This document shows, one piece after another, positions 1-64,000 of a DNA stretch of 64,000 nucleotides (the stretch's first letter is position 1; every line of letters starts with the position of its first letter). The notes beneath the pieces were generated by a model that saw only the letters and a list, made by a program, of their open reading frames with translations, was not told the DNA's origin and searched no databases. The position numbers and the translations under genes were made by a program. The stretch is from an uncultured Aequorivita sp. (GTDB taxonomy: Bacteria; Bacteroidota; Bacteroidia; Flavobacteriales; Flavobacteriaceae), in assembly GCA_937125455.1 (NCBI GenBank), contig CAKZLK010000047.1, forward strand, positions 1 to 64,000. The letters are read 5' to 3'.

Positions 1-84
1 TCATCTAATCATCTAATCATCTAATCATCTAATCATCTAATCATCTAATCATCTAATCATCTAATCATCTAATCATCTAATCAT
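1..84. repeat. Octamer tandem repeat (ATCTAATC)n
   Basis: Ten perfect head-to-tail copies of the octamer ATCTAATC occupy 3-82. A partial copy precedes them and a degraded copy (ATCCAATT) follows, and the last bases of the degraded copy reach the rnhB stop codon. The array runs off the left edge, so its full length is unknown. The unit is not a multiple of three and no gene covers it. It lies just downstream of rnhB. Confidence 0.95.
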
Positions 85-88
85 CCAA

Positions 89-664
89 TTAGAGCAACTT
101 AAAACTTTTCCTATGAAAATTAGTACTGCCGTGGATACGTATGGCTTCACGATGCTCTTTGGTTGGGTAGCCTTTGTTTTGTTTCCAGTTATATTGTGGA
201 TATTTTTCATGGAGGGCAGTCATATATTCGTCCCGATACGTTTTTGCCAAAATGGAAGCCGCGGCAATGTGCAAAAATTTACCATCGCCTTTTACCACAC
301 ATTCATAAGGTGTTTTTCCGAAAGATTTAAATCGGTTACCATCAATAGCGATAAACTCGGGAGCACAAGAGAGCCCTTCAATGGCACGGTGCATTCCTAA
401 AATGGAAGCATTCAAGATGTTTATTTTGTCAATCTCGGCCATCATTACGTGAACCACTTCAAAGCAGATGGCTTCTCGTTCAATAATATCTTTCAGTTCC
501 AGTCGTTTTTTTTCAGATAGCTGTTTGCTATCCGTTAAAAAAGGATGCTGAAAATCATCGGGAAGAATCACGGCTGCAGCGGTAACTGGTCCTGCCAAGC
601 AACCCCGGCCCGCTTCGTCTGTACCGCATTCCAATAAACTGGGATTAATTTTAAGTTTCAACAT
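89..664 (-). CDS. rnhB: Ribonuclease HII
   Basis: RNase HII cuts the RNA strand of RNA-DNA hybrids and starts removal of ribonucleotides misincorporated in DNA; it is cytoplasmic. The 191-residue length is normal for the family. The diagnostic motif GTDEAGRG lies at residues 14-21 and supplies the first acidic pair, D16 and E17. The later acidic residues are in AIDGNRF and in KGDGKF, which is followed by [12 protein letters not shown], the conserved family block. The ATG at 662-664 gives the usual short N-terminus. The gene is divergent from the porin gene at 727. Its stop codon touches the end of the octamer repeat, so no conventional terminator is seen. Confidence 0.97.
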
Positions 665-699
665 AAAAAATTAAAAATAAGTATTTCCGTTTAAAAATT

Positions 700-707
700 T
701 ACCTTTG
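700..707 (+). promoter_or_regulatory. Bacteroidota -7 box for the porin gene
   Basis: TACCTTTG matches the Bacteroidota -7 consensus TANNTTTG exactly and lies 19 nt before the ATG of the porin gene. No clear -33 TTTG is seen at the expected distance. Confidence 0.5.
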
Positions 708-726
708 CGCTGAAAGTTTACAACAG

Positions 727-2610
727 ATGAAAAACACACTTTTGCTATTCCTTTTTTTATGTGCCACGGCAACAGTGTTTTCGCAAACTCCCACTGCGAG
801 CAAAATTAAACCTCCGATTGACTATTACAAAATCATTTCAGCTGATCGCGACACTACGTATGTTGATACCACGCTTTCAATCAAGAAAAAATATAAATTC
901 AATTATCTAAGAAAAGATAATTTTGAATTGCTACAGTTTTCAAACGTGGGAGAAACCTATAATTCATTGGCATATTCATTTGATAGGTTGAACCTTAAGC
1001 CACTTTTTGCTGCACAGTCCCGCCATTTTAATTATAAAGAAATTGAAGATATAAACTATTTCAATGTCCCAACGCCGCTTACCGAGCTTTATTTTAAAAC
1101 TGCGTATGCCCAGGGACAACAACTAGACGCTTTTTTTACAGTGAATACCTCACCTCAGTTTAATTTTTCAATTGGTTATAAGGGTGTTCGTTCGCTTGGA
1201 AAGTACCAACACATTTTAACAAGCACGGGGAACTTTATTTTCACGTCAAATTATCACACAAAAAACAAACGCTACACTGCTAGAATCCATGTTGCGGAGC
1301 AGGATTTGTTTAATCAAGAGAACGGTGGGTTGACAGACAACTCTTTGGCGCTTTTTATTAATGATGATCCCGAATTTCGCGATCGAGGAAGACTGGACGT
1401 AAAGTTTGAGAATGCCGAAAACAAACTGGAGGGGTTGCGTTTTTATGGTGATCATTATTACGAATTGCTCAGCCAGCGTGACAGTACAGGATATTCGGTC
1501 TTGACTATCGGAAATGTTTTGAGTTATGAAGATAAATTTTTTCGATATAACCAAACTGCACCTTACGCAGCGTATGGGCCATCGTATGAAACGGCAAATT
1601 TATTCAAAAGAACTAAGCTAGAAGATTTCAATGTAAAGGCGTATGCTGATTTTGATAATTCACTTATCGGAAAAATAACGGCTTGGGCTGGATATAACGA
1701 TTTTAATTACGGCTATAATTCTGTCTTGATTTTAGATGAAGAACGAATTCCAAACAGAATTAAAGGCAACATTATTGAGGCAGGTGCTTCTTACGAAAAA
1801 GAATACCGTGGGTTTAAACTTTCAGGGAAAGGGGCGATAAATGTGGCTGGCGATTTTGACGGAAATTATCTACAAGGCGCAGCTTCCTATGATTTGAATG
1901 ATGAATACAGTGCCAAGGCTTCCTTAACCGTTCATTCTGTGGCGCCAAATTTCAACTTTTTACTCTATCAAAACGATTATCAGAACTATAACTGGAAAAA
2001 CGAATTGAACAATGTAAAAACCCAAGAATTGAAGTTTGAGATCAACACCAAAAAATTCGGGAATGCTTCGGTAAGTTATACTGGTATAGATGATTATGCT
2101 TACTTTGGGATCAAAGCGAATGATAGCACACCTTCGCCTATACAAGCTTCTGAAAGGGTGGATTATTTAAAAATAAAAGCTGAAAAAGAATTTACCTTTG
2201 GGGCATTTGCTTTGGATAATACCATACTATACCAGCAGGTATTGAGTGGTGATAATATTTTTAATGTACCTCAAATCATTACCCGTAATTCAATTTACTA
2301 CCAAGATCACTGGTTTAAACGGGCATTGTTTATGCAAACAGGTGTTACTTTAAAATATTTCACACAATATAATATGAACGCATATGATCCTGTACTTGCG
2401 GAATTTTATGTGCAGAACAATCAGGAATTGGGTGGTTTTCCTTTGGTAGACATTTTCTTTAATGCCAAAATACGGCAAACGCGTATTTTCTTTGTGTATG
2501 AAAACTTCACTTCCATCTTTGCCAGTAAAAACGAATATTTTTCAGCACCTGGTTACCCTTATCGGGACAATGTATTACGGTTTGGGTTGGTTTGGAATTT
2601 CTTCCTATAA
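727..2610 (+). CDS. Putative outer-membrane beta-barrel porin
   Basis: A 627-residue protein with a signal peptide of about 19 residues, cleaved after a VFSQ-type site typical of flavobacteria. The rest alternates short aromatic and polar strands, as in a beta-barrel, and ends in an aromatic-rich final strand (FGLVWNFFL). The pattern fits the large 'putative porin' family of Bacteroidota. The substrate is not evident. The gene has its own promoter-like box and is followed directly by a terminator, so it is probably transcribed alone. Family assignment is from overall pattern, not from a catalytic motif. Confidence 0.75.
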   Translation: MKNTLLLFLFLCATATVFSQTPTASKIKPPIDYYKIISADRDTTYVDTTLSIKKKYKFNYLRKDNFELLQFSNVGETYNSLAYSFDRLNLKPLFAAQSRHFNYKEIEDINYFNVPTPLTELYFKTAYAQGQQLDAFFTVNTSPQFNFSIGYKGVRSLGKYQHILTSTGNFIFTSNYHTKNKRYTARIHVAEQDLFNQENGGLTDNSLALFINDDPEFRDRGRLDVKFENAENKLEGLRFYGDHYYELLSQRDSTGYSVLTIGNVLSYEDKFFRYNQTAPYAAYGPSYETANLFKRTKLEDFNVKAYADFDNSLIGKITAWAGYNDFNYGYNSVLILDEERIPNRIKGNIIEAGASYEKEYRGFKLSGKGAINVAGDFDGNYLQGAASYDLNDEYSAKASLTVHSVAPNFNFLLYQNDYQNYNWKNELNNVKTQELKFEINTKKFGNASVSYTGIDDYAYFGIKANDSTPSPIQASERVDYLKIKAEKEFTFGAFALDNTILYQQVLSGDNIFNVPQIITRNSIYYQDHWFKRALFMQTGVTLKYFTQYNMNAYDPVLAEFYVQNNQELGGFPLVDIFFNAKIRQTRIFFVYENFTSIFASKNEYFSAPGYPYRDNVLRFGLVWNFFL

Positions 2611-2642
2611 AAAAACCCGCCAAAGCGACGGGTTAGTTTTTT
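2611..2642. terminator. Rho-independent terminator
   Basis: The stem AACCCG (2614-2619) and CGGGTT (2629-2634) is followed by a T-rich run on the plus strand and preceded by an A run. It can serve both the porin gene and the convergent acyl-CoA dehydrogenase gene. Confidence 0.8.
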
Positions 2643-2699
2643 ATCTAGTCGAGTACTTCGACTTTGCTCAGAATAAATTATTTGAGATCTAGGTTTTTC

Positions 2700-3842
2700 T
2701 TAATCCCTTAAAAGTCCTCTAGAAATCACAATCTTTTGAATCTCTGAAGTTCCTTCGTAAATCTGGGTGATTTTCGCATCGCGCATCAAACGTTCTACAT
2801 GATACTCTTTCACATAGCCGTTTCCGCCGTGAACCTGAACTGCCTCAATGGTAACATCCATGGCAGTTTGCGATGCAAATAATTTTGCCATAGCGCCACT
2901 CATATCATAGTTATTGCCTTGGTCTTTATCCCACGCTGCTTTCATTACCAAATGGCGAGCTGCAGTAATTGATGTGTGCATATCGGCCAATTTGAATGCA
3001 ATAGCTTGGTGATTGCAAATTTCAGTGCCAAACGCTTTGCGCACTTTTGAATATTCACGAGCCAAATCATAAGCTCCAGCTGCAATTCCCAAAGCTTGGG
3101 CCGCAATACCGATACGTCCTCCTGAAAGGGTTTTCATTGCGAACGTAAAACCGAAACCATCTTCACCAATTCGGTTTTCCTTTGGAACTTTCACATCGTT
3201 AAATATCAAAGAATGAGTATCGCTTCCACGTATGCCCAATTTGTCTTCTTTTGGGCCAATTTCAAAACCTTCCCAGCCTTTTTCAACGATAAAGGCGTTT
3301 ATGCCTTTGTGTTTTTTCTCTTTATGTGTTTGTGCAATCACTAAATAATAATCTGCAGAACCTCCGTTGGTAATCCAGTTTTTAGTACCGTTCAAAATAT
3401 AATGATCGCCATCTTCAATCGCTGTGGTTTTTTGGGAAGTAGCATCACTACCAGCTTCAGGTTCGCTCAAGCAAAATGCGCCAAGTTTTTCACCTGTAGT
3501 AAGTTTGGTAAGATATTTTTGTTTTTGTTCTTCCGTGCCATACTTTTCAAGTCCGTAACAAACCAAAGAGTTGTTTACGGAAACAATTACTGAGCAGGAA
3601 GCATCAATTTTGCTTAGTTCCTCCATAACCAAAACATAGCTCATGGTGTCCATTCCGCCACCGCCATATTTTGGATCAACCATCATTCCCATAAAGCCGA
3701 GTTCGCCCATTTTTTTGACTTGTTCGGCAGGAAATTTTTGAAGGTTATCACGTTCTATAACGCCCGGAAGCAATTCGGTACGGGCAAAATCGCGAGCGGC
3801 GTCGCGAATCATTATCTGTTCTTCGGATAGACTGAAATCCAT
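2700..3842 (-). CDS. Acyl-CoA dehydrogenase (short-chain type)
   Basis: A FAD enzyme that oxidises acyl-CoA to trans-2-enoyl-CoA in fatty-acid or branched-chain amino-acid breakdown. I start it at the ATG at 3840-3842 (MDFSLSEEQ), which is the canonical N-terminus and gives 380 residues; the reading frame stays open 28 codons further upstream, but those residues do not look like the family. The FAD/substrate block CLSEPEAGSD and the C-terminal IYEGTSEIQ, whose first glutamate is the usual catalytic base in this family, are both intact. The gene is alone, convergent with the porin gene and divergent from anmK. Confidence 0.95.
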   Translation of the reverse strand: MDFSLSEEQIMIRDAARDFARTELLPGVIERDNLQKFPAEQVKKMGELGFMGMMVDPKYGGGGMDTMSYVLVMEELSKIDASCSVIVSVNNSLVCYGLEKYGTEEQKQKYLTKLTTGEKLGAFCLSEPEAGSDATSQKTTAIEDGDHYILNGTKNWITNGGSADYYLVIAQTHKEKKHKGINAFIVEKGWEGFEIGPKEDKLGIRGSDTHSLIFNDVKVPKENRIGEDGFGFTFAMKTLSGGRIGIAAQALGIAAGAYDLAREYSKVRKAFGTEICNHQAIAFKLADMHTSITAARHLVMKAAWDKDQGNNYDMSGAMAKLFASQTAMDVTIEAVQVHGGNGYVKEYHVERLMRDAKITQIYEGTSEIQKIVISRGLLRD

Positions 3843-3883
3843 AGGCTTTTTGTAAGTAAAAATTTTGTTATAATAAGAAAGGG

Positions 3884-3891
3884 CAAAGGTA
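3884..3891 (-). promoter_or_regulatory. -7 box for acyl-CoA dehydrogenase
   Basis: CAAAGGTA on the plus strand reads TACCTTTG on the minus strand, an exact TANNTTTG, 41 nt before the ATG at 3842. This supports the downstream start. No -33 box at ideal spacing is seen. Confidence 0.5.
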
Positions 3892-3902
3892 CTTATAAAA
3901 AG

Positions 3903-4003
3903 CAAATTCCAAAATACAAATCCCAATTTCCAAAAGCTTTGCGGCGGTTTGCAACTTTGATATTTTAATTATTTGGAATTTGGTGCTTGTGATTTGGAAT
4001 TTT
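3903..4003. repeat. Degenerate TTTGGAATTTG repeat pair (inverted)
   Basis: The divergent intergenic region carries an AT-rich motif of the type GATTTGGAATTTG in both orientations: minus-strand copies at about 3903-3937 and plus-strand copies at about 3971-4003. The same motif recurs at 25276-25335 upstream of pdhA. It looks like a dispersed intergenic repeat rather than coding sequence. Confidence 0.6.
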
Positions 4004-4026
4004 TAGGCTCTTCCTTGCTATCTTTA
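3993..4026 (+). promoter_or_regulatory. Promoter of anmK
   Basis: TTTG at 3993-3996, a 22-nt spacer, then TATCTTTA (4019-4026), which matches TANNTTTG at all but the last base. The -33 element is supplied by the TTTGGAATTTG repeat. Confidence 0.45.
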
Positions 4027-4047
4027 GATTTCAAACATTTATAAAAA

Positions 4048-5109
4048 TTGAAAAAGAACAACTACCATATTATTGGCGTAATGAGCGGTACTTCGCTGGA
4101 CGGTATTGATTTGGCTGAAATAATTTTTAATTATTTCAAAGGCACATGGAGCTTCAAGATTATTACTGCTGAGACCGTTCCGTATTCGTTGTTTTGGAAA
4201 ACTGAATTGAGAGAAGCAATCAATTATTCCAAAGAACAATTGGAACGACTCGATTTTAAATACACCGAGAAGCTTTCCGAAGAAATTTTAAAATTCATTA
4301 AAAAACACAACATTAATGAAATTGATGCTGTCTGCAGTCACGGGCATACCATTTTGCACCAACCAGAAAAAGGGTTTACATATCAAATAGGCAACTTGCC
4401 GCGTATTTCGAAAATGCTTGGTCAAACAGTAGTCTGCGATTTTCGCGTGCAGGATGTATCGCTTGGTGGGCAGGGGGCTCCGTTGGTCCCAATTGGCGAT
4501 CGATTGCTTTTTTCAGAATATGATTATTGCTTGAATTTGGGTGGTTTTGCGAACTGTTCTTTTGAAAAAAATGGCGAACGGGTTGCTTTTGATATTTGTC
4601 CCGTAAACATTGTTTTGAATGAATATGCCGAAAAACTTGGAAAGGATTTTGACGAAAGTGGAAAAATTGCTGCTTCGGGTAATGTGAATGAAACCTTGCT
4701 TGACAAACTAAACACACTTTCTTTTTACACTAAAAAACCCCCGAAATCCTTGGGTTTGGAATGGGTAAAGGAACATATCTTTCCACTTTTGGACACTTCT
4801 GGAATTTCTTCTAAAGATATTTTACGAACTTTTGTTGAGCATATTGCTATGCAACTTGCAAATCAGTTTTCTACGAATGCTTCGGTTTTGATAACTGGAG
4901 GTGGCGTATATAATTCTTTTTTGATTGAAAGACTAAATAAAATCGCACAGGTAGAAACAGCAATTCCTTTTCGAGAAATTGTGGAATACAAGGAAGCGTT
5001 GATTTTTGGGCTTTTGGGTGTTTTGAAATTACGTGGTGAAGTGAATTGTTTGGCAAGTGTTACTGGGTCAGAACGCAACCATTCTTCAGGTAAAATTTTC
5101 TTCCTATAA
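4048..5109 (+). CDS. anmK: Anhydro-N-acetylmuramic acid kinase
   Basis: AnmK phosphorylates and opens 1,6-anhydro-MurNAc during peptidoglycan recycling in the cytoplasm. The N-terminal ATP-binding block GVMSGTSLDGID (residues 10-21) is diagnostic, and the motifs SHGHTILHQP, GGFANCS and LITGGGVYNSF follow in the right order. The 353-residue length is typical. The start is a TTG at 4048; the next in-frame ATG, at 4081, would cut into the kinase motif, so TTG is preferred. It sits downstream of the divergent acyl-CoA dehydrogenase and upstream of the amino-acid dehydrogenase in the same orientation. Confidence 0.95.
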   Translation: MKKNNYHIIGVMSGTSLDGIDLAEIIFNYFKGTWSFKIITAETVPYSLFWKTELREAINYSKEQLERLDFKYTEKLSEEILKFIKKHNINEIDAVCSHGHTILHQPEKGFTYQIGNLPRISKMLGQTVVCDFRVQDVSLGGQGAPLVPIGDRLLFSEYDYCLNLGGFANCSFEKNGERVAFDICPVNIVLNEYAEKLGKDFDESGKIAASGNVNETLLDKLNTLSFYTKKPPKSLGLEWVKEHIFPLLDTSGISSKDILRTFVEHIAMQLANQFSTNASVLITGGGVYNSFLIERLNKIAQVETAIPFREIVEYKEALIFGLLGVLKLRGEVNCLASVTGSERNHSSGKIFFL

Positions 5110-5148
5110 ATTTTACTTAAAATAAATATAAACCCCTCACAAGTTTTT

Positions 5149-5156
5149 TATATTTG
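5149..5156 (+). promoter_or_regulatory. -7 box for the amino-acid dehydrogenase
   Basis: TATATTTG is an exact TANNTTTG, 51 nt before the ATG at 5208. The -33 box is not clear. Confidence 0.4.
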
Positions 5157-5207
5157 TCATCAGAGTCCAAAGCCTTGGCAATGGACAATTTTAACTCTCC
5201 GCATTAA

Positions 5208-6434
5208 ATGAAGGAATTACTTAAAAAGTACGAAGACAAAGAACCCGAAATAGTTTTTCACTGGAATGACCCCGAAACCGAAGCCGAAGGCTGGACGGTC
5301 ATCAACTCCTTGCGCGGTGGTGCTGCCGGTGGCGGAACCCGTATGCGAAAAGGTTTAGATATGAATGAAGTGCTTTCATTAGCCAAAACCATGGAAGTAA
5401 AGTTTACTGTTTCCGGCCCAGCTATTGGCGGCGCAAAAAGCGGAATTAATTTTGACCCCTCAGACCCGCGTAAAAAGGGTGTTTTGGAGCGTTGGTACAA
5501 AGCCGTTTCACCTTTGCTAAAAGCTTATTACGGAACTGGCGGCGATTTGAATGTGGATGAAATCCACGAAGTGATTCCAATTACCGAGCAAAGTGGTGTT
5601 TGGCATCCACAGGAAGGTGTTTTTAACGGGCACTTTTCACCAACAGAAGCTGACAAAATTAACCGTATTGGTCAATTGCGCCAAGGTGTAATAAAAGTTT
5701 TGGAGAACGTAAATTTTTCTCCCGATGTTTCCCGTAAATACACTGTAGCCGATATGATTACAGGTTATGGCGTTGCGGAAGCCGTTCGTCATTATTACGA
5801 TATTTATGGCGGAAGCGTAAAAGGGAAACGTGCCATAGTGCAAGGCTTTGGGAATGTTGGTGCTGCTGCGGCGTACTATCTTTCGCAAATGGAGGCCAAA
5901 ATAGTTGGAATTATTGACCGCGATGGTGGGATTATCAATAAGGATGGTTTTTCTTTTGAAGAGATAAAACAATTATTTCTCAATAAGGACGGCAATACGT
6001 TGATTGCGGATAATATGATTCCTTTTGAAGAAATCAACGATAAAATCTGGAAACTGGAAACAGAGATTTTTGCACCATGCGCTGCTTCACGTTTGATTAC
6101 CAAAGAACAGATTTCAGAAATGATAGAAACTGGACTAGAGGTTATAAGTTGTGGCGCAAATGTTCCTTTTGCCGACAAAGAAATTTTCTTCGGATCCATT
6201 ATGGAGTTTACAGACGAACGAGTAAGTTTAATTCCGGATTTCATTAGTAATTGTGGTATGGCACGAGTTTTTGCTTATTTTATGGAGCGTAAAGTACAAA
6301 TGACAGATGAAGCTATTTTTAATGACACCTCCATCACGATCAGGAATGCTATCCAAAATACTTTTAATAACAACAGTACAAAGACTAATATTAGTAAAAC
6401 CGCTTTTGAAATTGCGCTGAAGCAGTTATTATAA
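5208..6434 (+). CDS. Glu/Leu/Phe/Val dehydrogenase
   Basis: An NAD(P)-dependent amino-acid dehydrogenase that converts an amino acid to its 2-oxo acid and ammonia. It has 408 residues. The N-terminal catalytic domain holds the conserved RGGAAGGGTRM block and the GPAIGGAKSGI block, whose lysine lies in the conserved catalytic stretch. The Rossmann domain begins at about residue 205 with AIVQGFGNVGAAAA. Which substrate is used (Leu, Glu, Val or Phe) cannot be decided from the motifs. It precedes the NhaD gene by 21 nt and may be co-transcribed with it. Confidence 0.92.
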   Translation: MKELLKKYEDKEPEIVFHWNDPETEAEGWTVINSLRGGAAGGGTRMRKGLDMNEVLSLAKTMEVKFTVSGPAIGGAKSGINFDPSDPRKKGVLERWYKAVSPLLKAYYGTGGDLNVDEIHEVIPITEQSGVWHPQEGVFNGHFSPTEADKINRIGQLRQGVIKVLENVNFSPDVSRKYTVADMITGYGVAEAVRHYYDIYGGSVKGKRAIVQGFGNVGAAAAYYLSQMEAKIVGIIDRDGGIINKDGFSFEEIKQLFLNKDGNTLIADNMIPFEEINDKIWKLETEIFAPCAASRLITKEQISEMIETGLEVISCGANVPFADKEIFFGSIMEFTDERVSLIPDFISNCGMARVFAYFMERKVQMTDEAIFNDTSITIRNAIQNTFNNNSTKTNISKTAFEIALKQLL

Positions 6435-6455
6435 TTAACAGAAACCAACTATAGT

Positions 6456-7835
6456 ATGGCATCAATAATCATTTTAATTTTCGTTATAGGGTATCTTTCC
6501 ATCACTTTGGAGCACCCTCTAAAACTGGATAAAACTGTACCTGCACTAATTATGGCTTCCCTCATCTGGGCAGTTCTGGCAATTGGCTTTATGAATGGCT
6601 GGTTTGATGTTATTAATGGTGAAGAACAGGCATTTAATTTTCTTTCCGGCGGGGAATCAGCGATGGAAGGTTTTGAGGGAACGTTGCTTCATCATCTAGG
6701 AAAAACAGCCGAAATACTAATATTTCTTATTGGCGCGATGACGATTGTTGAAATAATTGATCTTCACCGAGGTTTTGAAATTCTTAAAAGCGCAGTCCAT
6801 ACCAAAAGCAAAAGAAAACTGCTTTGGATTATTGGGATATTGGCATTCTTTCTTTCAGCAATTATAGATAACCTTACTGCAACTATTGTTTTGATTACAC
6901 TTTTAAGAAAGTTGATTCATAAAAGAGAAGATAGAATTTGGTATGCAGCTTTAGTTGTTATTGCTGCAAATGCCGGGGGTGCTTGGTCTCCCATTGGAGA
7001 CGTTACCACAACCATGCTTTGGATTGCCAAGAAAATTACTGCTGGCGGATTGATAGAATTCGTGGTATTGCCATCCATAGTATGTTTTGCGATTCCATAT
7101 TTAATTGCCAGCTATATGCCCGCTTTTCGAGGAACTATTGAAGTAGACGCTCGTGAGGACAAGGACGAGGAAAAACTTTTGAGCAGCAAAACAATGCTCT
7201 TTTTAGGATTGGGAATGATAATTTCTGTGCCCGTATTTAAAACCGTGACGCATTTGCCACCCTATATGGGAATGATGCTGGCACTTGGTGTAGTTTGGCT
7301 GGTTTCAGAGTACATACACCCTGAAGAAGATTTCAGCAAAGAGAGAAGGCATTTGTATTCTGCCCATAAAGCATTATCGCGCATTGAAATTTCTAGCATT
7401 CTTTTCTTCCTTGGAATTTTGATGGCCGTGGCAGGATTGGAATCTTTGGTGTATGGAGTTGTGAATGGAGAAGAAGTAGGTACGCTTCGTTATGTTGCTG
7501 AGGTGCTACAGCGTGCCATACCGAATCAGGATATTGTTATCTTGTTGTTGGGTGTTCTATCCGCAATTATTGATAACGTACCTTTGGTTGCAGCTTCCAT
7601 GGGAATGTATGATATGCCCATAGATTCGGTTCTTTGGCACTTTATTGCTTACTCTGCGGGAACAGGAGGAAGTATGCTCATTATTGGCTCTGCCGCTGGT
7701 GTGGCAGCAATGGGCATGGAGCGTATAGATTTCATCTGGTATCTTAAAAAGATAACTTGGCTTGCCTTTGTCGGTTTCATAGCAGGGGCAGGTGTGTTTC
7801 TTTTATTCGAGAGGGTCTTATTTCACCATACCTAA
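6456..7835 (+). CDS. nhaD: Na+/H+ antiporter, NhaD type
   Basis: A 459-residue inner-membrane protein with about eleven hydrophobic segments. Two pseudo-repeated motifs, SAIIDNLTATIVL and SAIIDNVPLVAA, lie in the two halves of the protein, and the NAGGAWSPIGDVTTTM stretch follows the first. These are the hallmark of NhaD and the wider ion-transporter superfamily, where the aspartates carry ions. Exchange of Na+ or Li+ for H+ is the expected role, which fits a marine or brackish lifestyle. It follows the amino-acid dehydrogenase by 21 nt and precedes exbB by 48 nt. Confidence 0.93.
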   Translation: MASIIILIFVIGYLSITLEHPLKLDKTVPALIMASLIWAVLAIGFMNGWFDVINGEEQAFNFLSGGESAMEGFEGTLLHHLGKTAEILIFLIGAMTIVEIIDLHRGFEILKSAVHTKSKRKLLWIIGILAFFLSAIIDNLTATIVLITLLRKLIHKREDRIWYAALVVIAANAGGAWSPIGDVTTTMLWIAKKITAGGLIEFVVLPSIVCFAIPYLIASYMPAFRGTIEVDAREDKDEEKLLSSKTMLFLGLGMIISVPVFKTVTHLPPYMGMMLALGVVWLVSEYIHPEEDFSKERRHLYSAHKALSRIEISSILFFLGILMAVAGLESLVYGVVNGEEVGTLRYVAEVLQRAIPNQDIVILLLGVLSAIIDNVPLVAASMGMYDMPIDSVLWHFIAYSAGTGGSMLIIGSAAGVAAMGMERIDFIWYLKKITWLAFVGFIAGAGVFLLFERVLFHHT

Positions 7836-7883
7836 CAATTTCTGAAGTCTAATTTCGTTATTCACTAAAATAAAACCTTTTTT

Positions 7884-8582
7884 ATGCTAAACTTCTTTAT
7901 TCAAGAGGGTGCTGATGTTGCACAAGATCTTGAACCAGTTGCCCAAGAGAAAACCCTTTCCATAATGGATCTTTTAATGACAGGGGGTGTTGCAGGACAA
8001 ATAATTATTGCGGTACTTTTTGTGCTTCTTTTTGTAGCGGTCTATATTTATTTTGAAAGAATTTTTGCAATAAAAGCAGCCTCAAAAATGGACGGCAATT
8101 TCATGAATCAAATCCGCGATCATGTTGCAAAAGGAAATATTCAGGCTGCAAAAGTGCTTTGCGCCCAGAGCAATACACCGGTTTCTCATTTAACTGAAAA
8201 AGGAATTTCCAGAATTGGAAGCCCTTTGGAAGACATAAATACTGCCATTGAAAACGCAGGCCGACTTGAGGTTTATAAACTTGAAAAGAACGTAAGTGTT
8301 CTTGCTACAATTGCTGGAGCTGCGCCAATGATTGGTTTCTTAGGAACCGTAATCGGGATGGTTTTGGCATTTCACCAATTGGCAACCAGTAGCGGTCAAG
8401 CCGAAATGGGAAGCCTTGCAGAAGGCATCTATACAGCTATGACAACAACTGTTGCAGGTTTGATCGTAGGTATTATAGCCTATATGGGATACAATCATTT
8501 GGTGGTGCGAACAGATAAAGTAGTACATCAAATGGAGGCCACTGCCGTTGATTTCCTTGACATGCTAAACGAACCTGTTTAA
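7884..8582 (+). CDS. exbB: ExbB/TolQ/MotA proton-channel protein
   Basis: The proton-channel subunit that, with ExbD, energises TonB for outer-membrane transport. It has 232 residues, with one hydrophobic segment at about 37-60 (IIIAVLFVLLFVAVYIY) and a paired C-terminal hydrophobic region containing the family blocks ATIAGAAPMIGFLGTVIGM and GIYTAMTTTVAGLIVG. Its stop overlaps the exbD start by one base (TAATG), so the two are translationally coupled. The third partner, a TonB-like protein, follows exbD. Confidence 0.95.
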   Translation: MLNFFIQEGADVAQDLEPVAQEKTLSIMDLLMTGGVAGQIIIAVLFVLLFVAVYIYFERIFAIKAASKMDGNFMNQIRDHVAKGNIQAAKVLCAQSNTPVSHLTEKGISRIGSPLEDINTAIENAGRLEVYKLEKNVSVLATIAGAAPMIGFLGTVIGMVLAFHQLATSSGQAEMGSLAEGIYTAMTTTVAGLIVGIIAYMGYNHLVVRTDKVVHQMEATAVDFLDMLNEPV

Positions 8583-8974
8583 TGAATTTAAGAGGAAGAA
8601 ATAAAGTAAGCGCCGAGTTCAGCATGAGTTCCATGACAGATATAGTATTTCTGTTATTGGTCTTTTTCCTGCTCACTTCACCCGCAATAACACCAGATGC
8701 TTTGGATTTAATACTTCCAAAAGCAAAAGGGAAAACTTCAAACGTACAGAAAGCTTCTGTTAGCATTACAAAGGATGGGGCTTATTATGTAAACAAAGAA
8801 CGCGTTAGTGAGTACAGCATTGAAAGCGAACTTAAAAAGGCACTAGCGGGACAGGATGAGCCTACAGTAATTTTGCGAGCCGAGGAAGGCGTACCAATAG
8901 AAGATGCAGTATTTGTAATGGATATTGCTAATAAAAATAACTTTAAGGTTGTTCTTGCCGTACGACCAAATTAA
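8582..8974 (+). CDS. exbD: ExbD/TolR biopolymer transport protein
   Basis: A 130-residue protein with a cytoplasmic N-terminus and one membrane segment (residues about 18-38) that begins with MTDIVFLLLVFFLL; the aspartate there is the proton-binding residue of the family. The C-terminal periplasmic part is the usual small ExbD domain. It is coupled to exbB by a one-base overlap and followed 53 nt later by the TonB-like gene. Confidence 0.95.
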   Translation: MNLRGRNKVSAEFSMSSMTDIVFLLLVFFLLTSPAITPDALDLILPKAKGKTSNVQKASVSITKDGAYYVNKERVSEYSIESELKKALAGQDEPTVILRAEEGVPIEDAVFVMDIANKNNFKVVLAVRPN

Positions 8975-9027
8975 GCATTACTTCGCTACGGCATATTTTT
9001 TGAAAAAGAAAAAGTTAATTCCTTACC

Positions 9028-9846
9028 ATGAAGTTTCTCGATACTGAACATAAACGGAAAAGTATGACCATCACGGTAATCGTGCATGTCATTATTCTTA
9101 TTCTTTTATTTTATGTGGGAATGAAATATCTGGACCCGCCGTTGGAGCAGGGAATTGCTATTAATTTTGGCACGACCGATACTGGCAGTGGAAATATTCA
9201 ACCGACTGAAAAAATACAATCTGCTCCACAAAAGACCACTCCTGTGCCTGTTTCACAACCCAAAGCTGAAATAAAGGAAGAAGTGGTTACACAGGATAAA
9301 GAAGAAGCTCCTGTAATCAAAAAAGAAAAGCCTAAGAAGGAACAAACGGCAACTCCTGTAAAAGAGGAACCTAAAAAAGAGGTAAAAAAACCAGACCCAA
9401 AACCTGATAAATCTACTACAGATGCCCTTTCAAGTATTCTGAATGGTCCAAAAAGTGACGGTACTGCAAAAGGTGGAGAAGGAAATGATAACAAACCCGG
9501 TGATAAAGGAAGTCCCGATGGCGACCCCAATGCCAGTAGCTATTATGGCACAGGAAAAGGCTTGGATGGTGATGGCAATTATTTACTCGGTGGAAGAAAA
9601 GCCTTAAACAAAGAAAAATTTGTACAGGATTGCAATGAAGCTGGAACTGTTGTGGTAAGCATTGAAGTGGACCGAAGTGGAAAAGTAATCAGCGCCACTC
9701 CAGGTGTACGCGGAACTACAAACAACTCACAATGTCTTACCGAACCTGCAAAACGAGCTGCTTTGGCCACTAAATTTAATGCTGACGATAAAGCACCCGC
9801 AAAACAGATTGGCAAAATTATCTACAGATTCAGTCTTTCTGAGTAA
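9028..9846 (+). CDS. tonB: Energy transducer TonB-like protein
   Basis: A 272-residue protein with a single N-terminal membrane anchor (residues about 14-32), a long Lys/Glu/Pro-rich periplasmic linker (about 55-135), a Gly/Asp-rich stretch, and a C-terminal domain (about 195-272) with the strand pattern of TonB/TolA-like domains (TVVVSIEVDRSGKV, then IIYRFSLSE). With ExbB and ExbD just upstream it makes a complete energy-transduction set. Which outer-membrane receptor it serves is not evident. The stop codon at 9844-9846 is in the same frame as folC. Confidence 0.9.
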   Translation: MKFLDTEHKRKSMTITVIVHVIILILLFYVGMKYLDPPLEQGIAINFGTTDTGSGNIQPTEKIQSAPQKTTPVPVSQPKAEIKEEVVTQDKEEAPVIKKEKPKKEQTATPVKEEPKKEVKKPDPKPDKSTTDALSSILNGPKSDGTAKGGEGNDNKPGDKGSPDGDPNASSYYGTGKGLDGDGNYLLGGRKALNKEKFVQDCNEAGTVVVSIEVDRSGKVISATPGVRGTTNNSQCLTEPAKRAALATKFNADDKAPAKQIGKIIYRFSLSE

Positions 9847-9909
9847 TTTTGTTCAGTAAAACTTTTTCTTATCAAATATTCTGAAACCATAACTTGGCTA
9901 TTTGCACAA

Positions 9910-11088
9910 TTGCCAATGTACCAAAGAGTAGGGCAATCTGCTTACAAGGCAGATTTATCTGCTACGGTTCATCTTGCCAATTATTTAAATAATCCGGAGA
10001 AAAGTTTCAAAAGTATTCATGTTGCTGGCACCAACGGCAAGGGAAGCACAAGCCATATGCTTTCCTCCGTTTTTCAGGAAGCAGGTTATAAAACGGGACT
10101 TTACACTTCGCCACATTTAAAGGATTTTAGGGAACGGATAAAAATAAATGGTGAAATGATTCCCAAGAAAAACGTTTCGGAATTTGTTGAAAAACACAAG
10201 CCCTTTTTTGAAAGCAATCAACTATCATTTTTTGAAATGACCGTTGGTTTGGCGTTTGATTTTTTTAGGGAGGAAAAGGTCGATATCGCTATTGTTGAAG
10301 TTGGAATGGGAGGCAGGTTGGACAGTACAAATATTATTTGGCCAGAAGCTTCTGTGATTACAAATATTGGTTTGGACCACACGCAATTTTTGGGAGATAC
10401 ATTAGAAAAAGTCGCTAAAGAAAAAGGCGGAATTATTAAGGAGAAGATTCCTGTTATTATTGGGGAAACTCATCCCGATACAACAAAGATTTTTGAAAAA
10501 ATTTCTTTGGAAAAAAATGCGCCAATTAGTTTTGCCGAAACTTTGAATATTTCAAAATACACTTCAGATTTAAAAGGAAGTTATCAGAAAAAAAATATTA
10601 AAACAGTTTTGGCAACGTTATGTGTATTGCAGAAAAAAGGGTGGAATATTTCAGAAAAAAACATTGTAAACGGTTTATTGAATACTATAAAAAATACTGG
10701 ATTGATGGGACGCTGGCAGATTTTAAACGAAATTCCAAAAGTAATTTGCGACACAGGTCATAATAAAGAAGGGCTTCAGTTGGTTATGGAGCAGTTGTCA
10801 ATGGAAAGCTATAAAGAGCTACACATCGTTTTGGGTGTGGTTAACGATAAGGATTTAGCTTCTGCACTTCCTTTGTTTCCGAAAGATGCCACATATTATT
10901 TTTGCAAGCCTAACATCCCGCGTGGATTGGACGCTTCATTATTGCTCTCGCAAGCGAGGGGTTTTGGATTAATTGGTGAAGAATATATTTCAGTAAAAAA
11001 AGCTTATTTAGCAGCGGTTAAAGCCGCTTCAAATAGTGATTTGATATTTATTGGCGGAAGTACGTTTGTCGTGGCAGAAGTAGTGTAA
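9910..11088 (+). CDS. folC: Folylpolyglutamate / dihydrofolate synthase
   Basis: FolC adds glutamate to folates or to dihydropteroate, using ATP. The P-loop VAGTNGKGSTSHM is near residue 38 and the later Mur-ligase blocks (VEVGMGGRLDSTNI, TNIGLDHTQFLGDT, CDTGHNKEG) are present. The first conventional start is TTG at 9910. However, the frame is open upstream to the tonB stop, and the codons from 9871 encode a peptide (residues ..KYSETITWLFAQLPMYQ) that resembles the normal FolC N-terminus. Its first codon would be ATC, not ATG. I therefore give the conventional start but suspect the protein begins at 9871. A terminator follows at 11111. Confidence 0.95.
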   Translation: MPMYQRVGQSAYKADLSATVHLANYLNNPEKSFKSIHVAGTNGKGSTSHMLSSVFQEAGYKTGLYTSPHLKDFRERIKINGEMIPKKNVSEFVEKHKPFFESNQLSFFEMTVGLAFDFFREEKVDIAIVEVGMGGRLDSTNIIWPEASVITNIGLDHTQFLGDTLEKVAKEKGGIIKEKIPVIIGETHPDTTKIFEKISLEKNAPISFAETLNISKYTSDLKGSYQKKNIKTVLATLCVLQKKGWNISEKNIVNGLLNTIKNTGLMGRWQILNEIPKVICDTGHNKEGLQLVMEQLSMESYKELHIVLGVVNDKDLASALPLFPKDATYYFCKPNIPRGLDASLLLSQARGFGLIGEEYISVKKAYLAAVKAASNSDLIFIGGSTFVVAEVV

Positions 11089-11110
11089 ACCATCATAATA
11101 CGAATAAAAA

Positions 11111-11138
11111 AAATCCCAACGAAATCGTCGGGATTTTT
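11111..11138. terminator. Rho-independent terminator after folC
   Basis: The arms AATCCC(A)ACGA and TCGT(C)GGGATT form a hairpin followed by a T run on the plus strand and preceded by an A run. It also faces the end of the convergent tRNA-Val gene. Confidence 0.85.
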
Positions 11139-11144
11139 AAAAAC

Positions 11145-11222
11145 TGGTGGGCGATGAGGGGTTCGAACCCCCGACCCCCTCGGTGTAAACGAGGTGCTCT
11201 GAACCAGCTGAGCTAATCGCCC
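11145..11222 (-). tRNA. tRNA-Val (anticodon TAC)
   Basis: Read on the minus strand, the acceptor stem GGGCGAT (11222-11216) pairs with ATCGCCC, followed by discriminator A and an encoded CCA end (11147-11145). The D-arm is AGCTCAGCTGGTTCAGAGC-like, the anticodon loop is TTTACAC, giving anticodon TAC (Val, GUA codons), and the T-loop is GTTCGAA. All four stems form. Confidence 0.97.
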
Positions 11223-11311
11223 TTCTTGTTAGCGGTTGCAAATATAAGTTACTTTTTAATTTCACCAAACATTTATTTGAAATAATTATACGAATGAACA
11301 ATTTATAGCGC

Positions 11312-11341
11312 TTGCAAAAGAATTAAATAAGTTTAACTTTG
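11312..11341 (+). promoter_or_regulatory. Promoter of the YitT-family gene
   Basis: TTG at 11312-11314, a 19-nt spacer, then TAACTTTG (11334-11341), an exact TANNTTTG. The predicted transcript start is about 20 nt before the TTG start at 11371, which supports that start codon. Confidence 0.6.
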
Positions 11342-11370
11342 GCTTTATCATCATTTAAAACCAATCCTCC

Positions 11371-12351
11371 TTGAATCCACTCTTTAAAAGTATAATAGTA
11401 AATGTTGTGAAAAGCCGTCAAAAGCAGCAGAAGCCATCTGGACATTCTGAACCTTTTGATAAACGGGTTAAAAACCTAGAGGTTGAAATAACCCATGAAA
11501 TATTGGACTTTTTCTACCTGCTTTTGGGAGTAATTTCGGCTTCTTTTGGTTTAAAGGGGTTTTTAATGCCAAGCAATTTTATAGATGGTGGTGTTACAGG
11601 TGTTTCTCTTATGGTGAATGAACTAGCGGGCATTCCATTTCCACTTTTGTTGGTGTGTTTCAATCTCCCTTTTTTAGCGCTGGCATATTTTTCTGTAGGG
11701 AAAAGATTTGCGATAAAAAGTGTTTTGGGTATAGTGCTTTTGGCAATAGCTGTAGCATTAATTCCATATGTTCCAATTACAGATGATAAAATTTTGGTAG
11801 CTGCTTTTGGAGGTTTTTTCTTGGGGTTGGGTATTGGGTTGGCCATTCGCGGCGGTGCCATTATAGATGGAACGGAAGTGTTGGCTATTTTTATTAGTAG
11901 AAAAACAAGCCTTACGGTTGGGAATGTAATTATGTTATTTAACGTTCTTATTTTTATGGCTGCGGCTTACTTTCTTTCTACTGAAATTGCGCTCTATGCT
12001 ATTCTTACCTATTTCGCAGCCTCAAAAACAGTTGATTTCGTTATTGATGGTATTGAAGAGTTTATGGGAATCACGATCATTTCAGAAAAAAATGAAGAAA
12101 TTCGTTTGGCAATTATTGAAAAGATGGGCCGCGGTTGTACCATTTTTAAAGCTGAGAATGGTTTTTCTAAAAATGGTGAAACACGAAGACCCGTTGATGT
12201 AGTTTATACTGTAATCACTCGATTGGAAATGAGCAAACTTAAAACCGAAGTGGACAAAATAGACAAGCAGGCTTTTATTATTATGACTTCTGTAAAGGAT
12301 GCCAAAGGTGGAATGATAAAAAAGAAACCCATTAAAAAGTTTGATAAATAA
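11371..12351 (+). CDS. YitT family membrane protein
   Basis: A 326-residue protein with a hydrophilic N-terminal tail (about 45 residues), about five or six membrane segments containing the family signature GFLMPSNFIDGGVTGVSLM and RGGAIIDGTEVLAI, and a cytoplasmic C-terminal DUF2179-type domain (about 220-310). The YitT family is widespread but its transport role is unsettled. The start is TTG at 11371, chosen from promoter position; GTG at 11407 is an alternative. The gene lies between two tRNA-Val genes of opposite orientation. Confidence 0.9.
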   Translation: MNPLFKSIIVNVVKSRQKQQKPSGHSEPFDKRVKNLEVEITHEILDFFYLLLGVISASFGLKGFLMPSNFIDGGVTGVSLMVNELAGIPFPLLLVCFNLPFLALAYFSVGKRFAIKSVLGIVLLAIAVALIPYVPITDDKILVAAFGGFFLGLGIGLAIRGGAIIDGTEVLAIFISRKTSLTVGNVIMLFNVLIFMAAAYFLSTEIALYAILTYFAASKTVDFVIDGIEEFMGITIISEKNEEIRLAIIEKMGRGCTIFKAENGFSKNGETRRPVDVVYTVITRLEMSKLKTEVDKIDKQAFIIMTSVKDAKGGMIKKKPIKKFDK

Positions 12352-12394
12352 GTTTCAATAAACTATTTCTTTTGTATTTTCAAAACTCAAAATA

Positions 12395-12469
12395 GGGTCA
12401 TTAACTCAGTTGGTTCAGAGTGTTACCTTGACAGGGTAGAAGTCACTGGTTCGAATCCAGTATGACCCA
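12395..12469 (+). tRNA. tRNA-Val (anticodon GAC)
   Basis: The acceptor stem GGGTCAT (12395-12401) pairs with ATGACCC (12462-12468), with discriminator A at 12469. The anticodon loop TTGACAG gives GAC (Val, GUC/GUU codons). The T-arm is ACTGG-TTCGAAT-CCAGT. CCA is not encoded (the sequence continues CAAA). Its last 14 bases are duplicated 54 nt downstream. Confidence 0.96.
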
Positions 12470-12484
12470 CAAAATAATATTTGT

Positions 12485-12525
12485 AGTCACTGTTCTCCCG
12501 ACGATTCGGGACAGTATGACCCACA
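12485..12525 (+). repeat. Partial duplicate of the tRNA-Val 3' end
   Basis: The block AGTCACTG ... CAGTATGACCCACA of the tRNA (12441-12448 and 12458-12471) recurs at 12485-12492 and 12512-12525. In the copy, the T-loop is replaced by a 19-nt segment holding a perfect hairpin, TCCCGA-CGAT-TCGGGA. The D- and anticodon arms are absent, so the copy is not a functional tRNA. A duplicated tRNA 3' end is the usual footprint of site-specific integration. Confidence 0.8.
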
Positions 12526-12533
12526 TACACTGC

Positions 12534-12566
12534 AATTCCGATGAGTATTTTCATCGGAATTTTTTG
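12534..12566 (+). terminator. Rho-independent terminator after tRNA-Val(GAC)
   Basis: A perfect 11-bp stem, AATTCCGATGA (12534-12544) with TCATCGGAATT (12551-12561), a 6-nt loop, and a T run at 12560-12566. Confidence 0.9.
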
Positions 12567-12597
12567 TTTTAATAATATACGTACTAGCACTTATAGG

Positions 12598-12614
12598 AAT
12601 AAAAGCCTTTTATT
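12598..12614. promoter_or_regulatory. 17-bp palindrome upstream of the tail-tube genes
   Basis: AATAAAAG-C-CTTTTATT is a perfect inverted repeat centred 45 nt before the first tube gene (12651). No TANNTTTG box was found nearby, so this is only a candidate operator. Confidence 0.3.
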
Positions 12615-12650
12615 GCTAATATTATATAAATAAAGAAAAATCATAAAATT

Positions 12651-13109
12651 ATGTCAGAGGAATCTACTCAAGACAATTTGTGGCCCCTGCTCAAGTTTTA
12701 CTTTGCGGTAAGCATAGGGTCGCAAGATAATACAGTTTCCTTTCAAGAAGTTTCAGGATTGGAAACAGAAACACAGCCTATAAAATACAGGCACGGTGAT
12801 AGTAAACTATTTTCTACCATAAAAATGCCGGGTATTGCAAAATATGGAAATGTAACCCTAAAGAAAGGAATTTTTGTGAACGATAACAATTTCTGGAAAT
12901 GGTATGACGCAATAAAAATGAATGCCATAAAAAGGGAAACTGTTACCATCAAACTTTTGGACGAAAGCGGAAGCCCTACTATGACGTGGACATTGACCAA
13001 CGCTTGGCCAACCAAAATAACAGCAACTGATATGAAATCGGATTCGAACGAAGTTGCTGTAGAGACTTTAGAAATCAGCCACGAAGGATTAACAATTAAA
13101 AATGGATGA
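12651..13109 (+). CDS. Phage tail / contractile-injection tube protein (gp19-like), copy 1
   Basis: A 152-residue protein of the T4 gp19-like tail-tube family, related to Afp1/Pvc1 of extracellular contractile injection systems. The family pattern is clear: an N-terminal F-x-V strand, FQEVSGLETETQPIKYRHG, then VTLKKGIF, WYDAIK, VTIKLLDESGSP, and W-x-L-x-NAWP-x-K, ending in an ETLEISHEG strand. Tube subunits stack as hexameric rings forming the inner tube. It overlaps the next tube gene by four bases (ATGA) and heads a five-gene run. No sheath gene lies next to it, which is unusual. Confidence 0.9.
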   Translation: MSEESTQDNLWPLLKFYFAVSIGSQDNTVSFQEVSGLETETQPIKYRHGDSKLFSTIKMPGIAKYGNVTLKKGIFVNDNNFWKWYDAIKMNAIKRETVTIKLLDESGSPTMTWTLTNAWPTKITATDMKSDSNEVAVETLEISHEGLTIKNG

Positions 13110-13558
13110 TAATGAATGAATTTCCTCCCGTTGCCTTTTATTTTCAACTCAGTTTCAGTGGTGTATCCGGAAATGTAAATGCCGCATTTAAGGAAGTGTC
13201 TGGATTGACTATGGAAATGGGGATAGAAGAAATTACAGAGGGTGACACCAACAGCTTCAAGCATCGCGTTCCCACTTCTGTAAAATTCTCAAATTTAGTT
13301 TTGAAGCGGGGTTTGGTATCCAAAGATTCTGAAATAATAGTTTGGTGTTTGAAAACTTTGAACGGGAATTTGGAAGATGCCATAGAGACCAAAAATATTG
13401 TTGTTAAATTGTTGGGTGAAAATGGAAGCCCTCTCAAATCTTGGAATTTTATTAATGCTTGGCCTGTAAAATGGGCGACTTCCGATTTGAATTCGATGAA
13501 CAACGAATTGTTGATAGAAACCTTGGAGTTTTCTTACAGCTATTTTGAAGTAATTTAA
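13106..13558 (+). CDS. Phage tail / contractile-injection tube protein (gp19-like), copy 2
   Basis: A 150-residue paralogue of the preceding gene with the same strand pattern: FKEVSGLTMEMG, LVLKRGL, VVKLLGENGSPLKSW, NAWPVKW and a C-terminal ETLEFSYSYFEV. In eCIS, a second tube protein (Afp5-like) caps the baseplate end of the tube, and the pairing here suggests that role. The start overlaps the upstream stop; ATG at 13112 is a possible alternative. It is divergent enough from copy 1 not to be a recent duplicate. Confidence 0.9.
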   Translation: MIMNEFPPVAFYFQLSFSGVSGNVNAAFKEVSGLTMEMGIEEITEGDTNSFKHRVPTSVKFSNLVLKRGLVSKDSEIIVWCLKTLNGNLEDAIETKNIVVKLLGENGSPLKSWNFINAWPVKWATSDLNSMNNELLIETLEFSYSYFEVI

Positions 13559-13598
13559 ATCATCTATAGAATCATTAACCCTTATTAAAGTAAAATCT

Positions 13599-15383
13599 AT
13601 GCCAACCTCGCCATTAATTGAAGAATCCCATTTAATAACATTTTCCATCCATTCTGGAGGAACAGAAATATCTAGTGACTATGGGGTTCTTTCCATAAAG
13701 TTGGAACAGCACTTAAACCAAATTTCAGAAGCAGAAATTGTATTGCTAGACGGAAATCCTGCTTCACAAACTTTTGAAATTACTGAATCGAATACCTTTG
13801 TGCCTGGTGCCGAAATAGAAATAAAACTAGGCTATCAGGGTAAAAATGAAAGTGTTTTCAAAGGAATTGTGGTAAAACAAAAGATTAATGCCGATTCTGT
13901 ATCTGGAAGTACTTTAACGATTATTTGCAAAGACAAAGCGCTAAAAATGGCAATTAATAGAAACAATGCCATTTTTACCAATATGAAAGACAGCGCTGCC
14001 ATTGAAAAAATTGTTCGCAACAATGGTCTGTCTTCAGCTATAAGTGAAACTTCTGTAGGACATAAGGAAATTGTCCAATTTTATGCTACAGATTGGGACT
14101 TCATAATTAGCCGTGCAGAAGCAAACGGAATGATTGTGGTTACCGATAACGGAAAACTTACCGTTGCAAAACCGGATGTTTCCGCAAGTCCAGAATTACA
14201 GTTGCAATTTGGTAATGATATTATTGAATTTGATTTAGAAATGGACGCTACACATCAATACGCCGAAACCAAAGGAAATGCTTGGGATATGAGTACACAG
14301 AATACAATCAATGCTATTTCTGCAGAGCCGAATGTAAACAAACAAGGTAATTTAACAGGGAAAAAACTTTCTGACGTTCTCGGTGGTGAAACTAGCAACT
14401 TAAATTCATCTACTGCAATTACTAGCGAAGATATTCAAGTTTGGTCTAATGCCGCGTTGCTTAAATCGCGATTATCACAATTTAGGGGAACGTTGGTTTT
14501 TCAAGGTTCATCAAAAGCAAAAGTGAATACAACTATAAATCTTGGAGGATTGAGCAGTCGCTTCAACGGCGATGCTTTTGTTTCTGGGGTTATCCATACT
14601 GTTGAAGATGGCCAATGGCATACAGAAGTAAGAATAGGAATGACTGCTGCATGGTTTTCTGAGAACTACCATATTTCTGCCCCTGAAGCATCTGGATTGT
14701 TACCTGGTGTGAAAGGATTGCAAACAGGAATTGTAAAAAAAATGTATGAAGATCCCGATAACCAATTCCGTGTGCAAGTTGAAATTCCCATACTCGGGTC
14801 AGAGGGTGAAGCAGTTTGGGCTCGGTTGGCAACTTTTTATGCAGGAAAAAGTATTGGCGCCTATTTTATGCCTGAAGTTGGAGATGAGGTTTTGCTAGGT
14901 TTTATGAACGATGACCCACGGTTTCCTATTATTTTAGGAAGCGTTTACAGTAGTGCCAATCCAGCACCTGAAATTCCTGATAAAAAAAATTCAATTAAAA
15001 CACTCGTTACCAAAAACAATCTTCAACTAAAATTTGATGATGAAAACAAGATAATAACCATAAGTACTCCCAGCGGAAATACCATGGAATTTAGCGATGA
15101 ATCTGAAAAAATTACAATTTCAGATAAAAATAACAACAAGTTAGAAATGAGTACCGACGGAATTTTATTAGAAAGTTCTAAAGGCATACATATAAAAGCT
15201 GCGGGAGATGTTAAGATTGAAGGTAATAATGTGAGTATTAACGGTCAATCATCTTTAAAAGCCACCGCTGCAAATGTTTCTATAAAGGGAGATGTGTCAA
15301 CAACTGTAAATGGTGGTGCCGAATGTACCATCTCCAGCGCTGGAATGTTAAGTGCGAAAGGGGCAATGGTTAATATTAATTGA
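13599..15383 (+). CDS. VgrG-like / Afp8-like spike protein
   Basis: A 594-residue hub-and-spike protein. Residues about 1-355 resemble the gp27-like hub (phage late-control D type). About 370-455 form the gp5-like OB domain (GIVKKMYEDPDNQFRVQVEIP, then VGDEVLLGFMNDDPRFPIILG). The C-terminal 140 residues are short alternating polar/hydrophobic repeats expected to form a trimeric beta-helix needle. There is no added C-terminal effector domain. In contractile systems this protein sits below the tube and pierces the target. It follows the two tube genes and precedes a tape-measure-type domain and a PAAR-like tip. Confidence 0.92.
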   Translation: MPTSPLIEESHLITFSIHSGGTEISSDYGVLSIKLEQHLNQISEAEIVLLDGNPASQTFEITESNTFVPGAEIEIKLGYQGKNESVFKGIVVKQKINADSVSGSTLTIICKDKALKMAINRNNAIFTNMKDSAAIEKIVRNNGLSSAISETSVGHKEIVQFYATDWDFIISRAEANGMIVVTDNGKLTVAKPDVSASPELQLQFGNDIIEFDLEMDATHQYAETKGNAWDMSTQNTINAISAEPNVNKQGNLTGKKLSDVLGGETSNLNSSTAITSEDIQVWSNAALLKSRLSQFRGTLVFQGSSKAKVNTTINLGGLSSRFNGDAFVSGVIHTVEDGQWHTEVRIGMTAAWFSENYHISAPEASGLLPGVKGLQTGIVKKMYEDPDNQFRVQVEIPILGSEGEAVWARLATFYAGKSIGAYFMPEVGDEVLLGFMNDDPRFPIILGSVYSSANPAPEIPDKKNSIKTLVTKNNLQLKFDDENKIITISTPSGNTMEFSDESEKITISDKNNNKLEMSTDGILLESSKGIHIKAAGDVKIEGNNVSINGQSSLKATAANVSIKGDVSTTVNGGAECTISSAGMLSAKGAMVNIN

Positions 15384-15425
15384 TTTTTTTGAAAGAAGAT
15401 TTAAAATCATTTAAAAATCGAAAAA

Positions 15426-15944
15426 ATGGAACGAGAACTTGAAGAGCCTTTATATACTAATTATGCAGGATTAATAATTATTGCTCCTTTTCTCCCAATG
15501 TTATTTGAAAGATCTGGGCTAATGCAAGACAATACATTTAACGATGCTGGAGGTGTGTATAAAGCCATTCACCTTCTGGAATATGCCGCTACAGGAAACA
15601 CAATAGTGAATGAGCAGGATTTGGCAATCCATAAAGTGCTTTGTGGCATAAGTTTAAAAACTCCCATAGATTTATCAATTACATTGAGTGATGCGGATAA
15701 AGAACTGGTTGAAAGCTTGTTGCGTGCTGTTATCCAGCAATGGACTGTACTTGGTCAAACCTCATTCGCAGGTTTACAAGAAACTTTTCTTCAACGGAAC
15801 GGAAGACTTGAAGAAGATGCCGACACCTATTTCTTGAGAGTAGAACAGAAGGCTTTTGACATGTTATTGGATCAAATTCCGTGGAAAATCAGTGAGATAA
15901 AATTAGGTTGGATGCCAAAAATGCTAGAAATATTATGGCGATAA
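15426..15944 (+). CDS. Stand-alone contractile-injection tape-measure C-terminal domain (CIS_TMP)
   Basis: A 172-residue protein matching the C-terminal domain of eCIS tape-measure proteins: NYAGLIIIAPFLPMLFERSGL, AIHLLEYAATG, LAIHKVLCGI, then a WTVLGQTSFAGLQETFLQR block, and LDQIPWKISEIKLGWMPKML with a terminal tryptophan. In known systems this domain ends a much larger protein that sets tube length. Here it begins with its own ATG and no upstream coding remains, so the long helical part is missing. It may act as an adaptor. The family name is from memory and was not checked by search. Confidence 0.8.
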   Translation: MERELEEPLYTNYAGLIIIAPFLPMLFERSGLMQDNTFNDAGGVYKAIHLLEYAATGNTIVNEQDLAIHKVLCGISLKTPIDLSITLSDADKELVESLLRAVIQQWTVLGQTSFAGLQETFLQRNGRLEEDADTYFLRVEQKAFDMLLDQIPWKISEIKLGWMPKMLEILWR

Positions 15945-15998
15945 TTAAGTGCCAAAAAGATTTAAAACAAGATTGAATATTTTAAAAACCATATAGTT

Positions 15999-16388
15999 AT
16001 GTCACAACAAGTTTGTATGGGAGCCACAATGAAGTGCTCTTTTGGGACTACCTCTGCTGAATTAATTGTATTGCCTAAAAATAGGGTAATGGTAAATAAT
16101 ATGCCTGCAGCAACTGTTTTAGACAATATACCTTTAGTGAATATACTCCCTTTCGGAATCTGTTCTTCCAAGATCAACCCAATGGTTGCTGCAGCTACAT
16201 CTACTGCATCGGGGATTTTGACGCCGACACCTTGTATACCCCAAACAGAAACGCCTTGGTCACCTGGAAGCGCGACGGTAATGCTTGCCAATATACCTGC
16301 TTTAAATAGTAGCTGTTATTTAAATTGTGTGTGGGGTGGGGTAATTACAGTTATTGATGCAGGTCAGGTAGATTGTAAGGTGAACTAA
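15999..16388 (+). CDS. DUF4280 / PAAR-like spike-tip protein
   Basis: A 129-residue protein of the DUF4280 PAAR-like family, which caps the spike tip and binds metal. It begins with MSQQVCMGATMKCSFG, continues through LPKNRVMVNNMPAATVLDNIP and ILPFGICSSKINPMV, and has cysteine-containing segments near the end (CYLNCVWGG). It corresponds in role to Afp10 of eCIS. It is the last gene of the module and is convergent with murF 28 nt away; no terminator is evident between them. Confidence 0.88.
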   Translation: MSQQVCMGATMKCSFGTTSAELIVLPKNRVMVNNMPAATVLDNIPLVNILPFGICSSKINPMVAAATSTASGILTPTPCIPQTETPWSPGSATVMLANIPALNSSCYLNCVWGGVITVIDAGQVDCKVN

Positions 16389-16415
16389 ATGACGGAGCTT
16401 ATTCAATAAAATATT

Positions 16416-17696
16416 TTAGATAATATCTAAAATCCGTTCCAATGCCATTCCGCGGGAACCTTTAATTAGGATTGTTGCTTTTTTCGGCATATTGCTTTCA
16501 ATTTCATTTTTCAATTCGTCAAAAGTTTCAAATTGCTTTATGTGAATTGCATTATTCGTTGTTTTATGGAAATTACTTCCCACTAAAAATATATTTCCAA
16601 AAGGATTTTTCGCTAAAAAATCGACAATATATTGGTGTTCTGCCTCGGCTTCTTTTCCGAGCTCAAACATATCGCCTAAGAACAAAATTTTATTTTCTCC
16701 CTTGGCTTGTTTAAAGTTTTCTAAAGCCGCAATCATGCTTGTAGGATTTGCATTGTAGGCATCCATTAAAATCGTGTTTGTGCCTTTTTCGATCAATTGT
16801 GAGCGATTATTGGAGGGTGCATATCCTTCAATTCCGGCTTTAATTTCTTCTGAAGAAACTTTAAAATAAGCTCCAATAGCAATGGCTGCAGCAAGGTTTG
16901 CGAAATTATAAGCGCCAACTAAATTACTCTGGATTTTAGTTCCTTCGAATTCCACTAAAAGGTGATGGGAGCTATCCAGTAATTGAATATTAAAATCACT
17001 TTGCGGTGTTCCAAAAGTTATTCGCTTTATTCCTTCGGAATTTGCTAATTGCTTCGAATCGTTTGCGTTTAAGAAGATTTTTTTATTGTGTTTTTTGAGA
17101 AATTGATAGAGCTCTGTTTTGCCTTGCACTACACCTTCAAGACTACCAAATCCTTCTAAATGGGCTTTTCCAAAATTGGTGATATAACCATAATCGGGTT
17201 CTGCTATTTCGCTTAGCATTTTAATTTCTCCCAAATGATTGGCGCCCATCTCTACGATTCCAATTTCTGTTTCTTTGTTCATTGCAAGCAATGTCAAAGG
17301 AACACCTATATGGTTGTTCAAATTTCCTTGTGTGGCAACGGTCTTAAATTTTTTTGAAAGTACTGCGTTTATAAGCTCTTTTGAAGTAGTCTTTCCATTG
17401 CTTCCTGTAAGCGAAATAATAGAAAGGCCTAAAAATTGTCGGTGAAATTTTGCTAATTGCTGAAGTGTCAATAAAGCGTTTTCAACCAAAATGGTTTCTC
17501 CTGTGTTTTTATGAAATGCTTTTTCATCAACAATAACCTTATAGGCGCCCTTGTCCAATGCCTCTTGAGTAAATAAGTTTCCATTGAAATTCTCACCTTT
17601 TAAAGCAAAGAAGATACAATTTTCAGAGATTTTGCGAGTGTCTGTATTTACACCGCTGCTCTTCAAAAAGTGCTGATGTAGGGATGGTATGTTCAT
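16416..17696 (-). CDS. murF: UDP-MurNAc-tripeptide--D-alanyl-D-alanine ligase
   Basis: MurF adds D-Ala-D-Ala to the UDP-MurNAc-tripeptide, the last cytoplasmic step of peptidoglycan precursor synthesis. It has 426 residues. The DTRK motif is near residue 19, the P-loop SLTGSNGKTTSKE near 96-108, EMGANHLGEI follows, and the C-terminal domain carries DAYNANPTSM, diagnostic for MurF. The ATG at 17694-17696 is normal. It lies downstream of gldJ on the same strand, but a terminator separates them, so it probably has its own promoter. Confidence 0.97.
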   Translation of the reverse strand: MNIPSLHQHFLKSSGVNTDTRKISENCIFFALKGENFNGNLFTQEALDKGAYKVIVDEKAFHKNTGETILVENALLTLQQLAKFHRQFLGLSIISLTGSNGKTTSKELINAVLSKKFKTVATQGNLNNHIGVPLTLLAMNKETEIGIVEMGANHLGEIKMLSEIAEPDYGYITNFGKAHLEGFGSLEGVVQGKTELYQFLKKHNKKIFLNANDSKQLANSEGIKRITFGTPQSDFNIQLLDSSHHLLVEFEGTKIQSNLVGAYNFANLAAAIAIGAYFKVSSEEIKAGIEGYAPSNNRSQLIEKGTNTILMDAYNANPTSMIAALENFKQAKGENKILFLGDMFELGKEAEAEHQYIVDFLAKNPFGNIFLVGSNFHKTTNNAIHIKQFETFDELKNEIESNMPKKATILIKGSRGMALERILDII

Positions 17697-17710
17697 AAAA
17701 TAAATATACT

Positions 17711-17744
17711 AAAAAACCCTCCGAAGCGTAAACCAAGGAGGGTT
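17711..17744 (-). terminator. Terminator after gldJ
   Basis: The stem AACCCTCC (17715-17722) with GGAGGGTT (17737-17744) is followed on the minus strand by a T run (17714-17709). It ends the gldJ transcript before murF. Confidence 0.85.
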
Positions 17745-17767
17745 GTTTTTAAATATTTTTTAATTTT

Positions 17768-19444
17768 TTAGTTACGTGGTCGTTTTCCTTTTTTGGATTT
17801 AGAGCCAACGCGACTCATGGCACATCTAAAACCAATATAGTCTGTTGCCATATCTTGAGGGAAATAACGTCTTTGAGCAGGATCTAGCCAGTAGTCTCTG
17901 TCTCTCCATGATCCTCCCTTGTATACTCTAACTTCATTGTCTATCAAAGTAGTTCTGCTTGAAGTTTTGTCATATTGACGATCTAGAGTTCCCGTGCTAT
18001 CTGCATATACGTTTTGAACTGGCGAGTTGTACATACGGTGTGAATCGTCTCCCCCTTCAGTTTCATCATCTGCAAAGGATTGGTAGTAACGAGAAGAACG
18101 TTTGTCACCATCTCTGTAGTCACGATTGTCGCTTTGAGAGAAATTAGTTCTTAAATAAGTCTCATTCTCGTCTACTGGAACTTGAAGTATCTCACCTGGC
18201 AAGTTGCGTGCAATAATTTTACCATTGCTCAAAGTATCGTAGATTATTGAGTCCATGGTAACTATTTTCACTTTACCATCTTCGCCAATAGCATTTTTGG
18301 TGTAAACGTTTCCACGATAGTAGTTGAAGTCATTAAATTCATCATCCACAATTGGACGGTACACATCGGCAACCCATTCTGCAACGTTACCAGCCATATC
18401 ATATAGACCAAAATCGTTAGGTTCGTATGATTTTACTTGGGCCGTAATATCTGCGCCATCATCACTCCATCCTGCTATACCACCGTAGTCACCATCACCT
18501 TGTTTAAAATTAGCCAATTGGTCGCCACGAGATCTTCTCTTTCCAGAACGAGTGTATTGGCCTTCCCAAGGGTATTTTTTCTTTCCTCGGTATACGTTAT
18601 AGTTACGAAGTCCAACCAAACCAAGTGCTGCGTATTCCCACTCTGCTTCGGTAGGAAGGCGATAGGCAGGTAAAAGCAACCCATCTTCGCGTCCGATGTA
18701 TAAATTTGTGCTGTCTTTGCTTCTTTTGGCAATAGATTCTGATTTTTTACCACCACGGGTAATAGAATCATTTCCGCCGTATGTTAATGTTGGAGCGTTT
18801 AAATATGTTTCGGTGTTAAATGTTTCGCCTGGTTCAACATCATATCTTGCGTTACGTGAAGTAATTCCTTCTGTTTCCAATACCATTTCATTAACGCGGT
18901 CTGTTCTCCAATTACTGAATTCTACAGCTTGAACCCAGCTAACTCCTACAACAGGATATTCTGCATAGGCTGGATGGCGAAGGTAGTTATTGGTCATTAC
19001 TTCGTTAAACCCTAAACGGTTTCTCCAAACAAGTGTATCTGGCACTGCGCCTTCGTATATTCTTCTGTAATTTTCGTCAGATGGTGGAAAAACTTTCTTT
19101 AACCAATCTAAATATTCTAGATACATCAGGTTGGTAACTTCAGTTTCATCCATATAGAAAGACTGAACGTGCTGCTGGTTTGGGGAGTTGTTCCAATCGT
19201 GCATTGGGTCATCTTGAACCCTTCCCATAGTGAAAGTACCACCTTCAACAAAAACAAGACCTGGGCCCGTTTCTTGTTCTTTAGACTCGGGATTATACTG
19301 GAAACCACCTTCTTTGGCGTTCATTTTCCATCCTGTAGCGCGGGAACTGTCTTTATAATCTCTCGTTTTGTTGCAACCTACAAGAAGCGAGGCCGCTATA
19401 ACAGTAACAAATAGCTTTAATGCTAGGTTTTTTCTTAACATCAT
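17768..19444 (-). CDS. gldJ: Gliding motility lipoprotein GldJ
   Basis: A 558-residue lipoprotein of the sulfatase-modifying-factor (FGE-like) fold. The lipobox LLVGC puts the lipidated cysteine at residue 24. The FGE-like domain begins with FVEGGTFTMGR and YMDETEVTNLMYLEYL, continues with PVVGVSWVQAVEFSNWRT and LPTEAEWEYAA, and ends with GGSWRDR and YIGFRCAMSRV. GldJ with GldK is needed for gliding and T9SS function in flavobacteria. The gene is divergent from porU, the arrangement known from Flavobacterium johnsoniae. GldK is a weaker alternative; the adjacent porU/porV favour GldJ. Confidence 0.92.
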   Translation of the reverse strand: MMLRKNLALKLFVTVIAASLLVGCNKTRDYKDSSRATGWKMNAKEGGFQYNPESKEQETGPGLVFVEGGTFTMGRVQDDPMHDWNNSPNQQHVQSFYMDETEVTNLMYLEYLDWLKKVFPPSDENYRRIYEGAVPDTLVWRNRLGFNEVMTNNYLRHPAYAEYPVVGVSWVQAVEFSNWRTDRVNEMVLETEGITSRNARYDVEPGETFNTETYLNAPTLTYGGNDSITRGGKKSESIAKRSKDSTNLYIGREDGLLLPAYRLPTEAEWEYAALGLVGLRNYNVYRGKKKYPWEGQYTRSGKRRSRGDQLANFKQGDGDYGGIAGWSDDGADITAQVKSYEPNDFGLYDMAGNVAEWVADVYRPIVDDEFNDFNYYRGNVYTKNAIGEDGKVKIVTMDSIIYDTLSNGKIIARNLPGEILQVPVDENETYLRTNFSQSDNRDYRDGDKRSSRYYQSFADDETEGGDDSHRMYNSPVQNVYADSTGTLDRQYDKTSSRTTLIDNEVRVYKGGSWRDRDYWLDPAQRRYFPQDMATDYIGFRCAMSRVGSKSKKGKRPRN

Positions 19445-19498
19445 AGATTTAAATATGATAAAATTGGGTTCGCAATATAGTAATTAACGGCAAAAACA

Positions 19499-19520
19499 CA
19501 ATAATATTTTGTTATTATTG
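19499..19520. promoter_or_regulatory. Inverted repeat in the gldJ-porU intergenic region
   Basis: CAATAATA-TTTTGT-TATTATTG is a perfect 8-bp inverted repeat 55 nt upstream of gldJ and within its likely leader. A possible minus-strand -7 box, TACGTTTG, lies at 19562-19569. The repeat could be an operator or a leader hairpin. Confidence 0.3.
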
Positions 19521-19638
19521 CGTTGTGGGGTTTTGAAAGGTTTTACGACCAATCAAGTATGCAAACGTATTAGTTTTAAAATTATTATCCTAATATCATT
19601 TTGTTGAAAAAGTTTAAAATGTTGCCCTATACTAAGTG

Positions 19639-19646
19639 TATATTTG
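19639..19646 (+). promoter_or_regulatory. -7 box for porU
   Basis: TATATTTG, an exact TANNTTTG, ends 17 nt before ATG 19664. This position rules against the TTG start at 19601 for porU. Confidence 0.5.
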
Positions 19647-19663
19647 GAGCGTTAATAGTACTA

Positions 19664-22600
19664 ATGAGAAAAACAATCCTTCTTTTTATTTTAATTGCAA
19701 TGCCTTTTTTGGGAAGGGCGCAGTCAAAAAGTATAAATATATATTGGAACGATAACGCTTCTTCTGCCAAGAGTTTTGGGCAAGGTAAATCTGCTGTTTC
19801 TTCCTCTGACTTGGCCTTAGAACGGCTAAAACTTCAAATGGACAAATCGGTGGTGCGCTATACCACACAGTGGAAAGACGTTGCATTTGCTGATCGGAAT
19901 TCTATAACTGTTACTAATGTAAGTTTTGGTTCAGTTTCTTCTGAAGAATTAAAAAAAATAAATCCCGATTTATTGCCAAATAAGCTTGAATATTATATTG
20001 CAAGCACCATGGCTAGGGATGTGCTTTACACTATTTTTAGTATTTCACCAATTATAAAAAGAAACGGAAGCTATCAAAAAGTTCTTTCTTTTGATATAAG
20101 TTATAAGTATGGGCCCCAAAACCGAAACAATCCACCTGAAATTACAAACTCGGTACTTGCAACTGGCCAATGGTTTAAATTTAAGGTAGAAAAGACAGGG
20201 GTTTATAAAATGGACAAAACATTCTTGAATAATTTAGGAATGAACACGGACGGTATTGACCCCAGAAATCTTAAAGTTTATGGCGATGGCGGGCAATCTT
20301 TGCCTCTGCGAAATGACCAAACACGTTTTTTTGATCTTCCTGAAAATGCCATACAAGTAGCGGGCGAAGAAGATGGCAGTTTTGACGGGAGTGATTATAT
20401 TTTGTTTTACGGCACCAGCACTGAGGGTTATGTAGAAGAGAACGACTCCAATTTAAATCCATATAGTGACGATTCATATTATTATGTTACGGCCGACGGT
20501 GCTCCAGGAAAACGCGTGAGACCAATGGTAGAGCCTACGGGTAGTGTTGAATTCAACATCACCGAATTTGATGATTATCAATTTCACGAGGAAGACGAAT
20601 TCAGTCCTACTAAATTAGGTAGAAAGTGGTTCGGAAACCGGTTTGATATAGAGAACGAACAGAGCTACAGTTTTGATTTCCCGAACATAGTATCGGGCAA
20701 GCCCATGCGGCTTATTGTTAAAGCCGCAGCAGCATCAGAAAGTGCTACTTCTATGGCGGTTTCTGTAAATAGTACAAGCTTAGATCCACTTAGTTTTTTT
20801 GCCTTGGGTGATGGCGGACTTTTGAGCTTAGACTTTCTGGATGTGCAAGTGCCTGCAAGTAATGCAACGGTAACAGTAGATTTAACCTACAATAACGCTG
20901 GAAATCCTTCCAGTATAGGATACCTAGACTATATTGGTATATGGGCAGTACGCCAGTTGGCTGGTGCGGGTGGTCAGTTGCCTTTTCGTTATAATGCAGC
21001 TGCAACCTTATCAGGCGTTGGAGAATATCAAATTAGCAATGCTTCCGAATTTACACAGGTTTGGGATGTAACCGATTTTCAATTTATTACTTCAAAACAA
21101 AATGAAGGCAATGCATCGTCTTTCGGTTTTAAGCAGACGCTTGGCGAAGTGCGCAATTATGTTGCCTTAAATCCTAATGATTATTATGTGCCTACAAAAA
21201 TTGCCCAATCGGTAGTTCAAAACCAAAATTTAAAAGGAACTATATTTAAGGATGAATCTGGTAATTTTAAAGATGTAGATTATATTATTATAGCCCCGCC
21301 ATTTCTTATCCAGCCTGCATTGCGATTGGCCCAACACAACAAAGAACTTCAAGGTCTTAATGTAAAAGTGGTAACAACCGATAAAATTTATGAAGAATTC
21401 AGCTCTGGTAGACAGGAGATTAGCGCCATCAGAAACTTTATTAGATATGTTTATTACAATGCTTCCACAGAATCAAAACGCATAAAATATTTGGGTATAT
21501 TGGGTGATACCTCAATTGATTATAAAAACAGGCTTCCCAACAACAATAATGATGTCCCCACATTTCAAACACTTTTAGGTACAAGTATTAGTAATTCTTT
21601 TATGTCTGACGATTTCTTTGGGAATATGGATGAAAATGAAGGCACTATTGGTTCTAGCATTGATACAGATAAGCTGGACATAGCAATAGGTAGAATTATT
21701 GCGGACAACGTTTCTTTGGCAAATGCGATGGTGGACAAAATTATAAAGTATAACGCAAAATCTTCTTATGGCAATTGGCGGAACAATTTTGTACTTATAT
21801 CTGATGATGTTGATAAGCCGAATGAAGATGTTTTAGAAAGAAATTTGGATGCGCTTGGCGATACTATTTCAATGAAAAAACCCTTTATAAACGTTAAAAA
21901 AATACATTCTGATGCCTATCAACAGCAAACGTCTGCTGGGGGTAACCGCTATCCAGAAGTTAATGACGCAATAAAAACTGCTATTGAGGCGGGTGCTATA
22001 ATCATTGATTATTTTGGACACGGCGGGGAAGATGGTTTAGCGCATGAAGCAATTTATACTAAAGAAACTGCTCAGGAGTTAAAAAACATAGATAACCTTC
22101 CCTGTATCATAACTGTGACTTGCGAGTTTACAAAGTTTGATAACCCGCAGCGGATTACCGCTGGTGAACTTACCTTTCAGAATAAAGATGGTGGTGCTAT
22201 TTCATTGGTAACCACCACACGGGCGGTATTCATTTATGTTGGTGTTGATTTCAACGAAAGGTTGGCGGATCAACTGTTTGGTTACGGTACAGAAACACCG
22301 AATACTCCTGCAGAAGGACTTAGGATATCCAAAACACAAATACCTGCCAATACAAGACGTGTAGTTTTCTATATTGGTGATCCTGCCATGCCACTCGCTT
22401 TCCCTAAAAAGAGTATCCGTCTCACTAAATTGAATGACGTGCCTATAGAACAGGCCACAGACACATTAAAGGCTTTGAGTAAAATAAAAATTGAAGGCCA
22501 AGTGGTTAATGCGGCAGGTTCACTAATGACAGATTACAACGGTGTATTGGAGGCCAAGATCTTTGATAAAAATGTGATGCGACGAACCTTGGACAATGAT

Positions 22601-23494
22601 AACCAAAATGAATTTATGGACTTCACCACTTTGGGGGAAGGCCTTTTTAACGGACAGGCAACCGTCTCCAACGGTGTTTTTGAATTTGAGTTTGTGGTGC
22701 CGCGTGATATCCAAATACCTGTTGGAAAAGGAAGGGTGAGTCTTTACGCAAAAAGGAATAATATCCTTGAGAATCAAACTGGGGTGAATCTGGATCTGGA
22801 TGTGGGCGGTCTAAACGAAAATGCTCCCGAAGACAATGAAGGGCCATTGATTAGGCTTTACATGAACGATGAGAGTTTTGTTTCTGGTGGAATCACGGAT
22901 GATTCTCCAATACTTCTTGCAAAACTGGAAGATCCAAATGGTATAAACACTGCAAGCGGAATTGGCCATGATATTGTAGCAATTTTGGATGGTGATGAAT
23001 CCAATCCATTTCTTTTAAATGAATTTTATCAAGCCGAGGTTGACGATTACACCAAGGGAACTACCCATTTCAAGTTTCGCAACTTGGAAGACGGTCTACA
23101 TACACTGACTCTCAAAGCATGGGATGTTTACAATAATTCCTCCACCGCTGATATACAATTTATTGTTGCTGGCGATGGAAAACTTGAAATATCCCGTGTT
23201 CTAAATTATCCAAATCCTTTTGTAAACTATACCGAATTTTGGTTTAACCACAACAGGCCAGACGAAACACTGGAAGTTCAAGTGCAGGTCTTTACTGTTA
23301 CTGGAAAAGTGGTCTGGACCAAAAACGCCACCCTGCCCCCATCGGGCAGCTTTTTAAGCCGAGAAATCAAGTGGGACGGTCGCGATGATTTTGGTGATCG
23401 CATAGGAAAAGGGGTCTATGTATATAAGATAACGGTAAGATCTACGTTAACCAATCAGCGGGTTGAAAAATTCGAGAAACTTGTCATCCTTTAA
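19664..23494 (+). CDS. porU: Type IX secretion system sortase PorU
   Basis: A cell-surface C25 (gingipain-family) cysteine protease that removes the C-terminal signal of T9SS cargo and attaches cargo to the surface. I start it at ATG 19664, which exposes a clean signal peptide (MRKTILLFILIAMPFLGRAQ) and follows a promoter box; the frame is open back to 19601. That gives 1276 residues. The catalytic histidine is in YFGHGGEDG (His786) and the catalytic cysteine in VTCEF (Cys820). The C-terminus carries a T9SS-type domain (NYPNPFVNYTEF, then GKGVYVYKITV). It is divergent from gldJ and followed 34 nt later by porV. Confidence 0.95.
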   Translation: MRKTILLFILIAMPFLGRAQSKSINIYWNDNASSAKSFGQGKSAVSSSDLALERLKLQMDKSVVRYTTQWKDVAFADRNSITVTNVSFGSVSSEELKKINPDLLPNKLEYYIASTMARDVLYTIFSISPIIKRNGSYQKVLSFDISYKYGPQNRNNPPEITNSVLATGQWFKFKVEKTGVYKMDKTFLNNLGMNTDGIDPRNLKVYGDGGQSLPLRNDQTRFFDLPENAIQVAGEEDGSFDGSDYILFYGTSTEGYVEENDSNLNPYSDDSYYYVTADGAPGKRVRPMVEPTGSVEFNITEFDDYQFHEEDEFSPTKLGRKWFGNRFDIENEQSYSFDFPNIVSGKPMRLIVKAAAASESATSMAVSVNSTSLDPLSFFALGDGGLLSLDFLDVQVPASNATVTVDLTYNNAGNPSSIGYLDYIGIWAVRQLAGAGGQLPFRYNAAATLSGVGEYQISNASEFTQVWDVTDFQFITSKQNEGNASSFGFKQTLGEVRNYVALNPNDYYVPTKIAQSVVQNQNLKGTIFKDESGNFKDVDYIIIAPPFLIQPALRLAQHNKELQGLNVKVVTTDKIYEEFSSGRQEISAIRNFIRYVYYNASTESKRIKYLGILGDTSIDYKNRLPNNNNDVPTFQTLLGTSISNSFMSDDFFGNMDENEGTIGSSIDTDKLDIAIGRIIADNVSLANAMVDKIIKYNAKSSYGNWRNNFVLISDDVDKPNEDVLERNLDALGDTISMKKPFINVKKIHSDAYQQQTSAGGNRYPEVNDAIKTAIEAGAIIIDYFGHGGEDGLAHEAIYTKETAQELKNIDNLPCIITVTCEFTKFDNPQRITAGELTFQNKDGGAISLVTTTRAVFIYVGVDFNERLADQLFGYGTETPNTPAEGLRISKTQIPANTRRVVFYIGDPAMPLAFPKKSIRLTKLNDVPIEQATDTLKALSKIKIEGQVVNAAGSLMTDYNGVLEAKIFDKNVMRRTLDNDNQNEFMDFTTLGEGLFNGQATVSNGVFEFEFVVPRDIQIPVGKGRVSLYAKRNNILENQTGVNLDLDVGGLNENAPEDNEGPLIRLYMNDESFVSGGITDDSPILLAKLEDPNGINTASGIGHDIVAILDGDESNPFLLNEFYQAEVDDYTKGTTHFKFRNLEDGLHTLTLKAWDVYNNSSTADIQFIVAGDGKLEISRVLNYPNPFVNYTEFWFNHNRPDETLEVQVQVFTVTGKVVWTKNATLPPSGSFLSREIKWDGRDDFGDRIGKGVYVYKITVRSTLTNQRVEKFEKLVIL

Positions 23495-23512
23495 AAATTA
23501 AAATTATATTTG
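23481..23512 (+). promoter_or_regulatory. Promoter of porV
   Basis: TTG at 23481-23483, a 21-nt spacer, then TATATTTG (23505-23512), 16 nt before the porV ATG. It suggests porV can be transcribed separately from porU. Confidence 0.55.
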
Positions 23513-23528
23513 TCCAAAATTAACTAAT

Positions 23529-24686
23529 ATGAAGAAATTATTTATTCCAATTTTGTTAGGCCTTGTGGCTTTCAAATCGATTGCACAGGATAATACAGGA
23601 ATCGAAAATCGCGTAATAACAACCGGAGTTCCATTTATATTGATAGCTGCCGATCCACGCTCAGCTGGTATGGGAGATATAGGTGTTGTGACTTCTGCGG
23701 ATGCTTTTTCACAACAGTGGAACCCTGCAAAATATGCTTTTTCACTTTCAAAACAAGGCGTTGGTGTTACATATACTCCATACTTAAGCAAATTGGTAAA
23801 CGATATATTTTTGGGAAATCTTACATATTATAATCGTTTAAGTGAACGTAGTGCTGTTGGCGCAAGTTTTCGTTATTTCAGTAATGGTGAAATAGAACTT
23901 CGTCAAACTGCCGATGAAACCCCATTGCTAGTAAAACCAAACGAACTTCTTTTTGATGTTTCCTATTCACTTAGGTTGAGCGACCGTTTTGCTATGGCGG
24001 TTGCGGGTAGATATATTCGATCAGATTTGAAACTACAAAGCGCTATTGCTGATGCATCTGCCGCTAATTCATTTGCTGTGGATATTGCTGGATACTATCA
24101 AAGTGAAGAAATTCCCTATAATGATTTTGACGGTCGTTGGAGATTGGGTTTCAACATTTCGAATATCGGTCCTAAATTGAAGTATGACGAAGTTGGTTCA
24201 GAGAGTAACCTTCCAACAAACCTTGCCCTTGGTGGTGGCTTCGACTTTATTCTTGACGAATACAACAAAGTGGGTGTTTCAGCACAGGTTAATAAATTAC
24301 TTGTGCCAACTCCTAGTGATTCAAATAATGATGGAAATATTAACAATGAAGATGACTACTATAACGAAAGCTTTGTGAGTGGTATTTTTTCTTCTTTCGG
24401 AGATGCACCTGATGGTTTTAGTGAAGAGTTAAAAGAATTTACTTGGGCTTTAGGAGCTGAGTATTGGTATCAAGATGTATTCGCTTTTAGAGGAGGTTAT
24501 TTCAACGAAAGTGATGTTAAAGGAGGAAGAAAATTTGCATCCATCGGTGCAGGTTTCCGCTATACCGCAATCAATATTGACATATCCTATTTGTTCTCAA
24601 CATCTAAATTGGCAAATAGCCCATTGGATGGAACGCTTCGTTTTGGTTTGACTTTCAACTTTGGCGATACCTACGACGAATACTAG
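23529..24686 (+). CDS. porV: T9SS outer-membrane protein PorV (LptO)
   Basis: PorV is a 14-stranded outer-membrane barrel that carries T9SS cargo from the SprA translocon to the PorU sortase complex. It has 385 residues with a signal peptide ending at about residue 20 (FKSIAQ). The N-terminal block GVPFILIAADPRSAGMGDIGV is diagnostic, followed by QQWNPAKYAF. The C-terminus ends in alternating strands (GTLRFGLTFNFGDTYDEY). The gene order porU-porV-cdd in one direction is typical of flavobacteria. Confidence 0.95.
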   Translation: MKKLFIPILLGLVAFKSIAQDNTGIENRVITTGVPFILIAADPRSAGMGDIGVVTSADAFSQQWNPAKYAFSLSKQGVGVTYTPYLSKLVNDIFLGNLTYYNRLSERSAVGASFRYFSNGEIELRQTADETPLLVKPNELLFDVSYSLRLSDRFAMAVAGRYIRSDLKLQSAIADASAANSFAVDIAGYYQSEEIPYNDFDGRWRLGFNISNIGPKLKYDEVGSESNLPTNLALGGGFDFILDEYNKVGVSAQVNKLLVPTPSDSNNDGNINNEDDYYNESFVSGIFSSFGDAPDGFSEELKEFTWALGAEYWYQDVFAFRGGYFNESDVKGGRKFASIGAGFRYTAINIDISYLFSTSKLANSPLDGTLRFGLTFNFGDTYDEY

Positions 24687-24690
24687 TAGT

Positions 24691-25173
24691 TTGAAAAAAA
24701 TAAAAATTGAAACCTATTTAGAAGTTTTTGAAACCATTTCAGAACTTCCGAAAGAAATTCAAGAATTGATGAATAAGGCGCAGCAAGCACGTGAAAATGC
24801 TTATGCGCCTTATTCACATTTTAGGGTTGGGGCAGCACTTCGGCTTTCTTCGGGCGAAATAATTACAGGGAATAATCAGGAAAATGCAGCATTTCCTTCA
24901 GGTTTATGTGCCGAAAGGGTTGCTGTGTTTAATGCAGGTGCCAATTTTCCCAATGAAACAATAACGACGCTAGCTATAACAGTACGTGCCGAAAGTCACG
25001 AAGTGTCAGAGGCTATTGCGCCTTGCGGTGCTTGTCGCCAATCTTTGGCTGAGTATGAGCAAAAACAAAAAAGTCCTATGTCAATCTATTTTATGGGCGA
25101 AACGGGTGAAATCATTAAAGTGGCTTCCGTGATGGATTTGTTGCCGCTTGGGTTTGATGCCAAATATCTTTAA
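24691..25173 (+). CDS. cdd: Cytidine deaminase
   Basis: Deaminates cytidine and deoxycytidine to uridine forms in pyrimidine salvage. The zinc site is complete: the CAE motif in GLCAERVAVF supplies a cysteine and the catalytic glutamate, and PCGACRQ supplies two more cysteines. I start it at TTG 24691 (MKKIKIETYLEVFE), four bases after porV ends, because that is the usual N-terminus; the open frame extends to 24661 inside porV. That gives 160 residues. Probably co-transcribed with porV. Confidence 0.95.
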   Translation: MKKIKIETYLEVFETISELPKEIQELMNKAQQARENAYAPYSHFRVGAALRLSSGEIITGNNQENAAFPSGLCAERVAVFNAGANFPNETITTLAITVRAESHEVSEAIAPCGACRQSLAEYEQKQKSPMSIYFMGETGEIIKVASVMDLLPLGFDAKYL

Positions 25174-25275
25174 AAAACCCTCCCAGCCCCCAAAAAGATG
25201 CCTGTAGCAATGCGCTAACTGTATTTTAAAAATTTTCGATTCTCGAATTAACAAACCCCTAATCCAAAATTCTGA

Positions 25276-25335
25276 CTTTGGAATTTTGTGATTGCTATTT
25301 GAGATTTGGTTTTTGGGATTTGGAATTTGTATTTT
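25276..25335 (+). repeat. TTTGGAATTTG-type intergenic repeat
   Basis: Several degenerate copies of GATTTGGAATTTG in a row, the same motif as at 3903-4003. The last copy provides the TTTG -33 element of the pdhA promoter. Confidence 0.6.
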
Positions 25336-25358
25336 CTACATATAAAGTACTACTTTTG
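25326..25358 (+). promoter_or_regulatory. Promoter of pdhA-pdhC
   Basis: TTTG at 25326-25329, a 21-nt spacer, then TACTTTTG (25351-25358), an exact TANNTTTG, 47 nt before the pdhA ATG. Confidence 0.65.
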
Positions 25359-25405
25359 TTATCCGTTTAATAAATTTTCCTTTTGGAAAACCTTATAGCC
25401 GATAG

Positions 25406-26404
25406 ATGAAGAAAATCACCAAAAAAACGTATCTGGATTGGTACGAAAACATGCTCTTTTGGCGCAAGTTTGAAGATAAACTGGCGCAAGTATATATCAA
25501 CCAAAAAGTTAGAGGCTTTCTACACCTCTACAACGGCCAGGAGGCAGTTTTGGCAGGCGCATTGCACGCAATGGACCTTTCCAAGGACCGAATGATCACT
25601 GCTTATAGAAATCACGTGCAGCCAATTGGAATGGGGGTAGACCCCAAAAAAGTTATGGCTGAACTTTATGGAAAAGGCACTGGAACCTCACAAGGTCTAG
25701 GAGGTTCCATGCATATTTTTTCCAAAGAGCACCGTTTTTATGGTGGTCACGGGATTGTGGGCGGACAAATTCCATTAGGCGCTGGCTTGGCTTTTGCCGA
25801 TAAGTATTTTGAAAGAGATGCTGTAACACTAACCTATATGGGCGATGGTGCAGCGCGTCAAGGTTCACTTCACGAAACTTTTAACCTTGCCATGCTTTGG
25901 AAACTTCCAGTGGTTTTTTGTGTTGAAAACAACGGCTATGCAATGGGAACTTCCGTAGCGCGAACCGCAAACCATACAGACATTTGGAAGCTTGGTTTAG
26001 GTTATGAAATGCCTTGTAAACCAGTGGACGCAATGAAACCAGAAGTGGTTGCAAAAGAAATGGATGAAGCAATTCAACGCGCCCGTCGCGGCGATGGACC
26101 AACATTTTTGGAATTGCGTACGTACCGATATAGGGGACATTCCATGAGTGATGCTCAACATTACAGAACCAAAGAAGAAGTTGCAAAAAAACAGGAAGAG
26201 GACCCAATTACGTATGTGCTTCATCAGATATATGAAAACAAATGGGCAACCGAAGCTGAAATAAAAAAGATTGACAAAAGAGTAAAAGACTTGGTGGACG
26301 AATGCGAAAAATTTGCTGAAGAATCACCATATCCTGAGAAGAACGTAATGTTTGATGTTGTTTACGAACAAGAGGATTATCCGTTTTTATCAGATAAATT
26401 ATAA
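25406..26404 (+). CDS. pdhA: Pyruvate dehydrogenase E1 component, alpha subunit
   Basis: The thiamine-diphosphate subunit that, with the beta subunit, decarboxylates pyruvate. It has 332 residues. The ThDP-binding block is MGDGAARQGSLHETFNLAMLW, followed by VFCVENNGYAMGT; the phosphorylation-loop-like region YRGHSMSD is conserved. It is followed three bases later by pdhC in one operon. The beta subunit gene is not in this window, as is common in flavobacteria where pdhB is encoded elsewhere. Confidence 0.96.
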   Translation: MKKITKKTYLDWYENMLFWRKFEDKLAQVYINQKVRGFLHLYNGQEAVLAGALHAMDLSKDRMITAYRNHVQPIGMGVDPKKVMAELYGKGTGTSQGLGGSMHIFSKEHRFYGGHGIVGGQIPLGAGLAFADKYFERDAVTLTYMGDGAARQGSLHETFNLAMLWKLPVVFCVENNGYAMGTSVARTANHTDIWKLGLGYEMPCKPVDAMKPEVVAKEMDEAIQRARRGDGPTFLELRTYRYRGHSMSDAQHYRTKEEVAKKQEEDPITYVLHQIYENKWATEAEIKKIDKRVKDLVDECEKFAEESPYPEKNVMFDVVYEQEDYPFLSDKL

Positions 26405-26407
26405 GAA

Positions 26408-28081
26408 ATGGCAGAAGTAATAAACATGCCGCGCTTGAGCGACACGATGGAAGAAGGAACGGTAGCAACCTGGCTTAAAAAAGTTGGAGACACCGTAAAA
26501 GAAGGCGATATTCTTGCCGAAATTGAAACCGACAAAGCCACGATGGAGTTTGAATCTTTCTACGAAGGAACATTACTTTACATCGGGATAAAGGAAGGTG
26601 AAACCGCGCCAGTAGATTCTCTTTTGGCGATTATTGGAAAAAAAGACGAAGATATTTCAGATTTGATTGACGGAAAATCTTCAGATTCTAAATCGAAGAA
26701 CGACGATTCCAAAGAAGAAGAAAAGTTGACAGATACAAAAGAAAAATCCTCTTCTGTCAAAGTTGCAGAGGACAAAGAAAAACCTTCAGATTCTGCTGAA
26801 TTTCCAGAAGGTGTTGAGGTTATAACCATGCCGCGTTTAAGTGATACCATGACCGAAGGAACGGTAGCAACTTGGCTTAAAAAAGAAGGCGATAAAGTAG
26901 AGGAAGGCGATATTCTTGCAGAGATTGAAACCGACAAAGCCACAATGGAGTTTGAATCGTTCTATTCTGGAACGCTCTTGAAAATTGGGATAGGCGAAGG
27001 TGAATCTGCTCCTGTGGATGCTTTGCTTGCCATAATAGGACCAAAAGGGACAGATCTTTCAGGAGTTGCTGAAAATTTCAAAAACGCCGGAAAGTCTTCA
27101 GATAAAAAAGAAAATACTTCTGCAGAAAACAGAAAGGAAGAAAGCGGAACTTCAAATAAATCTTCTGAAAAAGAAGCTCCCAAAAAAGAAACTTCCTCAG
27201 AAAAAAAATCTGAATCTTCACTAAGTACAAACGAAGGTCGCATTTTTGCTTCTCCTTTGGCTAAAAAATTAGCTGAGGATAAGGGAATCAATCTACGTCA
27301 AGTTAGTGGAAGTGGTGAAAATGGGCGAATCGTAAAAAGCGATATCGAAAACTATCAACCTGCTGCTGGCGGCGGACAAGCTTATGTTCCGGTTGGAACC
27401 GAAAGTTTTGAGGAAGTGAAAAACTCGCAAATGCGCAAAACCATTGCAAAACGTTTGGGTGAATCCAAATTTTCTGCACCGGAATATTATTTAACTATTG
27501 AGTTGGATATGGATCACGCAATCGCTGCTCGTGAAGCGATAAATGCAGATCCGGATGTGAAAATATCCTTCAATGATATGGTGATAAAAGCTTGCGCGAT
27601 GGCTTTAAGAAAACATCCACAAGTAAATAGCCAATGGACCCCAGAGGCTACTAGAATAGCTAAGCATATTCACATTGGGGTTGCCGTTGCCGTTGATGAA
27701 GGTTTATTGGTTCCTGTATTGAAATTTGCGGACCAAATGACCTTTTCACAGATAGGCGGGCAGGTAAAAGAACTTGCTGGCAAAGCCCGAAACAAAAAAA
27801 TAACTCCACAGGAAATGGAAGGCAGTACGTTTACGGTTTCCAATCTTGGAATGTTTGGAATCAAGGAATTTACTTCTATCATAAACCAACCAAATTCCGC
27901 AATTTTATCCGTTGGGGCAATCGTTCAAAAACCAGTGGTTAAAAATGGACAAATTGCAGTTGGAAATACAATGACCGTTACTTTGGCCTGTGACCACAGA
28001 ACAGTTGATGGGGCAACCGGAGCAAAATTCCTGCAAACATTGCGACAGTATATTGAGAATCCTGTGACGATGTTTGTTTAA
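26408..28081 (+). CDS. pdhC: Pyruvate dehydrogenase E2 (dihydrolipoamide acetyltransferase)
   Basis: The core subunit that passes the acetyl group from lipoamide to CoA. It has 557 residues. There are two lipoyl domains (about 1-80 and 138-215), each with the lipoylated lysine in ETDKATMEFES; linkers rich in Ser/Lys/Glu separate them. A peripheral-subunit-binding domain follows (ASPLAKKLAEDKGINL, about 277-313). The catalytic domain ends with DHRTVDGATGAKFL, holding the active-site histidine and aspartate. The two lipoyl domains are near-identical at protein and DNA level, pointing to an internal duplication. A terminator follows. Confidence 0.97.
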   Translation: MAEVINMPRLSDTMEEGTVATWLKKVGDTVKEGDILAEIETDKATMEFESFYEGTLLYIGIKEGETAPVDSLLAIIGKKDEDISDLIDGKSSDSKSKNDDSKEEEKLTDTKEKSSSVKVAEDKEKPSDSAEFPEGVEVITMPRLSDTMTEGTVATWLKKEGDKVEEGDILAEIETDKATMEFESFYSGTLLKIGIGEGESAPVDALLAIIGPKGTDLSGVAENFKNAGKSSDKKENTSAENRKEESGTSNKSSEKEAPKKETSSEKKSESSLSTNEGRIFASPLAKKLAEDKGINLRQVSGSGENGRIVKSDIENYQPAAGGGQAYVPVGTESFEEVKNSQMRKTIAKRLGESKFSAPEYYLTIELDMDHAIAAREAINADPDVKISFNDMVIKACAMALRKHPQVNSQWTPEATRIAKHIHIGVAVAVDEGLLVPVLKFADQMTFSQIGGQVKELAGKARNKKITPQEMEGSTFTVSNLGMFGIKEFTSIINQPNSAILSVGAIVQKPVVKNGQIAVGNTMTVTLACDHRTVDGATGAKFLQTLRQYIENPVTMFV

Positions 28082-28105
28082 CAAAAATCAATTATTAACT
28101 AAAGT

Positions 28106-28142
28106 CCCGATAGCTTCATTTTTATTGAAACTATCGGGTTTT
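28106..28142 (+). terminator. Terminator after pdhC
   Basis: The stem CCCGATAG (28106-28113) with CTATCGGG (28131-28138), with a further inner TTCA/TGAA pairing, is followed by TTTTAT. Confidence 0.9.
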
Positions 28143-28157
28143 ATGTATATTTAAAAG

Positions 28158-28838
28158 ATGAAAAATATTATTATTACGGGCACGAGCAGAGGGATTGGCT
28201 TTGAAATGGTAAAGCTTTTTTCCGAAGCGGGGCATAACATTTTAGCGCTTTCTCGGAATTCAAAACCTATTTCAGATTTAAACCTGAAAAATGTAATGGC
28301 TCTCGAATTTGACATCGCGGACGAATCTGAAATCATAAAACTTTCAGCCTATTTGAAAACGTTCATGAAAACTGTGGATGTTGTAATTAACAACGCTGGG
28401 TTTTTAGTGAATAAACCTTTTTCAGAAATCACTTCCGAAGAGTTTAAAAGAAGCTATGACGTAAACCTTTTTGGTGCTGCTTCATTGACAAAAACTGTGC
28501 TACCATTTATGAAAAAAGATGGACATGTGGTTAATATCAGCAGTATGGGCGGAGTCCAAGGCAGTGTGAAATTTCCTGGTTTAAGTGCTTACAGCAGCAG
28601 TAAAGGTGCAATCATCACTTTAACGGAATTGCTCGCCGAAGAATACAAAGAAACTGGCCCATCTTTTAACGTTTTGGCTTTGGGCTCTGTGCAAACCGAA
28701 ATGCTTGAAGAGGCCTTTCCAGGTTTTAAAGCACCGCTTTCAGCAACCGAAATGGCACAATATATCATGGATTTTTCCCTTAAGGGAAATAAGTTTTATA
28801 ACGGGAAAATATTGCAGGTTTCAAGTACTACGCCTTAA
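28158..28838 (+). CDS. Short-chain dehydrogenase/reductase
   Basis: A 226-residue classical SDR with the cofactor motif TGTSRGIGFEM near the N-terminus, NNAG at about residue 80, the catalytic serine in VNISSMGG, and the YxxxK motif in AYSSSKGA. It is an NAD(P)-dependent oxidoreductase of unknown substrate. Its 3' end overlaps the convergent PepSY gene by 11 bp, so the two genes share their last codons and no terminator lies between them. Confidence 0.92.
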   Translation: MKNIIITGTSRGIGFEMVKLFSEAGHNILALSRNSKPISDLNLKNVMALEFDIADESEIIKLSAYLKTFMKTVDVVINNAGFLVNKPFSEITSEEFKRSYDVNLFGAASLTKTVLPFMKKDGHVVNISSMGGVQGSVKFPGLSAYSSSKGAIITLTELLAEEYKETGPSFNVLALGSVQTEMLEEAFPGFKAPLSATEMAQYIMDFSLKGNKFYNGKILQVSSTTP

Positions 28839-29985
28839 GTATTTTCTTTTTCTTTTTAGGTTTCTTCTTCAATTTGTTAAGCCAGATAATCACACCAGTT
28901 ATGGGAAGACTTGTGGCAATTAAACAGGAAATGAAGTAAATGGTTTTTGAAAACCAACCAAAAATAGTTCCCATATGCAGGGATCTGATAGAGTTGGCAA
29001 GTTGTACATTAAATGGTTTTTCTGAAAAAATTTCTTTTGAAATAAGCGTTCCGTCGCGATCAATTTTTAGTTCATCTACCGCTGTTTCAAAAAAATCAGT
29101 ATCGTGATATTTTCGTATACTGAAAATAGGATCTTTGGCTGACGGAATTTGAAGAATGGTGGTTCCTTCAAAAGGCAATTCCACTTCTGTAATCTTTAGG
29201 ATTTTAGTGAAACTTGCGGTTTCTGAATTAACACTTGCTTGTGAATCAATTTTAGGTCCGCCGCCACGAGCGCCAAAAACCTCAGTACCGAGTACTGCAC
29301 TTCCAGCATCTTTATACCATTCAAAAGACCAAAACAAGCCGGTGAGCGACATAATCACTAAAAAAATCGCGGTGTAAAATCCTAAGGTGACGTGCAAATC
29401 GTGGTTTACGCGTTTCCATTTTGCGCGCCAAGCAATTTTGAATCCAGGTTTTAAGTTTTTCCATTTCAGTTTTTTTAGTTGCTTCTTCGGAAACCAAAGT
29501 ACAATTCCAGTGATGGAAAGTATTAAAAAGATTATAGTAGAAATACCAACAATCGGTCTTCCAATAGCCATATCCAACAGCAACCAACGGTGCATTTTGA
29601 ACATCGTCATAAAAAACCCATCGAGCACATTGGGAGCTGATTTTGTATAAGCTCCGCTATATTGATCCATAAAAAAGGTGGTGCCACGCCTATCTTCTTT
29701 ATTTGTCTTTACAGAAAATTCGTATGGTTTTGTTTTTTCTGGACTAATACTCACCCGTACTACATCGCCTTCGGCTGCAAGGTTTTCTGTCAATTCTTCT
29801 ATTGGAAGGATTTGGGTTGTGGGCGAAACGTTTATTTCTTCAGTAAAAACACTTTTTATTTCTTCCTCGAATGTGAGTATTGTTCCCGTTAAGCAAATTA
29901 TAAGCAGAATGATTCCGCTACCAATTCCCAACCACAGATGGACATCGTTTATAAATTTCCGCAGGGTGTATTTTTTTGTCTTCAT
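28828..29985 (-). CDS. PepSY-associated membrane protein (siderophore-linked reductase family)
   Basis: A 385-residue inner-membrane protein of the PepSY-TM family, with four main membrane segments: near the N-terminus (LWLGIGSGIILLIICLTGTI), in the middle (two, one with VGISTIIFLILSITGIVLWF and one with FYTAIFLVIMSLTGLFW) and near the C-terminus. Such proteins are found with siderophore receptors and some act as ferric-siderophore reductases. I start it at ATG 29983-29985, the typical KFINDVHLWLG N-terminus; the open frame extends 11 codons upstream. It follows the receptor gene by 70 nt in the same direction. Confidence 0.88.
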   Translation of the reverse strand: MKTKKYTLRKFINDVHLWLGIGSGIILLIICLTGTILTFEEEIKSVFTEEINVSPTTQILPIEELTENLAAEGDVVRVSISPEKTKPYEFSVKTNKEDRRGTTFFMDQYSGAYTKSAPNVLDGFFMTMFKMHRWLLLDMAIGRPIVGISTIIFLILSITGIVLWFPKKQLKKLKWKNLKPGFKIAWRAKWKRVNHDLHVTLGFYTAIFLVIMSLTGLFWSFEWYKDAGSAVLGTEVFGARGGGPKIDSQASVNSETASFTKILKITEVELPFEGTTILQIPSAKDPIFSIRKYHDTDFFETAVDELKIDRDGTLISKEIFSEKPFNVQLANSIRSLHMGTIFGWFSKTIYFISCLIATSLPITGVIIWLNKLKKKPKKKKKILKA

Positions 29986-30055
29986 CAAAAAGGTTTTAAA
30001 ACAATTTAAAAGGCACAACTTGCGCCGTGCCTTTACTAATTAACAACTCAAACAA

Positions 30056-32437
30056 CTAAAAATTATAGCGCAGAACACCTGCAAAGTTTCGTGGATCAGT
30101 TTGATTGATATAGCTGGTTCTATAAGCATTGTAGCCAATCTTGTCAAATACATTGTTTAATAAAAATTGAAGGCTCCAGTTTCTGTTGAATTTATATTCC
30201 GCTTGAAAATTTACCAATGTATAAGCTTCCACATCAAAAGGTTTTTGCTTTGGGACAATCCCTTGGTGCGTAACAGGCCCTGACGACCAATCGTTGATAG
30301 GACGTTCTCCAGTATAATAAGCACCTGCGCCTACTGAAAGCCCTTCAAGAATATTGTTTCTGAAAGAATAATTTGCGTATGCATTAAAAGTGTGCTTGGG
30401 TGTGTTTAAAGGTGCCGAACCGTAAACATAGGAGGTGTGTTCTTTGTATTGGGCGTCAATATAAGCGTAACCGCCAATTAGTTCTAGATTTTCAAAAGGA
30501 CGGCCAGTAAGTTCAACTTCTATTCCTTGACGCTGATCGTTCCCGCCTTTTGTGTAGTAAAGGATGTTTGTCCACGTTTCGTCATAAACTGGAAGGTTTA
30601 TATTCTTGTTGTTTATTTTGTACAGAGTCAAATTGAAACGTAATCTGTCGTTAAGCCAAGTGGTTTTAAAGCCAGTTTCCAGTTGATCGTAACGCTCGTT
30701 CCCCAATTCTTCACCGTTCTGCCCTAAACGTGAAGCAGTACGTGGATAGGAACTGTTGGTGTATGAAACAAAAACGTTTACATTTTTAATTGGTGAAACT
30801 ATAATACCACCCAAAGGATTAAAGGCATCACTGCGTGTGTTTTCAACTTCAGAAAGCGTTTCGGTAGAGCTGTACCGAGCGCCTAGAAAAGTTTTAAGCC
30901 AAGTGTTCCAAGAAATCACATCCTGTGCAACGAAGCCAAGAGAATTGGTTTTTCCGCCGTTTACATTTGCCTCCCCTAGGGTTACGTTTGGTAATCTATG
31001 CTCTATATTTTGAAAAACATCAATGGTGTCAACAACTCCAGCAGATTGACTGCGGGTGCTAAAACGCGAAGAGCGATAGTCGAACCCAACTTGGAAGGTG
31101 TGTTTTATAGAACCGGTATAAACATCATCGCCAATCAAGTCAAATTGCAGCACACTATTGACATCGTCGCGCGAAGAAGTCGAATAGGTACGCTGACGTA
31201 CATTATATAAAGCAGTTTCATTCTCCTCGATGGTTTTACCCAATCCCGCACCTTTATCGTCCAACTTTAAAGAGGAACTGTAAAAGGCACCTTTCAATGT
31301 AAGTTTGTCATTTAGTTCACGATCCATTCTAATGGCATAGGTAGTATTTTGGGTAATGGAACGGTCGTTTTCAAAACCTAGAAACTGCGAATGAGGGAGG
31401 TCATAAATTGCATTAATATCATTTTCAGCAAGATTTACCGTTCCCAAATCGGGCGTTCGGCTGTCATAATAATGATCCAACTCCAAAGTAACCGTAGTTT
31501 TAGTATCAATTTTCCATTCAAAGGAAGGATTGAAATAGAAGCTTTCTTTTTCAACCAAATCCCTAAAACTGTCTGCTCTTTCCAAAGCACCATTTAAACG
31601 AAAAGCAATATTTTTTTCTTTGTTGAGAGGGCCGTACACATCAAAGGTTGGGCGAACTTGACCGAAACTATCTCCACGAAGGCTCACACTTCCGCCAGTT
31701 GTATATTTTGGTGTTTTTGTTACGATATTTATAATTCCACCGGGGCTTCCCAAATCTGTAGCAACCCCTTGGGTTATGGAAGCCGCTCCTTTCAAGACCT
31801 GAATATTGTCAACGCCTTGCATATCGGTCAAAATACCAACGCCTCGAAAATCGGAATGTACGCGCACGCCATTTTTTAGAATAGGAATTCCTCTAAATCC
31901 ACGGGATGACATACTTTCGCGCTTGTTACCGTATGTGGCAAAAGTGTAAACTCCGGGAACGTTTTTGGTAGCTTCAGAAATTGTTAGGGCGCCTTGGTCT
32001 TCAATTAATTTTTCGGAAAGAACCGAGATGCTTTGTATCTGCTCATATGGTTTTAAAGGCAATCGTGTTATGGATTCAATCTTATCCGGATGGTCGTTTC
32101 TATTTCCAAAAACCTCTACTTGGTCAAGTTGGTTGTCGTGAGCGAGTTGAATAACGATACCACTCAAAACAGATTCGTTTGGATTTATTGTTAAGGTGAA
32201 AGTTTTGTAGCTAACTGCACTTGCGGAAAGTTGCCAAACGCCGTACGGAATATTATTTAGGTTGAAATTTCCTTCCGCATCTGCTGCAGTACCTTTTTTA
32301 AGTTCGGGGACATAAACACTGGCAAAAGGAATGGGATTGTTATCAATATCTGTAACTGTTCCATTGATTTTCGCTACTTGCTGTGCTAAAATTAGCTGTG
32401 CACTCAAGATGAAAAATAGGGTAGTGATGAGTTTCAT
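30056..32437 (-). CDS. TonB-dependent siderophore receptor
   Basis: A 793-residue outer-membrane receptor. It has a signal peptide (cleaved after LILAQ), an N-terminal CarboxypepD_reg-like domain (about 22-105, GTVTDIDNNPIPFASVYVPE), a plug (about 125-240, EDQGALTISEATKNVPGVY and SSRGF) and a 22-strand barrel ending in DPRNFAGVLRYNF. The plug pattern matches ferric hydroxamate/FhuE-type receptors, but the substrate is not proven. It precedes the PepSY gene, together suggesting ferric-siderophore uptake and reduction. A good promoter and a palindrome lie upstream. Confidence 0.93.
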   Translation of the reverse strand: MKLITTLFFILSAQLILAQQVAKINGTVTDIDNNPIPFASVYVPELKKGTAADAEGNFNLNNIPYGVWQLSASAVSYKTFTLTINPNESVLSGIVIQLAHDNQLDQVEVFGNRNDHPDKIESITRLPLKPYEQIQSISVLSEKLIEDQGALTISEATKNVPGVYTFATYGNKRESMSSRGFRGIPILKNGVRVHSDFRGVGILTDMQGVDNIQVLKGAASITQGVATDLGSPGGIINIVTKTPKYTTGGSVSLRGDSFGQVRPTFDVYGPLNKEKNIAFRLNGALERADSFRDLVEKESFYFNPSFEWKIDTKTTVTLELDHYYDSRTPDLGTVNLAENDINAIYDLPHSQFLGFENDRSITQNTTYAIRMDRELNDKLTLKGAFYSSSLKLDDKGAGLGKTIEENETALYNVRQRTYSTSSRDDVNSVLQFDLIGDDVYTGSIKHTFQVGFDYRSSRFSTRSQSAGVVDTIDVFQNIEHRLPNVTLGEANVNGGKTNSLGFVAQDVISWNTWLKTFLGARYSSTETLSEVENTRSDAFNPLGGIIVSPIKNVNVFVSYTNSSYPRTASRLGQNGEELGNERYDQLETGFKTTWLNDRLRFNLTLYKINNKNINLPVYDETWTNILYYTKGGNDQRQGIEVELTGRPFENLELIGGYAYIDAQYKEHTSYVYGSAPLNTPKHTFNAYANYSFRNNILEGLSVGAGAYYTGERPINDWSSGPVTHQGIVPKQKPFDVEAYTLVNFQAEYKFNRNWSLQFLLNNVFDKIGYNAYRTSYINQTDPRNFAGVLRYNF

Positions 32438-32477
32438 TTTAATGTTATTTTTATTTGGATTGATTTTAAATTGAGTG

Positions 32478-32508
32478 CAAATCTATTGTGAAAATTTATG
32501 ATTTCAAA
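32478..32508 (-). promoter_or_regulatory. Promoter of the siderophore receptor
   Basis: On the minus strand: TTTG (32508-32505), a 19-nt spacer, then TAGATTTG (32485-32478), an exact TANNTTTG. The ATG follows about 40 nt later. Confidence 0.7.
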
Positions 32509-32509
32509 A

Positions 32510-32534
32510 ACTATTTAGAATTGTTTTAAATAGT
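32510..32534. promoter_or_regulatory. Inverted repeat next to the receptor promoter
   Basis: ACTATTTA-N9-TAAATAGT is a perfect 8-bp inverted repeat directly upstream of the -33 box (one base gap). Its position suggests an activator or iron-responsive regulator site. Confidence 0.45.
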
Positions 32535-32680
32535 AAATTATAATATGCTGGAAGCAAAAGATATGCAGGCGAAATTTTTTTGGAAATTCGCTCAAATCTC
32601 TCTCTTTTGTACAGTAAATCGATTAAGTCTAGCTATTTTTGAAGCTATAAAAATGGGTAGAAACCTTCGTTTGGGTATTT

Positions 32681-33277
32681 ATGACTGAGATTCTTGAAAA
32701 ATATATTCCGCAAGCTTCCGTAGCTTCTGCTTTTGAATTAATAAAAAATCACAACGTACATCTGAAAATTGTTAAAGAGCGTGTGACAAGGCATGGAGAT
32801 TACCGGAAAATGCCCAATGACCAGCATCAAATAACCGTTAACGCTTCGTTGAACAAATACAGATTCTTGATCACACTTGTGCACGAAATAGCACATTTGG
32901 AAGCATTTACGAAATACGGAAGACGTATAAAACCGCACGGATTGGAATGGAAACGAACCTTTCAACTTTTGATGCTACCGTTTTTAAGGCCTGAAGTTTT
33001 TCCAAACCAATTATTGCCCTTATTGGCTCGCCATTTCAAAAACCCGACAGCTTCTAGCGATACCGATGCTAGCCTAGCGCTCGCCTTAAAGCAGTTCGAC
33101 CCTGAGAATGATAAAAACTATATCTTTGAAATTCCCTTTGGAGGACATTTCAGATTGTACAATGGAAAAATTTTTAAGCGCGGAAAACAACGTGTAAAAC
33201 GCTTTGAATGTTTGGAAGTTGCCACGGGAAGAACGTATCTTTTCAATCCAAATGCAGAAGTGGAATTTTTGAAGTGA
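32681..33277 (+). CDS. SprT-like zinc metalloprotease-domain protein
   Basis: A 198-residue protein with the zinc-binding HExxH motif in LVHEIAHLEAF (near residue 69) and the SprT-like flanking pattern, including GLEWKRTFQLLM. The C-terminal part (about 140-198) resembles the small zinc-ribbon-like extension of SprT but lacks obvious paired cysteines apart from one in FECLEV. The role in bacteria is unclear. It stands alone, divergent from the receptor gene. Confidence 0.85.
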   Translation: MTEILEKYIPQASVASAFELIKNHNVHLKIVKERVTRHGDYRKMPNDQHQITVNASLNKYRFLITLVHEIAHLEAFTKYGRRIKPHGLEWKRTFQLLMLPFLRPEVFPNQLLPLLARHFKNPTASSDTDASLALALKQFDPENDKNYIFEIPFGGHFRLYNGKIFKRGKQRVKRFECLEVATGRTYLFNPNAEVEFLK

Positions 33278-33338
33278 AATGAATCACGAAAAAGTAAACT
33301 GAGCGAAGATTGATTGTTAAAGGGCGAAATAATATTAA

Positions 33339-33369
33339 TTTGAAGCTGTCGTGGGTCGCTTTAGTCTTG
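33339..33369 (+). promoter_or_regulatory. Promoter of manC
   Basis: TTTG at 33339-33342, a 19-nt spacer, then TAGTCTTG (33362-33369), one mismatch to TANNTTTG. Confidence 0.45.
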
Positions 33370-33387
33370 TGTCAATAAAATTAAAAT

Positions 33388-34467
33388 ATGAATAAAAATT
33401 ATTACGCAGTGATCATGGCCGGGGGCATCGGCTCACGATTTTGGCCCATGAGTACACAAGCTTTTCCTAAGCAATTTCACGATATGTTGGGAACTGGCCA
33501 AACGCTGCTGCAAAAAACTTTTTCAAGGCTTAACAAAATTATTCCTTCGGAAAACATTTATATTCTCACCAATGAAATGTATCTGGAAATTACGCTGAAA
33601 CAATTGCCGGAAATTTCAGAAAAGCAAGTGGTTTTGGAACCTGCAATGCGCAATACCGCACCTTGCATTTTACTATCAGCTTTAAAGATTAAAAAAGAAA
33701 ATCCAAATGCTTTAATGCTCGTAGCACCTAGTGATCATTGGATTGAAGATGAAAAGGCCTTTGCAAAAGATGTTCAGGCTTGTTTTGATGCTGCGAAGCG
33801 TGAGGATATTTTGTTGACTTTAGGCATCCAGCCCACATTTCCAAACACAGGGTACGGGTATATCGAAAATGATAAAAATACTACTTCGGAAATTGGAAAG
33901 GTAAAGCAGTTTCGTGAAAAACCAAATTATGAAACCGCCAAAGAATTTCTTGCTGAGGGAAATTTTCTTTGGAATGCTGGCATCTTCATTTGGAGCGCAA
34001 AAAGTATTATTGCTTCTTTTGAAAAATACCTCACTGAAATGAATTCATTGTTTTCGGATGGAATAGGTGTTTTGAACACTTCCGAAGAAAAACAATTTAT
34101 TGAAAACCATTATTCCGAAGCTGAAAATATCTCAATAGATTACGGAATTCTCGAAAAAGCCGAGAATGTTTTTGTGAAAAAAGCCACTTTTGATTGGAAT
34201 GATTTGGGCACTTGGGGCGCTCTTTACGATAAAATGAATAAAGATGAGGACGGCAATTCTTCGGTAAATGCTGAAACACTTTTAAAGGATTCCAAAAATA
34301 ATATGATTTTTACCTCCTCCAAAAAACTAGTTGTTTTGGATGGTATTGAAGATTATATTGTTGTTGATAAGGAAGGCGTTCTATTATTGTTTCCTAAGAA
34401 AAAAGAACAAGAAATAAAAGAACTTTTGAAAGAGGTTTCAACTAAATTTGGTGAAAAATATTTGTAA
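33388..34467 (+). CDS. manC: Mannose-1-phosphate guanylyltransferase
   Basis: Makes GDP-mannose from mannose-1-phosphate and GTP for polysaccharide synthesis. It has 359 residues. The nucleotidyltransferase signature AGGIGSRFWPMSTQAFPKQF (residues about 10-29), VLEPAMRNTAPC, VAPSDHWI, NTGYGYIE and FDWNDLGTWGAL are all present. There is no C-terminal phosphomannose isomerase domain. Its stop is directly followed by the ATG of the DUF389 gene (TAAATG), so the two are co-transcribed. Confidence 0.95.
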   Translation: MNKNYYAVIMAGGIGSRFWPMSTQAFPKQFHDMLGTGQTLLQKTFSRLNKIIPSENIYILTNEMYLEITLKQLPEISEKQVVLEPAMRNTAPCILLSALKIKKENPNALMLVAPSDHWIEDEKAFAKDVQACFDAAKREDILLTLGIQPTFPNTGYGYIENDKNTTSEIGKVKQFREKPNYETAKEFLAEGNFLWNAGIFIWSAKSIIASFEKYLTEMNSLFSDGIGVLNTSEEKQFIENHYSEAENISIDYGILEKAENVFVKKATFDWNDLGTWGALYDKMNKDEDGNSSVNAETLLKDSKNNMIFTSSKKLVVLDGIEDYIVVDKEGVLLLFPKKKEQEIKELLKEVSTKFGEKYL

Positions 34468-35904
34468 ATGGAGAATACAGAAAACAATAATGACATAAAG
34501 GTAACTCCTAACGATGAGGAATTTGAGAACGTAAAGCTCAATACTTGGGAGAGCATCAAGAAATTTTTATTTGAGTTGTTTGATATCCGTACAGATTCTG
34601 ACCGTGATGCTACGATTGAAGCCGTAAAAAAAGATATTCCCTTTAAAGGGCATACGGCTTGGATCCTTATTTTCTCCATTTTTGTTGCATCTATCGGCCT
34701 CAATGTAAGTAGTACGGCAGTTGTTATTGGGGCGATGCTTATTTCACCCTTAATGGGACCAATAGTTGGTATTGGTTTATCTGTGGCAATTAATGACGTT
34801 GATACCTTAAAGCGGTCACTTATAAATCTTGGGGTCATGGTTTTTTTGAGCGTGTTAACTGCTTTTCTCTATTTTAAACTTTCACCATTAACAGAGGAAA
34901 CTCCCGAGTTAATCGCAAGAACGTATCCCACGATTTTGGACGTAATGATAGCTATTTTTGGTGGTTTAGGACTGATTGTTGCTAAAACCAAAAGTGGTAC
35001 TATTGCCAGTGTAATCTTTGGGGTAGCAATTGCAACTGCGTTAATGCCACCGTTGTGTACCGTAGGTTATGGTTTGGCAATTGGCAATGCTTCCTATGCA
35101 GGTGGTGCGCTCTATCTATTTTCCATTAATGCGGTTTTTATAGCGCTTTCAACTTTTATTGTTTCAAAAATATTGCAGTTTCCGTTGGTTCGTTATGTTA
35201 ATAGCAAACGGCGCAGACGAACCGCTCAAATAGCTTCCTTAATTGCCATAGCAGTTATGGTGCCGAGTGTTTGGTTGTTTATAAAACTATTGGACCAACA
35301 AGTTTTCGAAAATAAAACAAAGGAATTTGTAAATACCGTTATAAAATATGATGGTGCTGAAGTTGTAAAATTTACACAGGATTATAAATCGAGAGATATT
35401 GATGTGTATTTAATTGGTCGTCCTGTTCCGCAGAATAAAATAGATGAGTGGTTGGCAAAATTGGATAAAACCGATAAATTGGAAGAAACCCATTTGCGTA
35501 TTTATCAAGGTGCAGATCAAAGTGGCGAAATGGCAGCGAAACTTTCTGGTGAAATAAAGGCTGGAATACTTGAGGACCTGTACGTTAAGAATGAGCAGTT
35601 AATTCAGGATAAGGATGAAAAAATAAGTTTTTTAGAAAATCAAATTGCACTAATAAAGGTGCAAAATGTTCCTTTTAAAGAGTTGAGCGAAGAACTTAAA
35701 ATTAATTATGAAGGGGTTGAAACTTTTAGTTATTCAAACAAAATTACCACGAACTTTAAAAAAACCGATACTTTACCGGTAATCAATATTCGTTGGAAGA
35801 ATGATGTTTCTTCAAAAGAAAGAAACGCCGATTTGAAAAAAATAGAGCAATGGCTTAAGTTTAAATTAAAGTTAGATACGCTCCAAGTTTCCGAATATCC
35901 ATAA
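34468..35904 (+). CDS. DUF389 membrane protein
   Basis: A 478-residue protein with an N-terminal cytoplasmic part, six or so membrane segments in the DUF389 pattern (STAVVIGAMLISPLMGPIVGIG, then GTIASVIFGVAIATALMPPLC), and a long hydrophilic C-terminal region (about 280-478) with coiled-coil character near residues 370-400. The family function is unknown. It directly abuts manC without spacing. A terminator follows. Confidence 0.9.
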   Translation: MENTENNNDIKVTPNDEEFENVKLNTWESIKKFLFELFDIRTDSDRDATIEAVKKDIPFKGHTAWILIFSIFVASIGLNVSSTAVVIGAMLISPLMGPIVGIGLSVAINDVDTLKRSLINLGVMVFLSVLTAFLYFKLSPLTEETPELIARTYPTILDVMIAIFGGLGLIVAKTKSGTIASVIFGVAIATALMPPLCTVGYGLAIGNASYAGGALYLFSINAVFIALSTFIVSKILQFPLVRYVNSKRRRRTAQIASLIAIAVMVPSVWLFIKLLDQQVFENKTKEFVNTVIKYDGAEVVKFTQDYKSRDIDVYLIGRPVPQNKIDEWLAKLDKTDKLEETHLRIYQGADQSGEMAAKLSGEIKAGILEDLYVKNEQLIQDKDEKISFLENQIALIKVQNVPFKELSEELKINYEGVETFSYSNKITTNFKKTDTLPVINIRWKNDVSSKERNADLKKIEQWLKFKLKLDTLQVSEYP

Positions 35905-35931
35905 AAAAATCCCAGCAGATTTGCTGGGATT
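35901..35931. terminator. Terminator between convergent genes
   Basis: A perfect 10-bp stem, AATCCCAGCA (35908-35917) with TGCTGGGATT (35922-35931). The long A run at 35903-35909 gives a strong T tract on the minus strand, so it best serves the secreted-protein gene; the plus-strand T tract is weak. Confidence 0.8.
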
Positions 35932-35998
35932 CAAACTTGTTCTGTGCCATGAGTTCGCAAATAAATTTTAAATAAGAACTTGTGTATGCTTGATTATA

Positions 35999-37612
35999 TT
36001 AATTCTTAATGAATTTATAGCTAGTGATTTTCTTTTCCACTTGAAGCATGGCAAAATAAGTTCCAGTTTTTAGGGAAGAGACGTTTATAGATCCTTCGGT
36101 TGAAACTTTGCTGTTCAGCACTATTTTTCCGTTTACGTCAATTATTTGTACTGGAACATTTTCTAGTCCTTTCATTGAAAAATTCAACAAATCTGATGTT
36201 GGATTTGGATAAAGACTTATTGAGTTGTTATCAAAATCATCTACATTTAGAATTGTGCTTCCTTCTTCAACAATTATGGTTTGATTTATGTTTGGGTTTT
36301 GAATTACATCTACAGTTCCTGAAGGCCATTCAATAATTAGGGTTTCAATTGCGGTGCTAGTGCCAATACCGAAATGGGCCAGCAATGAATTCATGTGGCT
36401 AAATCCTTGTCCAGAACGTACTTCACGCATCTGTGTACCCCAGTCGCCAACAATTTTTACTCTGGCGCCGATTCCATTTTTATTACTGTCAATACCTTCT
36501 AGGCCAATTTTTATCCAGTTGTTGCCGTTGCCATCATTTATATAAAGATTTCCATCATTCACAACATCTAGAAAACCATCGTTGTTAAAATCGCCAATAC
36601 CTCCTTCGTCAAAATCAAGATCTTGTCCTGTAAAGGTCATATCGCCATTGTTGAGGTAAAGCTCTTTGGACATTTCAGAAAAAATATCCACAAAGCCATC
36701 GTTGTTGAAATCACCCGATTGATTTTCCCAAGCACCAAGGTCCGTTGGATTTATTCCTGACCCGGCAATAACATCCGTAAACATTCCTGTTCCATCGTTT
36801 TCCATCAAGCGATTTTGGAAATCGTGGTTTACGATAAAGGCGTCAAAATCGCCATCGTTGTCAAAATCCTCAAAAACGGTTGACCAGGACTGTGCATTGT
36901 CACGCATGCCAATATCTAATCCATTTTCAGTAAAAGTACCATCTCCATTGTTGGTGTACATGGCATTGTCGCGGTTTGGGTCACCGGGCAATGCACCGCC
37001 TCTACATTTGGTTAAATACATATCTGAATCACCATCGTTGTCATAATCTACCCAAATGGCGGCATAATTTCCTGGACGGTCTAATGTTTGAATTAAAGTC
37101 TGGTCAAGAATCATGTTTTGATTTCCAGCGTTTCGGAAGGGAAAACTTTGATCAACATCGTGACAGATAAAAGCGTCAAGCTTGCCATCATTGTTGATAT
37201 CGGCCAAGGTGGAACGCTGGGAAAAAATGTAATCTGGTTTTGTGAGTTCGGAATAGGCTGTGCCATCTGCATTTGCAAATAGAAAGGAAACTCGCGAAGC
37301 ATTCCCCAGAAAAAGGTCATTAAAGCCATTGCCGTCAATATCGCCTGCGGCTATACTCCAGTCTGGAATATTCTGTATTGGCATTGTTATAAATACAGAA
37401 TTGAAAGTATGGTCGGGAAGCTGATAATCTATCCCAATTCCGTTTTCTGAAACCCGGACGTAGTCATCAAGGTAATCGCCATTCATGTCCACGGCGACCT
37501 CAGAATAATCTGGATAATTTCCGATGAGACCATTTTGGTTGGTAAATGTAACTTGAGCTGTTAAAGCAGCGCAGAAAAATAATGTGTTGAGGAAAAGTAA
37601 TTTTTTTATCAT
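35999..37612 (-). CDS. Secreted FG-GAP/ASPIC repeat protein with T9SS sorting domain
   Basis: A 537-residue secreted protein. Signal peptide of about 19 residues, then repeated calcium-binding-type FG-GAP/VCBS motifs (DxNxDGxxD forms such as DINNDGKLDAF, DYDNDGDSDMY, DFDNDGDFDAF and DFNNDGFVDIF), an ASPIC/UnbV domain (about 365-450, IGARVKIVGDW and EWPSG), and a C-terminal T9SS type A sorting domain beginning SISLYPNPTSD and ending in a lysine-rich strand. It is a likely cargo of the PorU/PorV system encoded in this window. Biological role unknown; adhesion or surface calcium binding would fit. Confidence 0.93.
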   Translation of the reverse strand: MIKKLLFLNTLFFCAALTAQVTFTNQNGLIGNYPDYSEVAVDMNGDYLDDYVRVSENGIGIDYQLPDHTFNSVFITMPIQNIPDWSIAAGDIDGNGFNDLFLGNASRVSFLFANADGTAYSELTKPDYIFSQRSTLADINNDGKLDAFICHDVDQSFPFRNAGNQNMILDQTLIQTLDRPGNYAAIWVDYDNDGDSDMYLTKCRGGALPGDPNRDNAMYTNNGDGTFTENGLDIGMRDNAQSWSTVFEDFDNDGDFDAFIVNHDFQNRLMENDGTGMFTDVIAGSGINPTDLGAWENQSGDFNNDGFVDIFSEMSKELYLNNGDMTFTGQDLDFDEGGIGDFNNDGFLDVVNDGNLYINDGNGNNWIKIGLEGIDSNKNGIGARVKIVGDWGTQMREVRSGQGFSHMNSLLAHFGIGTSTAIETLIIEWPSGTVDVIQNPNINQTIIVEEGSTILNVDDFDNNSISLYPNPTSDLLNFSMKGLENVPVQIIDVNGKIVLNSKVSTEGSINVSSLKTGTYFAMLQVEKKITSYKFIKN

Positions 37613-37679
37613 AATATTTTAATTTGGATACTAAAAATAGATTAAAATATTTGATAATCAGGAATTATTAAGAAAAAAA

Positions 37680-38444
37680 CTACCCTTCCTTCAATTGGAC
37701 TTCCCTTATTTTTTTAAATAAATCGGAAGAGTATACAAAGTTCGTAACGTCCTCATTGTCTGTTTTGAAGATTTCCTGATTGGTTCCCTGCCAAACCAGT
37801 TTCCCGTGTTTAAGCAATACCACTTTTTCGCCAATTTCCATCACTGAGTTCATATCGTGTGTAACTACGATTGTGGTAATATTGTATTCGTGAGTAATTT
37901 CTTGAATTAAGGTGTCTATTAAAGTGGCTGTTTTTGGATCAAGACCAGAGTTTGGCTCATCACAGAAAAGGTATTTGGGTTTGTTAACGATTGCTCGGGC
38001 TATGGAAACCCTTTTTTGCATCCCTCCAGAGATTTCGGCAGGAAATTTTTTGTTTACGTGTTCAAGGTTTACCCGTTTTAATACTTCGTTCACTCGTGCC
38101 AGCATATCGGTTTTGTTCTGTTTTGTGAACATCCGTAGCGGGAACATAACGTTTTCTTCAATATTCATAGAATCAAACAAAGCGCCACCTTGAAAAAGCA
38201 TGCCTATTTCTTCACGAAGCTTACGCTGCTGTTCATCATCCATATCTTGGATCGCTTTGTCTTCGTAATATATCTTTCCCTGTTCAGGTTTGAATAATCC
38301 AATAAGACATTTTAGGAAAACCGTTTTTCCACTACCGCTTTGGCCAATAATAAGATTGGTTTTACCCCTTTCAAATTCGGTGGTGATTCCTTTTAGGATT
38401 TCTTCACCCCCCAAGTTTTTATGTACATCTTCTACTTTTATCAT
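37680..38444 (-). CDS. ABC transporter ATP-binding protein, MlaF-like
   Basis: The ATPase of an MlaFEDB-like lipid transporter. I start it at ATG 38442-38444 (MIKVEDVHK), which overlaps the permease stop by one base; the open frame runs 20 codons further but inside the permease gene. It has 254 residues. Walker A is GQSGSGKTVFLK, the signature EISGGMQKRVSIARAI and Walker B KYLFCDEPNSGLDP are intact, and the switch histidine is in VVTHDM. A substrate-binding MlaD-type gene is not adjacent. Confidence 0.93.
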   Translation of the reverse strand: MIKVEDVHKNLGGEEILKGITTEFERGKTNLIIGQSGSGKTVFLKCLIGLFKPEQGKIYYEDKAIQDMDDEQQRKLREEIGMLFQGGALFDSMNIEENVMFPLRMFTKQNKTDMLARVNEVLKRVNLEHVNKKFPAEISGGMQKRVSIARAIVNKPKYLFCDEPNSGLDPKTATLIDTLIQEITHEYNITTIVVTHDMNSVMEIGEKVVLLKHGKLVWQGTNQEIFKTDNEDVTNFVYSSDLFKKIREVQLKEG

Positions 38445-39181
38445 TAACTGAGCAATAATTGGGTTATTATGTAATTGGCCGCAATAATAAGTACACTGGT
38501 CCAAACGAAAGAGTTTGTACTTGCCTTTCCCACTTCAAGCGCACCACCTTTCATATAAAAACCTTGCCAAGAGGGCACAGTAGCCAATATGAATGCAAAA
38601 ACAAAGGTTTTAAAGAACGCGTAAAAAAGCTGATAAGGTATAAAACTATCCTGTAGCCCTGAAATAAAAGCTGTAGAACTGGAAAAACCTCCATAAACAC
38701 CAGCCACCCAACCACCTAGAATACCTAGGAACATAGCAATAACTATAACGAAAGGGTAAAACATTAATGCTACAATTTTTGGAAAAACCAAATAATTAAG
38801 TGAATTGATACCCATTACCTCAAGTGCGTCAATTTGTTCCGTAACTCTCATTGAGCCAATGCTTGATGTAATAAAAGAACCTACTTTCCCAGCCATAATA
38901 ATTGAAATGAAAGTAGGTGCAAATTCTAAAATCACAGATTGGCGTGTAGCGAACCCAATAAGACTTTTAGGAATTAGTGGATTGTCCATGTTAAGGGCAG
39001 TTTGAATAGCTACAACACCACCAACAAAAAAGGATATAAAGGCAACAATACCCAAGGAGCCAATAATTAGGTCGTTGATTTCTTTAAAGATAAGATGCTT
39101 TAAAACGGATGTTTTGGTGAAACTACCAAAAACCTTTTTTAACATCAAAAAATAGGAACCAATATCTTGTAAATACTTCAT
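38444..39181 (-). CDS. ABC transporter permease, MlaE-like
   Basis: A 245-residue permease with five or six membrane segments in the MlaE pattern, including LEFAPTFISIIMAGKVGSFITSSIGSMRVTEQIDALEVMG, the family's conserved coupling region, and VFPKIVALMFYPFVIVI. It pairs with the downstream ATPase by a one-base overlap (TAATG). MlaFE-type transporters move phospholipids between membranes to keep the outer membrane asymmetric. Confidence 0.93.
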   Translation of the reverse strand: MKYLQDIGSYFLMLKKVFGSFTKTSVLKHLIFKEINDLIIGSLGIVAFISFFVGGVVAIQTALNMDNPLIPKSLIGFATRQSVILEFAPTFISIIMAGKVGSFITSSIGSMRVTEQIDALEVMGINSLNYLVFPKIVALMFYPFVIVIAMFLGILGGWVAGVYGGFSSSTAFISGLQDSFIPYQLFYAFFKTFVFAFILATVPSWQGFYMKGGALEVGKASTNSFVWTSVLIIAANYIITQLLLS

Positions 39182-39249
39182 AAAAACGATAGCTCTTGCT
39201 AAAATACTAAAATTAGGTCACTGTTCTTGGAAAAAGCATTTTTTGGCTT

Positions 39250-40356
39250 TTATTTATCAAAAAGCATCATCATTTTAGAATAAATTTCATTGCTTTCAAA
39301 AATTCCATTGAAAAGTGAAGCGCCGGGGCCTTCAGTGAAAACAGGAACCATGGTTCCAGAATGACCGTTTGTGGAGAAAGAGGGCTTTATCTTGTTATAA
39401 TCTTTTCCATCTGATGCCAATGTATAACCGCCAGTTTCATGGTCTGCAGTAACAATTATAAGTGTTTCGCCGTTTTGTTTTGCAAAATCCAAAGCCACAC
39501 CCAAGGTTTTATCAAAATCCAAGAGCTCTTGAATTAAATATTCCGAATCATTGTTATGGCCGCCCCAGTCTATTTGGCTTCCTTCAACCATTAAGAAAAA
39601 TCCTTTTTCATTCTTTGATAATTTTTCCAAAGCAAGTTTAGTCGCATTGGGCAGAAAATCGCCACGGCCTTCCGTCATTTTGGGCATGCCGTCTTGAGCA
39701 AGTAATATGATTTCATTGCTTTCACTAGGAATTTTTGGTAGTTGATCAGTGATTACTTCATATCCTTTGGCTTTCATTTCCATTAATAGGTCTTTTCCGT
39801 CCTTTCTTTTATTGAAAAATTTTAACCCACCTCCGGCAAAAAAATTTACGCCGCTATTGGGTGCAAAAGCTGTAATATCTTCATACATGCTTCTGCTTTT
39901 TACATGTGCGTAAAAACTGGCCGGCGTGGCGTGTTGAAGTGATGATGTTGCAATAATCCCCGTAGCCAAACCTCTTTTTGATAATTGCTCAACAATAGTT
40001 GGCCTCGGAATGGTATCCATATCAACAGCAATGGCACCGTTATAAGTTTTCGCTCCCGTTGAAAAAACAGTTGCACCAGCAGCAGAATCAGTAATTAAAT
40101 CACTAGCAGAAGAAGTCTTGCTTAAACCGATAGTATGGAAGCGCTCGAAATTGGGTTTGCCATCTTTGTAATAAATAGCCGTAGATACTTGACTCAACCC
40201 CATGCCATCCCCGATAAGAAGAATGATGTTTTTTGGTTTTTTTACTTCTGCAGGAATTGCTGAAATAGTATTCTCTTTGACTTGCACTGAAACACAGGAA
40301 GTTGTAATTGTTGCAAAAGACAAAAGAATTAGGAATAGGGAAAGCTTGATTTTCAT
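39250..40356 (-). CDS. Alkaline phosphatase (PhoA superfamily), probable lipoprotein
   Basis: A 368-residue periplasmic or surface phosphatase. The N-terminal segment ends in TTSC, a lipobox with the cysteine near residue 21. The metal/catalytic motifs are complete: IGDGMGLSQ, the nucleophilic serine in TDSAAGATVFSTG, EGSQIDWGGHNND, VTADHETGG and NGHSGTMVPVF. It probably releases phosphate from monoesters. It is followed by a minus-strand ORF set without overlap. A -7-like box (TATTTTTG) lies at 40380-40373 on the minus strand. Confidence 0.95.
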   Translation of the reverse strand: MKIKLSLFLILLSFATITTSCVSVQVKENTISAIPAEVKKPKNIILLIGDGMGLSQVSTAIYYKDGKPNFERFHTIGLSKTSSASDLITDSAAGATVFSTGAKTYNGAIAVDMDTIPRPTIVEQLSKRGLATGIIATSSLQHATPASFYAHVKSRSMYEDITAFAPNSGVNFFAGGGLKFFNKRKDGKDLLMEMKAKGYEVITDQLPKIPSESNEIILLAQDGMPKMTEGRGDFLPNATKLALEKLSKNEKGFFLMVEGSQIDWGGHNNDSEYLIQELLDFDKTLGVALDFAKQNGETLIIVTADHETGGYTLASDGKDYNKIKPSFSTNGHSGTMVPVFTEGPGASLFNGIFESNEIYSKMMMLFDK

Positions 40357-40428
40357 TGAAAATTTTTATTTGCAAAAATAAAAAATATAAACCTTTAGCG
40401 TGTTAATTGAAGGTTGTTAAATCCTGAA

Positions 40429-41283
40429 TTAACCAATACCTAGTTTCTGTCGAATTTTTCTCCATCGTAGGTTTTTGATAAATTCGCCTTCTTTTTCGGA
40501 GACTATAAAATCCATATTTTCTTTCTGGGCTTTATAATACCCTTTTATGCAATCCATAAAAAACTGAAAACTATTTTTTTTGGAAGCCAGTTTGGCAGAA
40601 GCAATAAATGTGAGCCAAAACCCATAACGCATTTTATAAAAAGCCTCGCCTTGTTTGAATTTTGATGCTTTTGAATAAACCTTCCCCGTGGGTTTTAAAT
40701 GTTTTACATGGAGTGAAGTGTCTGTCTTTATTCTCCAGCCATGATATTGAGCCAAAAGCTCATCGACTGTGTCCCAGCCAATGGATTTTTTGAGACCGCT
40801 GATTTCTTCAAAACACTTTTTGCGGTATAATTTTATGGGACCTCGCACTTTTGTTTTTTCTGAAATGGCTTCAAATTCCCAGCCATTTTCTTTTTCAATA
40901 AATAGATTGCCGCCTGCAATTCCTATTTCTTCATCGGAAGCAAATAGTTCTAAAACTTTTTCAAAATAGTCACTAGGCAAAATAAGGTCGGCATCAAATT
41001 TTCCGATGAAATCAAAATTTTCATCTAGAGTTTCAAGCCCCTTATAAAAAGCATTAACTACCTTGCTACCTGGTTGGTGGTGTCTCTCGGAATTGTGGGT
41101 GAGGGTTTCAATGAAGGAGTATTTTTCTGAAAATTGCTGAATTATACTTTGAGTGCCATCGGTTGAGGCATCGTTTACTACAACAACTTTTTTTGGAAGA
41201 ATTGTCTGTTCAACAATGGATTGAAGCATATCGCCGATAAGTTTTTCTTCGTTATGGGCTGGTATGACGATATAAAATTCCAT
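40429..41283 (-). CDS. Family 2 glycosyltransferase
   Basis: A 284-residue GT-A-type glycosyltransferase with the usual N-terminus YIVIPAHNEEKLIGDMLQSI, the nucleotide-binding region VVNDASTDGT and the DxD-like motif in GKFDADLILPS. The acceptor is unknown. It is the last of a translationally coupled trio: its ATG overlaps the methyltransferase stop by one base. Confidence 0.93.
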   Translation of the reverse strand: MEFYIVIPAHNEEKLIGDMLQSIVEQTILPKKVVVVNDASTDGTQSIIQQFSEKYSFIETLTHNSERHHQPGSKVVNAFYKGLETLDENFDFIGKFDADLILPSDYFEKVLELFASDEEIGIAGGNLFIEKENGWEFEAISEKTKVRGPIKLYRKKCFEEISGLKKSIGWDTVDELLAQYHGWRIKTDTSLHVKHLKPTGKVYSKASKFKQGEAFYKMRYGFWLTFIASAKLASKKNSFQFFMDCIKGYYKAQKENMDFIVSEKEGEFIKNLRWRKIRQKLGIG

Positions 41284-41804
41284 TAAATTCTCTCTGCATA
41301 AACCAGATAATATCGTGGTGTAATTCTACGAAGAATAGGCCGTATTCCGATTTTCTTAACGGGGTTGGTAAATTTTTCACTTTTTACGATTCGCCAACCT
41401 GCTTTTTCGAGCAGCCAATCAAATTGCCAATCCTCAAACTCGTGATAGTGGCGGTCCCATTTGTCGATTTTGCTTTTGTAAGCCGATGCAAACCAAAGGT
41501 TCAAAGGAATGGAAGCAACCAGTTTTTTAGCTTTTATATCTTTCAGAACGTTAAAAGGAGAAACTAGATGTTCAAAAATTTCAAAAGCGGTAACCACATC
41601 AAATTCATCCGTTTTTACAACCTTGGTTACAAGGTCCAAATCTTCGCCTTTTGTATTTGTAACGTTAAAACCTTCTTTTAAAAGTATTTCGGAAAATGGA
41701 TTTGGAACACCTAAATCAAGGATCTTTGCTTCTTTGGAAATAACTTCATTTAGAAAACGAAGGGTGTGTTTGTATCTTTTCTTCGGGAACTTACCTTCGT
41801 ACAT
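41283..41804 (-). CDS. Class I SAM-dependent methyltransferase
   Basis: A 173-residue methyltransferase. The SAM motif I is in AKILDLGVPNPFSEILLKEG, an acidic motif follows (VVTAFEIFEHLVSP) and the C-terminal part contains WDRHYHEFEDWQFDWLL. Substrate unknown. Both ends overlap neighbours by one base (TAATG), coupling it to the ketosynthase upstream and the glycosyltransferase downstream. Confidence 0.9.
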   Translation of the reverse strand: MYEGKFPKKRYKHTLRFLNEVISKEAKILDLGVPNPFSEILLKEGFNVTNTKGEDLDLVTKVVKTDEFDVVTAFEIFEHLVSPFNVLKDIKAKKLVASIPLNLWFASAYKSKIDKWDRHYHEFEDWQFDWLLEKAGWRIVKSEKFTNPVKKIGIRPILRRITPRYYLVYAERI

Positions 41805-42862
41805 TACACTTTGTAAACTATCGAATTAATATTCATGCCCGCACCCACACTTGCAAAAATAACCACATCTCCTTTTTGGATGGAATGTCCTTTCAGTTCA
41901 CCATTTAAAACTAAATCATAAAGCGTTGGAACTGTTGCCACACTGCTATTGCCCAATTTGTCTATGCTCATAGGCATAATTTTTTCGGGAGCAGACTTGC
42001 CGTATAGTTTATAAAAGCGGTTCACGATGGCTTCGTCCATCTTTTCATTTGCTTGATGGATAAATATTTTTTTCACTTCATCAATTCCAACACCGCTTTT
42101 GTCCAAACAGGTTTTCATGGCGTCTGGCACATTATTCAGCGCAAATTCATAAATCTTTCTGCCGTACATCTTAATATAGCGACGGTTGTCTTTTTTCTTA
42201 AGGTTATTGCTTTCGCCAAAAAAGATGAAATGTGCTTCCTCAAAAGCATAGGTCGCGCTAAAGTGATTCAGAATACCTCCGGGCTCGTCACTTGATTCAA
42301 CCACAGCTGCGCCAGCGCCATCACTGTAAATCATAGAATCGCGATCGTGGGGGTCTACCACGCGTGAAAGCGCTTCTGCACCAACTACTAGGCATTTTTT
42401 CGCCATTCCGGCTTTAATAAATGCATAGGCTTGTATCATTCCTTCAATCCAGCCTGGACATCCAAATAGCACATCGTAGCCCACACAGGTAGGATTTTGA
42501 ATCTTAAGGTTGTGCTTTACACGTGTTGCAATGCTAGGTACGGTATCACTTTGTACGGAACCATCTTTCACATCGCCATAATTATGGGCAACAATAATAT
42601 AATCGAGTTCTTCTTTGTTGATTCCAGAATTTTTAATAGCGTTCTCTGCCGCAAACGAGGCTATGTCTGAAGTGTTGAGTGTTTTAGGAATATAGCGCCT
42701 TTCATTAATACCGGTAATAGCTTTAAACTTTTCAATAATTACCTGATTTTCATGGCCAAAAGGGCTGCCGTCCTCATTGTAAAAATGATGGTCTCCAAAA
42801 TGTTCGTTTTTTGCAACTTCACTTGGAATATAACTTCCAATGCCTGTTATCTTGACATTCAT
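41804..42862 (-). CDS. 3-oxoacyl-ACP synthase III-like (FabH family)
   Basis: A 352-residue thiolase-fold ketosynthase. The catalytic cysteine is in DVLFGCPGW, the histidine in IFIHQANEKMDEA and the asparagine in KLGNSSVATVP, so the Cys-His-Asn triad is complete. GVGIDEVKK and ASVGAGMNINSIVY are typical FabH-type blocks. It might be the housekeeping FabH, but its coupling to a methyltransferase and glycosyltransferase suggests a dedicated lipid or natural product. First gene of the trio. Confidence 0.92.
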   Translation of the reverse strand: MNVKITGIGSYIPSEVAKNEHFGDHHFYNEDGSPFGHENQVIIEKFKAITGINERRYIPKTLNTSDIASFAAENAIKNSGINKEELDYIIVAHNYGDVKDGSVQSDTVPSIATRVKHNLKIQNPTCVGYDVLFGCPGWIEGMIQAYAFIKAGMAKKCLVVGAEALSRVVDPHDRDSMIYSDGAGAAVVESSDEPGGILNHFSATYAFEEAHFIFFGESNNLKKKDNRRYIKMYGRKIYEFALNNVPDAMKTCLDKSGVGIDEVKKIFIHQANEKMDEAIVNRFYKLYGKSAPEKIMPMSIDKLGNSSVATVPTLYDLVLNGELKGHSIQKGDVVIFASVGAGMNINSIVYKV

Positions 42863-42964
42863 AAATTGAAAAGTTTCGTTAAAAATACGGAAAATTCAGT
42901 AATTCAGTTTTCAGTCTCAGTTTACAGTAAATCTGTTTACTAAAAACTGCGGCTGCCAACTTTT

Positions 42965-45814
42965 TTAGGCTTCCATGTAAGCTTCAATTGGATTGCAGGT
43001 GCAAACTAAGTGTCTATCTCCATATGCATCATCTACTCTTCTAATAGAAGGCCAGAATTTATTATCGGAAATATATTCCAAAGGAAAAGCTGCTTCCTGT
43101 CTGCTGTAAGGGAAATCCCATTCATCTGCAGTCAACATTTGCAAGGTATGTGGCGAATTTTTCAGAACATTATTGGGTTGTTCTTTATCAGCCGCTTCAA
43201 TTTCTTTTCTGATGGAAAGCATCGCATCACAAAATTGATCCAAAGCCATCTTGCTTTCGCTTTCCGTAGGTTCAATCATCAATGTTCCGGCAATCGGGAA
43301 TGATACCGTTGGGGCATGAAAACCATAGTCCATCAATCGTTTTGCGATATCGGTTACTTCAATTCCCTTCGCTTTAAACGGACGGCAATCTACAATCATT
43401 TCGTGGGCAGCGTGGCCGTATTCACCTGCGTATAGCACTTCATACTGACCATTAAGTCTTTCTTTAATGTAGTTGGCGTTCAAAATGGCGTATTGGGTAG
43501 CTTTTTTCAGTCCATTTACACCAAGCATACAGATGTAGGCGTAACTAATTAAACAAACTAGCGAGCTGCCGTAAGGTGCTGCTGAAATTGCGGTAATTGC
43601 TTTTTCACCTCCTGTTTGAATCACAGGGTTTGAAGGCAAAAATGGAACCAGTTGCTTGGCTACACAAATTGGTCCAACACCTGGTCCACCGCCCCCGTGA
43701 GGAATGGCAAACGTTTTATGAAGGTTTAAGTGACAAACATCAGCACCTATAGCGCCAGGGTTGGTCAAGCCAACCTGTGCGTTCATATTTGCGCCGTCCA
43801 TATATACCTGGCCGCCGTTTTCATGAATTATACTGGTTATTTCGCGAATAGCAGATTCATAAACTCCGTGTGTTGAAGGATAGGTAACCATCAAACAAGC
43901 AAGATTGTCTTTGTATTTTATTGCTTTTTCGCGTAAATCATCCACATCAATATTTCCCTCTTCGGTAGATTTTGTTACAACCACTTGCATACCCGCCATT
44001 ACTGCACTAGCCGGATTTGTTCCGTGTGCTGAAGATGGAATCAAGCAAATATTTCTATGTTTTTCACCGCGAGATTCGTGATATGCGCGAATAACCATCA
44101 AGCCAGCATACTCGCCTTGCGCGCCACTGTTTGGCTGAAGGGAAGTTCCTGCAAAACCAGTAATTTCGGTAAGTTGTTTTTCAAGTTTTTTCAGAATGAT
44201 TTGGTAGCCTTCCGCTTGATCTACTGGAACGAACGGATGCATATTGCTCCACATTGGGTCGCTCAATGGCAGCATTTCTGCCGCAGCGTTCAGTTTCATA
44301 GTGCATGAGCCCAATGAAATCATTGAATGTGTAAGTGAAAGATCTTTGCGTTCCAGTTTTTTGATGTAGCGCATCAAATCGGTTTCGCTGTGGTACTTAT
44401 TGAAAACTTCTTGCTGAAGAAATTCGGTTTTACGAGCAACTTCTTTTGGAATTTTATTGCCAATTTCCAAATCGGTGATTTTTTGAAAATCCTTTTTAAT
44501 CGCTTCAGAAAAGATTGCAACAATTTTGTTTAAATCTTTTATGGTCGTAGTTTCATTTATTGAGATTGAAACCGTCTCGTCGTTTGGATAATAGAAATTT
44601 ACTTCTTTCGCTTCTGCCAAAAATTTGATTTTGGTAGCATCAGTTTTAATTGCGATGGTGTCAAAATAGGTTTCATTTATTTGCTCAAAGCCTAATTTTT
44701 CCAAAGCGCTTGCGAGTGTTACAGTACTCTTGTGCACTTTTTTGGCGATGTATTTCAATCCTTCTGGGCCGTGATAAACGGCATACATTCCAGCCATAAC
44801 GGCCAATAAAACCTGTGCGGTACAAATATTTGAGGTTGCTCTGTCGCGCTTAATATGCTGTTCTCTGGTTTGAAGTGCCATACGTAGGGCACGGTTGCCG
44901 TCGGTGTCTTTGGTAACTCCAATGATACGTCCTGGAATGCTGCGTTTGTACTCATCTTTTGTGGCAAAGAAAGCCGCGTGCGGCCCACCATAACCCAATG
45001 GAATTCCAAAACGTTGTGTGGTTCCAACAACTACGTCAACACCAAACTGACCAGGAGACTCAAGCATTACAAGGCTCAGAATGTCTGCAGCAACTGCAAC
45101 TTTTATTTGATTTTCATTCGCTTTTTTAATGAAATCCTTATAGTTGTAAACTTTCCCAGTTCTGCTTGGATATTGAACAATTGCTCCAAAAAATTCATCA
45201 GAAAAGTCAAAATCTTCGTGATTTCCTACAACTAATTCGATTCCCTGTGGGATTGAACGCGTTTTGAGTACCGAAAGAGTTTGTGGAAGTACTTCTTCCG
45301 AAACAAAAAATTTAAAAGCGTTATTTTGTTTCTTCTCCTTTTCGCGAACGTTATAAAGCAATGCCATTGCTTCTGCTGCTGCGGTAGATTCATCCAAAAG
45401 AGATGCGTTTGCAAGCTCCATTCCCGTTAAATCACTGACTACGGTTTGGAAATTTAGCAAAGCCTCCAGTCTTCCTTGTGCAATTTCAGCCTGATAAGGT
45501 GTATAAGCAGTGTACCATCCTGGGTTTTCCAATATATTTCTTTGGATAACTGGTGGCGTGATGGATTGGTTGTAGCCCAGCCCAATATATGTTTTAAAAA
45601 GCTTGTTTTTTGTGGAAAGTTCGGTGATGTGCTCAAGATATTCTTGCTCACTCATCGCTATGTCCAGATTCAGTGGTTTTTTTAATATAATATCGTCTGG
45701 AACCGTTTCGTAAATAAGTTGGTTAATAGAGCTTACACCAATGGTTTTAAGCATTTCAGGAAGGTCGTTTTCCCGGGGACCGATATGCCTTAGAGCAAAA
45801 GAATCTGTATTCAT
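42965..45814 (-). CDS. gcvP: Glycine dehydrogenase (decarboxylating), P protein
   Basis: The PLP subunit of the glycine cleavage system. The 949-residue length is the single-chain form with fused halves. The N-terminal half begins RHIGPRE; the PLP lysine is in HLNLHKTFAIPHGGGGPG (about residue 700). No other gcv genes are near, which is common in flavobacteria. A -7-like box (TAATTTTG) lies at 45847-45840 on the minus strand. Confidence 0.97.
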   Translation of the reverse strand: MNTDSFALRHIGPRENDLPEMLKTIGVSSINQLIYETVPDDIILKKPLNLDIAMSEQEYLEHITELSTKNKLFKTYIGLGYNQSITPPVIQRNILENPGWYTAYTPYQAEIAQGRLEALLNFQTVVSDLTGMELANASLLDESTAAAEAMALLYNVREKEKKQNNAFKFFVSEEVLPQTLSVLKTRSIPQGIELVVGNHEDFDFSDEFFGAIVQYPSRTGKVYNYKDFIKKANENQIKVAVAADILSLVMLESPGQFGVDVVVGTTQRFGIPLGYGGPHAAFFATKDEYKRSIPGRIIGVTKDTDGNRALRMALQTREQHIKRDRATSNICTAQVLLAVMAGMYAVYHGPEGLKYIAKKVHKSTVTLASALEKLGFEQINETYFDTIAIKTDATKIKFLAEAKEVNFYYPNDETVSISINETTTIKDLNKIVAIFSEAIKKDFQKITDLEIGNKIPKEVARKTEFLQQEVFNKYHSETDLMRYIKKLERKDLSLTHSMISLGSCTMKLNAAAEMLPLSDPMWSNMHPFVPVDQAEGYQIILKKLEKQLTEITGFAGTSLQPNSGAQGEYAGLMVIRAYHESRGEKHRNICLIPSSAHGTNPASAVMAGMQVVVTKSTEEGNIDVDDLREKAIKYKDNLACLMVTYPSTHGVYESAIREITSIIHENGGQVYMDGANMNAQVGLTNPGAIGADVCHLNLHKTFAIPHGGGGPGVGPICVAKQLVPFLPSNPVIQTGGEKAITAISAAPYGSSLVCLISYAYICMLGVNGLKKATQYAILNANYIKERLNGQYEVLYAGEYGHAAHEMIVDCRPFKAKGIEVTDIAKRLMDYGFHAPTVSFPIAGTLMIEPTESESKMALDQFCDAMLSIRKEIEAADKEQPNNVLKNSPHTLQMLTADEWDFPYSRQEAAFPLEYISDNKFWPSIRRVDDAYGDRHLVCTCNPIEAYMEA

Positions 45815-45945
45815 TAATTTGCGTTTGAAATTTAGGTTGCAAAATTACAATATTAAACGTGAATTAGCTTCTTTTTAAGCATTTGAAAACTATAATTTTT
45901 CAACTAAATAGCAAGGTTATAAACACTTTGGTTATTTTTGGTATT

Positions 45946-46764
45946 ATGAAGTTTCTAAATAGTGTTTTTGCTTTCTATATAAACAGCAGTATTCATGTTG
46001 CCTTAGCTGTTTTGGCACTGTTGGCGATTTCAGTTTTGGAATTTGATTTAAAGATCCCAAATGAGCTTTGGGCATTTGTTTTTCTAGGTACTTTAACGAG
46101 CTATAATTTTGTGAAATATGCAGCGATTGCAGGCTTACATCATAGAAGTTTAGCACAGTCTTTAAAAGCCATTCAGATTTTTTCAGGATTATGCTTAGTA
46201 TTGCTCTTTTTTATGGCGGTTAAACTTTCCATAAACACCCTTTTGGTAACGGGAGCGTTTGGTCTAGCTACTTTTTTATACGCTGTGCCGTTTGTAAGGC
46301 ATAAAAACTTACGAAATCTATCAGGTATAAAAATATTTATAGTTGCTTTTGTATGGGCTGGCGTAACGGTAATTGTTCCTATGATAGCTTCTGAGACACC
46401 TATATCTGGTGATATATTGCTAACTTTTTTTCAAAGAATTTTGATTGTTGTAGCCCTCATTCTACCTTTTGAGATTAGAGATGTGCCCTATGATTCCTTA
46501 AATTTAAAAACAGTGCCTCAGCAAGTAGGTATTAAAAGCACAAAGTTGATAGGCCAAGGTGTTTTGCTGCTTTGCTTGGTTTTTGAGTTTTTTAAAAATG
46601 ATTCAGACGTTGCCTATATTATAAGCCTTTTGACCTTTTGCGTGGTCTTGGGATGGTTGTTGGTCATTTCAAAAACCCAGCAAACCCGATATTTTTCTTC
46701 GTTTTGGATAGAAGGATTGCCAATATTGTGGTTGTTTGTTTTTTTGTTTTTTGAAAAACTTTAG
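45946..46764 (+). CDS. UbiA-like prenyltransferase family membrane protein
   Basis: A 272-residue protein with about eight membrane segments. The second Asp-rich motif of the UbiA family is recognisable (EIRDVPYDSLNLKTVPQQVG), but the first is degenerate (SYNFVKYA). I prefer ATG 45946 (MKFLNSVFAFYINSS), the usual N-terminus; an open frame with TTG reaches 45883. It is divergent from gcvP. A true prenyltransferase activity is uncertain because of the altered first motif. Confidence 0.7.
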   Translation: MKFLNSVFAFYINSSIHVALAVLALLAISVLEFDLKIPNELWAFVFLGTLTSYNFVKYAAIAGLHHRSLAQSLKAIQIFSGLCLVLLFFMAVKLSINTLLVTGAFGLATFLYAVPFVRHKNLRNLSGIKIFIVAFVWAGVTVIVPMIASETPISGDILLTFFQRILIVVALILPFEIRDVPYDSLNLKTVPQQVGIKSTKLIGQGVLLLCLVFEFFKNDSDVAYIISLLTFCVVLGWLLVISKTQQTRYFSSFWIEGLPILWLFVFLFFEKL

Positions 46765-46766
46765 AA

Positions 46767-47021
46767 TTACTCCTCGTTATCTATTTCTTCCTGAATTCGA
46801 ACTTTTAATATTTGCTTTTCTTTTGGCTGTAAGATTTTAATGTTAGCAGATTTTATAGTTTTTGTTAGCTTTACGTTCCGTTTAACATGGCCACGGCATA
46901 ACTTGCACATAAATAGGTGCATCTTTAGCAATAGTTTTTCCAGGAAGCTAGCTTCGTTATATTGACTTTTATCGCACACGTGCGTGGCTTCATCACATTT
47001 TAAAAAAAACTTCATACTCAT
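46767..47021 (-). CDS. Small zinc-finger protein, possible anti-sigma factor
   Basis: An 84-residue soluble protein with a HLFMCKLCRGH segment in its middle, i.e. the H-x3-C-x2-C spacing of zinc-containing anti-sigma domains. It has no membrane segment. Its ATG overlaps the stop of the upstream sigma factor by one base (TAATG), which makes it a likely regulator of that sigma factor. The zinc motif is the only functional clue. Confidence 0.7.
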   Translation of the reverse strand: MSMKFFLKCDEATHVCDKSQYNEASFLEKLLLKMHLFMCKLCRGHVKRNVKLTKTIKSANIKILQPKEKQILKVRIQEEIDNEE

Positions 47022-47569
47022 TAGTTAAACCAATTTTTTTCCAAACACTCAGACAGTGATTTTCTTGCTCGATGTATAATTACCCATAGGTTAGACGGCG
47101 TGATATTGTATTCTTTACAAATAGCTTCCGTATCAAAATTTTCAACGGTTTTCAATTTAAAAATTGTGGCTTGCTTTTCAGGGAGTTTCTGTAAACAATC
47201 TAAAATGGCCAATCCCAGTTCCTTGTTTTCCATTTTATCCTCTGCTGTTTTATCAAAGGGATCTGCTGCATTTTCCTCGAGCCAGTCGCCTTCGGCATCA
47301 TCGTCTCTGTATGAAATGTGAACTTCTGCTTTTCCTTTTTTGGAGTTTATCTTTCGATAGTAGTCTATTATTTTTCGCTTTAGGATTGAAATAAGCCATG
47401 TGCGTTCGGTTGCTTCGCCCTTAAAGTTTTTTTTCGATTTTAGTCCCGCTAAAAAGGTTTCAGAAATTAAATCTTGAGCCACTTCATGGTCGTTCACTCT
47501 TACAATGGTGTAATTGTAAAGGTAATCTGCATATTTGTCGACCCACATGTCCGGATTCAGTATTTCCAC
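47021..47569 (-). CDS. ECF-type RNA polymerase sigma factor
   Basis: A 182-residue sigma-70 family member with region 2 (ARG-like DHEVAQDLISETFLAGLKSKKNF, then ERTWLISILKRKIIDYYRK) and region 4 (LPEKQATIFKLKTVENFDTEAICKEYNI, then PSNLWVIIHRARKSLSECL). The start is GTG at 47569; ATG at 47548 is an alternative but would cut the N-terminus. It is coupled to a small zinc-finger protein. A minus-strand -7 box (TATTTTTG, 47599-47592) lies upstream. Confidence 0.9.
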   Translation of the reverse strand: MEILNPDMWVDKYADYLYNYTIVRVNDHEVAQDLISETFLAGLKSKKNFKGEATERTWLISILKRKIIDYYRKINSKKGKAEVHISYRDDDAEGDWLEENAADPFDKTAEDKMENKELGLAILDCLQKLPEKQATIFKLKTVENFDTEAICKEYNITPSNLWVIIHRARKSLSECLEKNWFN

Positions 47570-47694
47570 ATTGCTACTTTTAAGCGCCTCCCAAAAATAG
47601 GGAAGTTTCTATAACATATACGAAGAAGCTAACTGTTTAGTTTAAAATATTTTGACAGAATTGGAGTCTTGAGCACATAATATGGAAGTTTACC

Positions 47695-49716
47695 CTAAAG
47701 TAAACCAGCCCTTTTCAGTAATGCTTCTGGGTCGGGTTCTTGACCTCGGAATTTAATGTAAAGTTCCATTGGATCCATCGTTCCTCCTTGTGAAAGTACA
47801 AAGCCTTTAAACCTATCGGCCACTTTCTTATTAAAGATACCTTCTTGTTTAAATAAGGCGAAAGCGTCCGCATCCAAAACTTCAGCCCATTTGTAGCTGT
47901 AATATCCTGCTGAATATCCACCTTGGAATATATGCGAGAATGACGTGCTCATGCAGTTTTCTTTTACATCTGGATATAGTTGTGTGTCGTCAAAAGCTGC
48001 AATTTCAAAGGCTTTAACGTCTTTAATTCCCGAAGGATCACTGCCGTGCCATGCCATATCCAACATTCCAAAGCTTATTTGACGTAGTGTTGCCATTCCC
48101 TCTAAAAAGGTTGCGGATTCTTTTATCTTTTCTACATATTCCATGGGTATTACTTCGCCTGTTTTATAATGTGTAGCGAAGAGTTCCAAGGTTTCTTTTT
48201 CATAACACCAATTTTCTAAAATCTGACTGGGCAATTCCACAAAATCCCAATAAACACTTGTTCCTGATAGGCTAGGGTAGTGGGTGTTTGCAAGCATTCC
48301 GTGAAGTGCGTGACCAAATTCGTGGAAAAGTGTTGTAACCTCATTAAAAGTTAACAACGAAGGTTTGCTCGCAGTTGGTTTTGTGAAATTGCAAACAATG
48401 GAAATATGCGGGCGGTCATTTTTACCGTTCTTTATTTGTTGTGGTTTATAGGAGGTCATCCACGCGCCATTGCGTTTTCCTGCGCGTGGGTGGAAGTCTG
48501 CGTAAAAGATTGCGACCAACTCGCCTTCATCGTCTTTTACTTCGTATGTTTTTATATCAGCGTGGTATTTATCGATGTTTTGTACTTCATCAAAATGAAG
48601 TCCGTAGAGTCTTTCAGCAACGGTGAAAACGCCATTTATAACATTTTTTAATTCGAAATATGGCTTTAGCTTTTCGTCATCCAGATTGAAAAGCTTTTGT
48701 TTTAGTTTTTCAGAATAATAAGCACCATCCCATTTCTCTAAATGGTCAATGCCGTCCAGTTCTTTTGCGAAAGCTGTTAACTCATTAAATTCTTTTCGAG
48801 CGGCGGGTTTGGCTTTTTCAAGCAACTCATTTAAAAATGACTTTACCTTTTCGGGTGTTTCCGCCATTCGTTCTTCAAGCACAAAATGGGCGTGGCTTTT
48901 ATAGCCCAACAGATTTGCTCGTTTATGGCGAAGTGTTGCTATTTGCAAAACGTTTTGCTGGTTGTCCAATGCGTCATTATGAAACCCCTTTGCGCCAAAA
49001 GCTATTGCCATTTTTTTACGCAGTTCACGGTTGTCCGCATAGGTTAAAAACGGTACGTAGCTCGGGTAATCCAATGTGAAGACCCAACCCTCTTTTTCTT
49101 TTTCCTCAGCGGTTTGTGCAGCGGCTTCAATTACACCTTCTGGAAGGCCGGAAAGATCCTTTTCGTCGGTAATTTGAAGCTCAAACTTGTTGGTTTCGGC
49201 CAAAACGTTTTCACCGAAAGTGAGACTTAACTTTGAAAGTTCCGTATCAATCTTTCGCAGTTCTGTTTTCTTTTCTTCAGAAAGGTTAGCACCGTTTCTT
49301 GAAAAAGCCTTGTATTTTTTTTCGAGCAGCATGTGCTGTTCTTCGGAAAGGTTTAATGATTCTTTTTGGTTGTAAACTGTCTTTATTCTCTTGAATAACC
49401 CCTCGTTCAATAACATGTCATTACTAAACTCCGTAAGCATTGGTGAAATTTCCTGTGCTATTTTTTGGATTTCGTCATTCGTTTCCGCACTGTTGAGGTT
49501 GAAGAAGATGCTCGTAGCCCTATCTAATTTTTCACCCGTATTCTCCAAAGCTCCTATTGTATTTTCAAAAGTAGCTGCTTCTGTGTTGGAAGTAATTGCA
49601 TCTATTTCCGTTTTTGTTTCCTCAATCAGTTTGCTGATTGCGGGCAGGAAATGTGCATTTTCTATTTTCGAAAAGGGGGCGGTGTTGTAGGGTTGTAATA
49701 GAGGGTTATTATTCAT
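47695..49716 (-). CDS. M3 family metallopeptidase (oligopeptidase A/Dcp type)
   Basis: A 673-residue cytoplasmic zinc oligopeptidase. The HExxH motif is in TLFHEFGHALHGML, with the third ligand in the downstream NWCYEKETLELFATHY region. The N-terminal block PFSKIENAHFLPAI is typical. No signal peptide is seen. It degrades short peptides. It stands alone, downstream of a large inverted repeat. Confidence 0.93.
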   Translation of the reverse strand: MNNNPLLQPYNTAPFSKIENAHFLPAISKLIEETKTEIDAITSNTEAATFENTIGALENTGEKLDRATSIFFNLNSAETNDEIQKIAQEISPMLTEFSNDMLLNEGLFKRIKTVYNQKESLNLSEEQHMLLEKKYKAFSRNGANLSEEKKTELRKIDTELSKLSLTFGENVLAETNKFELQITDEKDLSGLPEGVIEAAAQTAEEKEKEGWVFTLDYPSYVPFLTYADNRELRKKMAIAFGAKGFHNDALDNQQNVLQIATLRHKRANLLGYKSHAHFVLEERMAETPEKVKSFLNELLEKAKPAARKEFNELTAFAKELDGIDHLEKWDGAYYSEKLKQKLFNLDDEKLKPYFELKNVINGVFTVAERLYGLHFDEVQNIDKYHADIKTYEVKDDEGELVAIFYADFHPRAGKRNGAWMTSYKPQQIKNGKNDRPHISIVCNFTKPTASKPSLLTFNEVTTLFHEFGHALHGMLANTHYPSLSGTSVYWDFVELPSQILENWCYEKETLELFATHYKTGEVIPMEYVEKIKESATFLEGMATLRQISFGMLDMAWHGSDPSGIKDVKAFEIAAFDDTQLYPDVKENCMSTSFSHIFQGGYSAGYYSYKWAEVLDADAFALFKQEGIFNKKVADRFKGFVLSQGGTMDPMELYIKFRGQEPDPEALLKRAGLL

Positions 49717-49741
49717 AATTTATTACTAGTTCTGTGTCTGG

Positions 49742-49811
49742 TCGAGCGCAGTCGAGACCTAACTACTTGTAGATAATTTTTTACTTAGAATGACCTCTCG
49801 ACTGCGCTCGA
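49742..49811. repeat. 16-bp perfect inverted repeat (REP-like)
   Basis: TCGAGCGCAGTCGAGA (49742-49757) pairs perfectly with TCTCGACTGCGCTCGA (49796-49811) across a 38-nt loop. It lies between purE and the M3 peptidase. Degenerate members of the same family (short CTTCGAC.. / ..GCTCAG motifs) occur at about 2647-2672, 57170-57195, 57414-57432 and 62885-62905. Confidence 0.85.
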
Positions 49812-49846
49812 GGGGACATTTATATAATATTTAAAACTGAATATTG

Positions 49847-50338
49847 CTACTGACCACTGCGAACTTTCGCAGCACCTTCTTCAACCTTTGTTTTAAGACT
49901 TTCCTTATAGGCAATAATTCTGTCTAAAACGGTTTTATCTGAAGACCCGATAATTTGTGCAGCTAAAATACCTGCGTTTTTGGCGCCGTTCAATGCAACT
50001 GTTGCAACTGGTACGCCGCCAGGCATTTGGAGGATGGAAAGAATGCTATCCCACCCATCAATGGAGTTGCTTGATTTTACGGGAACGCCAATAACTGGCA
50101 ATGGCGACAACGAAGCAATCATCCCTGGAAGGTGTGCCGCTCCACCTGCTCCTGCTATTATTACTGAAATACCGCGTTTGTGTGCGTTTTTCCCGTAATC
50201 AAAAAGTTTGTCGGGGGTACGGTGGGCAGAAACGATATCCACTTCCACTTCAATATTGAATTCTTTTAGAATATCTACTGCGTCCTGCATTATTGGCAGG
50301 TCGCTGGTGCTTCCCATTATTATTGCTACTTTGCTCAT
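49847..50338 (-). CDS. purE: N5-carboxyaminoimidazole ribonucleotide mutase
   Basis: Purine synthesis: moves the carboxyl group from N5 to C4 of CAIR. Conserved blocks are IIMGSTSDLPIM, VDIVSAHRTPD, IIAGAGGAAHLPGM and GIPV-like VIGVPVKSS. I start it at ATG 50336-50338 (163 residues); the open frame with a TTG runs three codons further. It is separated from purK by a toxin-antitoxin pair and has no overlap with it. Confidence 0.96.
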   Translation of the reverse strand: MSKVAIIMGSTSDLPIMQDAVDILKEFNIEVEVDIVSAHRTPDKLFDYGKNAHKRGISVIIAGAGGAAHLPGMIASLSPLPVIGVPVKSSNSIDGWDSILSILQMPGGVPVATVALNGAKNAGILAAQIIGSSDKTVLDRIIAYKESLKTKVEEGAAKVRSGQ

Positions 50339-50396
50339 TGGTTTCAAGTTTCAGGTTGCAAGTTTCAGAATTAGTGAATGAAACTAGCAATTCATA

Positions 50397-50765
50397 TTAA
50401 GTATGATTTTTTATCCAATCAATTATTTCATCCGTGTTTATTTCTCCTTTGGAGATTGATATTATAAAATTATAAATATCATTTTCTGAAGCTTTGAGGT
50501 CATAACCGTCTTCAGCTAACAATAATCGCATAAAGGCATAGCCCATTCTTTTGTTTCCATCTATAAAAGGATGGTTTATTATAATGCTTTCAACTATTGC
50601 TGCGGATTTTTCTATAGCGGTGGCATATAAATCTTTTCCGTCAAATGTTTGGAAGGGGCGGTTAAGCGCTGATAACAAACTTCCAGCATCACGAATTCCC
50701 GCTGAGCCGCCTGATGCTTTGGCAATAATCTCATTTAATTCTTTTGCTAATTTTAAAGAAATCAT
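50397..50765 (-). CDS. doc: Doc-family toxin of a toxin-antitoxin pair
   Basis: A 122-residue Fic/Doc protein. The catalytic loop HPFIDGNKRMGYAFM matches the Fic consensus HxFx(D/N)GN(K/R)R; the K at the position after GN marks Doc-type kinases rather than AMP transferases. It would phosphorylate EF-Tu when unchecked, if it behaves like characterised Doc. It overlaps the upstream antitoxin by four bases (ATGA). Confidence 0.93.
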   Translation of the reverse strand: MISLKLAKELNEIIAKASGGSAGIRDAGSLLSALNRPFQTFDGKDLYATAIEKSAAIVESIIINHPFIDGNKRMGYAFMRLLLAEDGYDLKASENDIYNFIISISKGEINTDEIIDWIKNHT

Positions 50766-50941
50766 TGTGCCAACCTGTCAAAAAGATTCTTCTCTTTGTT
50801 GAGCAAATCCGTTACATAAACTTTGCGCTTTTCATCTTGGCTTATAACTTTTTCAATAAGATAAAGTGCTTCATCCACTTGCTCATCAGATAAGGACTCT
50901 ATGGCCTTTTTAAGTCTTTTTTTTTTCTCTAATAGTGTCAT
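50762..50941 (-). CDS. Probable antitoxin partner of Doc
   Basis: A 59-residue protein that I translated directly, MTLLEKKKRLKKAIESLSD at its start and KEKNLFDRLAQ at its end. It is highly charged and helical, as are short antitoxins. The stop overlaps the toxin ATG. It precedes the toxin as antitoxins normally do. It has no clear DNA-binding fold that I can identify by eye, so its family is unknown. Confidence 0.8.
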   Translation of the reverse strand: MTLLEKKKRLKKAIESLSDEQVDEALYLIEKVISQDEKRKVYVTDLLNKEKNLFDRLAQ

Positions 50942-50972
50942 TTCAAAACTTTTATGAAAGATACAAAAACTA

Positions 50973-52127
50973 TTATTTACTTATAACCTCAATAGTCTTC
51001 TTAACCTCTTCCGCAATTTTTCTCGCTTTGCTGAGGTCTTTGTTTACTATGGTTACGTGCCCCATTTTTCTAAAGGGACGGGTTTCTTTTTTGCCGTAGA
51101 TGTGCGGCGTTACGCCTTCCATCTTTAGAATTTTTTCAATGTTTTTATAGATTACCGGACCGGTGTGGCCTTCGGCGCCTACTAAGTTAACCATAATGCC
51201 ACCAACTTTACTATTGGTATTTCCCAAAGGTAAATCTAAAATAGCTCTTATTTGTTGCTCAAATTGGTTGGTGTAACTCGCTTCAATACTATAGTGGCCA
51301 CTGTTATGGGGGCGAGGGGCGACTTCGTTTACTAATATTTCATCATCTTCTGTTTGGAACATTTCTACCGCCAAAAGCCCTACGTGCTTAAAGGCTTCGG
51401 ATACTTTGGTCGCTACTGCCCTTGCTTTTTGTGCGACTACTTCTTCAATTCTTGCGGGACAAATTACGTATTCCACTTGGTTGGCTTCGGGATGGAATTC
51501 CATTTCAACAACCGGATAAGTAGTTACTTCTCCTGAAGGGCTTCGGGCAACTATTACTGCCAACTCATTTTTAAAAGGAATTAGTTTTTCGGCTATGCAA
51601 GCGCCTTCTGAAAGCGGAATTACATCTTCGGCGGTGCGGATAATGCTTACGCCTTTTCCATCATACCCGCCAGTACAGCTTTTCCATACAAAAGGAAAAT
51701 GCAACTCTTTGCGGACAATGGCTTCGTTTAAATCGTTTTTGTTATTATAAACCTTGAAAGGTGAAGTAGGAATTTGGTGTTCTTTATAAAACTGTTTCTG
51801 CACGCCTTTATCCTGAATATTTCTAAGCGTTGCAGCACTGGGATATACTTTTATGCCTTCGCTTTCTAGCTTTTCCAATGCTTCAATATTTACGCCTTCA
51901 ATTTCAAAAGTAAGTACGTCCACCTTTTTTCCGAAGTTATAAACGGTTTCAAAATCCATTAGGTCGCCTTGCTGAAAATTATCTGCGGCAATGCGGCAGG
52001 GGGCTTCGGCACTGGGGTCTAAAACGCTGGTGCGGATGTCCCATTTTCGGGTTTCGTAGAGCATCATTTTGCCCAACTGACCACCGCCAAGAATGCCGAG
52101 GGTGAAGTTGGTGGAGAAGTAGTTCAT
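50973..52127 (-). CDS. purK: N5-carboxyaminoimidazole ribonucleotide synthase
   Basis: ATP-grasp enzyme that carboxylates AIR in purine synthesis. It has 384 residues. N-terminal GILGGGQLGKMML, EIEGVNIEALE, the ATP-grasp segment WKSCTGGYDGKGV, and NEVAPRPHNSGHYSIEA are all diagnostic. The partner purE is downstream but separated by the Doc pair. A minus-strand -7 box lies upstream. Confidence 0.97.
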   Translation of the reverse strand: MNYFSTNFTLGILGGGQLGKMMLYETRKWDIRTSVLDPSAEAPCRIAADNFQQGDLMDFETVYNFGKKVDVLTFEIEGVNIEALEKLESEGIKVYPSAATLRNIQDKGVQKQFYKEHQIPTSPFKVYNNKNDLNEAIVRKELHFPFVWKSCTGGYDGKGVSIIRTAEDVIPLSEGACIAEKLIPFKNELAVIVARSPSGEVTTYPVVEMEFHPEANQVEYVICPARIEEVVAQKARAVATKVSEAFKHVGLLAVEMFQTEDDEILVNEVAPRPHNSGHYSIEASYTNQFEQQIRAILDLPLGNTNSKVGGIMVNLVGAEGHTGPVIYKNIEKILKMEGVTPHIYGKKETRPFRKMGHVTIVNKDLSKARKIAEEVKKTIEVISK

Positions 52128-52193
52128 ATCTGTTATCTGTTTTCTGTTTTATCCACCTTCGCTAAAAGCTTTAGTGGACAAGTTTTGATTTTA

Positions 52194-52201
52194 CAAAGAT
52201 A
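52194..52201 (-). promoter_or_regulatory. -7 box for purK
   Basis: Plus-strand CAAAGATA reads TATCTTTG on the minus strand, an exact TANNTTTG, 66 nt before the purK ATG. No clear -33 box. Confidence 0.4.
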
Positions 52202-52315
52202 GTTATTTCGTTTTTCGTTAAAAGGGTAATTTTTATCTTAAAAGATTCCGCGGATTATTAAAAAGAAGTGAAATTGAATTGTGGCTTTTGGCAAGTAGTG
52301 TTAGTGATTATTTCT

Positions 52316-52323
52316 AAATTTGA
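52316..52323 (+). promoter_or_regulatory. -7 box for the thioredoxin-like gene
   Basis: TAAATTTG is an exact TANNTTTG, 67 nt before ATG 52391. A TTTG at 52288-52291 is slightly too far for an ideal -33 box. Confidence 0.35.
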
Positions 52324-52390
52324 AGAATTAGCTTGAGGTTGAAAAAACAATAAAAAAAAGCTCCAAAACAATTTAGCACTTCTTCAAACC

Positions 52391-52708
52391 ATGCATGTTG
52401 TTACTTTAAAAGAAATTATCGAGACGGAAGTTGCGGTTGCTGTGTACTTTTCTGCACCCAATTGTGGTGTGTGCCATGCGTTAAGGCCGAAAGTTGAGGC
52501 CTTGTTTTCTGAAAAATTCCCTTTAGTAAGATTCGTTCATGTAGAAATTGAAAAATCGCCTGGCATAGCTGGAAATTATGGCGTTTTCTCCGCTCCAACT
52601 TTATTGGTCTTTTTTGAAGGAAAAGAATTTTTACGAAAAGTTCGGTTGATGGGAATACAGGAACTTCAGGAGAAAATAGACCGGCCCTATAAAATGTTAA
52701 TGGGTTAA
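52391..52708 (+). CDS. Thioredoxin family protein
   Basis: A 105-residue thioredoxin fold protein with the active-site motif CGVC in SAPNCGVCHALRPKVEALF and the conserved cis-proline region SAPTLLVFFEG. It has no signal peptide, so it is cytoplasmic. It probably maintains thiol redox state or acts as a minor thioredoxin. It stands alone. Confidence 0.92.
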   Translation: MHVVTLKEIIETEVAVAVYFSAPNCGVCHALRPKVEALFSEKFPLVRFVHVEIEKSPGIAGNYGVFSAPTLLVFFEGKEFLRKVRLMGIQELQEKIDRPYKMLMG

Positions 52709-52840
52709 ACGAAACGGTTTCTATCCAATTTTCGCTTTCAATAGCTATTTTTCAAATATAGATTTTTCTTCTAGTTCTTTAATATACTTTGGGCAATCTG
52801 TATTTCTAAGGTTTCTATTTTTAGGAATGCAGTTTATATT

Positions 52841-53224
52841 CTAACTCTTAAAAAGAGGTCTGTATCTTTCTTTTTCAAATGCTACTAAGATGAAATTTAG
52901 TGTAGCAACAACCAAGGCAGGAATAGCGTCTAAAAAATCTTGGTTTGATATACTAAAGATTAAAAATGCTACCGATAATGGAAAAAGGGCCAGTAATAAA
53001 AAAGGGGTCCACTTGTTTAGTATAAACAATAATCCTAAAATAATTTCAAAAATAAAGAGGATGGGGAGATATATTGCCACTGCATATATAAAATTCATTG
53101 CGTCTTCAGGCATTTTTCCATAGCTAGTAGGCAGAAAACGCAAAAATTGATTTAGTGCATATACTATTAAAAATAAGCCAAGTAAAACCCTGAGCCAGGT
53201 TTTAAGAGATTGATTGTTCTTCAT
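52841..53224 (-). CDS. DoxX-like membrane protein, copy A
   Basis: A 127-residue inner-membrane protein with four membrane segments in the DoxX/SURF4-like pattern (LRVLLGLFLIVYALNQFL, then LPILFIFEIILGLLFIL). The start ATG 53222-53224 (MKNNQ) is chosen because it matches its paralogue and follows a -7 box; the frame is open upstream. The neighbour at 53386 is a close paralogue, so this is a tandem duplication. Confidence 0.85.
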   Translation of the reverse strand: MKNNQSLKTWLRVLLGLFLIVYALNQFLRFLPTSYGKMPEDAMNFIYAVAIYLPILFIFEIILGLLFILNKWTPFLLLALFPLSVAFLIFSISNQDFLDAIPALVVATLNFILVAFEKERYRPLFKS

Positions 53225-53245
53225 TTTATTGAATTTTGAAAAGCG

Positions 53246-53288
53246 TAAAGGTAAAGTTTCAATAAACAAAATTATATGACAATTGTCA
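53246..53288 (-). promoter_or_regulatory. Control region of DoxX copy A: -7 box and palindrome
   Basis: On the minus strand, TACCTTTA (53253-53246; one mismatch to TANNTTTG) lies just before the gene, and the perfect 12-bp palindrome TGACAATTGTCA is at 53277-53288. The distance between them (24 bp) is the same as in copy B. Confidence 0.6.
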
Positions 53289-53385
53289 ACCCGCTTTGGC
53301 ACGCTAAGGCCTACGCCCTGCATAGTAAAAATGAAGATGTGCCTAATTATCTTCTACTGTCAGGCGTAAGCTTGATTAATAAAAC

Positions 53386-53769
53386 CTATTTCCTAAAAAG
53401 AGGCTTGTATTTTTCTTTTTCAAATAGTAACAAAGTGAAATTTAGGAACGCAACAACTAACGCAGGCCAAGCATCGGAAAGGTCTTGGTTTGAAATACTA
53501 AAAATTAAAAACGCTATGGATAATGGGAAAAGGACCAATAATAAAAATGGTGTCCACTTATTAAATACTAATAACGATCCTAAGATGATTTCTAAAATGT
53601 AGAGCATTGGAAGGTATATTAATACCGCATCTAAAAAATCCATTGCATTTTCAGGCATTTTTCCATAGGAAGTAGGTAAAAAATGGAAAAATTGATTTAA
53701 CGCATATACTATCAAGAACAGGCCTAGAAAAATTCGTAGCCATGTTTTAGGTAATTGATTGTTTTTCAT
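53386..53769 (-). CDS. DoxX-like membrane protein, copy B
   Basis: A 127-residue paralogue of copy A, sharing long stretches such as ALNQF-x-x-FLPTSYGKMPE, IFSISNQD and ALVV. It uses the same MKNNQ start at 53767-53769. It differs mainly in the second loop and near the C-terminus, so both copies look functional. Family role is unclear; related proteins are linked to thiol or quinone stress. Confidence 0.85.
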   Translation of the reverse strand: MKNNQLPKTWLRIFLGLFLIVYALNQFFHFLPTSYGKMPENAMDFLDAVLIYLPMLYILEIILGSLLVFNKWTPFLLLVLFPLSIAFLIFSISNQDLSDAWPALVVAFLNFTLLLFEKEKYKPLFRK

Positions 53770-53800
53770 TGTATTAAAAATTAAAATGATTAATAAGAAA

Positions 53801-53844
53801 TAAATGTAGGGTTTCAAAAAAAGATTATATATGATAATTGTCAT
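53801..53844 (-). promoter_or_regulatory. Control region of DoxX copy B: -7 box and palindrome
   Basis: TACATTTA (53808-53801 on the minus strand) and ATGATAATTGTCAT (53831-53844), a near-palindrome with one mismatched pair, aligned exactly as in copy A. Confidence 0.6.
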
Positions 53845-53986
53845 AAGCCGAAAAGTTAATTCCTCTGACGTATAAAAGACGACTTAGGGGCAATTTAAAT
53901 GTGCGATCAAGTTGGAATCCTTTCAGAAGTTGGTTTCAGAAAAGTACAATGAAAGTAGTTTGAGCGAACCCGTACTTTCATATAAA
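53845..53986. other. Intergenic stretch without clear features
   Basis: No ORF with a start codon, promoter, or repeat is evident here apart from the flanking palindrome and the pseudogene fragment that follows. An open frame from 53888 leads into the pseudogene fragment but does not resemble it. Confidence 0.4.
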
Positions 53987-54061
53987 TCCGGAAAACTCAA
54001 CTTGGTGAAATTTAAACACAAAACAGGAAGCAGACATCAATTGAGCAAACCGTTCGTTTAA
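53987..54061 (+). pseudogene. Fragment of an RluA-type pseudouridine synthase
   Basis: A 24-codon open stretch ending in TAA (SGKLNLVK then KTGSRHQL) matches the region GKLNLVKLEPQTGRRHQL of the intact synthase at 56329-57120; 14 of 24 residues agree when aligned by hand. No other part of the gene is recognisable on either side. It is therefore a decayed fragment left by duplication or deletion. Confidence 0.75.
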
Positions 54062-54090
54062 TGACTATTTTTTAATTGAAATCCCCGAAA

Positions 54091-54107
54091 TTAAGGAAAA
54101 TCCTTAA
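54091..54107. promoter_or_regulatory. 17-bp palindrome upstream of the CoA synthetase
   Basis: TTAAGGA-AAA-TCCTTAA is a perfect inverted repeat, about 133 nt before the ATG at 54240. It may be an operator; no TANNTTTG box was found here. Confidence 0.3.
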
Positions 54108-54239
54108 CTTGTACGGCAGTTATAAGGCTTATGGGTAAAGCAGATTAAGTTTTGAAATACGTCCCGTTTGTAATTATAATTAATCAAGCTAAAAATAAGA
54201 AACCCGAGTTGGGTTGGATTCTTCAAAAATTAAAAAACC

Positions 54240-56138
54240 ATGAACCACAGCGATTTGTACAAGAAGAGCATCAATAATCCAACTGAATTCTGGGCTGAAC
54301 AAGCAAAAAACATTGATTGGCAAACGATGCCAACTAAAATAACATCCAAAGATATCCACGGTTATACACAATGGTTTGAAGATGGAATGCTAAACATGAG
54401 CTACCTGTGTATAGATAAGCACATCAATGATGGTTTTGGGGAGCAGGATGCTATTATTTATGATTCCCCTGTTACAGGTGTAAAAGAACATATTACCTAT
54501 AACCAACTTAAACGTGAAGTTGCCAGATTGGCTGGAGGCTTAAAAGAGTTAGGTCTTGAAAAAGGAGATACGGCTATAATTTATATGCCCATGATTCCAC
54601 AGGCTGTTTACGCCATGTTGGCTTGTGCACGAATTGGTGTAATCCATTCTGTGGTTTTTGGAGGTTTTGCGGCGCATGAATTAGCGATACGAATTGATGA
54701 TTGTAAGCCCAAAGTAATTATCACTGCTTCAAGTGGTATTGAAATAAAAAAAATAATTCCATACAAACCACTCGTTGATGAAGCGATTGAAAAAGCTAAT
54801 CATAAACCAAAGAATGTAATACTATTTAATAGAAAGCTTGGAGTTATTTATGAAACACAAGCTCATGACATTGATTATAAAACCCTGGTCAATTCGTCTA
54901 ATGAGATTGAGGCAAAGCCTTTTAATTCCTGCCATCCATTATATATTCTCTATACCTCTGGAACAACCGGAACGCCTAAAGGTATTATTCGGGATACGGG
55001 AGGATATGCCACAGCTTTAAAAATGTCTATGCCCCATATTTACGGGGTGAACCCAGGCGATGCCTTTTGGGCAGCAAGTGATGTTGGCTGGGTTGTTGGC
55101 CATAGCTATATAGTTTACGCCCCGTTATTAAATAGAAATACAACCATTTTATTTGAGGGCAAACCAATTAAAACACCAGATGCCTCAACATTTTGGAGGG
55201 TAATTAGCAAATACAAAGTAAAAGTTTTGTTTACAGCACCTACGGCAATTAGAGCTATAAAAATGGAAGACCCGGGTGGCGCTTTTATTAAAGCATTTAA
55301 TCTAAGTTCTTTAAAATACCTATTCTTGGCAGGGGAGCGGAGTGATACGGCCACTATTAATTGGGCCGAAGATCACTTGAAAGTACCTGTAATTGACCAT
55401 TGGTGGCAAACCGAATCTGGGTGGCCCATGATTGCGAATATGGTTGGGGTGGAAGAAAAGCCTATTAAATACGGATCTTCGTCACAGGCAGTTTGGGGGT
55501 ATAATATTCATATTTTAGATGAAGACGGAAATGAAGCTGAACCCAACACTGAAGGATATATTGCCATTAAATTGCCGCTTCCTCCCGGTTGTCTTTGCAA
55601 TATCTGGGGAAATCCTGATAGATTTAGAGATGGGTATTTAAAAAAGTTTAATGGATACTACTTTTCAGGTGATGGCGGGTACAAAGATGAAGACGATTAT
55701 ATTTTTGTCACAGGCCGGGTAGATGATATAATCAATGTGGCGGGTCACCGCCTCTCTACTGCTGAAATGGAGGAGATTGTAGCCTCTCACCCCGCTGTTG
55801 CTGAATGTGCTGTTTTTGGCGTACATTGCGACTTAAAAGGTCAAAAGCCTTTGGGGCTTATCGTTAAAAAAGCAGAGATTAACATTGACGAAGAAGACCT
55901 AACTAAGGAAATAATTTTAGAAGTACGAAAAGAAATTGGAGCCGTAGCATCTTTTAGGGATGTTTTGATAGTCAATAGATTGCCAAAAACAAGATCGGGA
56001 AAAACCTTACGGAAATTATTAAGAAGCATAGCCGATGATACCGACTATAGCATTCCATCTACCATTGATGATATTGAGATTGTTTCAGAAATAGAAAATG
56101 TTTATAAACACTACAAAATCGGGAAGTTTAATATATAG
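54240..56138 (+). CDS. Propionyl-/acetyl-CoA synthetase (AMP-forming)
   Basis: A 632-residue acyl-CoA synthetase that activates a short-chain acid via an acyl-adenylate. The P-loop-like motif is YTSGTTGTPKGI, the second core motif YFSGDGGYKDEDDYIFVTGRVDDIINVAGHRLSTAEME and the lysine-containing C-terminal motif TRSGKTLRKLL are all present. The segment VGHSYIVYAPLLNR and HWWQTESGWPM favour propionyl-CoA synthetase (PrpE) over acetyl-CoA synthetase, but the substrate is not certain. No methylcitrate genes are nearby. Confidence 0.9.
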   Translation: MNHSDLYKKSINNPTEFWAEQAKNIDWQTMPTKITSKDIHGYTQWFEDGMLNMSYLCIDKHINDGFGEQDAIIYDSPVTGVKEHITYNQLKREVARLAGGLKELGLEKGDTAIIYMPMIPQAVYAMLACARIGVIHSVVFGGFAAHELAIRIDDCKPKVIITASSGIEIKKIIPYKPLVDEAIEKANHKPKNVILFNRKLGVIYETQAHDIDYKTLVNSSNEIEAKPFNSCHPLYILYTSGTTGTPKGIIRDTGGYATALKMSMPHIYGVNPGDAFWAASDVGWVVGHSYIVYAPLLNRNTTILFEGKPIKTPDASTFWRVISKYKVKVLFTAPTAIRAIKMEDPGGAFIKAFNLSSLKYLFLAGERSDTATINWAEDHLKVPVIDHWWQTESGWPMIANMVGVEEKPIKYGSSSQAVWGYNIHILDEDGNEAEPNTEGYIAIKLPLPPGCLCNIWGNPDRFRDGYLKKFNGYYFSGDGGYKDEDDYIFVTGRVDDIINVAGHRLSTAEMEEIVASHPAVAECAVFGVHCDLKGQKPLGLIVKKAEINIDEEDLTKEIILEVRKEIGAVASFRDVLIVNRLPKTRSGKTLRKLLRSIADDTDYSIPSTIDDIEIVSEIENVYKHYKIGKFNI

Positions 56139-56328
56139 AAGTTTATCTTCTTAAATGGCTTGAGGAAAGGTGTAAAGCTATTCGGAATTTCAAAATTTGA
56201 ATCTACAGCTTGAAATATGCAATGAGCCATAACGGAGACTTTCATAACTATTTAATAAAAGCATCAAACCAACCGAAACCCATATTGTTCCCAAGCTAGA
56301 AACCCCTATTCGACTCCAAGAATATGGG

Positions 56329-57120
56329 GTGGGTATTTTCCAGGCAGCTCCAACAAAATCTGCATTAAAGAAAGCGCTAAAGAAAAAGTATATTACGGTT
56401 AATGGCGTTATTGCTACTTCGGCTACGTTTATAAATGGAGGGGAACGCATTTGTCTATCCATTTTGGAAGAAGTAATTCCGAAAAGAAAACTTGTTTTTC
56501 CGCTGGAAGTATTATTTGAAGACGAGTATTTAGCTGTAATTCATAAACCAGCTGGTATTTTGGTGAGCGGGAATAGTTTTAAAACCATTGCCAATGCGCT
56601 AGATCAAAACTTAAAAAGAAGCAAGCTCCTTGATGCAACAACACCACAACCTGTTCACCGATTGGACTATGCTACCACGGGTGTATTATTGGTTGGGAAA
56701 ACCAATAGTAGCATCCGTGCATTAAATAAATTATTTGAAAACAGAGGCGTTGCCAAAACCTATTATGCGGTAACTATTGGGGAAATGGATGAGGAGGGGG
56801 AAATTACTTTAGAAGTTGACGGGAAGAAAGCACAATCAAATTATACGCTGTGTGAAACTGTGCCTTCAGAAAGATTCGGGAAGCTCAACTTGGTGAAATT
56901 AGAACCCCAAACAGGAAGAAGGCATCAGTTGCGCAAACACCTCGCTGCTATTGGAAACCCCATATTAGGTGATAAGGAATACGGAATTGAAAATCTAATT
57001 CTAAACGGGAAAGGCTTGTATTTGCACGCCTATTCCTTAAAATTCACCCATCCATTTACAAAGGAAGAAGTTTTTTTAAAAGATGAACTTCCACAACGGT
57101 TTATGAAGTTGTTTAATTAG
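56329..57120 (+). CDS. RluA-family pseudouridine synthase
   Basis: Isomerises uridine to pseudouridine in rRNA or tRNA. The catalytic aspartate is in HRLDYATTGVLLVGK, and the family blocks GVAKTYYAVTIGEMDEEGEI, PQTGRRHQLRKHLAAIGNPILGDKEYG and HAYSLKFTHPF follow. The first conventional start is GTG at 56329. The frame is open upstream to a TAA at 56245 and encodes a peptide matching the family N-terminus (KPTETHIVPKLETPIRLQEY), which would start at an ATC at 56263. I suspect the gene starts there. A decayed copy of this gene lies at 53987. Confidence 0.9.
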   Translation: MGIFQAAPTKSALKKALKKKYITVNGVIATSATFINGGERICLSILEEVIPKRKLVFPLEVLFEDEYLAVIHKPAGILVSGNSFKTIANALDQNLKRSKLLDATTPQPVHRLDYATTGVLLVGKTNSSIRALNKLFENRGVAKTYYAVTIGEMDEEGEITLEVDGKKAQSNYTLCETVPSERFGKLNLVKLEPQTGRRHQLRKHLAAIGNPILGDKEYGIENLILNGKGLYLHAYSLKFTHPFTKEEVFLKDELPQRFMKLFN

Positions 57121-57150
57121 CTGAAGGCTGAAGGCTGTAAGCTGTAAGCA
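57121..57150 (+). repeat. GGCTGTAAGC-type intergenic repeat
   Basis: The sequence GCTGAAGGCTGAAGGCTGTAAGCTGTAAGC is made of short overlapping copies. An inverted relative lies at 58467-58500. The two flank the methyltransferase and its duplicated 3' ends. Confidence 0.6.
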
Positions 57151-57202
57151 TTGGCTTTCGACCTTGGTTTATCCCCAGCCTGCCGAAGGGCTCAACCAGA
57201 CA

Positions 57203-57474
57203 TGAACAGCGTTGTCACAATAACCCCTTTCCCATCCTCCAAAACCACAGCTGATAATTGTAGGTGGTTAACATCCCCCTAGCCCCCTTCAAAGGGGGAA
57301 TGCGTCTTGGGTTTTAGTTTGTTTATAGTTGCAGAAGTGTGGTTACGATAATTCCTTTGTCATCCTCCAAAACAATAGCCGATAATTGTAGGTGGTTAAC
57401 ATCCCCCTAGCCCTACTTCGGCAAGCTCAGCACATCGCCTTCAAAGGGGGGATGCGTCTTGGGTTTTAGTTTGT
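57203..57474. repeat. Two extra copies of the methyltransferase 3' end, with spacers
   Basis: The last ~66 bp of the methyltransferase gene (57475-57545, coding SAVVLNEDKGIIVTTLLQL) recurs at 57323-57388 (copy B, ending at an in-frame stop) and as a degenerate form at 57203-57260 (copy A). Between copies lies a spacer with the palindrome-like block CATCCCCCTAGCCC..CTTCAAAGGGGG. In the second spacer this block is split by a 24-bp insert, TACTTCGGCAAGCTCAGCAC plus CATCG (57413-57436 or so), itself a member of the REP-like family. The copy-to-copy distances differ by exactly 24 bp because of the insert. Confidence 0.85.
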
Positions 57475-58149
57475 TTATAGTTGCAGAAGTGTGGTTACGA
57501 TAATTCCTTTGTCTTCATTCAAAACGACCGCCGATAATTGTGTTTTTTCTTTAACCTTAAAATTAAAGGGTGGTGCCAGTAGGTTTACACCACTATGTTT
57601 TTTCAGTCTATTTCCCTGTCCGGAAATGATTTCTTTGTTGGGTGTAAAAGCTTCTTGGGGGAGATGTTCTGTTAGAATAATGTATTTATAAGCAGCCAAC
57701 TTGTTCAAGATACTTTGTATTTCGGCATTGGATAGGTGTTGAAGCACCTGCCGTAGTATCGCACAGTTCCCAGCAGGCAAATCGGCTACTGAAATGTCCA
57801 GACACTGGAATTCTAAATTGGGTGCTTTAAATTTTTCTTTATTACGGGCTATTAGGCTTGGCACTATGTCTACTGCAACATACTTTTTGGTATGTGGTAC
57901 CAATTCTTTGCCTACATTAAAATCGCCACAACCTAAATCGCATACCGTTAGCGGATTTTCAAACGAAGTTAAAAATGTGGTTACCGCAGCTATATATGGA
58001 TTTACTATTTCGGGCTGGTGTGATCCCTCTCCTGAATAGAAATCTGCTTTGTTGCCACCCCAAAGGTTTTTTTCATAAACCTGTTCCATGACGTTCTTAG
58101 TTGGCCAAGGGGTTTTTGTTTTTTTGGATTGGTTTTCTTTTTTGTCCAC
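57475..58149 (-). CDS. SAM-dependent methyltransferase
   Basis: A 224-residue class I methyltransferase. Motif I is VCDLGCGDFNVGKELV, followed by VAVDIVPSLIARNKEKF and ILRQVLQHLSNAEIQSIL. The start is GTG at 58149; ATG at 58089 is an alternative. The substrate is unknown, and the type resembles small-molecule methyltransferases. Its 3' end is copied twice downstream and its upstream region holds the repeat array at 58298. It does not appear to be in an operon. Confidence 0.9.
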   Translation of the reverse strand: MDKKENQSKKTKTPWPTKNVMEQVYEKNLWGGNKADFYSGEGSHQPEIVNPYIAAVTTFLTSFENPLTVCDLGCGDFNVGKELVPHTKKYVAVDIVPSLIARNKEKFKAPNLEFQCLDISVADLPAGNCAILRQVLQHLSNAEIQSILNKLAAYKYIILTEHLPQEAFTPNKEIISGQGNRLKKHSGVNLLAPPFNFKVKEKTQLSAVVLNEDKGIIVTTLLQL

Positions 58150-58168
58150 AAATAAAAGTATCGATATT

Positions 58169-58176
58169 CAAATGTA
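58169..58176 (-). promoter_or_regulatory. -7 box for the methyltransferase
   Basis: Plus-strand CAAATGTA reads TACATTTG on the minus strand, an exact TANNTTTG, 20 nt before the GTG start at 58149. No -33 box is clear. Confidence 0.45.
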
Positions 58177-58297
58177 CTATTAAAAATGCTCTGTTGCTTG
58201 GGTTCTATTATTGGACGAAATAGAAGTGTAAAATAACCTTTTATTGATAAAAGAAGCGCTTTTTATGTAAGGGGTGAAAAAAGGTGTTTTGGGACAG

Positions 58298-58375
58298 TTT
58301 GTTCGGCTTTTGTTCGGTCTTTGTTCGGTGTTTACTGGGAAAAAGGGTGGTTTGTCCGAACAACGTCCGAACAAA
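58298..58375. repeat. TTTGTTCGG array with 11-bp phasing
   Basis: Three direct copies of TTTGTTCGG lie at 58298-58306, 58309-58317 and 58320-58328, each 11 bp apart. Two inverted copies, CCGAACAA(C) at 58356-58363 and CCGAACAAA at 58367-58375, are also 11 bp apart. The arms face each other across about 28 bp. The spacing equals one turn of the DNA helix, so a protein could bind the same face at each copy. Confidence 0.85.
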
Positions 58376-58466
58376 GGTGGGAAAAGGGCGGGAGAAAACA
58401 AGTATAAAAGGATGGGGGTCTTGGTTTTAAAGTGTTTGTAAATTAGCTTAGTTATAATTCACAATA

Positions 58467-58500
58467 TAGCCTAAAGCCTAAAGCTTACAGCCTACAGCTA
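58467..58500 (-). repeat. Inverted relative of the 57121 repeat
   Basis: AGCCTAAAGCCTAAAGCTTACAGCCTACAGC is the reverse complement of a GGCTGTAAGC-type element like that at 57121-57150. The pair brackets about 1.3 kb including the methyltransferase. Confidence 0.55.
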
Positions 58501-58540
58501 TTAAAAAAAACCCTATATTTGAAACTCTCCCCGATTAAAT

Positions 58541-58577
58541 AAACCCCCTTTACGGTTTTCCGTACTTGGTGGGGTTT
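58541..58577. promoter_or_regulatory. Nested inverted repeat over the defence-operon promoter
   Basis: AAACCCC (58541-58547) pairs with GGGGTTT (58571-58577), and inside it TACGG-TTTT-CCGTA (58551-58564) forms a second stem. The outer stem overlaps the -33 region of the promoter that follows. It could be an operator or a leader hairpin. Confidence 0.6.
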
Positions 58578-58594
58578 GACTTTTATTACATTTG
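58566..58594 (+). promoter_or_regulatory. Promoter of the ParB-ATPase-methylase operon
   Basis: TTG (58566-58568), an 18-nt spacer, then TACATTTG (58587-58594), an exact TANNTTTG, followed by an approximately 80-nt leader to the ATG at 58679. Confidence 0.55.
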
Positions 58595-58678
58595 GAAATA
58601 TAAAGAGCTAATTGCCGATACCTATAATATATGCTATATAATATGTTGATACAATTATATTATTAAAAAAAGAAAATT

Positions 58679-60241
58679 ATGTATATAGATTATTCTACTT
58701 GGGAAACATTTGAATATAGCTTAAAAACATTACAGCTCGATTTGAATAATCCAAGGATTAAATATCGAGGTGATAGTTTAAATCAAACTCAAATATTAAA
58801 ATTTCTCATCAACAATGAAAAGGTTTATGAATTAGCAAAAAAAATTTCTGAAGAAGGTTATTTTGTTGGAGAAGAGCCTATTATTTGTATTGAAAATAAT
58901 AAAAAAGTTGTTCTTGAAGGGAACAGACGAACTGCAGCATTAAAGTTATTACAAGACCCAAAAAAATATCTATCTACAGCGAAAGCAAACACATTATTAC
59001 AAAACATCCTAAAAAATGACTTTCCTGTAGATAAAAAATTAAGATGCTATATAGCGCCAAATCGACTTTTAGCTAATCCTATTATTTACGAAAGACACAA
59101 TGGAGCAACTTTACAAAGATGGAAAACAGGAAATCAATATGCTTTTGTGGCAGAAATGTATTATGAAGATGGCTTAGTTGTCGAAGATATTTGTGATGTT
59201 TTAAATGAAAGTAGAGCTAAGATTCTCAAACCATTGAAGGCCTATAATTTATTTTATGAGGGTAAAGAAATTCTTGAAAGGCAAGATAATATAGTAATTG
59301 ACATTGCTGATTTTGACTTTACCAATTTAGAAAGGTTTTATACCTATGAACCCGCAAGAAAATTCCTTGGAATTGAATTTGATAATGAAAATGGTGAACT
59401 CCTAATAAATATTGCAAAAGAGGAATTTGAAAAAAGGCTTCTAGAAGTGTTTAAGATTCTAATTGATGCAGAAAGATTTTCACGAGATTTCAACAAAGAG
59501 GATGATAAAAAGAATTTCGTTCAAAAATTGAATGATAATCCTAGTTTCGATTTTGCGAAAACGAAAGAAGAGACAACGGAAAGCAAGACTTCTAAAAAGA
59601 AAACTGATTTAGAAACAGAAAAGAAAAAAGTTACTAGAAGAAGAAAAAGGTCTAAGAAGAAAGCTTATGATAATCGAATTATTTTGGCCGAAAAAGAAGT
59701 GATTTTTGATAATGACAAGTTGGATGATATTTTTTTCGAACTAAAACATTTGCCCATAGATAGAATTTACTCATTCGCTGTATTATTAAGAACATATTTG
59801 GAGCAGTCTCTTTACTTCTATTTGAAAAAGAAAAATCTTATAGATGATTTGAATTTAAAGACAAATTTAGAAAATGAAAAAAATAGCCTGAAAAAGGTCG
59901 AAGGTCTAATTTCTTACATTAAAGGAAAGCATTTTATAAGTGAAGAAATTGATTCCACCCAGATTATGACACTATTACGATTTAATAGCAATAAAGATTA
60001 TTCAAGTGCTTCCTTAAAAATAATGCTGGACTACGTGAAAAACTATGAATTGGATAATCACTTAGATACCAGCCAATTAAAAAATTTAAAACATTATATT
60101 GATCGAATTAAAGACGGTTTAGATTTAGCGGTTCATAATCTAGAAACAATTGTGGATTTAGAACATAATAAAAGGGCCTGGAAACATTTAGAACCCTTAT
60201 TTGATATATTAAGTAATAATATAGACGATGATAATAAATAA
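58679..60241 (+). CDS. ParB-like protein (defence-operon gene 1)
   Basis: A 520-residue protein with an N-terminal ParB/Srx-like domain (about 15-145): LDLNNPRIKYR near 20-30 and VVLEGNRRTAALKLL at 77-91 correspond to the box regions of ParB-like NTP-binding folds. The next ~150 residues contain HxxGATLQRW and are helical; a lysine/arginine-rich stretch (about 305-345, KKKVTRRRKRSKKK) could bind DNA. The C-terminal part is helical. It begins a tightly packed operon; its end overlaps the ATPase by 14 bases. Codons are strongly A/T biased compared with housekeeping genes. The exact family and activity are not known. Confidence 0.8.
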   Translation: MYIDYSTWETFEYSLKTLQLDLNNPRIKYRGDSLNQTQILKFLINNEKVYELAKKISEEGYFVGEEPIICIENNKKVVLEGNRRTAALKLLQDPKKYLSTAKANTLLQNILKNDFPVDKKLRCYIAPNRLLANPIIYERHNGATLQRWKTGNQYAFVAEMYYEDGLVVEDICDVLNESRAKILKPLKAYNLFYEGKEILERQDNIVIDIADFDFTNLERFYTYEPARKFLGIEFDNENGELLINIAKEEFEKRLLEVFKILIDAERFSRDFNKEDDKKNFVQKLNDNPSFDFAKTKEETTESKTSKKKTDLETEKKKVTRRRKRSKKKAYDNRIILAEKEVIFDNDKLDDIFFELKHLPIDRIYSFAVLLRTYLEQSLYFYLKKKNLIDDLNLKTNLENEKNSLKKVEGLISYIKGKHFISEEIDSTQIMTLLRFNSNKDYSSASLKIMLDYVKNYELDNHLDTSQLKNLKHYIDRIKDGLDLAVHNLETIVDLEHNKRAWKHLEPLFDILSNNIDDDNK

Positions 60242-61796
60242 GATTAAAATTAAAAAATTCAGGGGATTCCAAGATGTTGAATTTGAATTAGGAAAGTTCA
60301 TTACAGTAATTTCGGGACAAAATGGAACTCAAAAGACTACAATTTTAGGTATGTTGAGTCAATCATTTGCGATTACCGATGATGACAATCCAATGAAAGA
60401 TGAAAGGCCATTGTCAGGAGGGAATTACAAATCATCCTTTGCAGATAAATTTAGATTATCCGAAGAATTTGATAATGCTGGTGAACATGAATGGACTTTA
60501 TTTTTCGTCGATAATAGTATTCCTCCATATACAATTGAAAGTATTCATAGAGAAAAATCAAAGGGTACAATTAGATTTTGGAAAAAAGGTGATAAATCAA
60601 AAGGGTCTGGATTTATTCAAATACCTGTTATTTACCTAAGTCTTAAGCGTTTATTGCCTATCGCAGAAGATGATAAACTTTCAATTGATACAAAAAAAAT
60701 TCTATCAGATGCTGATTTTGATTTTTACAAAAAATGGTTTAATAAAATCCTAATATTAACAAGGCAGAAAGATCAAGTTAAAAGTTCAAATTATTTAAGT
60801 AGTACAAATAAACAAACACTTGGTGCAAATACCGATCATTATGATTGGAAATCAAATTCTGCTGGTCAAGATAATTTAAGTAAAATATTATTAGCAATAT
60901 TATCTTTTAAAAATTTGAAAGAAAAGTATAAAGACAAATATCCTGGTGGCATACTTGCAATTGATGAAATTGATGCTAGTTTTTATCCTGGATCACAAAA
61001 AATCTTATTTGATGCCTTAATTCAATTCGCTTCTAAATTTGAAATTCAAATTATTTTTACAACACATTCTCTTACAATACTTGAACAAGCTAATGAACTA
61101 CAAAATGATTTAAAAAGAGAAAACCAAATTAAACTAATGTTCTTAACTAAAAGCGATGGTTTAATTAAAATAAAAAATAATACCAGTTACGATTATATAA
61201 AAAACCATTTAAATAGAACTTTAACCGGTAAAACAATTAAAAAAAGAATAGACCTTTACACAGAAGATAGAGAAGGAGCAATTTTTGTAAAATCAATAAT
61301 AGGACAAAAAACCAAATATTTTAATTTTATTGATGTGAGTTTAGGTTGTGGCAATTTGATACAACTCGCTTCCTCTAAAGTGCCTTCATTTACATATCCC
61401 AATTCTCTGATTATTTTGGATGGTGATGTTAAAATCAACAGACAACAATTTAAAAAAATAAAAAAAATAAAAAATGTTTTACTATTGCCATCAGATAAGT
61501 CTCCTGAACAAATAATTTCAGATTTTTTATACAATCTATCAGACGAAGACCCTTTATGGACTTCCATTGATGAAACTTTTGATCATCAGCTTTGCTTTGC
61601 GCAATACACCAATGAAGAAATACAACGAGACAGAGAAAAAGCAAAAACATGGTTTAATAACCACTTACCTATTTGGGGTAGAAATGCATCAAAAGTTTTT
61701 AATCCATGGAAAAAAGAAAATGTTGAATTAGTTGAAGAATTTAATACTAATTTTGATAAATTAATTATTGAATTGAAAAATAAAACAGGCATTTAA
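60228..61796 (+). CDS. AAA/ABC-type ATPase with Toprim-like motifs (OLD-like; gene 2)
   Basis: A 522-residue SMC/OLD-type ATPase. Walker A is GQNGTQKTT (30-38), with Gln in place of the usual Gly before the lysine; a signature-like SAGQDN is at 211-216; Walker B is ILAIDEIDASF (D246, E247); the switch histidine is H280 in IFTTHS. From about 340 a Toprim-like fold follows: E346 in YTEDREG, a glycine-rich turn at 373-375, and D398/D400 in IILDGDV, matching the acidic triad of OLD-family nucleases. It may cut nucleic acid once ATP-gated. It overlaps the ParB-like gene by 14 bases and precedes the methylase by two. Confidence 0.85.
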   Translation: MIINKIKIKKFRGFQDVEFELGKFITVISGQNGTQKTTILGMLSQSFAITDDDNPMKDERPLSGGNYKSSFADKFRLSEEFDNAGEHEWTLFFVDNSIPPYTIESIHREKSKGTIRFWKKGDKSKGSGFIQIPVIYLSLKRLLPIAEDDKLSIDTKKILSDADFDFYKKWFNKILILTRQKDQVKSSNYLSSTNKQTLGANTDHYDWKSNSAGQDNLSKILLAILSFKNLKEKYKDKYPGGILAIDEIDASFYPGSQKILFDALIQFASKFEIQIIFTTHSLTILEQANELQNDLKRENQIKLMFLTKSDGLIKIKNNTSYDYIKNHLNRTLTGKTIKKRIDLYTEDREGAIFVKSIIGQKTKYFNFIDVSLGCGNLIQLASSKVPSFTYPNSLIILDGDVKINRQQFKKIKKIKNVLLLPSDKSPEQIISDFLYNLSDEDPLWTSIDETFDHQLCFAQYTNEEIQRDREKAKTWFNNHLPIWGRNASKVFNPWKKENVELVEEFNTNFDKLIIELKNKTGI

Positions 61797-61798
61797 AA

Positions 61799-62701
61799 AT
61801 GATCTATTCACCTTTAAGATATCCGGGAGGAAAAAATAAATTATCTGCCTTCATCGCAAAAATTTGCGTTGACAACAAAATAAATGGTCATTATGTTGAG
61901 CCTTATTCGGGAGGTGCCTCGGTAGCTTTGTTTCTTCTATTAGAAGGTTTTGTGAGTTGGATTACAATAAATGATAAGGATAGGTCAATATATGCTTTTT
62001 GGCATTCAGTTTTGAATAATACTGAGGCTCTATGTGAGATGATTGAAAATGTTGAACTAACTGTAGAAGAATGGAATAGACAGCGAGAAGTTCAGCATAA
62101 TAAAAAATCGGCAGATTTACTAACTTTAGGTTTTTCAACGTTTTATATGAATAGAACAAATCGGTCTGGGATTATAACTGCGGGCCCCATGGGTGGAATG
62201 GACCAATCTGGAAATTATTTGATTGACTGTAGGTTTAATAAAACAGAGCTGATTTATAGGATTAAAAGAATTGCAAAGGAGAAAAAAAATATAAGGCTTT
62301 ATAAAAAAGACGCAATTAAATTAATTGATAAAATTCAAAATGAATCAGAAAATAACAATGTTGTTTTCTATTTTGACCCCCCATATTATTTAAAGGCAAG
62401 TAGCCTGTATATGAATCATTATGAAGATAAAAATCACAAAATGGTAAGTGATAAAATAAAATCAATTCAAAATATTCGTTGGATTGTTTCCTATGATAAT
62501 GTACCAGAAATAAGAGAGTTGTATGCTGATTGTCCTAAAAAGGAATTTGAGTTCAAGCATACAGCGTATGAAATTAGAAAAGGAAAAGAGATTTTATTTT
62601 TTAGTGATAGCTTGAAACAACCAAGTATTGAAAATTGGAATCCTTTAGGATTTAAATTAAAAAGAAAAAAAAATATTGCTAACATTATATATCGTACATA
62701 G
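61799..62701 (+). CDS. Dam-type DNA adenine-N6 methyltransferase (gene 3)
   Basis: A 300-residue D12-class (Dam-like) adenine methylase. The SAM motif is LRYPGGK (6-12), EPYSGGASVALF follows, and the catalytic DPPY is at 193-196 (FDPPYY). The family normally methylates GATC or a related site, but specificity cannot be read from the sequence. It lies two bases after the ATPase, so it is the last gene of the operon. It may mark self DNA for the ATPase, or act as a modifier in a restriction-like system. Confidence 0.93.
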   Translation: MIYSPLRYPGGKNKLSAFIAKICVDNKINGHYVEPYSGGASVALFLLLEGFVSWITINDKDRSIYAFWHSVLNNTEALCEMIENVELTVEEWNRQREVQHNKKSADLLTLGFSTFYMNRTNRSGIITAGPMGGMDQSGNYLIDCRFNKTELIYRIKRIAKEKKNIRLYKKDAIKLIDKIQNESENNNVVFYFDPPYYLKASSLYMNHYEDKNHKMVSDKIKSIQNIRWIVSYDNVPEIRELYADCPKKEFEFKHTAYEIRKGKEILFFSDSLKQPSIENWNPLGFKLKRKKNIANIIYRT

Positions 62702-63002
62702 AGTTGGGCTTTGACTTGTATATATTGAAATAACATTCAGTTTAATTTTTTTAATCCCCCGCTAGCGCGAGCGTCCCGCTACTATCCAATCCCAAAAACC
62801 CACCTCTTCAATAGCTTATAGTTACATCTGTTTTAATTCATCAAAGCAACCCTTAACGCTTTCCACTTCCCGTCTTCGTCATGCTGAGCTTGTCGAAGCA
62901 CACGTCTCACTTCTCACGCTTCACACCCCTAAAAATATCGGCTTCAGGCTATGATTTTTTTTGAGAATTTTTATTTTAGCAATTCAAACTAACCATTTTA
63001 TA
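62702..63002. other. Intergenic region with dispersed repeats
   Basis: No gene is seen in these 301 bp. It contains a CCCGCTAGCGCGAGCGTCCCG-type block (about 62757-62780), whose core is partly self-complementary, and a REP-like segment GTCATGCTGAGCTTGTCGAA (about 62878-62900). Both look like intergenic repeat debris. A clear TANNTTTG box for the following gene was not found; TATTTTAG at about 62971-62978 is a weak candidate. Confidence 0.5.
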
Positions 63003-64000
63003 ATGAAATACACCCTTAAAATCTCCCTGATTTATGCATTTATCATGTTCTTCGCGCAACCTGTTTTTAGTCAGGACTACCTTAAACTTGCAAAGCTTTA
63101 TTATAAAGACCCTAAACCAAGTCTATCGTTATATTTAATAGGAGTTGTTCGTGATAACAATGCTGAACAATTGGTGATAGACTATCAAAATCTGGAATCA
63201 GAGAATACACAAGATATTGACGCTACCGTTCAAAAAATAGAAGATCTGAAGCAGAGTTTTGAAGATAACTATACAAATCCGGAAGATGATAGTGATTGTC
63301 AGAAAATGCTGTACTATCAGAAACAATTAGAAAATCTAAATGTCAGAATTACCATCTTAGCATCGAATGTGGAAATAGCCAGGAATGCCTATGATAATTG
63401 CCCTTCCAATTGTGATAGCAAAGTAACAAATTTTAACCAACAGCTTGCTTATTATAATGAAGCTGTGGCAGAGTGGGAAGGCCTGAAGGAAAATTATGAT
63501 GCCTATAGACCCGCTTGTGAGCAGGCAGATAAAATTTATGTCGATGCTGCCAAATATTATGATGCAAAACAAGAAGCTATTTTACAACCCCATAAGGCAA
63601 GAGTGACTGCCAGAAATGCAAGGATCAAGGCATATAAGAAGCAATTGAATGAAATAATAGAAAATACACCCATTCCCCACGAAGAATTTTATGACAATGG
63701 TGTTCTAAAGAAAGAAGGCTATTTAATACGAAAAACGAAAAAATATGATGGCTCCATAAGGTCATATTATCCTAACGGCAAATTAGAATGGAAAGGAACA
63801 ATAGTAGATGGCGAATTTGATGGAATGTATACCAAATATTACGAAACGGGTGTAAAAAAAGCAGAAGCAGAATACAAAGACGGGGTCGTGATAGGGTCCT
63901 GGAAAAATTATAATGAAGAGGGGGTAGACGAGCAAGCCGAAATGAATAAGAGAATATTAGACCACTGGGATGAAGAATTTGCAGCTGATGATAAATACTA
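63003..64000 (+). CDS. Partial secreted coiled-coil protein with YwqK/MORN repeats
   Basis: I translated this directly; 332 codons are visible and the frame is open at the right edge, where it ends in a partial TA codon. It has a signal peptide (cleaved after PVFSQ), a long charged, coiled-coil-like middle (about 60-215) containing several cysteines, and two or three MORN/YwqK-type repeats near the end (FYDNGVLKKEGYL, YYPNGKLEWKG, YYETGVKKAEAEYKDG). YwqK-type repeats are best known from antitoxin and surface proteins. The function here is unknown. Confidence 0.7.
   Translation, partial: MKYTLKISLIYAFIMFFAQPVFSQDYLKLAKLYYKDPKPSLSLYLIGVVRDNNAEQLVIDYQNLESENTQDIDATVQKIEDLKQSFEDNYTNPEDDSDCQKMLYYQKQLENLNVRITILASNVEIARNAYDNCPSNCDSKVTNFNQQLAYYNEAVAEWEGLKENYDAYRPACEQADKIYVDAAKYYDAKQEAILQPHKARVTARNARIKAYKKQLNEIIENTPIPHEEFYDNGVLKKEGYLIRKTKKYDGSIRSYYPNGKLEWKGTIVDGEFDGMYTKYYETGVKKAEAEYKDGVVIGSWKNYNEEGVDEQAEMNKRILDHWDEEFAADDKY

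Follow-up and report, generated by a model that had tools for sequence, protein, structure and literature searches.

The three genes packed at positions 58679-62701 of the window (the whole 64,000-nucleotide stretch of Aequorivita DNA analyzed here) belong to a real, recurrent association of gene families across many unrelated bacteria, and together they resemble an expanded version of the known anti-phage system PD-λ-5. All three are on the plus strand. Gene A (58679-60241) encodes 520 aa with a ParB/Srx-type N-terminal domain and a predicted HEPN-like helical bundle at the C terminus, gene T (60228-61796) encodes a 522-aa OLD-type ABC ATPase with a predicted C-terminal Toprim domain, and gene B (61799-62701) encodes a 300-aa D12-class N6-adenine DNA methyltransferase. 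The tight packing reported in the first-pass annotation was reproduced in every coordinate, including the 14-base overlap of A and T (60228-60241) and the 2-base gap between T and B (61797-61798). PD-λ-5 is a two-gene A-B operon. Both of its components are matched in the window (PADLOC models PD-Lambda-5_A, 8.5e-42 over residues 14-458 of A, and PD-Lambda-5_B, 1.7e-116 over residues 2-280 of B), whereas the OLD-type ATPase-Toprim gene is an additional, third member. Because T lies between A and B and overlaps A by 14 bases, we file the trio as a PD-λ-5 variant rather than as a plain member. The first-pass annotation had taken the trio for an unnamed system; since the outer genes match a named one, the operon is not wholly new, and one of the outcomes that the annotation itself had listed as refuting, a match to a named system, applies in part. 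Outside the PD-Lambda-5 models stands T, which matched 21 PADLOC models at 1e-10, none of them a PD-Lambda-5 model. PD-λ-5 itself was published as a prophage system with tested phage protection, which its discoverers read as a compacted RM+Abi (Vassallo et al. 2022, PMC9519451).

The Dam-type methylase is confirmed by a match of B to Pfam MethyltransfD12 (5.5e-17) and by the motifs DPPY (residue 193) and PGGK (residue 9). DPPY together with a PG[GS]K-type motif occurs in all 80 B ORFs of >250 aa, a set in which overlapping loci cause a few genes to be counted twice. The OLD-like Toprim ATPase of the earlier reading is upheld by conserved motifs and by structural similarity. T carries a Walker A lysine (K36), a signature (S211/G213/D215), Walker B residues D246 and E247, and a switch histidine (H280), followed by E346, D398, and D400. 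When the T of the window is aligned with 60 of the 79 T ORFs that reach 400 aa (alignment A3), the signature residues and K36, D246, H280, E346, D347, D398, and D400 are identical in all 61 sequences, and E247 is present in 60. The protein also matches Pfam AAA_15 (1.2e-18). In its structure model (mean pLDDT of 92), strands 341-345 and 393-397 end right before E346 and D398/D400, and the best Foldseek match is the OLD nuclease 6p74 (527 columns, TM 0.32, rmsd 16.4), followed by GajA; within the limits of a model, both agree with a Toprim. T therefore has the features of an OLD nuclease in a single protein, i.e., ABC ATPase motifs with an H-switch and a C-terminal E and DxD at predicted strand ends.

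PADLOC covers A and B as PD-λ-5 but offers T only the ATPase-Toprim model of another system, ATPase-Toprim_I-B (1.2e-22), which we take to be a retron effector; AriA (8e-19), GajA (1.5e-15), and NsnB (1.1e-14) come next. These matches would suit T as the effector of retron type I-B or as part of another named OLD system (Gabija, PARIS, or Menshen), yet we consider such an identity extremely improbable. Among the ORFs around the trio, none was recognized by eye as a reverse transcriptase, a GajB-type helicase, or a separate AriB, eight neighboring proteins scanned with Pfam included none of these partners, Rfam gave no match anywhere in 57000-64000, and the similarity of T to solved structures is broad (OLD/Rad50/PtuA/AriA). 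Retron, Gabija, and PARIS identities for the operon were rejected because no such partner gene appeared among the ORFs and proteins covered and Rfam gave no match. Four classes of OLD-family nucleases are described, i.e., single gene, Gabija, retron, and PARIS (PMC10568477). T differs from class 1, a single gene without defense partners, in sharing an operon with A and B, and the partners of classes 2 to 4 (helicase, reverse transcriptase/ncRNA, separate Toprim gene) were absent from the same ORFs by eye and from the same eight proteins by Pfam. What sets T apart from the four classes, as they are presented in that review, is an operon shared with a Dam-type methylase, whether A is there or not; the terms methylase and methyltransferase have no match in the review's text. 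Should T prove to work with B, the OLD nucleases would need a further, methylase-linked class.

The ParB-like protein of the first reading is borne out by the model of A, in which the N-terminal domain has the ParB fold with a GxRR-type nucleotide motif (GNRR, residues 81-84) and thereby falls within the ParB/Srx superfamily. The Pfam model ParB_N is blind to A, as a search of the window's own genome recovered two other proteins and missed this one. That first reading overlooked a second domain, the HEPN-like bundle that the model places at about residues 342-520. With it, the likely mechanism is no longer plain restriction but restriction combined with an abortive arm. Of the original reading, a defense-type operon is supported. 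R371 and H486 are conserved in 35 and 34, respectively, of the 36 rows of alignment A2 (the window's A and 35 of the 36 L023-L102 ORFs that encode an A of 350 aa or more), and they sit on different helices. The canonical Rx4-6H motif is present in one of the 34 rows that have the H (L048), and the A of the window has no fitting R ahead of H486. ParB-HEPN fusions and operons that combine HEPN genes with a ParB nuclease and a DNA methylase have been described, among them Saro_3948 and MAE_28990 (Anantharaman et al. 2013, PMC3710099). The window resembles those systems in its operon methylase and in a ParB-type domain joined to a putative HEPN domain; the differences are that A lacks Rx4-6H and that, in the portion of that paper dealing with these operons, no Toprim ATPase such as T is mentioned. 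Menshen, as outlined in PMC10952713, pairs a DUF262 protein with a predicted OLD nuclease and so resembles the window in combining a ParB/Srx-type protein, with the fold common to A, and an OLD nuclease. It differs in that the window's operon includes a methylase and its A has no match to DUF262 (GmrSD_N) in Pfam (3 of 36 rows match, the best at 0.018).

Recurrence of the trio is seen from the T side. Among the best 80 of 133 T homologues, taken from species-level genomes, A and B both occur with T in 36 and B alone in 29, and neither lies within 3.5 kb in 15; under this cut, L049 and L065 are classed as T alone with their B 3.6 to 3.8 kb away, separated from T by a HerA-like gene and an unknown one. 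The genes occur in the orders A-T-B, T-A-B, A-B-T, T-B, and B-T, as well as in convergent and divergent forms, and in trio loci they often overlap or lie a few bases apart. The co-occurrence check called for by the first-pass annotation thus links the three families far more often than expected from the rarity of B. With T or A as a single query sequence, searches of viral contigs came back empty; an alignment-based search (A1) succeeded for genome contigs and then for viral contigs. The latter yielded 75 loci, of which 62 hold T and B, 4 hold all three genes, 6 hold T alone (in each, T reaches the end of the sequence), and 3 are without a detected ORF.

It is conceivable that the window holds a plain PD-λ-5 (A+B) into which an unrelated OLD gene was inserted; T would then be a passenger gene or a class 1 OLD nuclease acting on its own. 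A survey starting from A found T in only 3 of 26 A regions, and loci with T alone exist. The 36 trio loci also showed no co-divergence of A and T in their pairwise identities (0.01, with 216 of 500 permutations as high), in a test run without L004, whose A lies in two ORFs, L054, whose T does so, and L030, whose A is a fragment. In the same test, however, B and T do co-diverge (0.36), as do A and B (0.56), with none of 500 permutations as high in either case. B stays with T in the 29 genome loci and 62 viral loci where A is missing, and the trio recurs in 36 of 80 T loci in several orders with close packing. We therefore regard a passenger T as distinctly unlikely. The T tree was built from 85 of 86 chosen rows (L054, with a T of <400 aa, was omitted) by a short search with SH-aLRT support only. 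From the pattern of co-divergence we infer that A and T may act in parallel rather than in one fixed complex.

Pairs of T and B also occur without A. Close copies of one such pair occur in 85 of 5,426 complete Escherichia coli genomes, and relatives lie near integrases in prophages, in an ICE, and in viral contigs. In prophages, where the annotations read "AAA family ATPase" or "Lp2 protein 4" for one gene and DNA adenine methylase for the other, members of these T and B families are neighbors without A, and T is often longer (approximately 570 to 595 aa). In one phage pair, the B gene is unannotated. No system name for the T-B pair was found in the literature searched; an ABC-ATPase conflict-system survey, cited in PMC12839542, is the likeliest place of an earlier description of the T-B or A-T-B neighborhood. 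T-B pairs would fit classical restriction-modification, in which T would cleave DNA that lacks methylation and B would guard the host, while A, with its ParB-type nucleotide-binding domain, would only control expression or load T onto DNA. Of the two enzymes of a type II system, an adenine methylase is present in B; T would be the endonuclease for the same site. We consider this reading unlikely, because A often pairs with B where T is missing (16 of the 26 A regions) and these pairs match the defense system described in PMC9519451, which argues for a role of A beyond regulating T; A also has its second conserved domain, with R371 and H486. A DNA query with the A-B pair from a Kosakonia plasmid matched methylase genes only, in 3 of the 5,426 E. 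coli genomes, and the two of these matches that were opened proved to be T-B loci.

The explanation that we favor, although we give it only an even chance, is a methylation-guarded immune operon with two effectors, in which PD-λ-5 (A+B) has merged with a separate two-gene module (T+B). Judging from its family and motifs, B would methylate adenines of the host chromosome at a site of its own. A T dimer of the ABC type would bind DNA and ATP, and its Toprim domain would cut unmarked DNA or DNA structures of the invader. A would be a nucleotide-regulated DNA sensor of the ParB type joined to a HEPN-like effector; it may read the mark made by B, or B itself, and unmarked or tampered DNA would lead to RNA damage and a halt of the cell. 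One methylase would serve both separately swappable arms, i.e., T as the DNA nuclease and A as the abortive arm. More tentatively, and at somewhat below even probability, B may be a shared license for two independently exchangeable killers, with A-B and T-B as halves of one modular methylation-guarded family, T as a fifth, methylase-tied OLD class, and the window as the complete two-armed form. If so, a phage escaping the nuclease arm would meet the abortive arm. A-B, T-B, and A-T-B form a clean combination set for asking which of the proteins recognizes the methylation mark and which of them stops the infection.

The operon was probably acquired horizontally, as had been suggested from its A+T richness. 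The G/C counts originally cited are exact (12 in 60 bases at 61141-61200 versus 25 in 60 at 26101-26160, in pdhA), and G+C content is 28.6% in the trio but averages 37.6% in stretches of the same size; among such stretches taken at 100-base steps, none is as low except one that overlaps the trio. The stretch between a methyltransferase gene and a cytochrome-c'-like gene, which holds the trio, is variable in the genus. None of the other 27 genus genomes has a match to the downstream neighbor gene (63003-64775), and therefore no clean empty site could be drawn. In the 59 genomes of the relatives search, T turned up in the window's own and in none of the other 58; across the order, it occurs in at least 4 of 395 genomes, again counting the window's own (up to three candidates were scored per genome). 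B was found at 1e-15 in 2 of the 59, the window's genome and one relative, in which it adjoins an A without T.

The integrases, prophages, ICE, and viral contigs near or within which relatives lie would also be expected of a counter-restriction or maintenance module of mobile elements, with B shielding the element and T and A acting in replication or superinfection exclusion; phage P2 Old is a known OLD protein of phage-phage interference (PMC10568477). For the window this seems very improbable. Its copy occupies the variable chromosomal site with no integrase noticed by eye among the neighboring ORFs, A and B match a system with phage protection on record (PMC9519451), and defense-type genes of the DRT type, matching Drt2 and RTasYodC, occur at the same site in one relative. 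A PADLOC scan of ten ORFs of the variable site gave three matches.

The repeats among which the operon was said to sit exist, but they lie upstream and do not flank it. Direct repeats of 104 and 78 bases occupy 57208-57541, partly within the 3' end of the methyltransferase gene, and copies of TTTGTTCGG lie at 58298-58375; no long direct or att-like repeat brackets the trio within 58100-63100. The single promoter assigned to the operon is putative; a sigma-70 scan (35 sites versus 25.3, standard deviation 5.0, in shuffles) picks out nothing at the operon start. The upstream intergenic region contains an element (58465-58603, plus strand) of TAnnTTTG boxes around a TTACGGTTTTCCGTAA-type palindrome, itself without an Rfam match, that has matches at an E value of ≤1e-6 in 22 of 28 genus genomes, its own included. 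Among the 36 copies examined, a subset of these matches, 30 are followed on their own strand by an ORF of ≥70 aa that begins no more than 300 bp further on, an uncontrolled count. The element is possibly a promoter or a cassette-junction element common to unrelated cargo genes of the genus.

We conclude that the operon at 58679-62701 is a real, conserved and horizontally moving unit of defence type, a three-gene variant of the anti-phage system PD-λ-5 with an OLD-type nuclease, and that its function is predicted. Its genes all lie on the forward strand: A (58679-60241, 520 aa) encodes a ParB-like protein with a HEPN-like tail, T (60228-61796, 522 aa) an OLD-type ABC-ATPase with Toprim, and B (61799-62701, 300 aa) a Dam-type methylase. 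A and T overlap by 14 bases, and a gap of 2 bases separates T from B. In PADLOC, A matches PD-Lambda-5_A (8.5e-42) and B matches PD-Lambda-5_B (1.7e-116), whereas T, with 83 models at E <= 1 (the best being ATPase-Toprim_I-B at 1.2e-22), has no PD-Lambda-5 model among its 21 at 1e-10. The flanking genes are therefore known, and the extra OLD-type nuclease gene in the middle is the addition; the view of the first-pass annotation that the trio is an unnamed system is not supported in that form, T being the gene that the PD-λ-5 models lack. A single PD-Lambda-5_A model is matched by 28 of 36 A rows (1e-10). PD-λ-5 was discovered through functional selection (PMC9519451), and HEPN-ParB fusions and HEPN-ParB-methylase operons were already listed in 2013 (PMC3710099). 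The literature searched gave no description of the A-T-B trio and nothing naming PD-λ-5 together with ParB; as the ABC-ATPase survey cited in PMC12839542 and most subscription papers fell outside this scope, an earlier published description of the trio is possible.

The trio forms a unit. The alignment of T relatives was scanned against a one-genome-per-species collection, where 297 stretches matched a pattern and 133 of them proved to encode relatives of T. We retained the 80 highest-ranking and searched these with profiles of A, T and B, counted as together within 3.5 kb. Among these best 80 of 133, all three genes occur together in 36 loci, T and B without A in 29, and T alone in 15, some of the last being broken by contig ends. 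The co-occurrence of the three families, which the first-pass annotation suggested counting, is far more frequent than the rarity of B would give: in the search of relatives B was found at 1e-15 in 2 of 59 genomes, namely the window's own and G013, where it adjoins A without T. T was found in one of the 59, again the window's own; across the order at least 4 of 395 genomes have it, the window's own among them. Gene orders in the same 80 loci are T-B (23), A-B-T (15), T-A-B (13), B-T (6) and A-T-B (4), plus four convergent, divergent or doubled orders at one locus each, and adjacent genes of T loci often overlap. All three genes are also present, with T on the opposite strand, in Vibrio phage ValB1MD-2 (A split over two ORFs) and in G159, a genome of the same family.

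Two-gene forms are the usual ones elsewhere: A-B without T in the phylum surveyed from A, where B accompanies A in 19 of 26 regions and T in 3, and T-B without A in viral contigs. A search with the A alignment, scoring up to 4 candidates per genome, found A in at least 25 of 395 genomes of the phylum, own included. The 26 regions (24 fetched, the window and G159), some ended by a contig edge, comprise 16 with A-B without T and 7 with neither partner; the 19 Bs include three weak matches (1e-39 to 1e-44). At 75 T loci in viral contigs, B stands alongside T in 62, A and B in 4, and T alone in 6, reaching the sequence end in each; 3 show no detectable ORF. A T-B pair occurs in 85 of 5426 E. coli genomes (each match covering at least 80% of the query), a figure that takes in close copies only. 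In T's own close clade, A-T-B is dominant (35 of 50 rows).

In a tree of 85 T sequences, obtained by a short search without bootstrap, presence of A requires 13 changes, against a shuffled mean of 27.9 (0/500 as low), and at least 9 of these changes are forced by well-supported branches. The window's T clusters with those of four further A-T-B loci, half of which belong to Pseudomonadota. The pairwise identities within the 36 trio loci show a correlation for A-B (0.56) and for B-T (0.36; 0/500 permutations as high for each) but none for A-T (0.01; 216/500). With near-copies removed (25 loci), the values are 0.43, 0.44 and -0.04, respectively; for 22 loci from T's close clade they are 0.53, 0.23 (9/300) and 0.02; with 13 loci only, A-B drops to 0.18 (46/300) and B-T is 0.56 (3/300). 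From this co-divergence we infer that A has probably been swapped among T lineages and that both partners follow B. Saturation of A is a caveat here, but one that would bear on A-B too. The mechanism proposed for the trio may have analogues in ParB-type sensors joined to nucleases (GmrSD, SspE) and in RM coupled to an abortive arm (background in part from PMC10952713, PMC12839542 and PMC10799925).

Other neighbourhoods combine related genes differently. In two loci counted as T alone (L049, 7575-12131; L065, 7596-12258), B lies 3.6-3.8 kb off, beyond a HerA-like gene (DUF87 in the L049 copy, the one scanned) and an unknown 470-491-aa gene, without A; these two genes are possibly another third module. 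In L057 (1965-8477) and L067 (1950-8480), T-B follows directly behind a 1.3-kaa protein, which in the copy scanned (L057) carries ResIII helicase and Eco57I methylase domains. In Escherichia phage Wphi (L015, 96-3266), gp98, an A-like ParB protein, adjoins gp96, and an annotated cytosine methylase lies on the opposite strand, which raises the possibility that proteins of the ParB-like type also partner methylases of other kinds. L033 has, besides A, another A-like gene of only 389 aa (10172-11341), which overlaps the end of B and in the alignment is without the C-terminal HEPN-like part.

The genome holding the window measures 3.73 Mb in 63 contigs and, judging from its closest relatives, probably belongs to the Flavobacteriaceae. 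The region had been described at first pass as richer in A+T than its surroundings, and it is: the trio has 28.6% G+C against a mean of 37.6% for equal-size stretches of the window, and third-position G+C is 17-24% in A, T and B versus 32-34% in three upstream neighbours. The G/C counts and sequence motifs reported then were correct on recount. The chromosomal site is a defence-type hotspot in the genus. A methyltransferase gene (57475-58149) has a homologue in 22 of 28 genus genomes, own included, and in two of seven relatives fetched (G027 and G004) this gene and a cytochrome-c'-like gene flank 10-12 kb of other cargo. This cargo includes DRT-type genes in G027 (Drt2, 4.5e-133; RTasYodC, 5.2e-88; L164, 7174-9819) and, in G004, a gene matching 'cll' (3.9e-16) together with one for a RES-domain protein whose N-terminal domain is of HEPN/RES type (L165, 6911-11610); 3 of 10 ORFs scanned at the site have a PADLOC match.

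Upstream of A lies a 139-bp intergenic element (58465-58603), in which TAnnTTTG boxes surround a palindrome of TTACGGTTTTCCGTAA type; the element may be a shared promoter or a cassette junction. It has matches in 22 of 28 genus genomes, own included, ahead of unrelated accessory genes and frequently as successive copies on one strand at intervals of about 1-5 kb, and none in Rfam. In raw counts over 36 copies, an ORF begins within 300 bp downstream of 30, the box is present in 29 and the palindrome core in 21. Further upstream (58298-58375) are three copies of TTTGTTCGG 11 bp apart and two inverted ones, one exact and one changed, possibly an operator. The window holds four exact copies, a number reached by 3 of 100 shuffles, and the double unit occurs nowhere else in the genome (up to 1 mismatch). 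L023 and L024 lack the unit, and G010 (L167) has it close to the same site. At 57208-57541 there are direct repeats of 104 nt (93% identical) and 78 nt (86% identical), which overlap the methyltransferase gene at its 3' end.
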